Origin: Prevotella sp.
GTDB lineage: Bacteria; Bacteroidota; Bacteroidia; Bacteroidales; Bacteroidaceae
DNA: 50,453 bases
Assembly (NCBI GenBank): GCA_017557405.1
Contig: JAFYYV010000015.1
Location: 1-50,453, forward strand
Direction: 5' to 3'
In this document: positions 1 to 50,453 of the stretch, in pieces
Numbering within the stretch: the first letter of the stretch is position 1
Layout of the letters: each line of letters starts with the position of its first letter
Program-made: the position numbers and the translations under genes
Notes under the pieces: generated by a model
Told to the model about the DNA's origin: nothing
The model's input: the letters and a program-made list of their open reading frames with translations, nothing else
Database searches by the model: none

Positions 1-97
1 ATTATATATTATAATAACCTATAGTAGAGGGAGGCATTTTGCACATGTGGAAGGTGCTTAATGTAACATTGTAACAATGTAACAATGTAACAAAATG
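1..97. repeat. Probable right half of a concentric inverted repeat (A/T core, spacer, tandem-repeat arm)
   Basis: The first ~19 bases are almost only A and T and look like half of an A/T palindrome. A spacer of about 40 bases follows, then an arm of tandem 8-base GTAACAAT-type repeats at about 59-97. The order core-spacer-arm and the nearby 22-bp array at 113 match the complete elements at 30759-30884 and 40056-40219. The left half would lie outside the window, so this is inferred by analogy. Confidence 0.45.
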
Positions 98-112
98 CCC
101 CCAGAGCCTGTG

Positions 113-222
113 TCAAAGACCATCTTTAAGTGACTCATAGCTATGCAATGAGCGGGTCAAAGCTATGCAATGAGGCTGTCAAAGCATAGCTATGACAGCC
201 TCATTTGTGGTCTTTGACAGAG
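113..222. repeat. 22-bp periodic array, five units (locus 1)
   Basis: Five units start at 113, 135, 157, 179 and 201, exactly 22 bases apart. Each is a 17-base quasi-palindrome starting TCA and usually ending TGA, plus a 5-base spacer; the commonest core is TCAAAGCTATGCAATGA. The unit at 201 is the reverse complement of the TCAAAGACCACAAATGA form seen at 30610. Bases 169-181 and 193-205 form a perfect 13-bp inverted repeat with an 11-base loop. The array lies 31 bases beyond the stop of the leftward gene at 254. Confidence 0.85.
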
Positions 223-253
223 ATGAAAGATTTGAACAGATAACAGATATTGT

Positions 254-1321
254 TCAATCGGTACCGTTCAACAACTTTGCAAGCGTTACATCCAATTCAT
301 CTGAGTTGTCGCGGGCAATAATCTCACCCGTTTTGCAATCGATGAGCACGAAGGTGGGGATGCCGTTGAGGGCGTAGTTGTGCCAGGCCTTGCTATTTTT
401 ACGTCCCGGTTGGTCGTCGAGCACGTTAATCCAAGTCATACCGTTCTTGGCGATAAACGACTTCCAGCCTTTGGCGTCTTCGTCCTCAGAGAGGCTGTAG
501 ATTTCGAAACCTTTGGCGTGGTATTTGGCGTACAACTCCTTCAGGAGGGGGATGGACTGCCTGCAAGGTCCGCACCAGGTTGCCCAGAAGTCGACAAGCA
601 CATAGCGGTTGGCAGGGTTGTGGACAACGGAACTCAGGCTGATGGCCTTTCCATTGGCGTCTGCATATTCCATATCGATGAACGTGGGAACGAAGTCGCT
701 GCCTTCAACGCGGGGCTCGGTCTTCATGCGGCGTGTCAGTTCCTCTCTCAGCTCTGCCAAATAGGGCTTGCCGGCAAGGTCGGACGACAGACGATCCAAC
801 ACGCTTAGTCCCTTGGCGGCGGAACATCCTGCATTGCTGGCATAATACAAGGCCAATGGACCCGTTTGTTCGGCATTGAGAACCTCATTCTTCAACGAGT
901 CGGCGGTTTGCTTGTCATCACTATGATACAAGTCGCGTATCTTCTTCATCGTATCGTTGGAGACAGTTCCTGTGGCTCCCAGCGCGTAGTCTTCCTCATC
1001 GTCGGCGTCGACATCGGTAACGATAGTTCCGGGCTCCAGGAAGAAGTCTTTCAGCTGTTTCCCGCTCTTGGTGTAGAGATACACATGGGTGGGCTCGGTG
1101 ATGTGAGGATGGAACTCGAAGGTGCCGTCCTCCACCTCGGTGGTGGCAATGACTTCGAAATGGTTCCAACTGTCTTGTAACTCGAGCTTTGTCCCGTTTT
1201 TCACTCCCTTGATGGTACCCTGCACGGTGCAGAACTCAGGTCCCTTGTCGCCCGATGCGGGTTTGTTGACGCAAGCGTTCACGGCCAGCATCAACACGAT
1301 TGCAAATAAATACTTTTTCAT
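254..1321 (-). CDS. TlpA-like thioredoxin-fold lipoprotein with N-terminal DUF4369-like domain
   Basis: Predicted 355-residue exported thiol-disulfide oxidoreductase. It starts MKKYLFAIVLMLAVNAC, a lipoprotein signal with the lipobox cysteine at about residue 17. An N-terminal beta-rich domain of the DUF4369 type (about 25-120) is followed by a helical linker and a C-terminal thioredoxin fold with the redox motif WCGPC in FWATWCGPCRQS. Start chosen at 1321: an upstream in-frame ATG at 1345 would place Cys and Met residues before the signal peptide, and the promoter at 1366-1397 fits 1321. Bacteroidota relatives are thought to keep periplasmic or surface proteins reduced, or to act in cytochrome maturation; the substrate here is unknown. 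It stands alone with its own promoter. Confidence 0.85.
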   Translation of the reverse strand: MKKYLFAIVLMLAVNACVNKPASGDKGPEFCTVQGTIKGVKNGTKLELQDSWNHFEVIATTEVEDGTFEFHPHITEPTHVYLYTKSGKQLKDFFLEPGTIVTDVDADDEEDYALGATGTVSNDTMKKIRDLYHSDDKQTADSLKNEVLNAEQTGPLALYYASNAGCSAAKGLSVLDRLSSDLAGKPYLAELREELTRRMKTEPRVEGSDFVPTFIDMEYADANGKAISLSSVVHNPANRYVLVDFWATWCGPCRQSIPLLKELYAKYHAKGFEIYSLSEDEDAKGWKSFIAKNGMTWINVLDDQPGRKNSKAWHNYALNGIPTFVLIDCKTGEIIARDNSDELDVTLAKLLNGTD

Positions 1322-1365
1322 TACACACATTTTCATTATACACATTCTTTGATATTAAATTGTTG

Positions 1366-1397
1366 CAAAGATAGAAAACTTTTTCGAGAGTTCCAAA
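1366..1397 (-). promoter_or_regulatory. Promoter of the TlpA-like gene
   Basis: On the minus strand TTTG (1394-1397) and TATCTTTG (1366-1373) are separated by 20 bases, matching the Bacteroidota sigma-70 pattern TTTG-N19/20-TAnnTTTG. The implied start of transcription is about 40 bases upstream of the ATG. Confidence 0.7.
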
Positions 1398-1493
1398 TGC
1401 AAATGTGTCAACAAGTGTCAAAAAGTATTTTAATTAAAAATTTTATGGCAAAAATATGGCCAAGGCATGAATAAATTAATTCTTCTTTACAAA

Positions 1494-3986
1494 TCAGTCT
1501 TGGAAATACACCCGCTTCACGCGGTTGGAGATGCTCGTGAGCACCTCGTAGGGGATGGTGTCGATGAGGTCGCTCAGCACCGTCACAGGCAGATGGTCGC
1601 CGAAAATCTCCACGGAGTCGCCCTCCTGGCACAGGATGCCAGTCACATCTATCATGGCCACGTCCATGCAGATGTTGCCCACGTATTCAGCTTTCCGTCC
1701 ATTGACGAGACAATAGCCTTTCCGATTGCCCAGATGGCGGTTGAGTCCGTCAGCATAGCCAATAGGGATGGCGCCAATCTTGCTGTCGTGCTCCAAGATG
1801 GTGCGCCGGCTATAACCAATGCTGTCGCCCGCTTTCACATGACGCAATTGCAGGATGGTGGTCTTCAGGGTGGACACATTCGAGAGCATGGTGTTGTTGC
1901 GTGGGTTCACGCCATAGAGCCCCAACCCCAGTCGGCACATGTCCATCTGGCGCTCGGGGAAGTGCTCGATGGCCGCCGAGTTGTCCATGTGGCGCAGAAT
2001 CTTATGGTCGAACGCCGCCTGAAGCTGGTCGCTGCCCTGCATGAAAAGCTGGTATTGCTGGGCGGAGAAGGCATCGAAGGAATCGCTGTCGCTGCCCACG
2101 AAATGGGAGAACACAGAGCGTGGGATGACGGCATTCTGTCGTTTCAGTCGGTTGATGAGCTGTTCGATGTCCTCGTTCACGTTGAATCCCAAGCGATGCA
2201 TACCCGTGTCGAGCTTGATGTGGACGGGCCACCCGGTGATTCCCTCGCGTTCGGCGGCGGTAATCAAGGCATCGAGCAAACGGAAGGAATAGACTTCAGG
2301 CTCGAGGTCGTAATCGAATATCGTCTTGAATGACGACAACTCGGGGTTCATGACCATGATGCTCTGCGTGATGCCAGCCTTGCGCAAGGCCACGCCCTCA
2401 TCGGCTACGGCCACAGCCAGATAGTCAACACGATGGTCCTGCAAGGTCTTGGCAATCTCCACCGCCCCTGCTCCATAGCCGTCGGCCTTGATCATGCAGA
2501 CGAGTTTCGTGGTGGGTTTGAGGAACGAACGATAGTAGTTGAGGTTGTTGACCACCGCTCCGAGATTCACTTCGAGCGTAGTCTCATGCACCTTCTGCAC
2601 GAGGAGTTCGGTAAGTTGGTCGAATCCGAACTGGCGGGCGCCCTTGAGGAGAATCACCTCGTTGCGCAAAGAGTGGAAGATATCGCTCTCAATGAAGTCA
2701 TCTACGCTCTCAAAGAGGAACTTCTCGCTAATCTGTATCAGCGAACCCCATTTGCAAAGCATGGGTCCGATGCCGATGAACTTCACCACCCCACGCTTGC
2801 GAACCAGCTCGGACACCTCGGCATAAAGTTGCTGGGGAGGCTCACCCGTCTGGAAGATATCGCTGAGGATGAGCGTGCGCCGACGACCTTTCTGGTCAGG
2901 ACGACGATTCATGAAGTCCAAAGCGATGTCAAGTGAGTTGATGTCGGAGTTATAGGAGTCGTTGATGAGCGTGCAACCATGTTGTCCTTGCTTCACCTCC
3001 AGGCGCATAGCCACAGGCTCCAAGCGTTGCATACGCTCGTCGAGCTGATCGGGAGTCAATCCCAAATGAAGGGAGATGATGGCGCTTACGATGGCGTTGC
3101 AGATGGAGGCATCGTCGATGAAAGGCAACGAGAACCAATCCTCTTTCGAGGTCTGCTCTGCGTTGTTTCCATTCCAAACGTAGGTCACCGTGGTCATGGT
3201 TTCTTTCTTCTCAACCGACTTCACATACATGGCGACCGATTTGTCCTTCGTTGACCACGCCAACCGCGTGCTTTTTGATCCCAGTTCATCCACACAACGA
3301 GCCACCGTCTTGTCATCAGCGTTATAGACGATATATTGCGCATCGTGGAAAAGAATCAGTTTCTCGCGGCATTTGGCCTCCAACGACTCGAAATGCTCCT
3401 GATGGGCGGCTCCCAGATTGGTCAGTACGGCGATGGTAGGTTGTATGATATCGCGCAAGGCGAGCATCTCGCCTGGCTGACTGATTCCTGCCTCAAAGAT
3501 GGCGACATTCGTGTCGGGTTGCATCAACCACACCGACAAGGGCACTCCTATCTGCGAGTTATAGCTACGAGGGCTGCGAGTGACAACTCGGTCGCTCATG
3601 AGTTGGTAAAGCCACTCCTTGACCATCGTCTTTCCATTGGAGCCCGTAATGCCCACGATGGGGATGTTGAACGAATCGCGATGACGCTCGGCCAATCGTT
3701 GCAGGGCCTCGAGGGTGTTCACCACGCGAAGGAAGTTGGCATCGGGGTAATCGGAGGCATATCCGTTGGGCACATCCATCACAACGAAATTCCTAACACC
3801 ACGACGATAAAGCTCGGGGATATAGTTATGTCCATCGTTCCGCTCGGAGCGAAGGGCGAAGAACAAAGTCTCTTCGGGGAAGCAAAGTGAACGGCTATCG
3901 GTCAGCAAAAAGCCGATGTTGCATTCTCGATCTCCATAGCGACGCGCCCCAATCAGGGTGGTCACTTTCTCTATTGTGTATTTCAT
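1494..3986 (-). CDS. murF-alr: Bifunctional UDP-MurNAc-tripeptide:D-Ala-D-Ala ligase / alanine racemase (MurF-Alr fusion)
   Basis: An 830-residue fusion of two consecutive peptidoglycan steps: alanine racemase makes D-alanine, and MurF adds D-Ala-D-Ala to the UDP-MurNAc tripeptide, both in the cytoplasm. The N-terminal half has the Mur ligase P-loop GITGSNGKTMVKEW and the central-domain ICNAIVSAI region. The C-terminal half starts near LEVNLGAVVNNLNYYRSF, carries the PLP lysine in MIKADGYGAG and the catalytic-tyrosine region SIGYSRRT, and ends with the racemase beta domain. The fused form is established in Bacteroidetes, so it is a normal lineage trait. Start at 3986 (MKYTIEKV) fits the promoter at 4013-4044; the longer frame from 4025 would begin upstream of the expected transcript start. 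Confidence 0.96.
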   Translation of the reverse strand: MKYTIEKVTTLIGARRYGDRECNIGFLLTDSRSLCFPEETLFFALRSERNDGHNYIPELYRRGVRNFVVMDVPNGYASDYPDANFLRVVNTLEALQRLAERHRDSFNIPIVGITGSNGKTMVKEWLYQLMSDRVVTRSPRSYNSQIGVPLSVWLMQPDTNVAIFEAGISQPGEMLALRDIIQPTIAVLTNLGAAHQEHFESLEAKCREKLILFHDAQYIVYNADDKTVARCVDELGSKSTRLAWSTKDKSVAMYVKSVEKKETMTTVTYVWNGNNAEQTSKEDWFSLPFIDDASICNAIVSAIISLHLGLTPDQLDERMQRLEPVAMRLEVKQGQHGCTLINDSYNSDINSLDIALDFMNRRPDQKGRRRTLILSDIFQTGEPPQQLYAEVSELVRKRGVVKFIGIGPMLCKWGSLIQISEKFLFESVDDFIESDIFHSLRNEVILLKGARQFGFDQLTELLVQKVHETTLEVNLGAVVNNLNYYRSFLKPTTKLVCMIKADGYGAGAVEIAKTLQDHRVDYLAVAVADEGVALRKAGITQSIMVMNPELSSFKTIFDYDLEPEVYSFRLLDALITAAEREGITGWPVHIKLDTGMHRLGFNVNEDIEQLINRLKRQNAVIPRSVFSHFVGSDSDSFDAFSAQQYQLFMQGSDQLQAAFDHKILRHMDNSAAIEHFPERQMDMCRLGLGLYGVNPRNNTMLSNVSTLKTTILQLRHVKAGDSIGYSRRTILEHDSKIGAIPIGYADGLNRHLGNRKGYCLVNGRKAEYVGNICMDVAMIDVTGILCQEGDSVEIFGDHLPVTVLSDLIDTIPYEVLTSISNRVKRVYFQD

Positions 3987-4012
3987 TTCATTGAGAGTAT
4001 ATGATTTGAATG

Positions 4013-4044
4013 CAAAAGTAAACAATTATTCGAGAAAGAACAAA
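4013..4044 (-). promoter_or_regulatory. Promoter of murF-alr
   Basis: Minus-strand TTTG (4041-4044), 20-base gap, TACTTTTG (4013-4020). The predicted 5' end is about 20 bases before the ATG at 3986, which supports that start. Confidence 0.7.
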
Positions 4045-4079
4045 CAAACGGAAAAGAAATCATCAAGGATTCTACGATT

Positions 4080-4943
4080 TCATTTCCTTCGACGCATGTA
4101 GGCCATCATCACAACATAGGCAACGACACCCAAAAGACCGACCACCACTATAGCCAAAAGGCTGAACAACAGGGCGTGGCCGCGAGATATGAGGTTCGTT
4201 TTGGGGGAGTCTGAACGAATGGGGGCGTTTCCTTTGAATGGCTCGTCGGTGATTAGTTCAGGATCGAAGATGCCTTTCTTGAAACGGCACTCAAGGGTGA
4301 CATGCTCACCTGCCGCCAACTGACTACGCTTGAGCGGCCACACGGTGATTGTTCCATCAACGCGAGCTTTCTGAGGAAAACCTGTGACTTCAGCCTTCAC
4401 CTCCTCGGGAACGAACTTGCGTCCGTCCAAGCTCATGATGACGCAAAAGAAACGAGGAAGAGGCTTGACATCGGGGGCAATAATCTGCCGCACAAAAGCA
4501 TCGCAATCGCCATAACCACGAACGAGCGACGTGATGACATACTCTACCCAATATTGCCGATATCCCTCGTGCCCCATGCCCCAACAGAGTTTGTATCCTC
4601 CGTCGTCGCCATACATAATGCTACATTTCCCGGTTTGCTCGTGCCGCCCGTGTACAGTACTCCAATCTGCCACATATTGATAATAATGCTCGCCATGATC
4701 ATCGAACACCTTGAAATCCTTCATGTGGCTTCCTTCTTCGAGCGGGGCAACAATGGTGTAGCCTTCGGAATAATCGCCCTCCACACGCATCACACGCTTC
4801 TCCAACACTCGTGCATCGCCATTGGGTTGCAGATACACCAACACGCATAGCGAATCGAGCACGGGCTCTATCTTCGTTGCACCACTTGCCATCTGGCAGG
4901 TGCCCATCAGAATCATTATCAAAAGACAAACACGTTTCTTCAT
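4080..4943 (-). CDS. Exported membrane-anchored protein, possibly related to the N-terminal part of DUF2207
   Basis: A 287-residue protein I do not recognise with certainty. It has a signal peptide (MKKRVCLLIMILMGTCQMASGA), about 220 residues of beta-rich extracytoplasmic sequence, one C-terminal transmembrane helix (about 255-282) and a basic tail MRRRK facing the cytoplasm. The segment LQPNGDARVLEKRVMRVEGDYSEGY resembles the start of DUF2207 (YciQ-like) membrane proteins, where a similar domain precedes membrane helices; this one stops after a single helix. Its ATG lies one base after the stop of the exonuclease gene, so the two are almost surely cotranscribed. No catalytic motif is evident. 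Confidence 0.75.
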   Translation of the reverse strand: MKKRVCLLIMILMGTCQMASGATKIEPVLDSLCVLVYLQPNGDARVLEKRVMRVEGDYSEGYTIVAPLEEGSHMKDFKVFDDHGEHYYQYVADWSTVHGRHEQTGKCSIMYGDDGGYKLCWGMGHEGYRQYWVEYVITSLVRGYGDCDAFVRQIIAPDVKPLPRFFCVIMSLDGRKFVPEEVKAEVTGFPQKARVDGTITVWPLKRSQLAAGEHVTLECRFKKGIFDPELITDEPFKGNAPIRSDSPKTNLISRGHALLFSLLAIVVVGLLGVVAYVVMMAYMRRRK

Positions 4944-4944
4944 A

Positions 4945-5436
4945 TCACAATATCTCCCTCGCTATCCACGCACAAGCCTCGGCATCGGCCAAAGCGTGAT
5001 GATGTTGTTCCAAACAATAACCACATTCAGCCGCGACGGTTTGCAATTGATGGTTGGCCAAATAGCGGAATGCCCGACGCGACGCCTGAAGGGTGCAAAG
5101 GAACTCGTAGTCGGGATAGTCCATCTGGTAACAACGGAAAACGGCCTTCAGGCAACCTTCGTCGAACGCCTTGTTATGAGCAACAAGGGGCAAACCTTCT
5201 ATCAACGGCTCTATCTGATGCCACACCTTGGGAAAAACGGGCGCCTCCTCTGTATCGTCTCGCGTAAGTCCATGCACCCGGCTACATGCATAATTATAAT
5301 AGTTCGGCTCGGGTTGGATGAGCGAATAGAAAGTATCGGCGATCTTGCCATCCCGCACAACCACCACCCCAACCGAACAAACGCTTGTGCGCTCGTAATT
5401 GGCCGTTTCAAAGTCTATTGCCGCAAAGTCTCTCAT
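4945..5436 (-). CDS. DnaQ-like 3'-5' exonuclease (DEDDh superfamily)
   Basis: A 163-residue stand-alone exonuclease domain. The DEDDh residues are visible: D and E in FAAIDFETAN, the second-block D near NKAFDEGCL, and the final H and D in HHHALADAEACA. It resembles the exonuclease subunit or domain of DNA polymerase III epsilon and likely trims 3' ends of DNA or RNA in the cytoplasm. No polymerase, BRCT or UvrC-like domain is attached. Start at 5436 (MRDFAAIDFET) is preferred over an ATG at 5457, because the -10-like element at 5455-5462 would overlap the longer start. First gene of a two-gene unit with the membrane protein at 4080. Confidence 0.85.
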   Translation of the reverse strand: MRDFAAIDFETANYERTSVCSVGVVVVRDGKIADTFYSLIQPEPNYYNYACSRVHGLTRDDTEEAPVFPKVWHQIEPLIEGLPLVAHNKAFDEGCLKAVFRCYQMDYPDYEFLCTLQASRRAFRYLANHQLQTVAAECGYCLEQHHHALADAEACAWIAREIL

Positions 5437-5454
5437 TTGTTTCGATGATGGTTG

Positions 5455-5462
5455 CAAAAGTA
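5455..5462 (-). promoter_or_regulatory. -7 element of the exonuclease/membrane protein pair
   Basis: Minus-strand TACTTTTG fits TAnnTTTG; no well-spaced TTTG is seen upstream. It implies a leader of about 12 bases before the ATG at 5436. Confidence 0.45.
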
Positions 5463-5492
5463 ATCAAAAAAAACGAGAATACGATGGAAAAC

Positions 5493-5536
5493 AAAAGAAA
5501 AAAGGCTAGCACACCACTAAAGTGCACCAGCCTTTC
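5493..5536 (-). terminator. Intrinsic terminator downstream of the esterase gene
   Basis: Read leftward, an AAAGGCT.../...AGCCTTT stem (5501-5535, internal mismatches and a second GTGC/GCAC helix) is followed by a T-rich run (A-rich 5493-5503 on the + strand). Confidence 0.75.
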
Positions 5537-5562
5537 ATATCATGGTTAATTTCGCCTATAAA

Positions 5563-7737
5563 CTACTTGTTCTGCAAAAGCAGTTGCTCCAAAGCATGAC
5601 GACGGTCCTTCCAAGTCTTGTAATCGTCGGCACGAAGCGTCAGAATCTTGAAGTCAGGACGAGGTCCATTATTATTGTTGTTGTTCTGCATGAACTCCAT
5701 CTTGCTGGTCGTAATCACGCAAGGTTTCGTCTTCTTCTCAGCCACCAACTTGTCGGCAATAGCATCAGCACCACCCACCTTGAACCAACTTTCCATCGTC
5801 TGATCCTTGCCAGGAACGAGTTGGATGAATGTGGGGATGGCTCCACGCTCAGGCATTGGCGACATATACCAAGCCTCCAGACGATTCATGTCGTATCCTG
5901 TCGATCCATGCTCGATGTTGCCCATCGTGGCAAAGCTATAAGTACCGAAAGGATTGGAAGCAACACTCGGTTTGAAGCCATCGCACGGCGAGAGATACAT
6001 GTTGTTCGGGTCGGCCACCTTTGTACCATCGATAAGGAAATAATATTCGAATGTCTCAAGCGCGTTGTCTTTGATGCTCACGCTCCACACGCCTGCCGTA
6101 TCTTTCTCCATAGCGAGAGGTTTGTCGAGCAGTTCGGTTTGCAACAACACCTCTTGTGCTTCAGGAGCCTTGCAACGGAATGTGATGCTCTCACGATCGT
6201 ACTGGGGCGAAACAATTGGCGTTGGGAAGAGACGAGCCATCGTACCAGCCGTGAATTGCTGTTCGTTGCCCGTAGCAGCAGGAGCGGGCTTTCCGTTCTT
6301 CATTGCTTCCTCCGAAGCCTCGGGATTGAAGAGCAGACGCAAAGTCTTGTCGAGGAAATACTTGGCATTCATCCAAGTGTGTCCGAACTTGTCGGTAGTG
6401 AATTCCTTCACAGAGCGGATTCCCTTCTTGTCAAGGAACTCCATATAATCGCGAGCGGTTCCATACAAGAAATCGTCAGTTCCTACACCCAACCAGAAGA
6501 GATGCACCTTCTTGTTGAGCTCCTCGGCATTGTCGTAAACATCGGGGATGTCGGTCGATGTGAACGAGCTATAAGAGCAGAGATAGGAGAACTTGTCGAG
6601 GTTTCTCAATCCGTTCATCAAGCCTTGGTTTCCACCACGCGAGAAGCCGCCAATAGCCCTATGGTCGCGGTCGTTGATCGTGCGGTATTTCTCTTCGATA
6701 TAAGGCATCAGGTCGTTAATCAGGTCGTTGCCGAATACATCGCCACCGAATCCAGCCATTCCACCCATACCAGGCATTCCGCCCATTCCGGGCATACCGC
6801 CTTGTGGCATTCCTTGAGGCATTTGCCCTTGCGGCATTCTTCCTTGACGTTGACCACCTTGACGCATTCCGCCTTGGCCCATACCTTGTGGCATTCCCTG
6901 CCCCATTCCTTGAGGCATACCACCCATACCGGCCATTCCTTGAGGCATTCCGCCCATGCCGGCCATTCCCTCAGCTCCGCCTTGAGTCATTCCTTGAGGA
7001 GGACCACCGGGGAATCTGCCAAAACCTGCACGGCCACCACGACGACCGCCGCCCATTCTGCCGCCCATGCCGAACATGCCACCCATACCAGACGTTGGCA
7101 ACAGCTTGGTGGGATTTCCATAAGGCAACACGACAATCATTTCTTGGGCTGCACCTTGAGCCAACAAGTTGTCGAGGATATAGTTGACACGACCCACCTT
7201 ATAATATACTTCTTCGGTGTCGGTCGTTCCACTAATCAGATAGAATACGGGATATTTGCGATCGCGAGATGCCATATAGCTCGGTGGCAGATAGACTATC
7301 GCATTGTTGGTAGCATGCAAGCTTTCCGAATAATAGTGAATATACTCCACTCTTCCATGCGGCACTCGTTTGATGTCATGAGGCAACTCACCCGTACTAA
7401 TGTCAAGAAGGCTGTTCTTGAAGCCCTCGTTGGGGAAATACTGATCGCACTCAGGGTCCATCACGCTCACTCCATCAACGATGAAGCAATAGGGATACAT
7501 GTCGGGAACGGCAGGACCCACGGTGGCTGTCCAAAGCCCTGTTTTCGCATCGCGTTTCATGGGTTTACGTCCAGCGAACTGCACATCCACCTGCACATCT
7601 TTGGCCTTGTCGTTCTTGTACGTGAACGTCACCGTCCCATCATTGTTGTAGACGGTCGACGGTTGTTGTGCCCAACCTGTCATCGTCCAAAACAAGGCAG
7701 CCAAGCACAATAAACTTGCTTTAAATCCTTTTTTCAT
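5563..7737 (-). CDS. Secreted two-module carbohydrate esterase (enterochelin esterase-like) with Met/Gly/Pro/Gln-rich insert
   Basis: A 724-residue exported alpha/beta-hydrolase. Signal peptide 1-23 is followed by a CBM48/E-set-like beta domain (about 30-115) and an esterase domain (about 130-480) of the type found in acetyl/feruloyl xylan esterases. Likely triad residues are Ser366 in GFSRGG, an Asp in VGTDDF and His453 in FGHTW. A second E-set domain (about 505-610) is followed by only about 100 residues of sequence lacking a GxSxG serine, as if a second esterase unit had decayed. Residues about 214-330 are a low-complexity insert of MGGMPQGM-like words with roughly two dozen Met, placed between the strand EMIVVLPYGNP and the helix NDLINDLMPYIEEKYR. 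The substrate is inferred from the xylan genes nearby. Confidence 0.8.
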   Translation of the reverse strand: MKKGFKASLLCLAALFWTMTGWAQQPSTVYNNDGTVTFTYKNDKAKDVQVDVQFAGRKPMKRDAKTGLWTATVGPAVPDMYPYCFIVDGVSVMDPECDQYFPNEGFKNSLLDISTGELPHDIKRVPHGRVEYIHYYSESLHATNNAIVYLPPSYMASRDRKYPVFYLISGTTDTEEVYYKVGRVNYILDNLLAQGAAQEMIVVLPYGNPTKLLPTSGMGGMFGMGGRMGGGRRGGRAGFGRFPGGPPQGMTQGGAEGMAGMGGMPQGMAGMGGMPQGMGQGMPQGMGQGGMRQGGQRQGRMPQGQMPQGMPQGGMPGMGGMPGMGGMAGFGGDVFGNDLINDLMPYIEEKYRTINDRDHRAIGGFSRGGNQGLMNGLRNLDKFSYLCSYSSFTSTDIPDVYDNAEELNKKVHLFWLGVGTDDFLYGTARDYMEFLDKKGIRSVKEFTTDKFGHTWMNAKYFLDKTLRLLFNPEASEEAMKNGKPAPAATGNEQQFTAGTMARLFPTPIVSPQYDRESITFRCKAPEAQEVLLQTELLDKPLAMEKDTAGVWSVSIKDNALETFEYYFLIDGTKVADPNNMYLSPCDGFKPSVASNPFGTYSFATMGNIEHGSTGYDMNRLEAWYMSPMPERGAIPTFIQLVPGKDQTMESWFKVGGADAIADKLVAEKKTKPCVITTSKMEFMQNNNNNNGPRPDFKILTLRADDYKTWKDRRHALEQLLLQNK
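6745..7095 (-). repeat. Low-complexity Met/Gly/Pro/Gln repeat region inside the esterase
   Basis: In-frame repeats of short words such as GMGGMPQGM and MPQGMGQ encode about 117 residues with almost no acidic or aliphatic residues apart from Met. The DNA repeats GGCATTCC/GCCCAT-type words. It interrupts the hydrolase fold upstream of the nucleophile, most likely as an exposed loop. Confidence 0.8.
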
Positions 7738-7783
7738 GATATAATGATATTTAATTTAAATTGTTAGTTACTGGTTTCAATCA

Positions 7784-7791
7784 CAAATATA
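7784..7791 (-). promoter_or_regulatory. -7 element of the two-module esterase gene
   Basis: Minus-strand TATATTTG fits TAnnTTTG, about 47 bases before the ATG. A correctly spaced TTTG is not evident, so the promoter may need an activator. Confidence 0.45.
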
Positions 7792-8131
7792 AGGAATTTA
7801 TCGTCAAGTTGTATTAAATTTAATATTTTTTAAATAACAAACGCTTAATTGTTACTTCAGGGAAACTTTATTTTACCACAAACAAGGGTTTATATTAAAA
7901 AATATGATGAAACAGCAGCAGACACATGCACCCTTAAGGGCCTTGGGCAGCAACGGTTATGTCATAGAAAGAAACATTCGGCCTTTGTCAAATAAAATCT
8001 GAATTTCACCCCCTCAAAACGGGCCACATTTCAAAAAATCTTTTCCTCGCGGGCAAATACGCGAGTTTTGAGCGTTTTCGGAAAACGTTGATAACCAGCA
8101 ACTTCCGTTTTCTTTACATCTTCTTGACTTG

Positions 8132-8263
8132 TCAAAGCTATGCTTTCACCTTGCAAGAGCTATGCTTTGAGCTCGTCAGATGTGGCAAATGACCGCGCTA
8201 GATGATACATTTGAGGGCGTCAAATGCCACATATGAGCCCCTCAGATGCCACATGTGACAATT
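8132..8263. repeat. 22-bp periodic array, six units (locus 2)
   Basis: Units start at 8132, 8154, 8176, 8198, 8220 and 8242, exactly 22 bases apart. They are more diverged than at other loci: central words include GCTATGC, ATGTGGC, ATGATAC and ATGCCAC, but the TCA...TGA-like frame and the 5-base spacers persist. It lies between divergent promoters, in a region with no gene. Confidence 0.8.
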
Positions 8264-8523
8264 TTATGGCACAAATAGCAATGAAAAGAACGGGCGGAAT
8301 GAAAAACTTTTACATTTTCTTTTTCTAGATTACAAGAAAAAGTTGACAAGAATTTGTCATGTTTTTTCAGCGGATCAAAGCGTTTTCCCGCCTATCTTAC
8401 AACTACGTTGTCTTGAACGCCACGAATGCCACATCGCTTCATTTCAAGGGGAAAAACCACCTGAATGATACAATTTGAAACGCAATCGTTACATTTCAAA
8501 CAACACTTTTGCGAACAATATAC

Positions 8524-8531
8524 TAACTTTG
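8524..8531 (+). promoter_or_regulatory. -7 element of the GDSL esterase/symporter/xylosidase operon
   Basis: TAACTTTG fits TAnnTTTG. It sits about 20 bases before the ATG at 8551, giving a short leader. No correctly spaced TTTG is seen. Confidence 0.5.
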
Positions 8532-8550
8532 CAACATCTATCCGAGGAAT

Positions 8551-9729
8551 ATGAGAAAACTATTTACCTTCATGCTACTGACGCTTGCAACAACCATGCA
8601 AGCACAAACAGATTGGACCGGCACATGGGCCACTGCTGCCGAATTCACAGGACCCAGCGACATGCCTAAAGCCAGTCTGGCATCAACTTCGTTGAGGGAA
8701 ATCATCCAAGTGAGTTTTGGCGGTGAGCAATTATCGTTGCATTTGTCAAACGAATTCAGCAAAGAACCCGTTGAAATCAAATCCATTTATATCGCTGATG
8801 CCAAAGATTCGTGCGACATCGATGCAAAAACGGCCACTTACGTGCGCTTCAACAAGCAGAAGAGCGTGGTCATTCCTGCTGGCGGAACTGTCGCATCCGA
8901 CATCATTCGCTATAAGTTGAAACCTCTGCAACGGTTGTCAATCACCATCAACTATGGACCTAACGTTCCCCAAAACGCAACCTCACATCGCGGTTCGCGT
9001 ACCACTTCGTATCTCGCACAAGGTGAGGTGAAGCCAAACAAGCCTTTCAAGACATTCGAGCGATTTGAGCATTGGTACAACATCACCAAGCTGAACGTGC
9101 TCGGAACAGGAAACAAGGCTGTCGCCGTGTTGGGCAACTCCATTACTGACGGACGTGGAAGCACGACCAACCATCAAAATCGTTGGCCCGACTTCATGGC
9201 AAAAGCCCTTTCTCAGAATGAAGGGTCTTCTCTCAAGGGTGTGTTGAACCTCGGTATTGGCGGCAACTGCGTGATAGCCGGCGGATTGTCCGAACCTGCT
9301 TTGAAACGCTTCGACCGCGATATTCTGGGGCAGCAGGGCGTTGAGACGCTCATCATCTTCCAAGGAACCAACGACATCGGTACCAGCAGAAATGCTGAAC
9401 AGACATCTCGTAGCCTCATCGAAGCATACCAGACGCTCATCGACAAGGCTCGTAATGCTGGTATCAAGCGCATCATCGGAGCCACCATCACAGCCTTCAA
9501 GGGCAATGGCTGGTATTCTCCTTTCCATGAAGCCGCCCGCCAGGTGGTGAACGAATGGATTCGCACAAGCGGAAAATTCGATGCTGTCATCGATTTTGAC
9601 CTATTGACCCGCGACCCGAATGACCGCGAACGGTTGCAACAACAATACAGCGAAGACTGGCTGCACCTGAATCCCGCTGGCTACAAGGCTATGGGTGAGG
9701 AAGCCGCACGTGTGGTGATGGGCAAATAG
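8551..9729 (+). CDS. Secreted SGNH/GDSL esterase, likely acetyl xylan esterase
   Basis: A 392-residue exported hydrolase. Signal peptide MRKLFTFMLLTLATTMQAQ is followed by a beta-rich N-terminal domain (about 20-185) and a GDSL/SGNH domain. Block I is LGNSITDGRG with the nucleophile Ser, the oxyanion Gly lies in LGIGGN, block III is FQGTNDIG, and the DxxH pair lies in DWLHLNPAG. First gene of an operon with a GPH symporter (45-base gap) and a cytoplasmic GH43 xylosidase. The same kinds of gene (GDSL esterase XynE, transporter XynD, xylosidase XynB) belong to the Prevotella bryantii xylanase cluster, which supports removal of acetyl groups from xylo-oligosaccharides. The substrate is inference. 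Confidence 0.85.
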   Translation: MRKLFTFMLLTLATTMQAQTDWTGTWATAAEFTGPSDMPKASLASTSLREIIQVSFGGEQLSLHLSNEFSKEPVEIKSIYIADAKDSCDIDAKTATYVRFNKQKSVVIPAGGTVASDIIRYKLKPLQRLSITINYGPNVPQNATSHRGSRTTSYLAQGEVKPNKPFKTFERFEHWYNITKLNVLGTGNKAVAVLGNSITDGRGSTTNHQNRWPDFMAKALSQNEGSSLKGVLNLGIGGNCVIAGGLSEPALKRFDRDILGQQGVETLIIFQGTNDIGTSRNAEQTSRSLIEAYQTLIDKARNAGIKRIIGATITAFKGNGWYSPFHEAARQVVNEWIRTSGKFDAVIDFDLLTRDPNDRERLQQQYSEDWLHLNPAGYKAMGEEAARVVMGK

Positions 9730-9774
9730 TAGTGAATGAACATTATACGACAATAAAAACAAACAAAATAGATT

Positions 9775-11193
9775 ATGAACAACAACTATCAACTAGAAGT
9801 TAATGGCTTCTACAAACTGAATTGGGCTCAGCGCATTGGATTTGGTTCTGGAGACTTGGCTCAGAACCTCATTTTCCAAACGGTGGCTACTTATTTGATG
9901 CTTTACCTTACTACGGTGTTGAAAATCAATCCTGCATTTGTAGGTGGACTTATTCTCACCGTTCGACTCATCGACTGTTTTTGGAGTCCTGTCGTAGGTA
10001 AGTTTATTGACAACCGCAATCCTAAGTTAGGTAAATATCGTGCATACCTTCTTTATGGTGGCATTCCTCTTACTGTTGCCGCCTGCTTGTTAATGCTTCC
10101 TCAGGCCGCTACTTGGTCTATGACCATGAAGATGATCTATGCTACAGTCAGCTACACCGTGCTGAGCATGATCTATTCAGTAGTGAACATTCCTTACGGC
10201 TCCATCATGGCCAGTATGACCCGCGATAACGATGAAGTGCTGATTCTTACCTCTACCCGTATGGTATGTGCCAACATCGGTCAGATTGTGGTTCAGGCTG
10301 GTTTCCCAATCGGTCTTGCAATGTTCCTCCATCAGGCAGTAAACTGGGATCAGGCTATATTTATGGCTATTGGTACGATTCCAGCTTTCATCATCCTGCC
10401 TTCTCTGCCAATATTGAAGAAATGGTTGGGCAAGAAAGGACTCTATTATACCCTTCTTGCGATAGGTTTAATCGGCTTTGCCATCTTGTTCTTCATAGGC
10501 AAGTTCGGCGATGTTCAAGCAAGCGCAACAATTGTTAAGATTGCAAAGATTATGACCGGCGTAGGCCTTCTTGTAGGTTCGCTGATGTGGGCTCTTGTAC
10601 CTGAGGTAATCACCGATTCGGAATACCGCACAGGCAACCGTCCCGCCGCTACTGTCAACGCCCTTGCAGGTGTTGCTTTCAAGGCAGGTTTCTCAATAGC
10701 AGGATGGATTACTCCTTTAGCAATGGGTCTTATCGGATTTGACCTTGCAAGCGAAGAATCTGCATTGCCCACCGATCCAATGGCTTGGTTTACAGTCATC
10801 TGTATTTTTGCCATCGTTGGTTTTGTTCTTCTGACCCTCTGCTTCTTGGGCAGCAAAGAAAACATCACCACTACACCAGAGAAACCTGTTACATTCGGTG
10901 AGATGTGGCAGGAGTTCAAGGCAAACAAGTGCCTCCAACTCGTGCTCGGCATATTCGTGGTAGTATTCTTGGCATCGTTTATCAGCGCACCTGTAAACGC
11001 TTACTACACCGAGTTGGCTAAATATTCTCCTACAGTGCAGAATGCAATCCTTTGGTTCACCACTATCATTCCCGCATTGCTTCTCATTGTTGTGGCTCTC
11101 TTAGTCAAGAAGTATCCTCTCACTGACGAGCGTCTCGACGAAATGAACCGCGAAATTGAGGCACGCACAAAAGAAGCCCCAACATCTGAATAA
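9775..11193 (+). CDS. GPH-family cation:pentoside symporter (XynD/XynP-like)
   Basis: A 472-residue inner-membrane protein with about 12 hydrophobic helices. It opens with LNWAQRIGFGSGDLAQN, typical of the glycoside-pentoside-hexuronide:cation symporters, and has FIDNRNPKLGKYRAYLL as the loop between helices 2 and 3. It lies between a GDSL esterase and a cytoplasmic beta-xylosidase, so short xylo-oligosaccharides imported with a cation are the likely cargo. It is the counterpart of XynD in the P. bryantii xylan cluster and of XynP in Bacillus. Cation and sugar cannot be read from the sequence. The downstream gap is 50 bases, consistent with cotranscription. Confidence 0.88.
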   Translation: MNNNYQLEVNGFYKLNWAQRIGFGSGDLAQNLIFQTVATYLMLYLTTVLKINPAFVGGLILTVRLIDCFWSPVVGKFIDNRNPKLGKYRAYLLYGGIPLTVAACLLMLPQAATWSMTMKMIYATVSYTVLSMIYSVVNIPYGSIMASMTRDNDEVLILTSTRMVCANIGQIVVQAGFPIGLAMFLHQAVNWDQAIFMAIGTIPAFIILPSLPILKKWLGKKGLYYTLLAIGLIGFAILFFIGKFGDVQASATIVKIAKIMTGVGLLVGSLMWALVPEVITDSEYRTGNRPAATVNALAGVAFKAGFSIAGWITPLAMGLIGFDLASEESALPTDPMAWFTVICIFAIVGFVLLTLCFLGSKENITTTPEKPVTFGEMWQEFKANKCLQLVLGIFVVVFLASFISAPVNAYYTELAKYSPTVQNAILWFTTIIPALLLIVVALLVKKYPLTDERLDEMNREIEARTKEAPTSE

Positions 11194-11243
11194 GATTAAA
11201 AATCTCTGATTTCAAAAGAAAAAAACATAAAAACAAAAGAAAA

Positions 11244-12245
11244 ATGAAAGCAAGATATCTTTTCCCTCAAGATTACATGGCCGACCCTGCGGCTCACGTG
11301 TTTAATGGACGCCTCTACGTCTATCCCAGCCACGATTGGGAGGCTGGTGCAGCCTTCGATGATGACGGCGGACATTTCCAGATGAAAGACTATCATGTGC
11401 TCTCGATGGACGATGTGATGGAAGGTGAGGTTACTGACCACGGAGTTGTCCTCGATGTGAAGGATGTGCCTTGGGCAGAGAAGCAGATGTGGGATAGCGA
11501 TGTTGTTGAGAAAGACGGCAAGTATCATCTCATCTTCTCGGCCAAGGACTACAATGGCGTTTTCCACCTTGGTGTGGCCATTGCTGATCGTCCAGAGGGT
11601 CCGTTCATTCCCCAAGAGCATCCCATTCGTGGTGCCTATAGCATCGACCCCTGCATGTTCAAGGACGATGATGGACAGGTTTACTGCTACTATGGCGGTC
11701 TATGGGGCGGACAGCTGCAATGGAACGTCGCTCCTCAGAAGGTGTTGAAGGAAGGTGTGGACCTTGGTCCCGCCCCTGACCGTAAGACCCAGCTCTTCAC
11801 GGCTCCCGATATGCCTGCCCTGCCTAGTTTGATGGCTCGCATGAACGATGACCTACTGCAGTTTGCCGAGGCTCCGCGTCCTGTGCTTATTGTTGATAAG
11901 GACGGACAACCTCTGAAAGCTGGCGATCCACATCGTTTCTTCGAGGCTTCTTGGATGCACAAGTACAACGGCAAGTATTACTTCAGCTACTCGACAGGCG
12001 ACAGTCATCTGCTGTGCTACGCTACAGGCGACAACCCCTACGGTCCCTTCACCTATCAGGGTGTCATCCTAGAGCCCGTTGTTGGCTGGACTACCCATCA
12101 TTGTATTGTGGAGTATAAGGGGCAGTGGTATCTTTTCCATCACGATTGTGTTCCCTCGAACGACATCACTCATTTGCGTTCGCTGAAGGTACTTCCTCTA
12201 TCCTACAACGAAGACGGTAGCATCGAAACCATGAAGAGCGAATAA
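11244..12245 (+). CDS. xynB: Cytoplasmic GH43 beta-xylosidase / alpha-L-arabinofuranosidase
   Basis: A 333-residue single-domain five-bladed propeller without signal peptide, so it acts inside the cell on oligosaccharides brought in by the upstream symporter. The GH43 carboxylates are placed as expected: general base Asp in YMADPAAHVFNGRLYVY, pKa-modulating Asp in YSIDPCMFKDDDG and general acid Glu in FFEASWMHKYNGKYY. It closely resembles, in length and layout, the cytosolic xylosidase/arabinofuranosidases XynB of P. bryantii and Xsa of Bacteroides ovatus. It releases xylose (and perhaps arabinose) for xylA/xylB at 18540-21410. Last gene of the operon; a strong terminator follows at 12302. 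Confidence 0.9.
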   Translation: MKARYLFPQDYMADPAAHVFNGRLYVYPSHDWEAGAAFDDDGGHFQMKDYHVLSMDDVMEGEVTDHGVVLDVKDVPWAEKQMWDSDVVEKDGKYHLIFSAKDYNGVFHLGVAIADRPEGPFIPQEHPIRGAYSIDPCMFKDDDGQVYCYYGGLWGGQLQWNVAPQKVLKEGVDLGPAPDRKTQLFTAPDMPALPSLMARMNDDLLQFAEAPRPVLIVDKDGQPLKAGDPHRFFEASWMHKYNGKYYFSYSTGDSHLLCYATGDNPYGPFTYQGVILEPVVGWTTHHCIVEYKGQWYLFHHDCVPSNDITHLRSLKVLPLSYNEDGSIETMKSE

Positions 12246-12301
12246 TCAATAAAGCAAGAACTATGAAATGTTATCATACATTGACTTGATTTAGTTGTAC
12301 T

Positions 12302-12336
12302 AAGAAAGGCATACATGCACGTGTATGCCTTTTCTT
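12302..12336 (+). terminator. Intrinsic terminator after xynB
   Basis: A perfect AAAGGCATACA/TGTATGCCTTT stem with a 6-base loop is followed by TTCTTG. It separates the esterase-symporter-xylosidase operon from the GH3 gene and argues against a GH3 start at 12335. Confidence 0.85.
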
Positions 12337-12393
12337 GACAACTCCAACCAACAATTCTCACAAAAACCAGCATCACAAACGAGATGTTTTATA

Positions 12394-12401
12394 TATCTTT
12401 G
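12394..12401 (+). promoter_or_regulatory. -7 element of the GH3/sugar porter operon
   Basis: TATCTTTG fits TAnnTTTG and lies 33 bases before the ATG at 12434. No clear TTTG is seen at the right distance upstream. Confidence 0.5.
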
Positions 12402-12433
12402 CAACTAGATTTGACACAACTACTAACATTAAT

Positions 12434-15049
12434 ATGAAAATAAAGAATCTCATAACTGCCGTTCTGATAGTCAGTACCGTTCAGGTTTGGGGCCAACAGC
12501 TTCCTTATCAGAATCCTTCGCTGACAAGTATGGAACGCGCCATAGACCTCTGCTCACGGCTTACTTTGGATGAAAAAGCTAAGCTGATGATGGACCAATC
12601 GCCTGCTATAGAACGATTGGGAATCCCTGCGTTCCAATGGTGGAACGAAACGCTTCATGGTGTGGGAAGAAACGGTTATGCCACCGTATTCCCTATCACA
12701 ATGGGCATGGCAGCCTCTTGGGATGACGCTTTGGTATACCAAGCATTCAATGCCGCCAGCGATGAGGCACGAGCCAAGAACCAAGAAGCCAAACGTAAAG
12801 GTGAAATGAAACGATATCAAGGGCTCTCTTTCTGGACGCCTAACATTAATATATTCCGCGACCCACGTTGGGGTCGTGGTCAGGAAACCTATGGTGAAGA
12901 CCCTTATTTGACCTCACAAATGGGATTGGCCGTTGTTCGTGGATTACAAGGCATCGCCCAGCACCCAACAGCCAACACCCAACAGCCAACACCCAAATAC
13001 TATAAGACCTTGGCATGTGCCAAGCACTTTGCTGTTCATAGCGGTCCTGAATGGAACCGACATCAATTCAATGTTGAAGATTTGCCCGAACGCGATTTAT
13101 GGGAGACTTACCTGCCTGCTTTCAAAGCATTGGTACAAGAGGGCGATGTGGCAGAAATCATGTGCGCTTACCAACGATTCGATGGGGATCCATGCTGTGG
13201 AAGCAGTCGTCTTCTTCAACAGATCTTACGCGATGATTGGGGATTCAAGGGCATGGTGGTCAGCGATTGCGGTGCTATCAGCGACTTCTGGGTGAGAGGA
13301 AGACATGGTGTTTCTGCCAATAGGCATGAAGCTTCTGCCAAGGCTGTTCGTTCGGGAACGGATGTGGAATGCGGAAGCGATTACAGAAGCCTTCCTGAAG
13401 CGGTGAACGCTGGTGAGATTTCTGAAGCCGAAATCAACATTAGTGTTATTCGACTGCTGAAGGCGCGTTTCGACCTTGGCGACTTTGACCCCGACAGATT
13501 GGTGGAATGGACAAAGATTCCATCAAACATCGTGGCTTGTCAGGCACACAAGCAAATCGCACTCGACCTTGCAAGAGAAAGCATGGTGCTGCTGAAAAAC
13601 GATGCTCCAGCCAACCAGACAAGTCCGATTCTGCCACTTTCCAAGAACCAACGCATTGTGGTCATGGGAGCAAATGCCTGCGACTCCACCATGATGTGGG
13701 GCAACTATAACGGCTATCCCACCCACACAGTGACCATTCTTGAAGGAATACAATCCAAAGCGCCTCAAACCCGCTTCATAAAAGGATGCGGACTGACGAG
13801 AAACATCGTCGAAGAAAGTCTTATCAATGAGCTCCTGACTCCTGACGGAAGACGAGGCATGCGTGCCACCTATTGGAACAACACCGAAATGGAAGGTGCA
13901 CCTGCTGCCGTTGATTACCAAACACAATCCATCAACAAAGACAATGGAGGTGCTACGGTATTCGCTCCTGGCGTGAATCTGGAGAATTTCAGCGCGAAAT
14001 ACGAGGGCTCTCTCACAGCGAAAGCAGACGAGACCATCATTCTGAATATGACCGTCGACGACGGTTATCGCATCATCGTAAACGGTGATACACTGGCTTC
14101 GCGATGGACTGTCTGCCATCACACGATGAACATCAACCGCGAGTTCAGGTTGGAAAAGGGGAAGACCTACAACGTGGAAATCGACTACGTGCAATTCAAT
14201 GGTGTGGCCCATCTTGACTTCGACTTCATTCGCAAGAGCACTCTGCCCACTTCCGATATCATCGCCCAGGCTGCCGATGCCGATGTTGTGGTGTTTGTGG
14301 GTGGTATTTCACCACGTTTGGAGGGTGAGGAAATGAGAGTCAACGAGGTTGGATTCAAAGGCGGAGACCGCACAGACATCAATCTTCCACAATCCCAACG
14401 CGATATTCTGCAACAACTTCACGAAGCTGGCAAGCATGTGGTGTTCATCAACTGCTCTGGTGGAGCCATTGGCTTCGAGCGTGAATCGAAACTCGCAGAT
14501 GCTATTATACAAGCATGGTATCCAGGCGAGCAGGGGGGAACGGCTGTAGCCGATGTGCTTTTCGGCGATTACAATCCTTCTGGCCGTTTGCCCGTCACGT
14601 TCTACAAGAACGTTGAGCAATTGCCCGATTTCGAAGATTACACGATGAAAGGACGTACCTATCGTTATTTCAACGGGCAGCCACAATATCCTTTCGGTTA
14701 TGGACTCAGCTATACCACTTTCAAATATGGCAAGATGAAATATAAGAAAGGTAAAATCTTTGTAGATGTCACCAACACGGGCAACCGAAAAGGTTCTGAA
14801 GTGGTGCAGGTTTATGTGCGCAATATAGCTGATGCCGAAGGTCCGCTAAAGACTTTGCGTGGTTATAAACGAGTGACTTTGAATGCTGGCGAGACACAAA
14901 CCGTGGAAATCGATATGCCTCGTGAACGTTTCGAAGGTTGGGACAAACAAACCAACACCATACGCACCGTAAAGGGCAAATACGAACTAATGGTGGGAGG
15001 AAGCAGTGACGATAATGACTTACAAAAAACAATCATAAAAATCAATTAA
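12434..15049 (+). CDS. Secreted GH3 beta-xylosidase/glycosidase with PA14 insert
   Basis: An 871-residue exported glycosidase. The signal peptide starts MKIKNLITAVLIVSTVQVWG. The GH3 N-terminal barrel carries the nucleophile Asp278 in MVVSDCGAISDFW, and AKHFAVHSGPEWNRH is the substrate-binding block. A PA14 beta-sandwich (about 470-610) interrupts the second, alpha/beta-sandwich domain, and an Fn3-like domain closes the protein. The HSGPEW and SDCGAI motifs are those of the xylosidase-type GH3 enzymes (compare Xyl3A-C of P. bryantii). Start 12434 is chosen for its signal peptide and for the -7 element at 12394. Residues about 176-189 (HPTANTQQPTPKYY) come from a heptanucleotide tract and form an unusual surface insert. 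The porter gene follows after 5 bases. Confidence 0.9.
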   Translation: MKIKNLITAVLIVSTVQVWGQQLPYQNPSLTSMERAIDLCSRLTLDEKAKLMMDQSPAIERLGIPAFQWWNETLHGVGRNGYATVFPITMGMAASWDDALVYQAFNAASDEARAKNQEAKRKGEMKRYQGLSFWTPNINIFRDPRWGRGQETYGEDPYLTSQMGLAVVRGLQGIAQHPTANTQQPTPKYYKTLACAKHFAVHSGPEWNRHQFNVEDLPERDLWETYLPAFKALVQEGDVAEIMCAYQRFDGDPCCGSSRLLQQILRDDWGFKGMVVSDCGAISDFWVRGRHGVSANRHEASAKAVRSGTDVECGSDYRSLPEAVNAGEISEAEINISVIRLLKARFDLGDFDPDRLVEWTKIPSNIVACQAHKQIALDLARESMVLLKNDAPANQTSPILPLSKNQRIVVMGANACDSTMMWGNYNGYPTHTVTILEGIQSKAPQTRFIKGCGLTRNIVEESLINELLTPDGRRGMRATYWNNTEMEGAPAAVDYQTQSINKDNGGATVFAPGVNLENFSAKYEGSLTAKADETIILNMTVDDGYRIIVNGDTLASRWTVCHHTMNINREFRLEKGKTYNVEIDYVQFNGVAHLDFDFIRKSTLPTSDIIAQAADADVVVFVGGISPRLEGEEMRVNEVGFKGGDRTDINLPQSQRDILQQLHEAGKHVVFINCSGGAIGFERESKLADAIIQAWYPGEQGGTAVADVLFGDYNPSGRLPVTFYKNVEQLPDFEDYTMKGRTYRYFNGQPQYPFGYGLSYTTFKYGKMKYKKGKIFVDVTNTGNRKGSEVVQVYVRNIADAEGPLKTLRGYKRVTLNAGETQTVEIDMPRERFEGWDKQTNTIRTVKGKYELMVGGSSDDNDLQKTIIKIN
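12962..12996 (+). repeat. Heptanucleotide tract CACCCAA/CAGCCAA inside the GH3 gene
   Basis: Five consecutive 7-base units alternate CACCCAA and CAGCCAA. The tract is translated in frame as a Thr/Gln/Pro/Asn stretch. Similar words occur in frame in mtnN, yfhO and porW in this window. Confidence 0.85.
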
Positions 15050-15054
15050 ACATT

Positions 15055-16527
15055 ATGCAACAAAATGAAACTGGCTCAAAAGCCTATCTTATCTCCATCG
15101 TGATGGTCGCCGTATTGGGCGGCTTGCTCTTCGGTTACGATACCGCTGTGATCTCTGGTGCCGAAAAAGGTCTCCAGGCGTTTTTCATGGAATCTAAAGA
15201 CTTTGCCTACACTAATGGTTGGCACGGATTCACATCCGCTTCCGCTCTCATCGGATGTATTATCGGATCGGCATTGTCTGGATTGCTGGCCACCCGTTTG
15301 GGTCGCAAGCGTTCGCTCATCATCGCCGGTTTGCTGTTCTTCATCTCAGCACTCGGCAGCATGGAGCCCGAATTCTTGTTCTTCGAGCATGGAAATCCTA
15401 GCTTCTCGCTGCTCATCATGTTCAATATCTATCGTATTATCGGTGGTATTGGCGTAGGACTTGCCTCTGCCATCTGCCCGATGTACATTGGTGAGGTGGC
15501 TCCTTCGAACATCCGAGGCATGCTTGTTTCTTGGAACCAGTTTGCCATTATCTTCGGTCAGTTGGTCGTTTACTTCGTCAACTTCTTCATCCTTGGCCAA
15601 CACATCCAGCCGCTGGTGGAAGAAATGGGCAAAGGCATTGCAGCCATCAACCCCGCTGCTCAATGGACAGTCACCACAGGTTGGCGCTACATGTTCGGTA
15701 GCGAGGCCGTTCCCGCAGGTCTCTTCGCACTTCTCATCTGCTTCGTACCCGAGACTCCGCGTTATCTTGTGAGCATCGGCAAAGACCAAAAGGCATTGGG
15801 CATTCTGTCTAAGATTAACGGTAGCAGCAAAGCCGCTCAGATCCTACAGGACATCAAGGACACCATGGTGGTGAAGACCGAAAAGCTGATGACCTATGGT
15901 TTCATGTGTATCTTTATCGGTATCATGCTCAGCGTGTTCCAGCAGGCTGTGGGTATCAACGCCGTGCTCTACTATGCTCCGCGTATCTTCGGTGATATGG
16001 GCATGGACAACCCGATGATGATCACCGTATTCATGGGTATCATCAACATCCTGTTCACATTGGTTGCCATCTTCACTGTCGAAAAGTGGGGCCGCAAACC
16101 GCTGCTCATCTACGGTTCGCTCGGTATGGCTCTTGGAGCATTTGGTGTAGCCCTTACCTTCGGACATGCTGGTATGGAGTTCATTACGGCAGCTTCTCTG
16201 CTCCTCTACTCGGCTTCATTCATGTTCTCATGGGGTCCCATCACCTGGGTACTCATCGCCGAAATCTTCCCCAACACCATCCGTGGTGGAGCTGTAGCTA
16301 TTGCTGTGGCTTTCCAGTGGATTTTCAACTTTATAGTCTCCTCTACCTTCGTGCCAATGTTCAACATGCACCTCACTGAGGGTGATGACTTCGGCCACTG
16401 GTTCACCTATGGCCTCTATGGTGTCATCTGCGTCATAGCCGCCATCTTCGTGGCCAAACTGGTGCCCGAGACCAAAGGTAAGACTCTGGAAGACATGACC
16501 AAACTGTGGGGCAAGCGCCAAGCATAA
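15055..16527 (+). CDS. xylE: MFS sugar porter, likely D-xylose:H+ symporter
   Basis: A 490-residue 12-helix transporter of the MFS sugar porter family. Hallmarks: LGGLLFGYDTAVISGA in helix 1, GRKRS in the loop between helices 2 and 3, PETPRYLV before the central loop, QQAVGINAVLYYAP in helix 7, KWGRKP in the second GRK loop and PETKGKTLEDM at the C-terminus. XylE/GalP-type porters with these motifs carry xylose, arabinose, glucose or galactose with a proton. Placement after a secreted xylosidase and opposite xylA/xylB favours xylose. It is preceded by GH3 with only 5 bases between. The strong hairpin at 16544 ends the transcript. Confidence 0.9.
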   Translation: MQQNETGSKAYLISIVMVAVLGGLLFGYDTAVISGAEKGLQAFFMESKDFAYTNGWHGFTSASALIGCIIGSALSGLLATRLGRKRSLIIAGLLFFISALGSMEPEFLFFEHGNPSFSLLIMFNIYRIIGGIGVGLASAICPMYIGEVAPSNIRGMLVSWNQFAIIFGQLVVYFVNFFILGQHIQPLVEEMGKGIAAINPAAQWTVTTGWRYMFGSEAVPAGLFALLICFVPETPRYLVSIGKDQKALGILSKINGSSKAAQILQDIKDTMVVKTEKLMTYGFMCIFIGIMLSVFQQAVGINAVLYYAPRIFGDMGMDNPMMITVFMGIINILFTLVAIFTVEKWGRKPLLIYGSLGMALGAFGVALTFGHAGMEFITAASLLLYSASFMFSWGPITWVLIAEIFPNTIRGGAVAIAVAFQWIFNFIVSSTFVPMFNMHLTEGDDFGHWFTYGLYGVICVIAAIFVAKLVPETKGKTLEDMTKLWGKRQA

Positions 16528-16543
16528 CATGTAAACATTTTTC

Positions 16544-16593
16544 AAATCGGATTCTTCGCATTGAGAGTGCTTTTTGCGAAGAATCCGATTTTT
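16544..16593 (+). terminator. Intrinsic terminator after the sugar porter
   Basis: A perfect 17-bp inverted repeat (16544-16560 with 16575-16591; loop 14 bases) around AATCGGATTCTTCGCA is followed by a T run. It is one of the strongest hairpins in the window. Confidence 0.9.
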
Positions 16594-16629
16594 ATGCTAT
16601 TGATTATCAAGTAGTTGCAATACAGAAAA

Positions 16630-16739
16630 TCAAAGCATGCTTTTAGTTCGGTCAAAGGTATCTTTTGGGCGAACGAAAACTATGCTTTTGAAGCATAAGA
16701 GCTATCCTTTGAGACAACAAAAGGATAGCTCTTATCTCG
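16630..16739. repeat. 22-bp periodic array, five units (locus 3)
   Basis: Units start at 16630, 16652, 16674, 16696 and 16718, exactly 22 bases apart. The last two are inverted relative to each other: 16695-16710 and 16720-16735 form a perfect 16-bp inverted repeat with a 9-base loop. The array lies between convergent genes (sugar porter and GH43) and has no T run after the hairpin. Confidence 0.82.
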
Positions 16740-16758
16740 TGTAAAGATTTTTCAGATT

Positions 16759-18396
16759 CTATTTCGTCACACGGAACCAATCGGCATCAATCCATCCACG
16801 ATTGGTATTCCCAGCAGGTTCTACGGCAATGAGTCCAATTTTTGCCCCAATCCATTTGCCTTCTTTCATCTGAAACTCTGTGCCAGCCTCTTTGTATGTC
16901 TTCCCATTGAGACTATAGAAGAACCTACATTTACCATTGTCAATCACCATCTGTAGGTAAATCGTTTCGTGAATAGCCGGCTGATAATCAATCTTATCGC
17001 TTTCGGTAGGTTTGAGCGTGGCAATAAGTTCTTCCCCATGTGCTTTACGTTTATCGGTTGTATTGGTGATTTGAAGCAAATGGAATTCATCCCCCACTCT
17101 TTTGACGACAAGCGCGCTATAGTCAAGCCCCATCATGATGAGTCCACCCAGTTGATTCTGGTCTTTTGCCGTCATACGAATCTTAGTCGTAGCAGTAAAA
17201 CTATCCGCTGGTGTTTTTTGTAGCAACATGTTTGGCACATTCAAAAAACTGAAAGAAGCATCATCTAATTTGTACGTATAGATACGCATTGTTCCAAATG
17301 CAGTAGGCATTCCGTACTTCTGGTCATAATTTGCTTGCCACTGCCATTGTTTACCCAAGACGGGCGAATTGAACTCATCACTCTCCACGGGATTCACGAT
17401 GGTTGTGGAATTGCTTTTCGGCTTGCGATAAGTTGTGACAGGCTCCCCACAATACCCTTTAGCAGGCACCTTCCCCATTACAGGCCAGTTGTCTTTCCAT
17501 GTGACAGGTTGCAGATGCACCACTCGACCATATGCTTCTTTGTCCTGAAAATGCATGAACCAATCTTCTCCTTGTGCCGTATGCACCCATCCACCTTGAT
17601 GGGGACCATTTACATTAGTGGTGCCTTGTGCCAACACCTTTTTATATTCATAGGGCCCATATGGTGACTTCGAACGCATAGCCAACTGGAAGCCAGTGGG
17701 TACTCCACCAGCTGGGCACATTATCCAATACCATCCATCTCTTTTATAGAACTTCGTCCCCTCACAAGTGCGATTCTCAGTTCCATTTCCATCGAACACA
17801 ATTACTGGGTCAGAAACGGCTTTTGTTCCTTCAGCATTCAACTCACGCACCGTCAACACCGAAGCAAAACGGCTACGACTATTGGCCCATGCGTTAACAA
17901 GATAACATCGTCCATCGTCATCCCATAACGGGGTGGTGTCTATCATTCCCGTTCCGGGAATCACACATACTGGTTCCTCCCACTCTCCCGCTGGGTCTTT
18001 TGTCTTCACCATGAACACACCGTAATCGGGGTCGCCCCAATAGATGTAGAACTCGCCATTGTGATAACGAATGCTGGGGGCCCATACACCCTTGCCATGC
18101 TGTGGTTTGTCAAACACTTCGCGAGGTTTCAGTTCCTTCAGCGCATGACCGATAATCTCCCAGTTGACCAAATCCTTTGAATGCAAGACGGGAAGTCCTG
18201 GAATGCACTGGAACGAAGAAGCGGTCAAATAATAATCATCGCCCACACAAATCACATCAGGGTCTGAGTAGTCAGCATTAATCACAGGATTGGTATAGGT
18301 TCCATCCCCATTGTCAGGACTCCACACCTCAGACCTATACTGAGCCAATGCCATCATTGGCAACATAAAAAAGAATGATAGAATAGTTTTTCTCAT
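16759..18396 (-). CDS. Secreted GH43 beta-xylosidase/arabinofuranosidase with C-terminal concanavalin-like domain
   Basis: A 545-residue exported enzyme. The signal peptide starts MRKTILSFFFMLPMMALA. The GH43 propeller (about 30-330) has its general base Asp in YSDPDVICVGDDYY, the second Asp in GMIDTTPLWDDDGR and the acid Glu in CEGTKFYKRDGWYW. A C-terminal beta-sandwich of the GH43_C2 type (about 355-545, from SDEFNSPVLGKQWQW) completes the active site in related two-domain xylosidases. Start at 18396 fits a promoter at 18416-18447. It has its own promoter downstream of the xylA terminator, so it is a separate unit. Xylan or arabinoxylan oligosaccharides are the likely substrate by context. 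Confidence 0.88.
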   Translation of the reverse strand: MRKTILSFFFMLPMMALAQYRSEVWSPDNGDGTYTNPVINADYSDPDVICVGDDYYLTASSFQCIPGLPVLHSKDLVNWEIIGHALKELKPREVFDKPQHGKGVWAPSIRYHNGEFYIYWGDPDYGVFMVKTKDPAGEWEEPVCVIPGTGMIDTTPLWDDDGRCYLVNAWANSRSRFASVLTVRELNAEGTKAVSDPVIVFDGNGTENRTCEGTKFYKRDGWYWIMCPAGGVPTGFQLAMRSKSPYGPYEYKKVLAQGTTNVNGPHQGGWVHTAQGEDWFMHFQDKEAYGRVVHLQPVTWKDNWPVMGKVPAKGYCGEPVTTYRKPKSNSTTIVNPVESDEFNSPVLGKQWQWQANYDQKYGMPTAFGTMRIYTYKLDDASFSFLNVPNMLLQKTPADSFTATTKIRMTAKDQNQLGGLIMMGLDYSALVVKRVGDEFHLLQITNTTDKRKAHGEELIATLKPTESDKIDYQPAIHETIYLQMVIDNGKCRFFYSLNGKTYKEAGTEFQMKEGKWIGAKIGLIAVEPAGNTNRGWIDADWFRVTK

Positions 18397-18415
18397 GTTT
18401 GCTTTGATTTGACTG

Positions 18416-18447
18416 CAAACATACAAAAAAAAGAAGAAAACTACAAA
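18416..18447 (-). promoter_or_regulatory. Promoter of the secreted GH43 gene
   Basis: Minus-strand TTTG (18444-18447), 20-base gap, TATGTTTG (18416-18423); the ATG at 18396 follows about 20 bases later. Confidence 0.7.
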
Positions 18448-18474
18448 TACTAATTGAAAAACTTTCACAAAGTA

Positions 18475-18509
18475 CAAAAAAGAAGTGCGCCAGTTTAAAA
18501 CTAGCGCAC
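18475..18509 (-). terminator. Intrinsic terminator after xylA
   Basis: Leftward stem GTGCGC...GCGCAC (18485-18509, arms about 12 bp with one G-U pair) is followed by TTCTTTTTT. Confidence 0.85.
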
Positions 18510-18539
18510 CACCTTATAATATATCGAACGTTGTGTCGA

Positions 18540-19859
18540 TTATTTGCAATAGAGAGCTACGATGGTCTCGTATTTCTCCTGCTTGCCAGAAGTCTGCTTG
18601 GGCTCCTCAACCTTCTTACCATACTCGTAGACCTGCTCGAGAGTAAGCTTGCCATCCTCGAAGTCCTTACCAACACCAGCATCGAACGAAGCATAGCGAG
18701 CCTTCTTCATTGCGGGCAGTTCGCTCTCTTCCAAGATAGCTGCAGCATTCTCAAGAGCGCGAGCCATTGCATCCATACCACTGATGTGAGCGATGAACAG
18801 ATCCTCGAGGTCAGTTGAGTTACGACGAATCTTAGCATCGAAGTTGGTACCACCATTGCCCAGACCACCATTGCGGATGATTTCCAGCATGGCCTGTGTC
18901 AGTTCGAAATTGTCAATGGGGAACTGGTCGGTATCCCAACCATTCTGAGCATCACCACGGTTGGCATCGATGCTACCCAACATACCAGCGTCAACAGCGC
19001 AAGCCAGCTCGTGCTCGAAGGTGTGACCAGCCAAAGTAGCGTGGTTGACCTCGATGTTCACCTTGAAGTCCTTGTCCAGACCATGAGCCTTGAGGAAACC
19101 GATAACGGTCTCAGTGTCAACATCGTACTGATGCTTTGAAGGCTCCATAGGCTTCGGCTCAATCAGGAACGTACCCTTGAATCCCTTTGCACGAGCATAG
19201 TCGCGAGCCATTGTCAACATGGTAGCCATGTGCTCCTTCTCGCGCTTCTGGTCGGTGTTCAGAAGGCTCATGTAACCCTCACGTCCGCCCCAGAACACAT
19301 AGTTCGTACCACCGAGCTTGATAGTAGCGTCGATGGCGTTCTTAATCTGGACAATAGCGCGAGCCACAACATCAAAGTCGGGGTTGGTGCTGGCACCATT
19401 TGCATAACGCTTGTTACCGAAAACATTAGCTGTACCCCACAACAGTTTGATGTTGGGGAACTGCTTCATCTTCTCCTCAGCATAATCGGTGATAGCCTTC
19501 ATGCGAGCCTCGTACTCAGCGATGGTTGCACCCTCTTCAACGAGGTCAACATCGTGGAAGCAGAAGTACTCGATGCCAAGTTTGTCCATGATCTCGAAAC
19601 CAGCATCCATCTTATCCTTGGCGCGCTGTACAGCGTCCTCAGCTTTGTCCCACTCATAGCTACGGGTCTGACCACCGAACTGGTCAGCACTTGCGCCACC
19701 CAGTGTGTGCCACCATGCCATGGCGAACTTCAGCCAATCCTTCATTTTCTTACCCATCACAACCTTCTCGGGGTCGTAATAATGGAATGCCATTACGTTC
19801 TTACTGTCCTTTCCCTCGAAAGGAATTTTACCGGTAAACGGAAAATACTCTTTTGCCAT
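18540..19859 (-). CDS. xylA: Xylose isomerase
   Basis: A 439-residue cytoplasmic class II xylose isomerase that turns D-xylose into D-xylulose. The active-site His and Asp lie in YFCFHDVDLVEEG. Metal ligands and the catalytic Lys are in FLIEPKPMEPSKHQYD and VNIEVNHATLAGHTFEHE, and the SIDANRGDAQNGWDTDQFP block binds the second metal. The length is normal for the long class II enzymes of Bacteroidetes. It lies 57 bases after xylB and is followed by a terminator, so xylB-xylA form a two-gene operon from the promoter at 21454-21482. Together they feed xylose released by the neighbouring xylosidases into the pentose phosphate pathway. Confidence 0.97.
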   Translation of the reverse strand: MAKEYFPFTGKIPFEGKDSKNVMAFHYYDPEKVVMGKKMKDWLKFAMAWWHTLGGASADQFGGQTRSYEWDKAEDAVQRAKDKMDAGFEIMDKLGIEYFCFHDVDLVEEGATIAEYEARMKAITDYAEEKMKQFPNIKLLWGTANVFGNKRYANGASTNPDFDVVARAIVQIKNAIDATIKLGGTNYVFWGGREGYMSLLNTDQKREKEHMATMLTMARDYARAKGFKGTFLIEPKPMEPSKHQYDVDTETVIGFLKAHGLDKDFKVNIEVNHATLAGHTFEHELACAVDAGMLGSIDANRGDAQNGWDTDQFPIDNFELTQAMLEIIRNGGLGNGGTNFDAKIRRNSTDLEDLFIAHISGMDAMARALENAAAILEESELPAMKKARYASFDAGVGKDFEDGKLTLEQVYEYGKKVEEPKQTSGKQEKYETIVALYCK

Positions 19860-19916
19860 AATTTGTTGTTATTAAAGTTATTGGTTTATAATGAATTTCT
19901 TTGGTTTATACGTCTA

Positions 19917-21410
19917 TCAAATGCTCTTGGCCAATGTCTCCTTCCAACGAGCATAGGCAGCCAGATACTCATCGCGTTTCTGAGAATCGGGTTCGATGAC
20001 TGCCAGTTTTTTAAGTGTTGCAAATGCCTCGTCGTTGTCTTTATAGATACCACAACCGATACCAGCGCCCTTGGCTGCACCCACAGAGCCATCAGTCTCA
20101 TAGAGTTCGATGGTAGCGCCACTAACACCTGCCAATGTCTGACGGAAGATGTCGCTCAAGAACATATTGGCACGACCTGCATGAATCTTCTTGATGTCCA
20201 TACCCATCTGCTGCATGACTTCCATGCCATAGCAGAATGAGAACACGATGCCTTCTTGTGCGGCACGCATGATGTGAGCCTTCGAATGCTTGTTGAAGTT
20301 GATGCCGTGGATGCTGCAGCCAATCTCACGATTCTCGAGCACACGCTCTGCACCATTGCCAAATGGAATGATTGAGACACCTTCGCTGCCGATGGGAATG
20401 TTCTCCATCATTACGTTCATATCGCTATACGAGATTCCCTCGGGAGCCACATTGCGACGAATCCAAGCATTCAAGATGCCTGTGCCATTAATGCAAAGCA
20501 ATACGCCCAGACGATCAAGATCCTGCGTATAGTTCACATGAGCAAAGGTATTGACACGGCTCTTCGGGTCGTAGTTCACATCGCCCAGAACTCCATAGAC
20601 AACACCGCTGGTTCCAGCTGTTGAGGCTATCTCACCGGGATTGAACACGTTCAAACTCAAAGCATTGTTAGGTTGGTCTCCTGCACGATAGCTGATAGGA
20701 GTACCTTCCTGGAGTCCTAGTTCTTCAGCAGCAGCCTTCGACACTACCGACTGAACACTGAAAGTAGGTACGATAGGAGCAATCAGGTCTTCTGAGAATC
20801 CGAAATAGTCGAGCAAGAACTTTGCAGGGCGCTTCTCCTTAAAGTCCCAGAACATTCCCTCGCTCAATCCGCTGGCTGTTGTGTTGATCTCTCCACTCAA
20901 GCGCATGGCGATATAATCACCAGGCAACATGATTTTATAGATGTTTTCGAACAATTTCGGTTCGTTCTCTTTAACCCAAGCCAACTTGGCTGCGGTGAAA
21001 TTGCCCGGAGAATTCAACAAATGTCCCAAACATTGATCAGCTCCCAGTGCATTGAAAGCCTTCTCTCCATATGGAACGGCACGCGAATCACACCAAATAA
21101 TGCTATCGCGCAACACCTGCTGATTCTTATCAACACATACCAATCCGTGCATCTGGTACGAAATACCAATGGCTTTCACTTGTTCGCCTTTGGCACCAGC
21201 ATCTGCCATAATCTTACGCAAAGCCAATTTGGCATTATCCCACCACATCTCTGGGCTCTGCTCGGCCCAACCAGCTTTCACAGCCTTGATGGGAGCCTCA
21301 TGCTCAGGAAAGAATGCTGTAGCGGCACATTGACCGCTTTCTACATCCACGAGGGAAGCTTTGACCGAGCTGCTACCCACGTCAAAGCCTAACAAATATT
21401 GCTTATCCAT
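19917..21410 (-). CDS. xylB: Xylulokinase
   Basis: A 497-residue FGGY-family kinase that phosphorylates D-xylulose at O5 using ATP. The N-terminal phosphate loop is LGFDVGSSSVKASLVD. MHGLVCVDKNQQVLRDSIIW is the usual sugar-binding and catalytic region of the family, and the second ATP site is STAGTSGVVYGVLG. Domain order and length are those of XylB. First gene of the xylB-xylA operon, in the reverse of the xylA-xylB order usual in enterobacteria. The substrate call rests on the partner gene as much as on the sequence, since FGGY kinases are alike. Confidence 0.94.
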   Translation of the reverse strand: MDKQYLLGFDVGSSSVKASLVDVESGQCAATAFFPEHEAPIKAVKAGWAEQSPEMWWDNAKLALRKIMADAGAKGEQVKAIGISYQMHGLVCVDKNQQVLRDSIIWCDSRAVPYGEKAFNALGADQCLGHLLNSPGNFTAAKLAWVKENEPKLFENIYKIMLPGDYIAMRLSGEINTTASGLSEGMFWDFKEKRPAKFLLDYFGFSEDLIAPIVPTFSVQSVVSKAAAEELGLQEGTPISYRAGDQPNNALSLNVFNPGEIASTAGTSGVVYGVLGDVNYDPKSRVNTFAHVNYTQDLDRLGVLLCINGTGILNAWIRRNVAPEGISYSDMNVMMENIPIGSEGVSIIPFGNGAERVLENREIGCSIHGINFNKHSKAHIMRAAQEGIVFSFCYGMEVMQQMGMDIKKIHAGRANMFLSDIFRQTLAGVSGATIELYETDGSVGAAKGAGIGCGIYKDNDEAFATLKKLAVIEPDSQKRDEYLAAYARWKETLAKSI

Positions 21411-21453
21411 AGATTCTATAAATAGATTTTATTATTTATGAAAATTCTGATTG

Positions 21454-21482
21454 CAAAGTTAAGGAAAATAATTGAAATCAAA
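21454..21482 (-). promoter_or_regulatory. Promoter of xylB-xylA
   Basis: Minus-strand TAACTTTG (21454-21461) with TTTG (21479-21482) 17 bases upstream, slightly closer than the 19-20 seen elsewhere in the window. The leader to the ATG at 21410 would be about 37 bases. Confidence 0.55.
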
Positions 21483-21526
21483 TGTTTTTTATAAGTTAAT
21501 ATGTATCAAAAAACTATTTAAAAGTT

Positions 21527-22330
21527 TCAAATTGCAAAGCCTGGATATTTCTCGGCTAACAACCGGACCTTTTCATGCGTCTTGGCCAAGAATTCTTGAT
21601 ACTCTTTTGATGCCGAATTGAAGGGGCGATGTCCTAGTGCTTCCTTTATCGGACGCCACTCTTCCATAAACTGCCATGTATCTTCACCAAAAAACGTTTC
21701 ACCGAAACGTTGCCATATGAATTCCACAGCCTTCTCTGAAGGATGTATCATGTCGGCGGCATAAAAACGATAGTCACGCAACTCATCGTTTAGAATCTCA
21801 TAAGCAGGGAAATACACGACATAATCTGCAAACTCTTTTGCCACTTCATTTGCTGCCAATAACAATGTCGCCTTAGACAACTGACTGCCATGAAAACCAT
21901 ATTTTGCATAACGAATAGGGCTCACTGTCAATATTACATGTACAGACGGACATCTTTCTACTAACAATTCTATCGTCTTCACCAAATAGTTACGGCACTC
22001 AGAAACACTCAGTTCTTCCTCGTTAAACAACTTTTGTGGACGTTTCTGACAATTGTCAACTATTTCGCCCGTCTCTTTCAACCGATAAACATGGTTGGTA
22101 CCCAACGTAATCACAACATAAGGAAAGGGTTCATCTAATCGCTCTATAGTGTGAAGAATACTCGCTGGATTGTACATCACACCGAAAGGATTGGTTTCTG
22201 CTCGGAATTTCTCTTCAAGAAAACGACGCCCCATGTTGTCAGCAAAACATGAGCCAACAAACAAAAACCTCGCACAAGGAGGTATCGAGAATGATGCACG
22301 AGCAATCTGGACAGGCGTTCTAAACTCCAT
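21527..22330 (-). CDS. GSCFA-domain protein (SGNH-hydrolase-like)
   Basis: A 267-residue cytoplasmic protein of the GSCFA family, named for the motif seen here as FVGSCFADNMG. The arrangement resembles SGNH hydrolases: a GS motif near the N-terminus in the nucleophile position, YVVITLGTNHVY near block III, and DMIHPSEKA giving a DxxH pair near the C-terminus. The biochemical function of the family is not established to my knowledge; acyl ester hydrolysis is an inference. Start 22330 (MEFRTPVQ) is chosen over an ATG at 22354. It follows fkp by 30 bases and is the last gene of the yfhO-GH-fkp-GSCFA run. Confidence 0.8.
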   Translation of the reverse strand: MEFRTPVQIARASFSIPPCARFLFVGSCFADNMGRRFLEEKFRAETNPFGVMYNPASILHTIERLDEPFPYVVITLGTNHVYRLKETGEIVDNCQKRPQKLFNEEELSVSECRNYLVKTIELLVERCPSVHVILTVSPIRYAKYGFHGSQLSKATLLLAANEVAKEFADYVVYFPAYEILNDELRDYRFYAADMIHPSEKAVEFIWQRFGETFFGEDTWQFMEEWRPIKEALGHRPFNSASKEYQEFLAKTHEKVRLLAEKYPGFAI

Positions 22331-22360
22331 ATATTTGAGTGTTATTATTAACAAAAAACA

Positions 22361-25249
22361 TCAACTACGGCTGACTTGCAATCCTTTGTTGCTCAAGGTC
22401 ATATCCACAAAGCGAGCGTTTTTATTGATTCTGTTTTCGTTCAATATCTGACGAATACGAATGGCGGCTTCAGGATCTTTAGCAACCATATAAAGATAAC
22501 CACCACCACCTGCACCTGGCAGTTTATAACCCAAACAAAGATCATCAACGAGGTTGGTGAGCCTTTTCACTTCTTCAGGATTAGTTCCATTATCCAAGGC
22601 CTGATTCTGTTTCCACGTCTTTCTCATCAAATGTCCCATACGTTCAAAATCTTCGCGTTGGATTGCATCATACATATCGAGTGTATGTTCTTTCATCTCA
22701 CGCAACATGGAAAGTTCTTCATGATGATTCAAAAACATCTTCCTCACTATCTCCCCCAATATTTTTTTAGCTGTGCGTGTGATTCCTGTATAATACAACA
22801 AATGACAAGCCCGATATTCAGGCTGAGTATAGATGCCTGTTGGTAACCACCTGACAACAGGATTCTGGTCAAAACCTCGAGACGTTTGCAACAATTTGAC
22901 ACCGGCCAGCAGACCACCAAATTGATCTTGCCAACCACCACCTGTAGTCAACAATTGCTCAAGTACAAGAGTACGTCGGCCGATTTCGTTCTTATCCCAA
23001 CCCAAACCACAGAAATCATTCAGCGAACCTAACACTGTAGAGGCCAATATACTACTTGTACCAAGACCACTGCCTGCAGGAATGGCAGAGAGCAAAGTCA
23101 CTTCGATTCCACTACCAAAGTCACGCAATTGGTCTTCTAAGCTGGAGAATGAGTATTGTGATGGGGCGAAATCAGGATGGAAACCAGCAAGTGCGAGTGC
23201 TGCTTTTGGTATTGCGAATGGACTGCCAACTTGTTTAAACTCTATTAATTCGCTATAAGATTTCACAATTTCCGAAGCACCAAGGTCTATGCTTCGTAAA
23301 ACGATATGAAATTCACTACATGGTTTCACATACGTCTGAATAGGAGGTTGCCCATTCAACTCAATAGCCAAGTTAATGACATTTCCACCCTCCATCAAGC
23401 AGAAAGGTGGTGTATCCGTCCATCCTCCTGCAATATCGATACGTACAGGACTACGCCCCCAAACAATCTGATCGGCACAAACAGACATTCGTGGAACGCA
23501 AGGATACTCCTTTGCATAATGTGTGAGTCCTTCCTGAAGTAGCGAAAAAGATTGTTTTTCATAAAATGAATAACTCTTCGCGTCGTCTTCAAGGGCATTT
23601 CTCAAGAAACGTTGACGATGATATTCTGAACGGAACATGGCATCGTGAATACGAGTCAATAACGGTTCGTTATCTGTCAAAGGATGTGGTTTGGCTATGT
23701 TGCCGACGGCGAAATCACGCGCAGCCTCTTCCAAATCAACTTGATAGAACACACTATGTTGGTAATTCTTAGCCAAGAAAGGCCAATTCTTCATGCGGAA
23801 CTGTCGCCTTTGGTCAGTCAATCGACGCAAATTGGCTTCAGCGGAGATTTCATCAGCACTCATTCGACGCGAATTCAACCACAACATCCGCCCTCCTGGC
23901 TGGAAAGGCTCGTTCAACATCCAACGAAGCACCAATCCAATGTCACCCAAGTCGCGAACAATGGGGAATATCTTTGCAGATTGCAAGTCTTCGCAACCTA
24001 TTACAGAGGAAATATCTATTTTTCGTTCAGTAGCCCATTCCTTGAAAGGATGACCCATGAAAAGCGTGTCTTCATGACGAATATCACCTCTGAATTTGTC
24101 ATTAAAGCCGTATGGTCGCACTACCCACTCGTCTTTATCAATAGGAACGATATCTATGCATTGCCCCTCTCGTACTTCAATCTGCCATGCGTTTTCAGGA
24201 ACGCCCGTGATGATGTTGTCATGGGAGATTCTCCACCCCTCACTCACACACGAATTTTCAATCCAAACGTTTTGATTATCTTCCGTGAGTTTTATCCAAG
24301 TTTCGGCATTTTGAACAAACATCGAGGGGCGCGGCTTACGGTCGAAATGCATGATGGCGCGTTGATCGTGAACTAGATTCTGCACCGCCAATGTCGATGA
24401 TATGATTTCATGGGAAGTACCATAGTGATAAAACTCACCCCCAGGAAGCGGCAAGACTGCCACACTAAGTTCATTGATGTCAGGATCATTAAGAGTGGGG
24501 TGAGTACCCAAACAACAACCAAATTCGCCATAAAGGTCATAGTTGACGACATCACCTTGACGCATCGAGCGTTCCATCAACACCTTAACAGCTCGATCGC
24601 TCAGCAACCACACGCCGATGTCAGTCAGATAAAGATGGTCATTTTGCAACTCATGAAGCGTTTCTACAGATGGTTTCTGCAACATGCACTTCAATTCCAT
24701 CGGTGAACGACGAGACGAGACGAATACACCATGATTCGTGGCTATTTCCGCTCCAAGCCACAATCCATAACAAACCACGTCAGCCTCGGGTATTTCTCCG
24801 ATAGGTTCTGTAGCACGAATATAAACATCGCCACTTACAATCATCGTATGCAATGAAGCAGGAGCCTCATCCATGATGTGCTCATAAAGTGGAATCTGAA
24901 GAGACAAAAGGTCTTGGGACAATCGTTGACCACGTTCCCAACGAAAGACAGGAATTGGTGTCAGAATTTTTCCCGAAGGAGCATAAGCGGGCAAGCGGCG
25001 GCATTGCCCACCAGCATGTAGCAACAAACGACGTTCGGAAGCAAGCCAGTCGCTAAAATCTCCTTCCTCAGTCTGCCCCTTCTTTTGGGAATCTTCGAAA
25101 GCCTGCTGCAAAAGCCACGTGGTCCCACCACCCGATCCCAATTTACGCCCGACAGGATCATTCGTGCAGAACCACTCATCAGGCGAATAACCGGTGATTT
25201 CATGGAAACATCCCACCAGATTGGGTGGCAACGATAATAACTTCTTCAT
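22361..25249 (-). CDS. fkp: Bifunctional L-fucokinase / L-fucose-1-phosphate guanylyltransferase
   Basis: A 962-residue enzyme that converts L-fucose to GDP-L-fucose in two steps. The N-terminal half is the guanylyltransferase, with the nucleotide loop RKLGSGGGTTWLL near residue 37. The C-terminal part is a GHMP kinase: PVRIDIAGGWTDTPPF starts the domain, IPAGSGLGTSSILAS is the ATP loop, and KLPGAGGGGYLYMV is the third GHMP motif. This matches Fkp of Bacteroides fragilis, which supplies GDP-fucose for surface polysaccharides and glycoproteins from host fucose. The start codon follows the stop of the upstream glycoside hydrolase after 5 bases, so the two are linked in one transcript. Confidence 0.95.
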   Translation of the reverse strand: MKKLLSLPPNLVGCFHEITGYSPDEWFCTNDPVGRKLGSGGGTTWLLQQAFEDSQKKGQTEEGDFSDWLASERRLLLHAGGQCRRLPAYAPSGKILTPIPVFRWERGQRLSQDLLSLQIPLYEHIMDEAPASLHTMIVSGDVYIRATEPIGEIPEADVVCYGLWLGAEIATNHGVFVSSRRSPMELKCMLQKPSVETLHELQNDHLYLTDIGVWLLSDRAVKVLMERSMRQGDVVNYDLYGEFGCCLGTHPTLNDPDINELSVAVLPLPGGEFYHYGTSHEIISSTLAVQNLVHDQRAIMHFDRKPRPSMFVQNAETWIKLTEDNQNVWIENSCVSEGWRISHDNIITGVPENAWQIEVREGQCIDIVPIDKDEWVVRPYGFNDKFRGDIRHEDTLFMGHPFKEWATERKIDISSVIGCEDLQSAKIFPIVRDLGDIGLVLRWMLNEPFQPGGRMLWLNSRRMSADEISAEANLRRLTDQRRQFRMKNWPFLAKNYQHSVFYQVDLEEAARDFAVGNIAKPHPLTDNEPLLTRIHDAMFRSEYHRQRFLRNALEDDAKSYSFYEKQSFSLLQEGLTHYAKEYPCVPRMSVCADQIVWGRSPVRIDIAGGWTDTPPFCLMEGGNVINLAIELNGQPPIQTYVKPCSEFHIVLRSIDLGASEIVKSYSELIEFKQVGSPFAIPKAALALAGFHPDFAPSQYSFSSLEDQLRDFGSGIEVTLLSAIPAGSGLGTSSILASTVLGSLNDFCGLGWDKNEIGRRTLVLEQLLTTGGGWQDQFGGLLAGVKLLQTSRGFDQNPVVRWLPTGIYTQPEYRACHLLYYTGITRTAKKILGEIVRKMFLNHHEELSMLREMKEHTLDMYDAIQREDFERMGHLMRKTWKQNQALDNGTNPEEVKRLTNLVDDLCLGYKLPGAGGGGYLYMVAKDPEAAIRIRQILNENRINKNARFVDMTLSNKGLQVSRS

Positions 25250-25254
25250 GGTTT

Positions 25255-27951
25255 TTATTTCACGACCATTTTTCGGGTTGTCCCATCACTCTCTTTCTTG
25301 ATTACGACACCTCGATTTGGCGTTTTCTCCTTTATTCCACCTATATTATATAGAACAGCATCGGAATCGGCGGACGGCAAAGCATCAACACTGTTCGTCA
25401 AGTCTTGCATTACATTCTTCACCTCATCTTCTGTCAACGGATAATTATAGATACGCATGTCATCTATAAAGCCAATAAACATGGGATCCTTTTTGAACTG
25501 ACTACGTCCCACATAGTTGAGCGAAGGACGGATATCACTCGGTTTAATAGTCACATCTGTGCTCGAAGCAGCCTCCTCCCCATTGACATAAATTGTGATT
25601 TTATCTTTTCCTATGACCACAGCCACATGTTTCCATGCATTCGATTGCAATTTGGTTTTGCAATCAACCTGTTGTTCCTCGTCGCCATTCTTGATGGCGA
25701 AACGCATCACAGAGCCATTGCTCGGCGTGAGGAACATATAATGGTCGGTGTCGTTTCCAAAGTCGAAGATGCGTTGCCACGTACTATTTGAACTACGCCA
25801 ATTCACCCAAACAGCAATGGTCATTTCGTCCATGTCGGCAACTTGGTAAGGCAATTGCAAATAGGCGTTATTAGAGAGATTCAACGCTTTTTCACCCGAC
25901 TTATGAGCATTAGTGAAAGTGGGTGTGGCAGAATGAATACAATCCATCAAGTTCTCAGTATTATCAAAAAGATCATCATCAAATTGCCAATTCGCAATCA
26001 ACGACCTTTCGCCAGATGGTGTAGCCAAGACTGATGTGGAAGCATCGGAAAGATTCTCCGATTTGTCAATGGCCTTCACCTTATACTTATATTGAACGCC
26101 TTGTCGGCATGTGTTGTCGACAAATGCATTTTGAGGGACTTTTCTTGCAATAACATCCCAATCCTCTCCATCAGCTTTCGCACGAAGCACCATGTATCCC
26201 TCCAAATCAGCATCACTATTAGCCATCCATTCCAAGCGAACGGAAGCCGATTGAGCTTTGGCTGTAAGTCCTGTGGGTTGCGCGGGTGCCTCAAACTCAC
26301 ACTCAGCATCCAACGGAAGGAAGCGCCACTGCTGGGCGAAACGTGAATCTTCAGCTCTCAATGTTGCTTGACGGATATTACCACCTTGATAGGCAAATGC
26401 GAATTGCGAATCCAGATAAAGTCCGCTTTCGCGGTTCTTGATATAATAGAAACCGTCGCCTGCGTATTCCAAATACCATTGTTCGTTAGAAGCGCAATCG
26501 GCATTATAAGCAATGACATTACCTTGCGACTTCGTGGAGTTGTTCAAGACGTTCATGTACTTGCCGTCGTTAACATTCGTGATTTTATAGAAGCTGTAAT
26601 CGCCTCCAATGCGGCTATCCACCAACGTCACGTCCCATTGCTGCGCCTTGTCGCCCGTGTAAGTGACCTGACTGATATTCGGGTGTCCATCTCGGGTTCC
26701 ATTGATGGCCACCACCATTCCCGAAGCCCTGTTCACAATCTTGTATCTTCCATCGATGGCACTGGGGGGGACATCCTCACCATAGTTCACGTCAATCACG
26801 CGCTCGGCATTTGTTTGCCCCGATTGATACCCACCACCACCAGGAATCTCCATTCTGAACTCACGGAAGGGGCCTTGACCATCGTAATAAACCTCGCGCT
26901 CGGGGTTCAAGAACAAGAACGATGACTTGTTAGCTTGACGCTCTGACGACCCTACAAAGGCCTTCACATCGCCCGTCTCATCGTTTCGATAGACAGAAGC
27001 CATTGTCCAAGCACTGCGATTCTCGCCATAACCAATGCGCGAACCATGATTGCTGATATGGCAGAACTCACCTCGGGCACGACTATCGAAGCCCCACCAC
27101 ACGGCAGCTTGCACACCATATTCGGCGCCTATCATGGCTTCGCCCACATTATGCACCTCGTCGGCATAAGCATATTTGCCATCGGCAACCACCTGCTTAT
27201 AGAAGTCGGCATAAGTATCGAATTCACCAGCCAATTGGTGGGTGTTACCCCAATCCACATACGGTTTCAAGCCATTGTACCATTCCAGTGCCCTGTCATT
27301 GTTAAGGGTATTTCCTCCCGTGATTGCAATGTCCTTGAAACGCGGATAATCCTCCTTCAGCTGTTTGGCAATCTCCTTGAAGTCGGCCATCGAACCCTGC
27401 CCCCAACCAAAATCCGGTTCATTGAACGGCGAGATGGCCACCACCTTATGCTTCGGGTAATTGGTTTCAATCCATTCCACAGTGGCATCAATCAGGTTGG
27501 TCCAATGGCCAATGTCGGCCACTCCATTCGTCACATAATAGTTGATGATGCCCTGTTCTTGGTCTTCGTTCAGTATCAAATCCACATCGTCGCCCACTAT
27601 GTCCGTCAGTCGCATACGTTCTTTCAGCACAGTTTGCTGGGCACTTGTCAGTTTGGTGTCGCCCACCAATGCGTGTGTCGTCTGGAAACTGCCACGCACC
27701 AACGACAGATTTTCCTTACCGATATGGTTAACACCTTTTCGTATATTCTGCTCGCTTATCCACGCCACGTCAAGCCCCCATCGAATGGGCAGTTTCTTAC
27801 CAGGGTCAGAGATGTAGAACGGAATGGTGCAATCGCTCGTGGCATTGATACGCAGGTTCATGCTCGACGACCACGGCCGATCTGTCTGCGAATAGGCGGA
27901 GGCAAAGCACAAACACCCCAAGGCCACGATGAAAAGCTTTTTGTGTCTCAT
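25255..27951 (-). CDS. Secreted multidomain glycoside hydrolase (clan GH-A type, GH30-like) with ricin-like, Fn3 and LamG-like domains
   Basis: An 898-residue exported protein. Signal peptide MRHKKLFIVALGCLCFASAYS is followed by a catalytic barrel (about 25-420). The probable acid/base is Glu178 in SPFNEPDFGWG, and Glu265 or Glu271 in YADEVHNVGEAM is a probable nucleophile. Then come a ricin-type trefoil (about 425-580, QQW-type motifs), an Fn3 domain (about 580-670), a LamG-like jellyroll (about 680-855) and a short tail starting VLYNIGGIKEK and ending TRKMVVK. That tail resembles the C-terminal sorting-like tails common in Prevotella, and porW/porX are present here. The exact GH family and substrate (a beta-1,6-galactan is one option) are not certain. 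It sits 9 bases after yfhO and 5 bases before fkp. Confidence 0.75.
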   Translation of the reverse strand: MRHKKLFIVALGCLCFASAYSQTDRPWSSSMNLRINATSDCTIPFYISDPGKKLPIRWGLDVAWISEQNIRKGVNHIGKENLSLVRGSFQTTHALVGDTKLTSAQQTVLKERMRLTDIVGDDVDLILNEDQEQGIINYYVTNGVADIGHWTNLIDATVEWIETNYPKHKVVAISPFNEPDFGWGQGSMADFKEIAKQLKEDYPRFKDIAITGGNTLNNDRALEWYNGLKPYVDWGNTHQLAGEFDTYADFYKQVVADGKYAYADEVHNVGEAMIGAEYGVQAAVWWGFDSRARGEFCHISNHGSRIGYGENRSAWTMASVYRNDETGDVKAFVGSSERQANKSSFLFLNPEREVYYDGQGPFREFRMEIPGGGGYQSGQTNAERVIDVNYGEDVPPSAIDGRYKIVNRASGMVVAINGTRDGHPNISQVTYTGDKAQQWDVTLVDSRIGGDYSFYKITNVNDGKYMNVLNNSTKSQGNVIAYNADCASNEQWYLEYAGDGFYYIKNRESGLYLDSQFAFAYQGGNIRQATLRAEDSRFAQQWRFLPLDAECEFEAPAQPTGLTAKAQSASVRLEWMANSDADLEGYMVLRAKADGEDWDVIARKVPQNAFVDNTCRQGVQYKYKVKAIDKSENLSDASTSVLATPSGERSLIANWQFDDDLFDNTENLMDCIHSATPTFTNAHKSGEKALNLSNNAYLQLPYQVADMDEMTIAVWVNWRSSNSTWQRIFDFGNDTDHYMFLTPSNGSVMRFAIKNGDEEQQVDCKTKLQSNAWKHVAVVIGKDKITIYVNGEEAASSTDVTIKPSDIRPSLNYVGRSQFKKDPMFIGFIDDMRIYNYPLTEDEVKNVMQDLTNSVDALPSADSDAVLYNIGGIKEKTPNRGVVIKKESDGTTRKMVVK

Positions 27952-27960
27952 GTTAAAGTA

Positions 27961-30474
27961 TTAAGAGTTTTCAGTTTTTCCTTCCATTCTGCGTCTCCAT
28001 ACCAGATAGCCACCCAAGCAGGCAGCCAACAGCAGGACAGCGTAAGAGATATAAGCCACCGACTCCGTTCGGTCGAGCGACTTCGGGAAGAAACTCAGCA
28101 CCACCTTGTGATTGCCAGGTTTCACATTCAAGGCTCGTAAGATATAGTTCACACGACCCAGCTCAGCTGGTTCCCCATCAATCGTGGCTGTCCATCCAGG
28201 ATAATAGATCTCGGAGAACACCACCACGCCACCTTTGCCCGACACAACGTCATACGACAGTTGGTTAGGTTCGTAGGCAGTCAACGTTACCACCGAAGCC
28301 GTATCTTGCACGACAGCCTCTCCCAACTGCTGCTTGAAACAAGCATCTGCAACAGCTTCATGGCGCAGATTGAGTTTCGCAATGCGCTCAATCTCCTGGT
28401 TGGCATTGTCCACATATTCAATCTTGTCCACCATCCACGCATTGCCAAACGCATAGGGGTTCATAATGGGCACTGTTTGTCCACCCTGCAAAGGCATGAT
28501 GACATATTTCATGTTCAGCATGTTCAGCACGGGATAGATGGAGTCGCCAGCCACCTTTGTCATATCGCCTTGTGCTTCAGCGATGGCAGGCATCATCTTC
28601 TGCATCTCGGGCGAGATGTATGCCTCTATCATCTCCTGATAACGGCGTAGTTTAGCGGCATGATAGCCACCTATCGACTTGTGGTAATAACTGGTTTCGT
28701 TCTCATTGAAGGTATCGCCCGCCAGATTCAACACACGATAATCGAGCGACTTGTCTTCAAGTATCTGCTGATCGGTGGCGGTCATTTGCTGCGGAGTCTC
28801 ACGCACGCTTCTCTCCACGAACATGTCATCGTTCAGATAGCGCTTGTTCACTGTCCACATGTCCACCAATGCCAACGCGCATACACACAGCACCATATAG
28901 ACGGCCTTCATTTTCCGTGCACGATAGAGCAACAGCAACAACGTACCTATCACAATGATGAAGAACGAGCGCCAGCAGTCGGCGGTAAACAGAGGTACGC
29001 GCATCTTCGTCAACGTTGCCAATATCTGGTTCATCATCTCGGGCGGAGCATATTGGGAAAGCATCTGCGCATCCTTCTCGGAAGTGAAGGTGAAGAATGC
29101 CGTAGGCAGCAAAGCGAACAACAAACAAAAGCCTGCCGTGAGACCGAACGCGATGTAAATGTAACGCTGGGTGTTAGGCGTTGACTGCTCGGTGTTGGTG
29201 ATCAGTTGCTTTAAGGCCATCACAGCAAGCAACGGGATGGTGAACTCGGCGATGACCAATATAGACGACACCGTTCGGAACTTGGCGTACATGGGCATAT
29301 AGTCGATGAAGAAATCGGTGAAGCCCATGAAGTTCTTTCCCCACGACAGCAATATCGACAGAATTGTGACTCCCAACAGACACCACTTCATGGGGCCTTT
29401 CACGATGAACAATCCCAGAATGAAGAGCATCAACACGAACGCACCCACATAGACAGGACCTGCCGTGAAAGGCTGATCGCCCCAATAAGGGAACCATTGT
29501 GCCAGGAAGTCCCTCAATTGCGGATCGTCGCATTTAGCCATCGCATTCTCATGCTTGCCCAGACGGTCGCCGTGGCTACCACCCTTGGCATTTGGAATGA
29601 GCAATGTCCACGTCTCGCCGATTCCATAGCTCCACTGTGTGATATACGAACGTTCCAAACCACTGTTTGTCTGGTCGCTCTTGTCGGCTTTCACCAACTC
29701 ACTCTTGCCACGCATCGACTCCTGTCCGTATTGCCAGGTATGATAGAGGCTTGACAGATTCATGCCGATACCCACTGCCGCCGCAGCCAGACACACTGCT
29801 GTAGCTTTGACAAAACGAGCCAACTTGCCGTTTCTTATCGAATCGATGAAGAACGCCAACACCATCGCTGCGATGACGAACAGGAAATAATAGGTCATCT
29901 GCACGTGGTTGGCATTCACTTCGAAGGCTGCAAACAAGGCTGTTACGATGAAGCCCCACAAGTATTTGCCCCGATAAGCCAGCACCACTCCAGCTATCAT
30001 CGGCGGCAGATAAGCCAACGCCCACACCTTCCAGATGTGGCCGGCAGCGATGATGATGAAGAAATAGCTGGAGAACGCCCACACAACGGCTCCCAACGCA
30101 GCCAGATGCTGCTTGAAGTCGAAGGCGCGCAACAGGATATAGAAACCCAGCAAATAGACAAACACATACCACACATTCTCGGGCAGCCACAAGTGATAAG
30201 CCTTGGCTGCCGACTCCAACACGTTTGTGCTCTTATAGGAAGGCGCCGTCTGATAGGTCGGCATACCGCTAAATGTGGCATTCGACCAACGAGTGCGCTC
30301 GCCCGTCTTCTCGTAATAAGTGGCTGCTTCCTGACCGGCACCACGACCAGCCGATGCGTCATGCTGATACAAGATGCGACCTTCCAAATCGGCTGGAACG
30401 AAGTAAGCAAAGGCGATGACGGCGAACAGCACCACCGCAATGACATCCCACAAATATTTCTTCAATATCTCCAT
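27961..30474 (-). CDS. YfhO-family polytopic membrane protein
   Basis: An 837-residue integral membrane protein. A first helix near the N-terminus is followed by a soluble loop containing HDASAGRGAGQEAATYY, about ten more helices, a soluble domain (about 560-800) containing the pattern EIYYPGWTATIDGEPAEL, and a final helix before a basic tail. This is the layout of the YfhO family, which has a GT-C-like fold and is thought to handle lipid-linked sugars or glycosylate teichoic acids in Firmicutes. The role in Bacteroidota is unknown. It is the first gene of the run leading to the glycoside hydrolase, fkp and GSCFA genes. A degenerate heptanucleotide tract (29166-29202) encodes NTEQSTPNTQRY in a loop between helices. 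Confidence 0.85.
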   Translation of the reverse strand: MEILKKYLWDVIAVVLFAVIAFAYFVPADLEGRILYQHDASAGRGAGQEAATYYEKTGERTRWSNATFSGMPTYQTAPSYKSTNVLESAAKAYHLWLPENVWYVFVYLLGFYILLRAFDFKQHLAALGAVVWAFSSYFFIIIAAGHIWKVWALAYLPPMIAGVVLAYRGKYLWGFIVTALFAAFEVNANHVQMTYYFLFVIAAMVLAFFIDSIRNGKLARFVKATAVCLAAAAVGIGMNLSSLYHTWQYGQESMRGKSELVKADKSDQTNSGLERSYITQWSYGIGETWTLLIPNAKGGSHGDRLGKHENAMAKCDDPQLRDFLAQWFPYWGDQPFTAGPVYVGAFVLMLFILGLFIVKGPMKWCLLGVTILSILLSWGKNFMGFTDFFIDYMPMYAKFRTVSSILVIAEFTIPLLAVMALKQLITNTEQSTPNTQRYIYIAFGLTAGFCLLFALLPTAFFTFTSEKDAQMLSQYAPPEMMNQILATLTKMRVPLFTADCWRSFFIIVIGTLLLLLYRARKMKAVYMVLCVCALALVDMWTVNKRYLNDDMFVERSVRETPQQMTATDQQILEDKSLDYRVLNLAGDTFNENETSYYHKSIGGYHAAKLRRYQEMIEAYISPEMQKMMPAIAEAQGDMTKVAGDSIYPVLNMLNMKYVIMPLQGGQTVPIMNPYAFGNAWMVDKIEYVDNANQEIERIAKLNLRHEAVADACFKQQLGEAVVQDTASVVTLTAYEPNQLSYDVVSGKGGVVVFSEIYYPGWTATIDGEPAELGRVNYILRALNVKPGNHKVVLSFFPKSLDRTESVAYISYAVLLLAACLGGYLVWRRRMEGKTENS
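29166..29202 (-). repeat. Degenerate heptanucleotide tract inside the yfhO-family gene
   Basis: Read leftward, 7-base words of the ACCAACA/CCTAACA type encode NTEQSTPNTQRY between two membrane helices. It is less regular than the tract in the GH3 gene. Confidence 0.55.
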
Positions 30475-30502
30475 AAATCAACGTTGTTTTTAATTTCAGC
30501 TA

Positions 30503-30533
30503 CAAAGATAATCAAAACCAAGGGCAGAACAAA
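30503..30533 (-). promoter_or_regulatory. Promoter of the yfhO-GH-fkp-GSCFA operon
   Basis: Minus-strand TTTG (30530-30533), 19-base gap, TATCTTTG (30503-30510); ATG at 30474. Confidence 0.7.
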
Positions 30534-30609
30534 ATAAAATCATCGATTTTTTGTCTTTGAACCCGCCATTCACCACATTTCAAAATCGCCATGAAACATT
30601 TTAGCCTTG

Positions 30610-30719
30610 TCAAAGACCACAAATGACATGCTCAAAGCTATGCAATGACACGGTCAAAGCTATGCAATGAGGCGGTCAAAAGCCACAAATGACAAGGTCA
30701 AAGATGGTCTTTGACAATG
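30610..30719. repeat. 22-bp periodic array, five units (locus 4)
   Basis: Units start at 30610, 30632, 30654, 30676 and 30698, exactly 22 bases apart. Cores are TCAAAGACCACAAATGA, twice TCAAAGCTATGCAATGA, TCAAAAGCCACAAATGA and TCAAAGATGGTCTTTGA. The last is nearly a perfect palindrome. Five-base spacers vary. It lies 39 bases before the left arm of the inverted repeat at 30759. Confidence 0.9.
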
Positions 30720-30758
30720 CCACTTGTTCTAAAAAGAACGCGGACATGTGAGCGAACA

Positions 30759-30884
30759 GCGAACGAACGAACAGTTGAACAGTTTCTATTTTTGCGCGAA
30801 CAAAACTTTTATTATTATATAATATAATAATAACCTTCTATTGCAGTTTCACACACAAAACTGTTCAACTGTTCGTTCGTTCGC
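30759..30884. repeat. Concentric inverted repeat: 27-bp arms around a central A/T-only palindrome
   Basis: Arms 30759-30785 and 30858-30884 are perfect reverse complements and are built from GAAC and AGTT words (GAACGAACGAACAGTTGAAC). The loop holds an A/T-only palindrome (30809-30833, 12-bp perfect half-sites around one base) centred at 30821, the midpoint of the whole element. Spacers on either side are 23 and 24 bases. Confidence 0.88.
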
Positions 30885-30931
30885 ATGTAACCATCACACT
30901 TAACAAGGCGAAAACTATTTCTCTGAAATCT

Positions 30932-30963
30932 TTTGTCCATTTCAACGATTCTTTGTAACTTTG
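30932..30963 (+). promoter_or_regulatory. Promoter of mtnN-luxS
   Basis: TTTG (30932-30935), 20-base gap, TAACTTTG (30956-30963); ATG at 30992. Confidence 0.75.
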
Positions 30964-30991
30964 CAACGGAAAACAGAGAGAGAGAAAAAAC

Positions 30992-31720
30992 ATGAAAATT
31001 GGCATCATCGTTGCGATGGACAAGGAGTTCACGCAACTACGCACACTGCTCGATGACAGCCACACCGAGCGAAAAAACGGAAAAGATTTTGTGATTGGTG
31101 AACTGGATACTCACCGCACGACTGACGACGGGCAACCAATAGCCCACCAACTCATCATGCAGCAATGTGGCATCGGCAAAGTGAATGCTGCTATTGGTGC
31201 AGTGGAGATGATCAACAACTACAAGCCCGACCTCGTGCTTTCAACAGGCGTGGCAGGTGGAGCCGACGTCAATATGAATCCGCTCGACATCGTTGTGGGC
31301 TCACACTATTATTATCACGACGTTTATTGTGGCAGCGAAGTGCAACGCGGGCAGTTTGTGGGTATGCCTCCTTTTTTCGTAGCACCCAAGGAGTTCGTGG
31401 ATAAAGCACTAAATTCCGACAACGCCCAACAGCCGACATCGAACATCTATTCAGGCCCCATCGTCAGCGGCGATTGGTTTGTTGATTCACGTGAGAAGAT
31501 GATGTCGATCCTGGAAAACTTCCCCGATGCAAAGGCTGTGGATATGGAAAGTTGCGCCATCGCACAGACATGCTACATCTACAAGGTGCCGTTCATCTCG
31601 TTCCGCATCATCAGCGATGTGCCGCTGAAAGACGAGAAGGCCGCTCAGTATTTTGATTTCTGGAACCGTATGGCGGAAGGCTCGTTCAACGCCACACGCC
31701 GTTTCTTGATGAACATTTAG
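30992..31720 (+). CDS. mtnN: 5'-methylthioadenosine/S-adenosylhomocysteine nucleosidase
   Basis: A 242-residue cytoplasmic nucleosidase (MTAN/Pfs). It splits adenine from S-adenosylhomocysteine and methylthioadenosine. Visible catalytic positions are Glu12 in MKIGIIVAMDKEF, the ribose-binding Glu in AVDMESCAIAQ and the general-acid Asp in FRIISDVP, with the STGVAGG loop typical of the fold. It is followed after 4 bases by luxS, which uses its product S-ribosylhomocysteine, so the pair forms a complete detoxification and AI-2 route. The segment LNSDNAQQPTSNIYSGPI holds a Gln/Pro stretch from a heptanucleotide tract (31418-31446), at the usual loop before the strand IVSGDWFV. Confidence 0.95.
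   Translation: MKIGIIVAMDKEFTQLRTLLDDSHTERKNGKDFVIGELDTHRTTDDGQPIAHQLIMQQCGIGKVNAAIGAVEMINNYKPDLVLSTGVAGGADVNMNPLDIVVGSHYYYHDVYCGSEVQRGQFVGMPPFFVAPKEFVDKALNSDNAQQPTSNIYSGPIVSGDWFVDSREKMMSILENFPDAKAVDMESCAIAQTCYIYKVPFISFRIISDVPLKDEKAAQYFDFWNRMAEGSFNATRRFLMNI
31418..31446 (+). repeat. Degenerate heptanucleotide tract inside mtnN
   Basis: Words AACGCCC, AACAGCC, GACATCG and AACATC encode DNAQQPTSN in frame. The AACAGCC word is shared with the GH3 and porW tracts. Confidence 0.6.
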
Positions 31721-31724
31721 AACT

Positions 31725-32207
31725 ATGGAGAAAATACCCAGTTTCACAATCGACCACTGCCGTTTGAAGCGCGGCATTTTCGTATCACGACGCGATAAGG
31801 TGGGAGGCGAAGTCGTCACAACATTCGACATCCGAATGAAAGAACCCAATCGTGAACCAGCGCTCCACAATGGAGCCTTACACACCATCGAGCATCTGGC
31901 TGCCACATATCTACGCAACAACCCCGAATGGAAAGACCGCATCATCTATTGGGGGCCTATGGGCTGCCTTACGGGCAACTATCTGCTGATGAGAGGTGAA
32001 CTGCAACCCAATGACATCCTGCCACTGATGCAGGAGACGTTCCGTTTCATCGCCAATTTCGAGGGCGAGATTCCTGGTGCGGCTCCACGCGATTGCGGCA
32101 ACTATCTGCTCCACGACCTGCCTATGGCTCGATGGGAAGCACAAAAGTTTCTCGACGAGGTGCTGCTTTGCATGAAACCTGAGAACACTATCTACCCCAA
32201 CACGTAA
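31725..32207 (+). CDS. luxS: S-ribosylhomocysteine lyase (AI-2 synthesis)
   Basis: A 160-residue metalloenzyme that splits S-ribosylhomocysteine into homocysteine and DPD, the precursor of AI-2. The metal site HTIEH is in NGALHTIEHLAATYLR, a third His ligand is expected near LLHDL in the C-terminal part, and the catalytic Cys is in GPMGCLTGNYLL. Length is normal. It lies 4 bases after mtnN and is probably translationally coupled with it. The convergent terminator at 32228 follows. Whether AI-2 signals here or the gene serves only the methyl cycle cannot be seen. Confidence 0.97.
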   Translation: MEKIPSFTIDHCRLKRGIFVSRRDKVGGEVVTTFDIRMKEPNREPALHNGALHTIEHLAATYLRNNPEWKDRIIYWGPMGCLTGNYLLMRGELQPNDILPLMQETFRFIANFEGEIPGAAPRDCGNYLLHDLPMARWEAQKFLDEVLLCMKPENTIYPNT

Positions 32208-32227
32208 CGCTCACACATACAATAAGA

Positions 32228-32268
32228 GACGCCCCCGAAAGCTTGAACTTTCGAGGGCGTTTCCTTTT
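32228..32268. terminator. Bidirectional terminator between luxS and typA
   Basis: A GC-rich stem (32228-32241 with 32248-32261, GACGCCCCCGAAAG type) is flanked by T-rich sequence rightward, between convergent genes. Confidence 0.85.
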
Positions 32269-32282
32269 ATCTCTGTACTGAA

Positions 32283-34085
32283 TTACTCTTTGTTAGCACG
32301 CTTTCTCTCCAAGTGGTCGAGGATTGTCTTGCGCATACGCATCGATTTGGGTGTCACCTCCACCAACTCGTCGGACTTGATGTATTCCAAGCACTCTTCG
32401 AGCGACATGATGATCTTGGGGATGATGCGAGCCTTGTCGTCAGAACCCGAAGCACGAACGTTAGTCAACTGCTTGGCTTTGGTCACATTGATGACCAAGT
32501 CGTTATCATGGACATGCTCGCCCACCACTTGTCCAGCATAAACCTCGTCGCCTGGGTCGATGAAGAACTTTCCACGATCCTGCAACTTGTCAATGCTATA
32601 AGCATAGGCGGTGCCTGTCTCCATAGCAATCATCGAACCGTTCACACGACGCTCAATCTCGCCTTTAAAAGGCTGGTATTCCTTGAAGCGGTGAGCCATG
32701 ATAGCTTCGCCCTGACTAGCAGTCAACACGTTGGTGCGCAAACCGATGATACCACGTGAGGGAATGTCGAACTCAATGTTCACACGGTCGGCCTGACTCT
32801 CCATCGAGGTCATCTCGCCCTTGCGACGTGTGACCATATCAATCATTTTTGAAGCAAATGTCTCTGGAACATTAATGGTGAGTTCTTCGATAGGCTCGCA
32901 ACGTTGGCCGTCAATCTGCTTGTAAATCACTTGCGGTTGACCCACTTGCAACTCATAACCTTCGCGACGCATAGTTTCGATGAGAACCGAGAGATGCAAC
33001 ACACCACGTCCGCTGACAATCCAACGGTCGGTACTGTCTTCGAACGGCTCTACGCGCAGAGCGAGGTTCTTCTCCAACTCCTTCGTCAAACGGTCGTTGA
33101 TGTGACGAGAAGTGCAGAACTTGCCTTCCTTGCCAAAGAATGGCGAGTCGTTGATGGTGAAAAGCATCGACATGGTAGGCTCATCGATGGCAATAGGTGG
33201 CAATGGCTCGGGATTCTCAATATCGCAGATAGTATCGCCAATCTCGAAACGCTCCAAACCAATGACTGCACAAATGTCGCCACAATCCACCGACTGCGTG
33301 CGTTGGTGACCCATTCCCTCAAAGGTGTGCAGTTCCTTGATGCGCGTCTTTTCCTGCGAACCGTCGCGATGGCAAATGGTGATTTGCTGACCATCAGTCA
33401 GTGTTCCACGATGCACACGACCCACAGCAATGCGCCCCGTGTAGCTACTGTAATCGAGTGAAGTGATGAGCATCTGCGGCGTTCCCTCGATTTGTTGGGG
33501 AGCGGGAATCACTTCAACTATCTTGTCGAGCAAATAAGTAATGTCATTGGTGGGATTTTGCCACTCCTCTCCCATCCATCCATTTTTGGCTGATCCGTAA
33601 ACAACAGGGAAATCGAGTTGGTTTTCTGTGGCGTTGAGCGAGAACATCAAGTCGAACACCATTTCATAAACCTCCTCGGGGCGGCAATTGGGTTTGTCAA
33701 CCTTGTTGACCACAACAATGGGCTTCAAACCAATCTGCAACGCTTTCTGCAACACGAATCGCGTCTGGGGCATCGGGCCTTCAAAAGCATCAACCAATAG
33801 CAAACAGCCATCGGCCATGTTCAGCACACGCTCCACTTCACCACCAAAATCGCTGTGTCCCGGGGTGTCAATAATGTTGATTTTAGTTCCTTTCCAATTG
33901 ATGGAAACGTTTTTGGAAAGAATAGTTATACCACGTTCGCGCTCCAAGTCGTTGGCGTCGAGCACTTGGCTGGAGAGGTTCTGCCCTTCGCGGAAAAGAT
34001 GTCCAGCCAGCATCATTTTATCTACAAGCGTCGTCTTGCCGTGGTCAACGTGCGCTATGATGGCGATGTTCCTAATGTCTTGCAT
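32283..34085 (-). CDS. typA: Ribosome-associated GTPase TypA/BipA
   Basis: A 600-residue translational GTPase. G1 is IAHVDHGKTTLVDKM, the switch I region is RERGITI, G3 is DTPGHSDFGGEV and G4 is NKVDKP, followed by the EF-G-like domains II, III and V and the BipA-specific C-terminal domain (ending near MRMRKTILDHLERKRANKE). BipA binds the 70S ribosome and assists 50S assembly at low temperature and under stress. The family length is about 600, so it is complete. Single gene with its own promoter at 34111. Confidence 0.97.
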   Translation of the reverse strand: MQDIRNIAIIAHVDHGKTTLVDKMMLAGHLFREGQNLSSQVLDANDLERERGITILSKNVSINWKGTKINIIDTPGHSDFGGEVERVLNMADGCLLLVDAFEGPMPQTRFVLQKALQIGLKPIVVVNKVDKPNCRPEEVYEMVFDLMFSLNATENQLDFPVVYGSAKNGWMGEEWQNPTNDITYLLDKIVEVIPAPQQIEGTPQMLITSLDYSSYTGRIAVGRVHRGTLTDGQQITICHRDGSQEKTRIKELHTFEGMGHQRTQSVDCGDICAVIGLERFEIGDTICDIENPEPLPPIAIDEPTMSMLFTINDSPFFGKEGKFCTSRHINDRLTKELEKNLALRVEPFEDSTDRWIVSGRGVLHLSVLIETMRREGYELQVGQPQVIYKQIDGQRCEPIEELTINVPETFASKMIDMVTRRKGEMTSMESQADRVNIEFDIPSRGIIGLRTNVLTASQGEAIMAHRFKEYQPFKGEIERRVNGSMIAMETGTAYAYSIDKLQDRGKFFIDPGDEVYAGQVVGEHVHDNDLVINVTKAKQLTNVRASGSDDKARIIPKIIMSLEECLEYIKSDELVEVTPKSMRMRKTILDHLERKRANKE

Positions 34086-34110
34086 TTTTATTATCCTTTG
34101 AATTTGGGTG

Positions 34111-34118
34111 CAAAGGTA
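34111..34118 (-). promoter_or_regulatory. -7 element of typA
   Basis: Minus-strand TACCTTTG fits TAnnTTTG. The region where TTTG should lie is occupied by a GAATGAA tract (34125-34145), so a -33 element is lacking. Confidence 0.5.
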
Positions 34119-34124
34119 CGAAAA

Positions 34125-34145
34125 AGAATGAAGAATGAAGAATGA
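34125..34145. repeat. Heptanucleotide tract AGAATGA x3
   Basis: Three perfect copies of AGAATGA stand in tandem upstream of typA, exactly where the -33 region of its promoter would be. Confidence 0.85.
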
Positions 34146-34245
34146 TGTGTAAAGAATTGGTAGTCAAGCGACTAAAAATATGTTAAAAACGCATTTCCAC
34201 ACGAAGATTCTTCTCGGAACATTCTTCATTATACATTAAAAATCG

Positions 34246-34253
34246 TAACTTTG
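34246..34253 (+). promoter_or_regulatory. -7 element of rpsO
   Basis: TAACTTTG fits TAnnTTTG; no clear TTTG upstream. It implies a leader of about 100 bases before rpsO. Confidence 0.5.
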
Positions 34254-34259
34254 CAGCCG

Positions 34260-34363
34260 ATTTCGGAAAATCCGATGCATTCTGGTGATGTCTACCGTTG
34301 TGATTAAGGCGGCAAGTGCATCCGAAGGATGTAATTTCAAAACATTATTAATCAAAAAACATC
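34260..34363 (+). promoter_or_regulatory. rpsO leader with alternative pairings, possible S15 autoregulation
   Basis: The ~100-base leader holds TCGGA (34263-34267) with TCCGA (34271-34275), GATGCA (34274-34279) with TGCATC (34317-34322), and GCATCC (34318-34323) with GGATGT (34327-34332). Several of these compete with each other, as in regulatory leaders. S15 controls its own mRNA in several phyla through different structures; the link here is inference. Confidence 0.4.
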
Positions 34364-34636
34364 ATGTATTTAGACAAAGAGAAAAAAGCAGAGATTTTTG
34401 AGAAGTATGGTCGTACAGGCGCACAAGACACCGGTTCTGTTGAGAGCCAGGTCGCTTTGTTCACCTATCGCATTTCGCATCTGACCGAGCACCTCAAACA
34501 AAATCACAAGGACCACGTGACAGCTCGTTCGCTCACCATGTTGGTTGGTAAGCGTCGCAAATTGCTTGCCTACTTGAAGGATCGCGACATCGAGCGCTAT
34601 CGCGCACTCATCAAGTCACTGGGTCTGCGTCGATAA
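34364..34636 (+). CDS. rpsO: 30S ribosomal protein S15
   Basis: A 90-residue small-subunit protein binding the 16S rRNA central domain. The family motifs are clear: TGSVESQVALFTYRISHLTEHLK, then HKDHVTARSLTMLVGKRRKLLAYL and the C-terminal RYRALIKSLGLRR. Length is normal. Single gene between a ~100-base leader and a strong terminator. pnp, often next to rpsO elsewhere, is absent. Confidence 0.98.
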   Translation: MYLDKEKKAEIFEKYGRTGAQDTGSVESQVALFTYRISHLTEHLKQNHKDHVTARSLTMLVGKRRKLLAYLKDRDIERYRALIKSLGLRR

Positions 34637-34661
34637 TCGCTGCCAGTTTTTTGAAAACAAC

Positions 34662-34702
34662 AATCCCCACAACCTCTTCAGAGTGTTGTGGGGATTTTGT
34701 TT
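34662..34702 (+). terminator. Intrinsic terminator after rpsO
   Basis: Perfect 12-bp stem AATCCCCACAAC/GTTGTGGGGATT (34662-34673 with 34685-34696) is followed by TTGTTT. It also faces the convergent folK. Confidence 0.88.
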
Positions 34703-34720
34703 GCGTTGGTAATATGTACA

Positions 34721-35167
34721 TCACATATCAATCGTGGGGTTTATTTCGCGTAAAGGACGCATCACGAAATCACGTTCACACATCAATGGATGAGGAATCT
34801 TCAAGTCAGGTTCGTCAACGCTGATGTCATCATAAAGCAAGATGTCGATGTCGATGAGCCTGTCTTGATATTCCGTACCCTCGGCAGGAAGCCCATCGGC
34901 GTTTTTACGGGTCTTATGAGTTCGTCCCAATTGCCGTTCAATGTCTTGCGTGGCCGTCAACAACTCACGCGGCGTCAACGATGTCTCCACGCAGATGGCT
35001 GCATTCATGAACCGATGAGAAGATTCGAATCCCCAAGGTTCGGTTTCGTAGAGAGCAGATTGGCGCACAACAGCGCCAATCTGCTCTCCTATTTTCGCTA
35101 TCGCACGACGAATGTTGCGCCGACGATAACCAAGATTCGTCCCCAAACTGAGATAAACGATGTGCAT
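34721..35167 (-). CDS. folK: 2-amino-4-hydroxy-6-hydroxymethyldihydropteridine pyrophosphokinase
   Basis: A 148-residue cytoplasmic folate enzyme that transfers pyrophosphate from ATP to 6-hydroxymethyl-dihydropterin. Motifs: LSLGTNLGYRRRNI at the N-terminus, SALYETEPWGF for pterin binding, the ATP/Mg region RLIDIDILLYDD and IPHPLMCERDFVMRPL at the end. A small extra loop (RKNADGLPAEGTEYQ) precedes the RLIDIDIL strand. The ATG overlaps the queA stop by one base (TAATG), so it is coupled to queA at the 3' end of the ftsX-folK operon. Confidence 0.95.
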   Translation of the reverse strand: MHIVYLSLGTNLGYRRRNIRRAIAKIGEQIGAVVRQSALYETEPWGFESSHRFMNAAICVETSLTPRELLTATQDIERQLGRTHKTRKNADGLPAEGTEYQDRLIDIDILLYDDISVDEPDLKIPHPLMCERDFVMRPLREINPTIDM

Positions 35168-36333
35168 TAGTCGTTCACTATTAGCAAAGCATCACCATAA
35201 CAACCGAACTTGTAGCCATTCTTCACCGCCATTTCGTATGCCTCCATCACGAGTTCGTAACCACCAAAGGCTGCAGTTTCCATCAACAAGGTGGATAGTG
35301 GATGATAGAAATTGGCAATCATAGAGTCGGCCAATCCGAAGTCATAAGGCGGGAAGATAAACTTGTTGGTCCATCCCTCATACTCCTTCAGCAGTCCATC
35401 GGTGCCGACAGCGGTCTCTGTGGCCTTGATGACGCTTGTGCCGACAGCGCAGACTCGATGTCCAGCCTTCTTGGCTTCGTTGACAATCTGGCAAGCCTCT
35501 TTGCCGATGAACATCTGCTCTGAATCCATCTTGTGCTTTGTCAAATCCTCCACTTCAATGTCGTGGAAGTTGCCTAATCCGCAATGCAAGGTGATATAAG
35601 CGAAGTTCATTCCGCGGATCTCCATGCGTTTCATCAACTCGCGACTGAAATGAAGTCCTGTTGCAGGTGCGGTAACAGCTCCTTCGTTCTTGGCAAAGAT
35701 GCATTGGAAGTCGTCCATATCTTGCTCGTCAGCATGATGACTCTCGCGATTGTCGATGACGTAGCGAGGCAGCGGAGCCTCTCCCAAAGCAAAAAGCTCG
35801 CGTTTGAACTCATCGTGGGGGCAATCATAGAGGAAACGCAGGGTTCGTCCACGGCTGGTGGTGTTATCGATGACTTCAGCTACCATCGTGCCACTTTCAT
35901 CAAAGAACAGTTTGTTGCCAATCCTGATTTTACGTGCAGGCTCCACCAAAACATCCCAAAGGCGCATCTCCTCGTTCAGTTCGCGCAAAAGGAACACCTC
36001 TATTTTCGCATCGGTCTTCTCCTTCGTGCCATAAAGGCGTGCAGGAAACACCTTGGTGTCATTGAAGACGAACGTGTCACCTTCATCAAAATAGTCGAGC
36101 ACAGAACGGAAATCCAGGTATTCGCCCTCAATAGGGTTGCCTTCATCATCGCGCTTGAACATGTCAATAGTCTGCGACTTACGATGGAGCACCATCAGAC
36201 GGCATTCGTCACGACGCGTGAAGCGCACTGTTTCTTTTGTGCCGTCTTCGTTCTCGAACTCTCGATACAAACTGCTGGGATAAAGAGCAATTTGTTCTTC
36301 GGGTAGTTTGAATTTGAATTGTGATAACTTCAT
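35167..36333 (-). CDS. queA: tRNA S-adenosylmethionine ribosyltransferase-isomerase
   Basis: A 388-residue enzyme that adds the epoxycyclopentanediol ring from the ribosyl part of SAM to preQ1 in tRNA, giving epoxyqueuosine. Typical blocks are [14 protein letters not shown] near the N-terminus, [17 protein letters not shown] in the centre and [27 protein letters not shown] near the end. It is longer than many QueA proteins because of extra N-terminal residues around [18 protein letters not shown] and the [16 protein letters not shown] segment. It lies 6 bases after truB and overlaps folK by one base. Confidence 0.95.
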
Positions 36334-36339
36334 ATTTTA

Positions 36340-37038
36340 TTATTCGATATTCTGTTTGTCTAGCCACTCTCTGAAATGGTCGAAATCCACACAGTCTTCC
36401 ACACGGATGTCCCCCACTCTAGTACGTCGTAGTGCTGTCAAGAACGCCCCGCTACCCAACGCCCTACCAATATCGCGGGCCAACGAGCGGATATATGTCC
36501 CTTTACCACACACGACACGAATGCTCATTTGCATCTTCTGGGCATCAAAGTCGGTCAGTTCGATCTCGTCGATACGCACCATCTTGGCTTTCAATTCCAC
36601 TTCTTCGCCCTTGCGCCTCAACTTATAAGCCCTGTCTCCACCCACCTTGACAGCGCTGTAGGTAGGTGGAACTTGCGGTACTTCCCCTATGAATTGTGCC
36701 AACACCTGTTCTACTCGTTCACGTGTGATATGACGCGTAGGATATGTCATGTTCACCGTGTGCTCCTTGTCATAGCTGGCCGTCGTAGCGCCTAGTTGCA
36801 AGGTGGCGGTATATTCCTTCGTATCATATTGCAACTGCTCAATCTGTTTCGTCGCACGTCCCGTACAAAGCACCAACACGCCAGTGGCCAAAGGGTCCAA
36901 CGTCCCTGCATGTCCTATTTTCACTCGCTTCACTCCGATTTTCTTGGAAATCAAGAAACGGACGTGGGCTAAAGCCCCGAAACTCGACATGCGATAAGGT
37001 TTGTCGATGGCAAAAATCACTCCTTCCTGAAAGTTCAT
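36340..37038 (-). CDS. truB: tRNA pseudouridine-55 synthase
   Basis: A 232-residue enzyme making pseudouridine 55 in the T loop of tRNAs. The catalytic Asp is in [16 protein letters not shown]; other family blocks are [30 protein letters not shown] and [15 protein letters not shown]. It lacks the C-terminal PUA-like extension seen in E. coli TruB, which is usual for short TruB proteins. The ATG overlaps the uppP stop (TGATG), indicating translational coupling in the ftsX-folK operon. Confidence 0.96.
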
Positions 37039-37913
37039 CAGTCAACCATTACGAGTGAATGTCCTGTAAGCAACAACACGATGATGATGGTGCCAACAAG
37101 AATGCGATAATAGCCAAAAGCCTTGAATCCGTATTTTGTAAGGAATCCCACGAACCACTTCATGGCAAGCAAGGCCACAATGAAAGCAACGACACAACCA
37201 AGGACGAGCATGGCAATGTTGTGACTTGTAGCCCAAGCGGTCTCTTCCTTCATTAAATCCAGCAAGTCCAGAAGTGTCGCTCCTGCCATCGTGGGAACCG
37301 CCAAGAAAAACGAGAACTCAGCAGCACGTTTGCGTGTCAATCCTTGTGTCATACCACCCACTATTGTCGCCATAGAGCGCGATACACCAGGAATGACCGA
37401 GATACATTGATAGAGACCTATATTGAAGGCACGTTTCTCATTGACGCGGTTGGCATCAGAGCCTTTATTGAACAATTTGTCGCAAAAGAGCATGAACACA
37501 CCACCCACGACCAACATCACGGCCACCACTTCCACACTATTGAGCAACCAATCGAGCAATCCCGACTTCTTGGCAAGCAACCCAATGATTACCGCAGGCA
37601 GAACTCCCACGATGAGCAACCAATAGAAGTAATACCGATGTTTCAACCTCTGTAGGAAGTTGCTACCAGCAGGTGCAGGCGTATTGTCAAACTGAAAGAA
37701 GCGCTTCCAATAAAGACATACCACCGAGAGAATGGCACCAAACTGAATGATGAAAGTGAAAGCATGCAGAAAAGCCAAGTCGTCACCCGACATAGCCTCT
37801 GGAGTCAATCCCAGAAGATTCTGGGTAATAATCATATGCCCCGTAGACGAAACTGGCAGAAACTCTGTCAATCCCTCCACAATAGCTATAATAATCGTTT
37901 CAATCCAATTCAT
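37038..37913 (-). CDS. uppP: Undecaprenyl-diphosphatase
   Basis: A 291-residue inner-membrane phosphatase (BacA family) that recycles undecaprenyl pyrophosphate, the lipid carrier for peptidoglycan and surface sugars. The two catalytic regions are present: IVEGLTEFLPVSSTGHMIIT near the N-terminus and VIPGVSRSMATIVGG in the middle. About eight hydrophobic helices. It lies 29 bases after the DUF3098 gene and overlaps truB. Grouping with ftsX fits a cell envelope role. Confidence 0.97.
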   Translation of the reverse strand: MNWIETIIIAIVEGLTEFLPVSSTGHMIITQNLLGLTPEAMSGDDLAFLHAFTFIIQFGAILSVVCLYWKRFFQFDNTPAPAGSNFLQRLKHRYYFYWLLIVGVLPAVIIGLLAKKSGLLDWLLNSVEVVAVMLVVGGVFMLFCDKLFNKGSDANRVNEKRAFNIGLYQCISVIPGVSRSMATIVGGMTQGLTRKRAAEFSFFLAVPTMAGATLLDLLDLMKEETAWATSHNIAMLVLGCVVAFIVALLAMKWFVGFLTKYGFKAFGYYRILVGTIIIVLLLTGHSLVMVD

Positions 37914-37942
37914 TTCCTAATTCGCACTTTATAGGTTCTAGT

Positions 37943-38167
37943 TTAGTCCTTCGGCTTGCGAATAATGGCATAAATCATCGAAACAAACCCGATGAAACAC
38001 ACTATCGGAGCCACTTTGATATGGCGAGCGTCAAAAATGGAAGGATCGTAGGTTGTTTCGTTCGAACCTCCACCACTCATCAGCAAAAAGCCGATGATGA
38101 CGACAACCATACCAACAGCCAACAAGATGAAGTTCGTCTTGCCGAATGCGAAATTCTTTTTATCCAT
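37943..38167 (-). CDS. DUF3098 small membrane protein
   Basis: A 74-residue protein with two membrane helices separated by a short polar loop (GGGSNETTYDPSIFDARHIKVAP). The pattern NFAFGKTNFILLAVGMVVVIIGFLLM with the final PIVCFIGF helix is that of DUF3098, found almost only in Bacteroidota and usually between ftsX and uppP as here. Start 38167 (MDKKNFAFG) is preferred over an upstream ATG at 38194. Function unknown; the conserved place beside ftsX hints at the divisome or envelope. Confidence 0.9.
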   Translation of the reverse strand: MDKKNFAFGKTNFILLAVGMVVVIIGFLLMSGGGSNETTYDPSIFDARHIKVAPIVCFIGFVSMIYAIIRKPKD

Positions 38168-38197
38168 ATTTATATTTGTTTTTTTATTATTCAATGA

Positions 38198-39076
38198 TTA
38201 AATCTTGTATAGCTCTCCTGCGGTCATACGCAAGAACTTGTTCACCGAAATGTTCGAGCACAACACCGTGATGACCAATCCGAAAAGGAAGACAGCACCA
38301 GCCGTAATGCTCAACTCTTTCCACGTGATGACCGACTGTATCTCTGGTTCGTTCAGATAGACAGCGTAGAAGAAACATCCCAGCACCACGCAAGCCAACA
38401 CGGCGGCCACAACTCCTATGAGAATGGCTTTCTTGAGGAAGGGGCGGCGGATGAATCCCCATGAAGCTCCCACCAATTTCATCGTATGGATAGAGAACCG
38501 ACGGGCATAGATGCCCAAACGTACCGTATTGTTAATGAGCGAGAACGAAACAAACGTAAGCAGAGCCGCCAACACCAGCAACACCAAGCTGATTTTTGCC
38601 AGATTGTGGTTCACGGCCTCTATCAAGTCCTTCTGATAACTAATCTCTGTCACTTTTGGAAAGGCCTTCAACTCTTTGGCAATCCATTTCAACGAGTCGT
38701 TGTTGGCATAGTCGGCCTTCATCGTCAATTCGATGGAAGGTGTGAACGGATTTCCACCCACGAACTCCGATGGATCGGAGCCCAATTCCTTCACGGCCGC
38801 TTGCAAAGCCTGCTCCTTGCTGACATACTCCAAGCCATTCGCATAGGGACGAGCCTCCAGGTTTTTGCACACCTGACGAGCCTCGGGATCAGTCATGTCT
38901 TGCTCGAGCATCATCGTCACCACCAAATGCTCCTTCACGTGCGAAGAGAGATTGCGGCCCAACAACACCGAAAACACAACCAAGCCCAACAACACCAACA
39001 CCATTGCCGTACTGATACATAAAGTAACAGCCTGCAATCCATGTCGATTGCGGGGCTTATTTCGTTTTTTTCTCAT
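38198..39076 (-). CDS. ftsX: FtsX-like cell division ABC transporter permease subunit
   Basis: A 292-residue membrane protein. It has a basic cytoplasmic start (MRKKRNKPRNRHGLQAV), one helix, an extracytoplasmic domain (about 60-170) and three more helices with the KLVGASWGFIRRPFLKKA loop typical of FtsX. With FtsE it controls septal peptidoglycan hydrolases in other bacteria; ftsE is not in this window. It is the first gene of the run with DUF3098, uppP, truB, queA and folK, from the promoter at 39110-39141. Start 39076 avoids a non-hydrophobic leader encoded from 39112. Confidence 0.93.
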   Translation of the reverse strand: MRKKRNKPRNRHGLQAVTLCISTAMVLVLLGLVVFSVLLGRNLSSHVKEHLVVTMMLEQDMTDPEARQVCKNLEARPYANGLEYVSKEQALQAAVKELGSDPSEFVGGNPFTPSIELTMKADYANNDSLKWIAKELKAFPKVTEISYQKDLIEAVNHNLAKISLVLLVLAALLTFVSFSLINNTVRLGIYARRFSIHTMKLVGASWGFIRRPFLKKAILIGVVAAVLACVVLGCFFYAVYLNEPEIQSVITWKELSITAGAVFLFGLVITVLCSNISVNKFLRMTAGELYKI

Positions 39077-39109
39077 TTCGTGACAAGATATAATATACCA
39101 ATTTCCTTG

Positions 39110-39141
39110 CAAAGGTACAACATTATCAATCCACCGCCAAA
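39110..39141 (-). promoter_or_regulatory. Promoter of the ftsX-folK operon
   Basis: Minus-strand TTTG (39138-39141), 20-base gap, TACCTTTG (39110-39117); ATG at 39076. Confidence 0.72.
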
Positions 39142-39202
39142 TTATTTAAGAAATATTTTGCAATATACTCGCCGCATGCACTCAAATTTCCAGATTATTT
39201 TC

Positions 39203-39210
39203 TATCTTTG
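39203..39210 (+). promoter_or_regulatory. -7 element of the radical SAM gene
   Basis: TATCTTTG fits TAnnTTTG and lies only 8 bases before the ATG at 39219, so transcription would start within a few bases of the start codon. Confidence 0.55.
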
Positions 39211-39218
39211 CAGCCGAA

Positions 39219-39983
39219 ATGAGCACGATTATCTACCCTTCGCCCATCTTCGGCCCTGTTCACAGCCGCCGACTTGGCTTGTCGTTGGGCATCAATTTGA
39301 TGCCTGCCGATGGAAAACTATGTACTTTCGATTGCATTTATTGCGAATGCGGTTTTAATGGCCAGCATCGCCCCACTCTCCCCCGTCCTACGCGTGAAGA
39401 GGTTGCGAATGCCTTGAAAGAAAAACTGATGGCTATGAAAGCAGAAGGCCGCATGCCCGACGTGTTGACTTTTGCTGGCAACGGTGAGCCTACCGCCCAC
39501 CCGAAGTTCGCAGAAATCATCGACGACACCATCCTGTTGCGCAACCAGTTCTGCCCTGAGGCCAAAGTCAGCGTACTCAGCAACGCCACAATGCTTCACC
39601 GCACCGATGTTTTCGAGGCCTTGATGCGCATTGACAACAACATTCAGAAACTCGATACCGTTGATCTGTCGTTCATCAACAAGGTGGATGTCCCTCAAAA
39701 GCATTACGATGTGGAGAAAATAGTGGAGCAACTGGAACAATTTCATGGAAACGTCATCATTCAAACCATGTTCCTGAAAGGTGAGGACATCGACAACACC
39801 ACCGATTTCTACGTCACCCCTTGGTTGGGAGCGTTGCAGTGCATAAAGCCACGTCAAGTGATGATTTACACCATCGATCGCGAGACGCCTACACAAGGAC
39901 TTCAAAAGGCAACACACGAAGAACTCGACCACATTCACGATATGGTCGTCAAAGCAGGTTTCGATTGCACGGTCTCCTATTGA
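39219..39983 (+). CDS. Radical SAM protein
   Basis: A 254-residue enzyme with the iron-sulfur cysteine motif CxxxCxxC in LCTFDCIYCECGFNG. The beta-2 strand follows with VLTFAGNGEPTAHP, the GNGEPT block that binds SAM. The opening segment FGPVHSRRLGLSLGINLMP is shared with the COG0731-like family of radical SAM proteins. The reaction is not known to me. It is a single gene and possibly leaderless; the next gene rightward is across a repeat-rich gap. Confidence 0.85.
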   Translation: MSTIIYPSPIFGPVHSRRLGLSLGINLMPADGKLCTFDCIYCECGFNGQHRPTLPRPTREEVANALKEKLMAMKAEGRMPDVLTFAGNGEPTAHPKFAEIIDDTILLRNQFCPEAKVSVLSNATMLHRTDVFEALMRIDNNIQKLDTVDLSFINKVDVPQKHYDVEKIVEQLEQFHGNVIIQTMFLKGEDIDNTTDFYVTPWLGALQCIKPRQVMIYTIDRETPTQGLQKATHEELDHIHDMVVKAGFDCTVSY

Positions 39984-40055
39984 ACAATTTAATTGTTCTG
40001 CATTTTATCTACAAAATACACAAAGTGATGAAAAGTCATTGAAAGGAAGAAAGCG

Positions 40056-40219
40056 AACAGTTCGAACAGATAACAGTTAGTTTCCTGACACCCCTACTTC
40101 TCCATCTATACTCTAATTCCAACTTTATTTATATATATAAATAAAAAATCTTTATACTTAAATACAGGCCTCAATAGTACCCTCAAAAATCGAACTGTTA
40201 TCTGTTCGATTTGTTCGGT
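40056..40219. repeat. Concentric inverted repeat: 25-bp arms around a central A/T-only palindrome
   Basis: Arms 40056-40080 and 40195-40219 are reverse complements with two mismatches (16 innermost bases perfect), built on CGAACAG/TAACAGTT words. A perfect 22-base palindrome of A and T only (40126-40147) is centred at 40136.5, within one base of the midpoint of the arms (40137.5). Spacers are 45 and 47 bases. Confidence 0.85.
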
Positions 40220-40249
40220 TGTAAATACGACACCTATTCTCGCGGCCTG

Positions 40250-40359
40250 CCAAAGACCACAAATGGCATTCTCATTTGTGGCTTTTGACCGCCTCAAAGC
40301 TATGCAATGACGTGGTCAAAGACCATCAATGACACGCTCAAAAGCCATCAATGACAAAA
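40250..40359. repeat. 22-bp periodic array, five units (locus 5)
   Basis: Units start at 40250, 40272, 40294, 40316 and 40338, exactly 22 bases apart. The first two are in opposite orientation and can pair (CAAAGACCACAAATG with CATTTGTGGCTTTTG). Other cores include TCAAAGCTATGCAATGA, TCAAAGACCATCAATGA and TCAAAAGCCATCAATGA. Confidence 0.88.
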
Positions 40360-40407
40360 CGAGGAAATATTCGAGGATATAATACAGGTCAACTGCCATA
40401 TCGTTAT

Positions 40408-40439
40408 AAAAAAATCCAAACCACTAACAGCGGTTTGGA
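40408..40439 (-). terminator. Intrinsic terminator after tRNA-Pro
   Basis: Leftward perfect stem TCCAAACC/GGTTTGGA (40415-40422 with 40432-40439) is followed by a run of seven T. Confidence 0.88.
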
Positions 40440-40449
40440 CTCTTTTTTG

Positions 40450-40522
40450 TCGGGATTACTGGACTCGAACCAGCGACCTCGCGCCCCCCAGACGTGTGCG
40501 CTACCAACTGCGCTAAATCCCG
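40450..40522 (-). tRNA. tRNA-Pro (anticodon GGG)
   Basis: The minus strand folds into a 73-base cloverleaf. Acceptor CGGGATT pairs with AATCCCG; C1-G72 and A73 are the identity elements of bacterial tRNA-Pro. D arm is GCGC/GCGC, the anticodon loop CTGGGGG gives GGG, and the T arm is GCTGG-TTCGAGT-CCAGT. No CCA is encoded. The anticodon stem CACGT/GCGCG has an A28-C42 mismatch. Promoter and terminator flank it, so it is transcribed alone. Confidence 0.93.
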
Positions 40523-40543
40523 ATCCTTTTTGTTTTGCGGTTG

Positions 40544-40575
40544 CAAAGTTACGCAGTTTTATCGACATGTGCAAA
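40544..40575 (-). promoter_or_regulatory. Promoter of tRNA-Pro
   Basis: Minus-strand TTTG (40572-40575), 20-base gap, TAACTTTG (40544-40551), 22 bases before the mature tRNA 5' end. Confidence 0.75.
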
Positions 40576-40632
40576 TTTTTGATACATTTTTTCTTTAAAA
40601 TTCGTTATATAACTGAATTGAAAGACCTATTA

Positions 40633-40664
40633 TTTGGCTATAACAGGAAAAATTCTTACCTTTG
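40633..40664 (+). promoter_or_regulatory. Promoter of aroA
   Basis: TTTG (40633-40636), 20-base gap, TACCTTTG (40657-40664). The start at 40710 leaves a leader of about 39 bases. Confidence 0.75.
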
Positions 40665-40709
40665 TACATCATTTATGAGATACGAGAACTGAACCATCAT
40701 AACAACGAC

Positions 40710-41960
40710 ATGCAATATATCATCAAAGCACCCCACCATATCAACACAAACATCAAACTGCCCGCTTCAAAAAGCATCAGCAACCGCGCACTCATTATCT
40801 ATGCGCAAACAGGTGGTACCGTAGTGCCACAAAACCTATCGGATTGCGACGACACCGAGGTCATCATCAACGCTTTGCGAGACATGCCCGAAGTGATTGA
40901 CATCAAGGCTGGAGGAACGGCAATGCGATTCATGACTGCCTATCTGGCGACCCTCAAAGGACACGAGCACGTCATCACTGGTACTGAGCGCATGCAACAT
41001 CGTCCTATCAGCGTACTTGTGAACGCTCTGCGCTATCTGGGAGCCGATATTGAATACGTGAACGAAGAAGGCTTCCCACCGCTCCGCATCAGAGGAAACG
41101 AACTGGAAGGCGGAGAGGTTGAGATGCTTGGAAGTGTCAGTTCGCAATTCATATCCGCTCTGTTGCTCATCGGTCCCAACTTGCGCCACGGCCTTGAACT
41201 GAAACTGAAAGGCGACATCATTTCAAGACCCTACATCGACCTGACATTGTGGATGATGAACGAATTTGGAGCCGACGCCAATTGGACTGCCAGCGACACG
41301 GTGACCGTGAAACCTCAGCCATACAAGCAGCGTGATTACCTGATTGAAAACGACTGGAGCGCGGCTTCCTATTGGTATGAAGCGATGGCTTTGTCAAGCA
41401 GCCTCGACTCGGAAATCACCCTATCAGGATTGATGGACGGCTCCATGCAAGGCGACTCTGTGGTGCGCTACCTATACACCATGCTTGGCGTCAAAACCAC
41501 TTTCGAATCGAAAGAACAGGGAGTGCCCACCACCATCACGTTGAAAAAGAACAGACGTGTGGTGCCACGACTCGACTATGATTTCGTGAATTCGCCCGAC
41601 CTCGCACAAGCGGTGATTGCGAGTTGTTGCGCATTGGGAATACCTTTTCACTTCAAAGGCTTGAGTACACTGAAAATCAAGGAAACCGACCGCATTGCCG
41701 CCTTGAAGACCGAACTACGCAAACTGGGATTTGTCGTCAAAGACCAAAATGGCGGCGAACTGATTTGGGACGGAGAACGTTGCACCCCCTCGATGGAAGC
41801 CATCGACACTTACGAAGACCATCGTATGGCCATGTCGTTCGCTCCGTTGGCACTCGTATTTGGCGAAATAGCCATCAACGACCCTGAAGTGGTGACGAAA
41901 TCGTATCCAAACTATTGGAACAACATGATTGCCGCAGGATTTGAAATTACAGAAATATGA
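40710..41960 (+). CDS. aroA: 3-phosphoshikimate 1-carboxyvinyltransferase (EPSP synthase)
   Basis: A 416-residue cytoplasmic shikimate-pathway enzyme joining PEP to shikimate-3-phosphate. Motifs: IKLPASKSISNRALI (phosphate binding), KAGGTAMRFMTAYLA, RPISVLVNALRYLGADI, and near the C-terminus LKIKETDRIAAL and YEDHRMAMSFAPLAL. The start at 40710 (MQYIIKAPHH) agrees with family N-termini and the promoter; an in-frame ATG-less extension to 40662 would begin at a TTG at the promoter itself. The stop overlaps the next gene by 4 bases (ATGA). Confidence 0.96.
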   Translation: MQYIIKAPHHINTNIKLPASKSISNRALIIYAQTGGTVVPQNLSDCDDTEVIINALRDMPEVIDIKAGGTAMRFMTAYLATLKGHEHVITGTERMQHRPISVLVNALRYLGADIEYVNEEGFPPLRIRGNELEGGEVEMLGSVSSQFISALLLIGPNLRHGLELKLKGDIISRPYIDLTLWMMNEFGADANWTASDTVTVKPQPYKQRDYLIENDWSAASYWYEAMALSSSLDSEITLSGLMDGSMQGDSVVRYLYTMLGVKTTFESKEQGVPTTITLKKNRRVVPRLDYDFVNSPDLAQAVIASCCALGIPFHFKGLSTLKIKETDRIAALKTELRKLGFVVKDQNGGELIWDGERCTPSMEAIDTYEDHRMAMSFAPLALVFGEIAINDPEVVTKSYPNYWNNMIAAGFEITEI

Positions 41961-42355
41961 GTTTCACGATTATCTCTATCATCGCCCTATTCGCCATTGG
42001 GGCCATCGCCTTCATCTTCACCGTATGGGGCAAGAAACCAGGTGAACCTATTGACAAGGTTGACGTGGTGCCTACCGACTGTTCAACATGTAATGGCGAC
42101 AACGCCAAATGCGAGCAGGAATGCATGATGGAAGCCGCAACGAAGCCTACTGAGTATTTCGATGATGAGGAACTCGACGACTTCATAGGTAGGGCAAGCG
42201 ACGATTATAACAACCAAGAGATTGAGCAGTTCGCCTATGTGATGCACACCATGCGACCCGAGGAAGTCAAAGCATGGGCACGAAGCTTGACATTGAGAGG
42301 AATCAACCTGCCCGACCCGTTGAAAGACGAATTCGTCATGCTCACGGAGGAATGA
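41957..42355 (+). CDS. Small membrane-anchored protein with a four-cysteine motif
   Basis: A 132-residue protein I cannot name. One N-terminal membrane helix (about 3-25) is followed by a Cys cluster C-x2-C-x6-C-x3-C (DCSTCNGDNAKCEQEC, about 49-64) and an acidic helical domain with DDEELDDFIGRASDDYNNQ and MRPEEVKAWARSLTLRGI. The start overlaps the aroA stop by 4 bases, so it is translationally coupled. The cysteines could bind a metal or form disulfides depending on topology. No signal of enzymatic activity. Confidence 0.8.
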   Translation: MSFTIISIIALFAIGAIAFIFTVWGKKPGEPIDKVDVVPTDCSTCNGDNAKCEQECMMEAATKPTEYFDDEELDDFIGRASDDYNNQEIEQFAYVMHTMRPEEVKAWARSLTLRGINLPDPLKDEFVMLTEE

Positions 42356-42421
42356 CTCGTGGAAAAAACTGAGGAATAAGAAATAAAACCTAAATAACAA
42401 ATTCTAAACTCACATCACGTT

Positions 42422-44437
42422 ATGAACAAACGTATAGTCGTGGCTGCCTTCATGATGGCAGCATCTATGGGTCTTTACGCCCAGAAAAGCATGACCGCAC
42501 CTGCTGGCGGAAAGGCCATTAGTGATGAACTTATCGGCATCTTCTTCGAAGACATCAGTAGCGCCGCCGACGGTGGTCTCTATGCCGAACTTGTGCAGAA
42601 TGGCTCCTTCGAATACTCTCCCGCTGAGCGCGATGGATGGGGTCCTGGTACCGCTTGGAAGCAAGTGCGACCTGGCCACTCGTTGGGCACCATGCAGGTT
42701 CGCATGGACAATCCGCTGAACGAGAACAATCCCACCTACATACGCTTACACACTGAGCGCGTGAAGGAGTATTACGACTACAAGGGTTGGAAAGGCTATG
42801 GCCTGCAGAACGACGGCTTTGACGGTATCTCGGTAAAGGCTGGCGCGAAGTACGACTTCTCAGTATTCCTCCGCAACGTGACAGGTGTGGGCAAATTGGT
42901 GCGCGTGGTGCTGGCAAAGCCCGGACAAGGCTGGGGTGCTGAACCCACGGTGCTAGCCGAAACCAATTTCGACGTACACAACACATCGTGGCAGAAGTAC
43001 AAAGCAGAGCTCACTCCCACGGAGGATTGCAAAAATGCCAACCTTCAGATTCTGGTGCTCAACACGGGCGATTTGGACATTGACCAAGTTTCACTCATGC
43101 CGCAGGACACTTACAAGGGACACGGATTGCGCAAAGACCTTGCTCAGGCACTTGCCGACCTGCAACCCAAATTCATGCGCTTCCCAGGTGGATGCGTCGT
43201 TCACGGTGGTGGTGACGGTTTCTGGGATACCTATCGTTGGAAGACAACTATCGGTCCGAAAGAACAGCGCAAGAGCTTGAAGAACACGTGGGGTTACCAC
43301 CAGTCTATGGGATTGGGTTACTATGAATACTTCCAGTTCTGCGAAGACCTCGGTATGCAGCCCCTGCCCATCCTGCCTTGTGGAGTTTCTTGTCAAGGAA
43401 CCAATGGAGGTTGGGGAATGCGCGGACAAGCCCAGGATGTTGTTCCTATGGAGGAGATGGACGAGTGGGTTAACGAGGCTCTTGATCTCATAGAGTGGGC
43501 CAATGGCGACCCTGCCACTTCGAAGTGGGCGAAGATGAGAGCCGATGCCGGCCACCCGAAACCCTTCAACTTGAAGTATCTGGGATTGGGCAACGAAGAG
43601 CGCATCTCACCTGAATTCTGCGAGCGTTTCACTGTCATATACAATAAGGTACGTGAGAAGTACCCTGATATTGTCATCGTGGGTACTGCCGGTCCTGGTT
43701 CACATCCCGGCAACGATGACCTGAAGAATGGTTGGGAGCTGGCCGAGAAACTCAACATGCCCATCATTGACGAGCACTACTACGAGCCGAACAGCTACTT
43801 CTTGAACAAGCGCCAATACGACAGCTACCCACGCGACCGTAAGACGAAGGTGTATCTTGGTGAATATGCCGCCAAAGACAAGAAGCTCATCGATGCTCTC
43901 GCCGAGGGACTCTATCTGCTTCATGTGGAGCGCAATGGCGACATTGTCTGCATGACGAGCTATGCACCTCTCTTCGCTCGCAAGAACGCCACCAACTGGA
44001 ATCCCGACCTTATTTATTTCGACAACGAAAAGCCCTTCCTCACCTGCAGCTACTACGTACAGCAGATGTTCGGACAGTCGGCCGGACAATACTATTATGG
44101 CGATTGTGTGACCTTCGAGGGCGATGCCGCTGGTGTTTGCCAACCCATCGAGAATGTGCACTATGGTCAGTCGGTCGTCCTCAACGTGAAGACACGCAAG
44201 CTTTATGTGAAACTCTGTAACGCTGATGCTGAGGCCAAGAAGGCAACGGTGAACCTCTCGCGTTTCAAGAGCATGAAGAAGATGGCACAAAAGACCATCC
44301 TCACAGGTCAACCCAACGATGAGAACAACTTCGACCAACAGCCCATTGCTCCAAAGACGGAGACCATCAAGGCACAAAAGAAGATGAACGTCGAACTTCC
44401 TCCTTATTCGTTCACGATGTTCACCTACGACCTGTAA
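42422..44437 (+). CDS. Secreted GH51 alpha-L-arabinofuranosidase
   Basis: A 671-residue exported glycosidase. The signal peptide starts MNKRIVVAAFMMAASMGLYA. A CBM4/9-like N-terminal jellyroll (about 65-225) precedes the GH51 barrel: FMRFPGGCVVHGGG, acid/base Glu in YLGLGNEERIS and nucleophile Glu in VYLGEYAAKDKK. A C-terminal beta-sandwich ends in LPPYSFTMFTYDL. The domain layout is that of GH51 enzymes removing arabinose side chains from arabinan or arabinoxylan. It would complement the xylosidases at 5563-18396 but sits far from them. It is 66 bases after the small membrane protein, without an obvious promoter; a terminator follows. Confidence 0.93.
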   Translation: MNKRIVVAAFMMAASMGLYAQKSMTAPAGGKAISDELIGIFFEDISSAADGGLYAELVQNGSFEYSPAERDGWGPGTAWKQVRPGHSLGTMQVRMDNPLNENNPTYIRLHTERVKEYYDYKGWKGYGLQNDGFDGISVKAGAKYDFSVFLRNVTGVGKLVRVVLAKPGQGWGAEPTVLAETNFDVHNTSWQKYKAELTPTEDCKNANLQILVLNTGDLDIDQVSLMPQDTYKGHGLRKDLAQALADLQPKFMRFPGGCVVHGGGDGFWDTYRWKTTIGPKEQRKSLKNTWGYHQSMGLGYYEYFQFCEDLGMQPLPILPCGVSCQGTNGGWGMRGQAQDVVPMEEMDEWVNEALDLIEWANGDPATSKWAKMRADAGHPKPFNLKYLGLGNEERISPEFCERFTVIYNKVREKYPDIVIVGTAGPGSHPGNDDLKNGWELAEKLNMPIIDEHYYEPNSYFLNKRQYDSYPRDRKTKVYLGEYAAKDKKLIDALAEGLYLLHVERNGDIVCMTSYAPLFARKNATNWNPDLIYFDNEKPFLTCSYYVQQMFGQSAGQYYYGDCVTFEGDAAGVCQPIENVHYGQSVVLNVKTRKLYVKLCNADAEAKKATVNLSRFKSMKKMAQKTILTGQPNDENNFDQQPIAPKTETIKAQKKMNVELPPYSFTMFTYDL

Positions 44438-44467
44438 ACCTCGACTTCATTGTTGAAACAAATATAG

Positions 44468-44503
44468 AGTGGTGCTCCTCATTTGAAGAGTGCCACTTTT
44501 TTT
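44468..44503 (+). terminator. Intrinsic terminator after GH51
   Basis: Stem AGTGGTGCTC with GAGTGCCACT (two G-U pairs) is followed by seven T. Confidence 0.85.
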
Positions 44504-44656
44504 AGATAAGGAGATAAAAGAAAATAGATAAAAAGATAGAAATAAAGGGGCTACGCAATAAAAACGATGAGAGAAACGTTATATAGAAAACTAAAGAATT
44601 TAAAAAATATAGAATTAAAAAAGGCATAAAGGATTAAACAGAGGAAGACCATAAAG

Positions 44657-47600
44657 TTGCTCTTGCTGCTGATTCTGACAGGATTGGTGGCAGGATGTTC
44701 TACACATAAGAACACCGCCAACAGCCGTTGGTGGCACTCGTTCAATGCCCGTTATAACACGTATTATAACGGCACATTAGCGTATATCGACGGCTCGTTG
44801 GAAAAGGAGAATGGCAATAAGGACAACTTCACGGAAATCCTACCCCTCTACACCGTCGGCAACAAACAAAGCAAGGAGATCGGAAAGGGCAACTTCGACA
44901 AAGCCATAGAGAAATGTCAGAAGGCCATTAAGCTACATAGCATCAAGCAACGACCTGAATGGACAAAGAAACGCCGCAAGACAGAGCGCGATTTGGAATG
45001 GCTGAGCCGCAAGGAGTATAACCCATTCTTGTGGAAGGCGTGGATGCTCATGGGACGCTCGCAATTCCACAAGGGTGCGTTCGACGATGCCGCCTCCACC
45101 TTCTCCTACATGAGTCGCCTCTACCAGACACAACCTGCCATTTATGGTCGTGCTCGCGCCTGGCTTGCCAAATGCTACATCGAGCAAGATTGGATCTATG
45201 ACGCCGAGGATGTGATTCGCAATATGTCGCGCGACTCTATCCACTGGCGGGCGCAAAAAGAATGGAACTACACCTATGCCGACTACTACATCCACACGGG
45301 TGACTACGAAAAGGCAGTTCCCTACCTACGGAGTGTCATCAAACAAGAGATGCGCAAGAAGCAGAAGGCTCGCGAGTATTATTTGTTGGGACAGTTGGAG
45401 GCGCACTTAGGACATAAGGAAGCCGCTTACAAGGCTTTCAAGAAAGTCATCAGTCAGAACCCACCTTACGAGATTGAGTTCAATGCCCGCATCGCGATGA
45501 CCGAGGTGATGGCTGCTGGTCAGTGGAAGCAGATGATTGGAAGGCTGAAGCGAATGGCGATGTCCGACAACAACAAGGATTATCTGGATCAGGTGTACTA
45601 CGCCATCGGAAACATCTACCTTGCCCAACGAGACACCGCGAGTGCCATTGCCAACTACGAGAAAGGCAATGAAAAGGCTACTCGCAACGGCATAGAGAAG
45701 GGTGTGCTGCTGCTGAAACTCGGCGACATCTATTGGCAGAAGGAGAAGTTCAACGACGCCCAGCGCTGCTATGGAGAGGCCATCGGACTGCTCGACAAGG
45801 AACGCGAGGACTACAAGGAACTTTCGCAACGTTCGAAGGTGCTCGACGAGCTAGTACCCTATACCGATGCTGTCTATCTGCAAGACTCGTTGCAAGCGCT
45901 CGCCAAGATGAGCGAGAAAGATCGTAATGCCGCTATTGACCGCGTCATTGAGGCGTTGAAGAAGAAAGAGAAAGAGGAGAAACGAAAGGAAGACGAGGCG
46001 AAGGCTCAACAAACCATGCAACGCAATGGTGCCACTGGAAACCGTGTCAACACCAACCAGCAGACGGCGAACAACAACCAACAGCAAGGTGGAAAATGGT
46101 ACTTCTACAACACATTGGCCATCCAGCAAGGAAAGATTGCGTTTGAGAAACAATGGGGCAAGCGTGAGAATGTGGACAACTGGCGGCGCATCAACAAGAC
46201 CGTCGTAGCAGGATTGGGTGAAGACGGTATGGGCGAACTGACCGAGGAGATGCGCGACTCCATTGCCCGTGCCGAGGCCATTGCCGACTCGTTGGCACAG
46301 GTGACCGACAGTGCCCAGAACGACCCCCACAAGCGTGAATATTATCTGGCTCAGATTCCTTTCACCGAAGATCAAGTGGCATCGAGTAACCTCATCATAC
46401 AAGACGGATTGTTCAACTCGGGTGTCATCTTCAAAGACAAGCTCGACAACCTACCCTTGTCGGAAAAAGCCTTGCGCAGGCTCATTGACAACTTCCCCGA
46501 GTTCGAGCAGATGGCCGACGTATATTACCATTTGTTCCTGCTCTACTCACGTCTGGGACGACCAGACATAGCCGACAGTTATGTGCAAAAATTGAAGGAT
46601 AACTATCCTGACAACCAATGGACCACCATACTGACCGATCCTTATTTCACGGAGAACGCACAGTTTGGCAAGCAGATAGAAGACTCGCTTTATGGAGCCA
46701 CCTACGACGCTTTCAAAGCCGACCGCTTCGGTGAGGTAAGGGGCAACGTCCACATATCTGAGACCCGTTTCCCATTGGGTGCAAACCGCGACAAGTTCAT
46801 CTTCATCAGTGGATTGAGCAAACTCAACGACGGAAATGGCGATGGATGTTTGGCCGACATGAAACTGCTGGTTGAGAAGTTCCCGCAGAGCAAGTTGGCA
46901 GAGATGGCGGGCATGATTGTCAATGGTGTGAAAGAAGGACGCCGCCTGCACGGTGGAAAATTCGACCTGGGTGATGTGTGGAGCCGCCGAAGTGTCGTGT
47001 TGAGCGACAGCGATTCCATTGCCGCACGCCAGTTGTCGCCCGACCCGAATGCCAACTTCATCTTCATGATTGCCTACGAACCCGACTCGGTGGACGAGAA
47101 CAAACTGCTCTTCGAGTTGGCACGCTACAACTTCACGAGCTACATGGTGCGCAACTTCGACATCACCATCGACGATGTCGAGGGACTCAGTCGCATGCAG
47201 GTATCGGGCTTCCGCAATTTCGACGAGGCTCTGCAATACGCTCGCCAGCTCTATCAGCAAGAAAACATCGTGGAGCGGTTGGGGAAGAGTAGGACCATCA
47301 TTGTGAGCGAACAAAACCTGCCGTTGTTGGGTCAGCAATTCAGTTACGAGGACTATCAAGAGTTCTACGACGAGCATTTCGCCCCGTTGAAGATAAGCAC
47401 TGCTCCCCTACTCTCTGAGCCTGCCGAGATTGGCTATGAGAAAGAGCCCGACCTCATCCAACCTTCAAGTGGCGAAGATGAAGAGGAAGAAGGTGAAGAG
47501 GGAACAACCAACGAACCTGAGTCCGACAACTTCTTGATTGAAGACGCCAACAACCAGAAGGCTGTTGAGGAAGACAATAATTTCACGATTGAAGATACTA

Positions 47601-48007
47601 ACACCCAACAGCCGACTCAGCAAGTTGACGACAATAATATCACTATTGAGGATGTTAACACCCAACAGCCAACACCCATCACCCAAGTTGATGACAACAA
47701 CTTCGTGATAGAAGACGACAACAAACAACAAGAAGATAACGACAATAATTTCATCATCGAAGACACGAACACCCAACAGCCAACCAACAACCAGGTTGAC
47801 GACAATAACTTCGTGATAGAAGACGAAGACAAGCAACAGGAGGATGACGACAACATCATCATCGACGATGACTCGCAATCCAATTCCAACAACCAACAAG
47901 AAGACGATGAGGTCATCTCTTTCGACGATGATGACGTTCCACCATCCAACCAAAAGGAGGACGCCACCGAACTCGAAGATGAGTATTTCGACCTTGACGG
48001 CTTCTAA
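44657..48007 (+). CDS. porW: Type IX secretion TPR lipoprotein PorW/SprE
   Basis: A ~1116-residue outer-membrane-type lipoprotein. The lipobox is in LTGLVAGCSTHK. The segment WWHSFNARYNTYYNGTLAYIDG matches the start of PorW/SprE. Several TPR helices run through about 70-420 and 640-900, with a Gln/Asn-rich linker near 450-475. The last ~180 residues are an acidic, degenerate tandem repeat of DNNFxIEDxNTQQPT-like units. PorW/SprE is needed for type IX secretion and gliding in other Bacteroidota; porX follows directly. There is no ATG at the start: 44657 is TTG, which would lose the basic N-region, while an ATT at 44633 gives MKQRKTIKLLLLLILTG, a better lipoprotein signal. The coordinate given is the conservative start. 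Confidence 0.88.
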   Translation: MLLLLILTGLVAGCSTHKNTANSRWWHSFNARYNTYYNGTLAYIDGSLEKENGNKDNFTEILPLYTVGNKQSKEIGKGNFDKAIEKCQKAIKLHSIKQRPEWTKKRRKTERDLEWLSRKEYNPFLWKAWMLMGRSQFHKGAFDDAASTFSYMSRLYQTQPAIYGRARAWLAKCYIEQDWIYDAEDVIRNMSRDSIHWRAQKEWNYTYADYYIHTGDYEKAVPYLRSVIKQEMRKKQKAREYYLLGQLEAHLGHKEAAYKAFKKVISQNPPYEIEFNARIAMTEVMAAGQWKQMIGRLKRMAMSDNNKDYLDQVYYAIGNIYLAQRDTASAIANYEKGNEKATRNGIEKGVLLLKLGDIYWQKEKFNDAQRCYGEAIGLLDKEREDYKELSQRSKVLDELVPYTDAVYLQDSLQALAKMSEKDRNAAIDRVIEALKKKEKEEKRKEDEAKAQQTMQRNGATGNRVNTNQQTANNNQQQGGKWYFYNTLAIQQGKIAFEKQWGKRENVDNWRRINKTVVAGLGEDGMGELTEEMRDSIARAEAIADSLAQVTDSAQNDPHKREYYLAQIPFTEDQVASSNLIIQDGLFNSGVIFKDKLDNLPLSEKALRRLIDNFPEFEQMADVYYHLFLLYSRLGRPDIADSYVQKLKDNYPDNQWTTILTDPYFTENAQFGKQIEDSLYGATYDAFKADRFGEVRGNVHISETRFPLGANRDKFIFISGLSKLNDGNGDGCLADMKLLVEKFPQSKLAEMAGMIVNGVKEGRRLHGGKFDLGDVWSRRSVVLSDSDSIAARQLSPDPNANFIFMIAYEPDSVDENKLLFELARYNFTSYMVRNFDITIDDVEGLSRMQVSGFRNFDEALQYARQLYQQENIVERLGKSRTIIVSEQNLPLLGQQFSYEDYQEFYDEHFAPLKISTAPLLSEPAEIGYEKEPDLIQPSSGEDEEEEGEEGTTNEPESDNFLIEDANNQKAVEEDNNFTIEDTNTQQPTQQVDDNNITIEDVNTQQPTPITQVDDNNFVIEDDNKQQEDNDNNFIIEDTNTQQPTNNQVDDNNFVIEDEDKQQEDDDNIIIDDDSQSNSNNQQEDDEVISFDDDDVPPSNQKEDATELEDEYFDLDGF
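47600..47795 (+). repeat. Heptanucleotide tracts within the acidic C-terminal repeats of porW
   Basis: AACACCCAACAGCC-type words occur at about 47600-47621, 47657-47689 and 47768-47795. Each encodes NTQQPT within a protein repeat of the form NNxxIEDxNTQQPTxQVDD. DNA words match the tract in the GH3 gene. Confidence 0.75.
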
Positions 48008-48040
48008 GTCTCACCCGTCCACAAGTTTTCAGTGGAATAT

Positions 48041-48071
48041 TTTGCCGTTGCGTTTTTTTTGATTATCTTTG
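48041..48071 (+). promoter_or_regulatory. Promoter of porX
   Basis: TTTG (48041-48044), 19-base gap, TATCTTTG (48064-48071). It lies after the porW stop, so porX can be expressed separately; ATG at 48099. Confidence 0.72.
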
Positions 48072-48098
48072 TTGGCGAAAGAAGAAAGGCAAGCAAAG

Positions 48099-49658
48099 AT
48101 GACGAACGGATTGATTCTTTGGGTCGATGACGAGATTGAACTGCTGAAGGCCCACATCATTTTTTTAGAGAAGAAAGGCTACGAGGTGGTTACCGTGAGC
48201 AACGGCAACGATGCCATCGAGGAATGTGCCCAACGCACGTTCGACCTCATCATGCTCGACGAGATGATGCCAGGTCTGACGGGGTTGGAGACCCTTCAGC
48301 GCATCAAGGAAATCTCGCCCGCCACACCCGTTGTGATGTGCACGAAGAGTGAGGAGGAGAACATCATGGATCAAGCCATCGGTTCGAAAATCGCCGACTA
48401 TCTCATCAAGCCTGTCACCCCCACGCAGATCCTGCTGACGCTGAAGAAGAACATCCATCGCAAAGAGATTGTAGCGGAAGTCACACAGAGCGGTTATCAG
48501 CAGAACTTCATGGACATCTCGATGCAAATCAGCGATTGCAAGACGTTCGACGACTGGGTGCAGGTTTACAAACGATTGGTGCATTGGGAATTGGAATTGA
48601 GCAGTGCCGACAGTTCGATGACAGAGATTCTAGCCACGCAGAAAGAAGAGGCAAACATCGGTTTCGCGAAGTTCATCAAGCAGAACTACATGGAGTGGAT
48701 TGAGGATAGAGGCAAGAAAACAGACGCTCCTCTTCTATCCCCCGACGTGTTCAAGCGGAAGGTGTTCCCCATGCTCAGCGCTGGCGAAAAGGTGTTCCTC
48801 ATCGTCATCGATAACTTCCGTTACGACCAATGGCGAATCATTGCACCCGAAATCAACGACCTCTTCGACATCGACGAGGGGCTCTACATGAGTATTCTCC
48901 CCACAGCCACTCAATACGCTCGCAACGCCATCTTCAGCGGTCTCATGCCCGACCAGATAGCTCGCATGTTCCCCGACCTATGGGTGGACGAAGACGAGGA
49001 AGAGGGCAAGAATCTGAACGAAGGACCGCTTATCGGCACACAGATAGAACGGTTCCGTCGCCACGATGTATATTCCTACAACAAAATCAACAACTCCACC
49101 GACGCCGAACGTTTCCTGGGGCAGTTGAACACGCTGAAGCAGAATGGGTTGAACGTGGTGGTGTTCAACTTCATCGACATGCTCTCACATGCTCGCACAG
49201 AGTCGAAGATGGTGCGCGAGCTGGCCAACAACGAGTCGGCCTACCGGAGCATCACGCTCTCGTGGTTCCGCCATTCAGCGATGGCCGAGGTGCTCAGGGC
49301 ATTGGCGCAAACCGACTTCAAGGTCATCATCACCACCGACCACGGTAGCATACGAGCCTCGAAGCCCATCAAAATCATCGGCGACCGCAATACCAACACC
49401 AACCTGCGCTACAAGCTCGGCAAGAACCTGAGCTACAACCCCAAAGAGGTGTTCGTCATCAAAGACCCCGCACGGGCTCAGCTGCCCTCGCCCAACCTAT
49501 CGACGAGTTATGTCTTTGCTACAGGCGACTCCTTCTTCGCCTATCCCAACAACTACAACTATTATGTCTCCTACTATCGCGACACCTTCCAGCATGGTGG
49601 CATCTCAATGGAAGAGATGATCATACCCATCGTTACCCTCACATCGAGAAAGCGATGA
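48099..49658 (+). CDS. porX: Type IX secretion response regulator PorX
   Basis: A 519-residue two-domain regulator. The N-terminal receiver has the acidic pair in LWVDDE, the phospho-acceptor Asp in FDLIMLDEMMPGLTG, Thr in VMCTKSEEE and Lys in YLIKPVTP. The C-terminal domain is of the PglZ/alkaline phosphatase superfamily, with VIDNFRYDQW and ITTDHGSIRA as metal-binding blocks. PorX together with the sensor PorY controls type IX secretion genes in Porphyromonas gingivalis, and the C-terminal domain has been described as a zinc phosphodiesterase acting on signalling oligonucleotides. No porY is in the window. It lies after porW and before tsaE. Start 48099 is chosen over a TTG at 48069 that lies inside the promoter. 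Confidence 0.95.
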   Translation: MTNGLILWVDDEIELLKAHIIFLEKKGYEVVTVSNGNDAIEECAQRTFDLIMLDEMMPGLTGLETLQRIKEISPATPVVMCTKSEEENIMDQAIGSKIADYLIKPVTPTQILLTLKKNIHRKEIVAEVTQSGYQQNFMDISMQISDCKTFDDWVQVYKRLVHWELELSSADSSMTEILATQKEEANIGFAKFIKQNYMEWIEDRGKKTDAPLLSPDVFKRKVFPMLSAGEKVFLIVIDNFRYDQWRIIAPEINDLFDIDEGLYMSILPTATQYARNAIFSGLMPDQIARMFPDLWVDEDEEEGKNLNEGPLIGTQIERFRRHDVYSYNKINNSTDAERFLGQLNTLKQNGLNVVVFNFIDMLSHARTESKMVRELANNESAYRSITLSWFRHSAMAEVLRALAQTDFKVIITTDHGSIRASKPIKIIGDRNTNTNLRYKLGKNLSYNPKEVFVIKDPARAQLPSPNLSTSYVFATGDSFFAYPNNYNYYVSYYRDTFQHGGISMEEMIIPIVTLTSRKR

Positions 49659-49679
49659 TTCTTAAGTTATGAATTAGGA

Positions 49680-49722
49680 GTTACGAGTTACGAGAATGTT
49701 CAATGGTCAATCTTCAATGTTC
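49680..49722. repeat. Short tandem tracts between porX and tsaE (AGTTACG, TTCAATG families)
   Basis: AGTTACG appears twice in tandem, then TTCAATG, GTCAATC and TTCAATG at 7-base spacing. The tract ends four bases before the tsaE ATG at 49726 and could extend the frame of tsaE upstream without being part of the protein. Confidence 0.7.
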
Positions 49723-49725
49723 GAA

Positions 49726-50181
49726 ATGGAAATAAGAATACAATCGTTAGAGAATATCAATGCAGCTGCCCGCCAATTCATCGACGAGGTCATCAACCAG
49801 ACATCGGCCAACGTCTATGCCTTCTATGGAAAAATGGGAAGTGGCAAAACCACCTTCATTAAAGCTTTATGCGAAGAATTAGGCGTGGAGGATGTCATCA
49901 CGTCGCCCACCTTCGCCATCGTCAACGAATACACCATTAGCCCCCTCCCAACCTCCCCCCATAGGGGAGGAGACTGCCAGACCATTTATCACTTCGACTT
50001 CTACCGCATTCGTCGAATCGAGGAGGTGTACGACATGGGCTACGAAGACTATTTCTACGCTCCAGACGCACTCTGCTTCATCGAATGGCCGGAACTCATT
50101 GAGGACCTGCTACCCGAAGACACCATTCGCATTGACATCACCGAACAGGGTGACGGCTCACGGTTGTTGCAAACAAGATAA
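49726..50181 (+). CDS. tsaE: tRNA N6-threonylcarbamoyladenosine synthesis ATPase TsaE
   Basis: A 151-residue P-loop ATPase of the t6A pathway that works with TsaB and TsaD to modify A37 of ANN-reading tRNAs. Walker A is FYGKMGSGKTTFIKAL; other blocks are ITSPTFAIVNEY, YHFDFYRI and CFIEWPE. Start 49726 (MEIRIQSLEN) is preferred over ATG 49696, which lies in repeat DNA. Between NEY and YHFDFYR the usual few residues are replaced by TISPLPTSPHRGGDCQT, encoded by a GC-rich palindromic tract at 49938-49980. That loop lies between two conserved blocks, so the insert is probably tolerated. It follows porX by 67 bases. Confidence 0.92.
   Translation: MEIRIQSLENINAAARQFIDEVINQTSANVYAFYGKMGSGKTTFIKALCEELGVEDVITSPTFAIVNEYTISPLPTSPHRGGDCQTIYHFDFYRIRRIEEVYDMGYEDYFYAPDALCFIEWPELIEDLLPEDTIRIDITEQGDGSRLLQTR
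49938..49980 (+). repeat. GC-rich palindromic insert inside tsaE
   Basis: A stretch of the CCCCCTCCCAACCTCCCCC type with a CTCCCC...GGGGAG stem is far more GC-rich than the surrounding gene and is translated in frame. Confidence 0.75.
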
Positions 50182-50312
50182 AAGCAAAGGAGTTGGAGAA
50201 TCATCTCACTTGCAAAGATACAAAGAAAAACTGAAACCTCCAAATTTCGACCTCGCTAGCTCGCAAATTTTTGTTAATTATCTGCAAGTGCTTAATAATT
50301 AGATAGAAACAC

Positions 50313-50453
50313 CCAAAAATGCAACATGCAACATGTAACATTTAGGTGTTTTCATATTTTCCAAGTTGGAAATGATATTGCAGATTGACAGATCTGATGG
50401 GGTAAAAATTAATGGAGTATAATATTAATTATTTTATTATAATATATAATATA
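50313..50453. repeat. Probable left half of a concentric inverted repeat at the window end
   Basis: CAACATG-type 7-base repeats (50319-50340) form a candidate left arm. A spacer of about 70 bases follows, then A/T-only sequence (about 50418-50453) that looks like the start of a palindromic core. The order arm-spacer-core mirrors 30759-30884 and 40056-40219. The right half is outside the window. Confidence 0.4.

Follow-up and report, generated by a model that had tools for sequence, protein, structure and literature searches.

Intergenic arrays with a rigid 22-base frame and changing words in Prevotella, a predicted platform for a DNA-binding protein borne by MITE-like elements

We analysed a 50,453-nucleotide stretch of DNA from Prevotella sp. 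(the window; its genome is designated G000) and found a family of short arrays whose units keep one rigid frame and are filled with words that turn over between species. The arrays are dispersed through the genome, lie between genes, and are carried in part by elements that insert like MITEs; their frame is more conserved than its surroundings. We consider each array to be a protein-binding site in double-stranded DNA, spread by MITE-like elements and read by a predicted binder, and we give this reading a probability of about 50%.

To locate the arrays, we applied an array detector to the window and to a 382-kb contig of the same genome (C16). Four arrays were called in the window, all on the plus strand. 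The first (113-222; exact register 113-217) has five units of 17+5 bases, the first of them worn. The second (8132-8263; exact register 8132-8258) has six units and lies within a larger element, type A. The third, a bare array of five units (type B; 30610-30719; exact register 30610-30714), is located between divergent genes for a YfhO-like protein and a phosphorylase superfamily member, and the fourth, also of five units (40250-40359; exact register 40250-40354), has a radical SAM gene and an adjoining tRNA gene (40450-40522) as neighbours. The sequence-only reading had described five arrays in exact 22-base register; these four sites (5, 6, 5 and 5 units) bear that out, and the remaining one, at 16630-16739 on the plus strand with convergent genes on either side, is decayed. 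Only the first two of its five units start with TCA, and it fell below the detector threshold. Because its syntenic neighbour in genome G563 is a detected array (C1:65113-65305) and its copy in G661 (locus L143) is worn to the same degree, we interpret the site as a decayed array whose right end bears a hairpin. The detector called 16 arrays in C16, compared to none when C16 was shuffled in 3-mer blocks (three shuffles) and none when sequences were reversed without complementing. Similarly, the window contained 11 exact matches to TCA-N11-TGA-N5-TCA-N11-TGA, compared to 0 in 100 dinucleotide shuffles.

The window also contains other repeats. Two lie in coding sequence: a 30-base repeat at 6707-6969 (gene 5563-7683) and a 108-base repeat at 47565-47875, near the end of a long ORF (44657-48007). 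A second family of palindromic inserts occurs at 30757-30886 and 40054-40217 of the window and in the C16 gaps 65011-65654 and 266316-266782, with inverted arms of 24-29 bases that consist partly of short repeated words; the centre of the 30757 copy is AT-rich. This second family was present in 4 of 12 gaps with non-type-A arrays in G000 versus 3 of 106 gaps without arrays; the corresponding counts in G563 were 0/12 and 1/59.

To define what is constant in the arrays, we examined their register, edges and spacers. The invariant is the frame TCA-N11-TGA plus a 5-base spacer; the frame TCAAA...TGA proposed from the letters alone was too narrow. Unit-to-unit distances were multiples of 22 in 167/167 cases in G000 and 82/82 in G563, in a scan that was phase-free and took its word list from detected arrays, so the register holds beyond the window's own genome. 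Among 168 combinations of core and spacer length, 11+5 alone yielded three-unit matches in the sampled sequence, 22 in G000 and 21 in G563, and when all 64 triplets were tried as dyad edges, TCA gave 43 matches and the next best, ATT, gave 3. The spacer begins and ends with C or G in most units (first and last base, respectively: 96 and 95% in G000, 99 and 92% in G563), a preference that is looser in G585 (87 and 79%) and G343 (71 and 63%). The units had also been described as quasi-palindromic, which is true of the TCA...TGA edges; otherwise the likeness of the half-sites was not above that of random half-sites in six of seven species, G343 alone exceeding random. A simple homodimer site was rejected on this ground. 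The number of units per array is small, mostly 4-7.

The family is genome-wide. One unit occurred 215 times at ≤2 mismatches in G000 (3,557,533 bases, 54 contigs), compared to 0 for the reversed pattern. The window and C16, 432,786 bases together, contained 20 detected arrays, which extrapolates to approximately 130-165 arrays in the genome (~164 by length; ~129 by three-unit windows, with 22 exact windows in the sample and 142 in the genome). The spacing of 8-14 kb noted earlier applies to the window only, and distances on C16 ranged from 4.6 to 55.7 kb. The claim that arrays always lie between transcription units was upheld: all 26 testable arrays were intergenic (9 divergent, 7 convergent, 10 tandem), counted from 28 arrays in the sampled G000 and G563 stretches after dropping 2 at stretch ends and using protein-gene calls made for this analysis. 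No gene family recurred among the 212 flanking genes (the largest groups had 3 members), and a gene cassette beside the arrays was therefore rejected.

To assess the spread of the family, we searched other genomes. At family level, a narrow two-unit pattern was found in 1 of 301 genomes, and at genus level in 5 of 398; the general three-unit frame was found in 31 of 398 genus genomes and 2 of 393 in an order-wide draw (in the second, G837, once); the reversed control matched 12 of the 398 genus genomes with up to 30 matches, so single three-unit counts are not proof. Thirty of the 31 frame-positive genus genomes were then judged by eye from one or two loci each, with G449 left out. Fourteen carried this array family, two were doubtful (G349, G425) and 14 had plain tandem repeats. 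One viral contig (L197), the only one found with the two-unit pattern, turned out to be a common tandem repeat built on a different word. The named matching genomes are Prevotella or Prevotellaceae MAGs (RGIG7148, from water buffalo abomasum, and RUG11493).

The sequence-only reading missed that the words differ between species on one frame and that some arrays sit inside an element of ~385 bp. Other Prevotella species have the same frame and spacing with N11 filled by other words, and words are common within a genome and differ between species groups. By their words, the 14 genomes fall into the groups (G000, G661, G563, G546), (G343, G381, G577, G469), (G585, G601) and (G389, G445), with G333 and G528 each on its own. 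At four loci of the G343 word group (L044, L062, L064, L070), a perfect palindrome, AATTCTCTAGAGAATT, adjoins the array. Across 55 gene pairs shared by G000 and G563, arrays were present in both genomes in 5 gaps, in G000 only in 1, in G563 only in 3 (one of them the decayed 16630 site in G000) and in neither in 46. The carrier differed in two of the five shared gaps (30610 and C16:315060), being type B in G000 and type A in G563. In the orthologous bare arrays at C16:365700, unit 4 differs by a whole word (TCAAAGCTATGCAATGA versus TCAAAGACCACAAATGA), which suggests replacement of units rather than point mutation.

Type A is a dispersed, sharply bounded element of ~385 bp with the array inside, represented in the window at 7985-8369 on the plus strand. 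Six of the 20 G000 arrays sit in type A elements, and the remainder are bare (e.g., 30610 and C16:225131) or have other flanks. The search for type A gave 50 matches, 47 of which span 363-386 bases; one worn copy (C16:84264) has no detectable array. G563 has at least 36 type A places (query, window 7984-8369; 40 of 260 candidates scored). In the window copy, a left-arm hairpin is located at 8079-8107, and the right end has a terminal hairpin (8345-8368) with a T run after it (both on the plus strand, positions counted by hand). The left-arm hairpin was paired in 86% of cells over 47 aligned copies, compared to 24-52% when slid, and the right-end hairpin in 93%; both-side changes in the left arm (13) were not above the slid controls (5-15). 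Whole type A elements folded better than shuffles on both strands in 14/14 copies (z -2.1 to -7.1). By eye, the TTGTCAA at the left end recurs inverted ~20 bases inside the right end; an end-to-end TIR was not seen in type A.

The insertion pattern of type A was examined next to genes. Orientation to genes was random (15/12/12/11 among the 50 copies with both neighbours, of 54 examined), and elements stay at least 93 bp from gene starts, whereas the shortest distance to a gene end is 12 bp. No copies split around a gene were noticed among the type A places listed. A search for target duplication in 43 type A copies gave none in 40 and 2 bases in 3, compared to 34 with none, 6 with 2 bases and 3 with 3 bases for shuffled partners. 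Some MITE parents make no target site duplication. Type A is also a short, non-coding, dispersed element with sharp ends and many copies, as MITEs are, and because its orientation is random and it lacks a target duplication, it behaves as a MITE-like insert. One type A copy (L130) had no match in phage or plasmid collections, and a phage or plasmid origin was rejected on that basis. The copies L155 and L054 (G563 and G546) share an identical 25-base left flank and a nearly identical right flank, which would fit either an old shared insertion or a transfer between species. With profiles built from the arms only, one or both arms were matched on the side where they were expected in 7 of 8 G343 loci, 1 of 2 G601 loci and the one locus each of G381, G577 and G469; E-values were often weak (best 1.5e-5, several above 0.01), and reversed sequence also gave one match. 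The 12 G585 loci gave nothing consistent, nor did those of G333, G528, G389, G445, G349 and G425.

To compare the frame with its surroundings, we used 51 type A copies. Likeness among G563 copies was 94% in the frame, 71% in the arms and 70% in the interiors, and between G000 and G563 it was 88, 62 and 53%. In two orthologous pairs, the frame agreed at 80 and 93% and the interior at 51 and 45%. Over 18 orthologous units at 3 loci, a set that omits the decayed 16630 array and gaps with different carriers, 94 of 108 frame letters agreed versus 124 of 198 interior letters (Fisher P = 5e-6). In all these figures, frame conservation is inflated because the frame was used to find arrays and to choose unit columns. 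Interior positions 5 and 8 were also well conserved (1.54 and 1.46 bits). Interiors were more alike among G563 paralogues (0.70) than in the two orthologous pairs (0.51 and 0.45), a likeness that recent copying of the element alone could give.

To determine whether the arrays are selected as folded strands or as duplex, we compared real arrays with versions in which units were randomly flipped. Real arrays folded worse than flipped ones in G000 (mean z +1.18, n = 25), G563 (+0.56, n = 38), G585 (+0.76, n = 12) and G661 (+0.70, n = 8). Flipping made no difference in G343 (z +0.16, n = 6), where order-shuffled arrays folded less well than real ones (z -0.94), a result that fits structure. The units of an array thus tend to share one orientation. 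In most species there is no sign of selection for an array-level hairpin, and it is apparently the duplex, not a folded single strand, that selection acts on. Hairpin arrays were rejected for G000, G563, G585 and G661, and kept as a possibility for G343.

These observations are best explained by a platform for a DNA-binding protein. Each array would offer double-stranded DNA to a sequence-specific, probably dimeric, putative protein that contacts the fixed TCA and TGA edges together with the mostly G/C first and last spacer bases. The idea that a protein reads one helical face every 22 bp came from the sequence-only reading, and it is still the most likely reading, with binding as such a prediction from sequence. 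One contact per 22 bp, or about two helical turns, would set five or six protein copies on one face and allow joint binding. Reading of the N11 interior may fall to a region of the putative protein that evolves faster, or to several related proteins, so that protein and words would co-evolve, and we propose that words are for this reason common within a genome and different between groups. On this reading, the arrays have spread through intergenic DNA in two forms, within the small, non-autonomous type A elements and as bare type B copies of five units, and the putative binding may benefit either the element, by aiding its mobility or maintenance, or the host, by organising the chromosome. The 22-base register, the frame conservation, the flip controls, the other words on the same frame and the paralogue interiors favour binding. 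Against it stand the failure to find a binder or a recurring neighbour gene family, the unlike half-sites, the conserved interior positions 5 and 8, the G343 fold and the folding of type A on both strands. If a protein does read the arrays, an abundant gut and rumen genus has a sequence-specific, chromosome-wide binding system, and its natural recognition-word variants across species would make co-evolution between a protein and dispersed sites directly testable. More speculatively, and with the odds clearly against it, the arrays may be a code of constant frame and changing words, in which a fast-evolving putative DNA-binding protein co-evolves with more than 100 arrays phased at 22 bp genome-wide. 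Every Prevotella lineage would then fill the invariant TCA-N11-TGA frame with words of its own. Such a system would be the bacterial counterpart of satellite or centromere co-evolution, and it might organise the nucleoid in a lineage-specific way.

The arrays may instead be a selfish minisatellite in MITE-like elements with no binder of its own, in which copying, slippage and gene conversion hold unit length and edges. We regard this as possible though unlikely. The sharp ends, ~385-bp length, random orientation and distance from gene starts of type A all suit it, as do the variable presence of arrays between G000 and G563 and the leader-array-tail plan shared with BrickBuilt of Porphyromonas gingivalis (PMC4596501). 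Slippage leaves unexplained that edges stay while interiors fall to 45-53% between species, that the same edges hold other words elsewhere and that unit number remains small. If no protein reads the arrays, they are a MITE-borne minisatellite with a rigid frame whose content turns over. Transcription terminators, insulators or stop-codon traps we consider highly improbable. Because the period is not a multiple of 3, the TGA/TCA edges do place a stop in every one of the six frames; the right end of type A resembles an intrinsic terminator, and the 30610 array has a terminator-like match on the minus strand that overlaps its last unit (one match against 0.3 expected). However, six-frame stops require neither 22-base rigidity nor a fixed 17+5 split, and terminators were rejected by gene context, 9 of 26 arrays lying between divergent genes, and by the random orientation of type A.

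That the arrays are REP-like elements which an HUH (Y1) transposase processes in single-stranded form appears improbable. A candidate is the RAYT-like protein P0001, encoded at C16:297880-298914 of G000, which resembles NCBIfam REP_Tyr_transpos (43.4 bits, under the cut-off of 80) and Pfam Y1_Tnp (23.4 bits, cut-off 23). The type A hairpins, the folding of type A on both strands and the lack of a target duplication, as single-stranded DNA transposition would give, agree with such processing. With Pfam Y1_Tnp as the query, a single gene was recovered from G000 and nothing from G563, G661 or G694 (the source of L023; it matches G563 in contigs and places), whereas a direct protein search found P0001 relatives in G563 and G661. 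These relatives occurred in 223 of 398 genus genomes versus 12 of 16 array genomes and so do not track the arrays; none of 18 fetched loci had a detected array within ~1.5 kb, and P0001 itself has only a sub-threshold array-like stretch ~950 bp away. These findings, together with the better folding of flipped units in four of the five species tested and left-arm changes within the slid-control range, argue against the REP-like account, and RAYT/REP was rejected. The stretch near P0001 (C16:296828-296932) is worn and lies at the end of a gene labelled HU-like from a reading of its protein sequence. Upstream of four RAYT-like loci (C16:297880-298914, L228, L238 and L240), inverted repeats of short words of the CTTACAGT, GTCACAAA and TGTGCAAA types were seen by eye. 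By analogy with the atypical REP structures of Bacteroidetes subclass 2.6 described in PMC6006769, they are possibly these genes' own atypical REP structures.

The arrays were compared with known repeat families. The sequence-only reading knew of no named family of this kind, and our searches agreed: no published description was found in open-licence literature, and Rfam covariance models at gathering threshold returned only the tRNA at 40450-40522 from the window and loci L130, L022 and L062. Like CRISPR arrays, the Prevotella arrays have regular repeats and short spacers, but the spacers are 5 bases, dozens of loci occur in the sampled stretches and no neighbour family recurs. Neisserial dRS3/NIME repeats also form intergenic arrays of short dyads in which the ends are conserved and the centre varies, and their sequence and spacing differ from those described here. 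REP/BIME sequences with RAYT (TnpAREP; PMC6006769, PMC3733652) are likewise high-copy, species-specific, intergenic, clustered short repeats, and a divergent RAYT-like gene is present in G000. In contrast, the commonest Prevotella units, by reading, lack a GTAG/GTGG-footed hairpin and keep an exact 22-bp register, and two defining features, a repeat-flanked RAYT gene and a selected hairpin unit, were absent (0/18 loci; array fold not favoured in four of five species). Nearest in kind is the BrickBuilt MITE/minisatellite of P. gingivalis (PMC4596501), which has near-equal unit length, dispersed intergenic elements in Bacteroidales, and a leader and tail flanking the array, with some arrays lacking both. 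BrickBuilt has a 23-nt unit of other consensus, 1 to 22.8 units with indels and TIRs resembling IS5-family ISPg elements, and it is described for a single species, whereas the Prevotella arrays have a 22-bp frame, changing words, mostly 4-7 units, no recognised TIR and several host species. The BrickBuilt TIR pattern matched once in the window at 1 mismatch (0.3 expected); the 23-nt brick consensus had 0 matches there at ≤3 mismatches, and identity with BrickBuilt was rejected. The arrays are a variant of the minisatellite-in-MITE kind, unusual in their constant frame and changing words.
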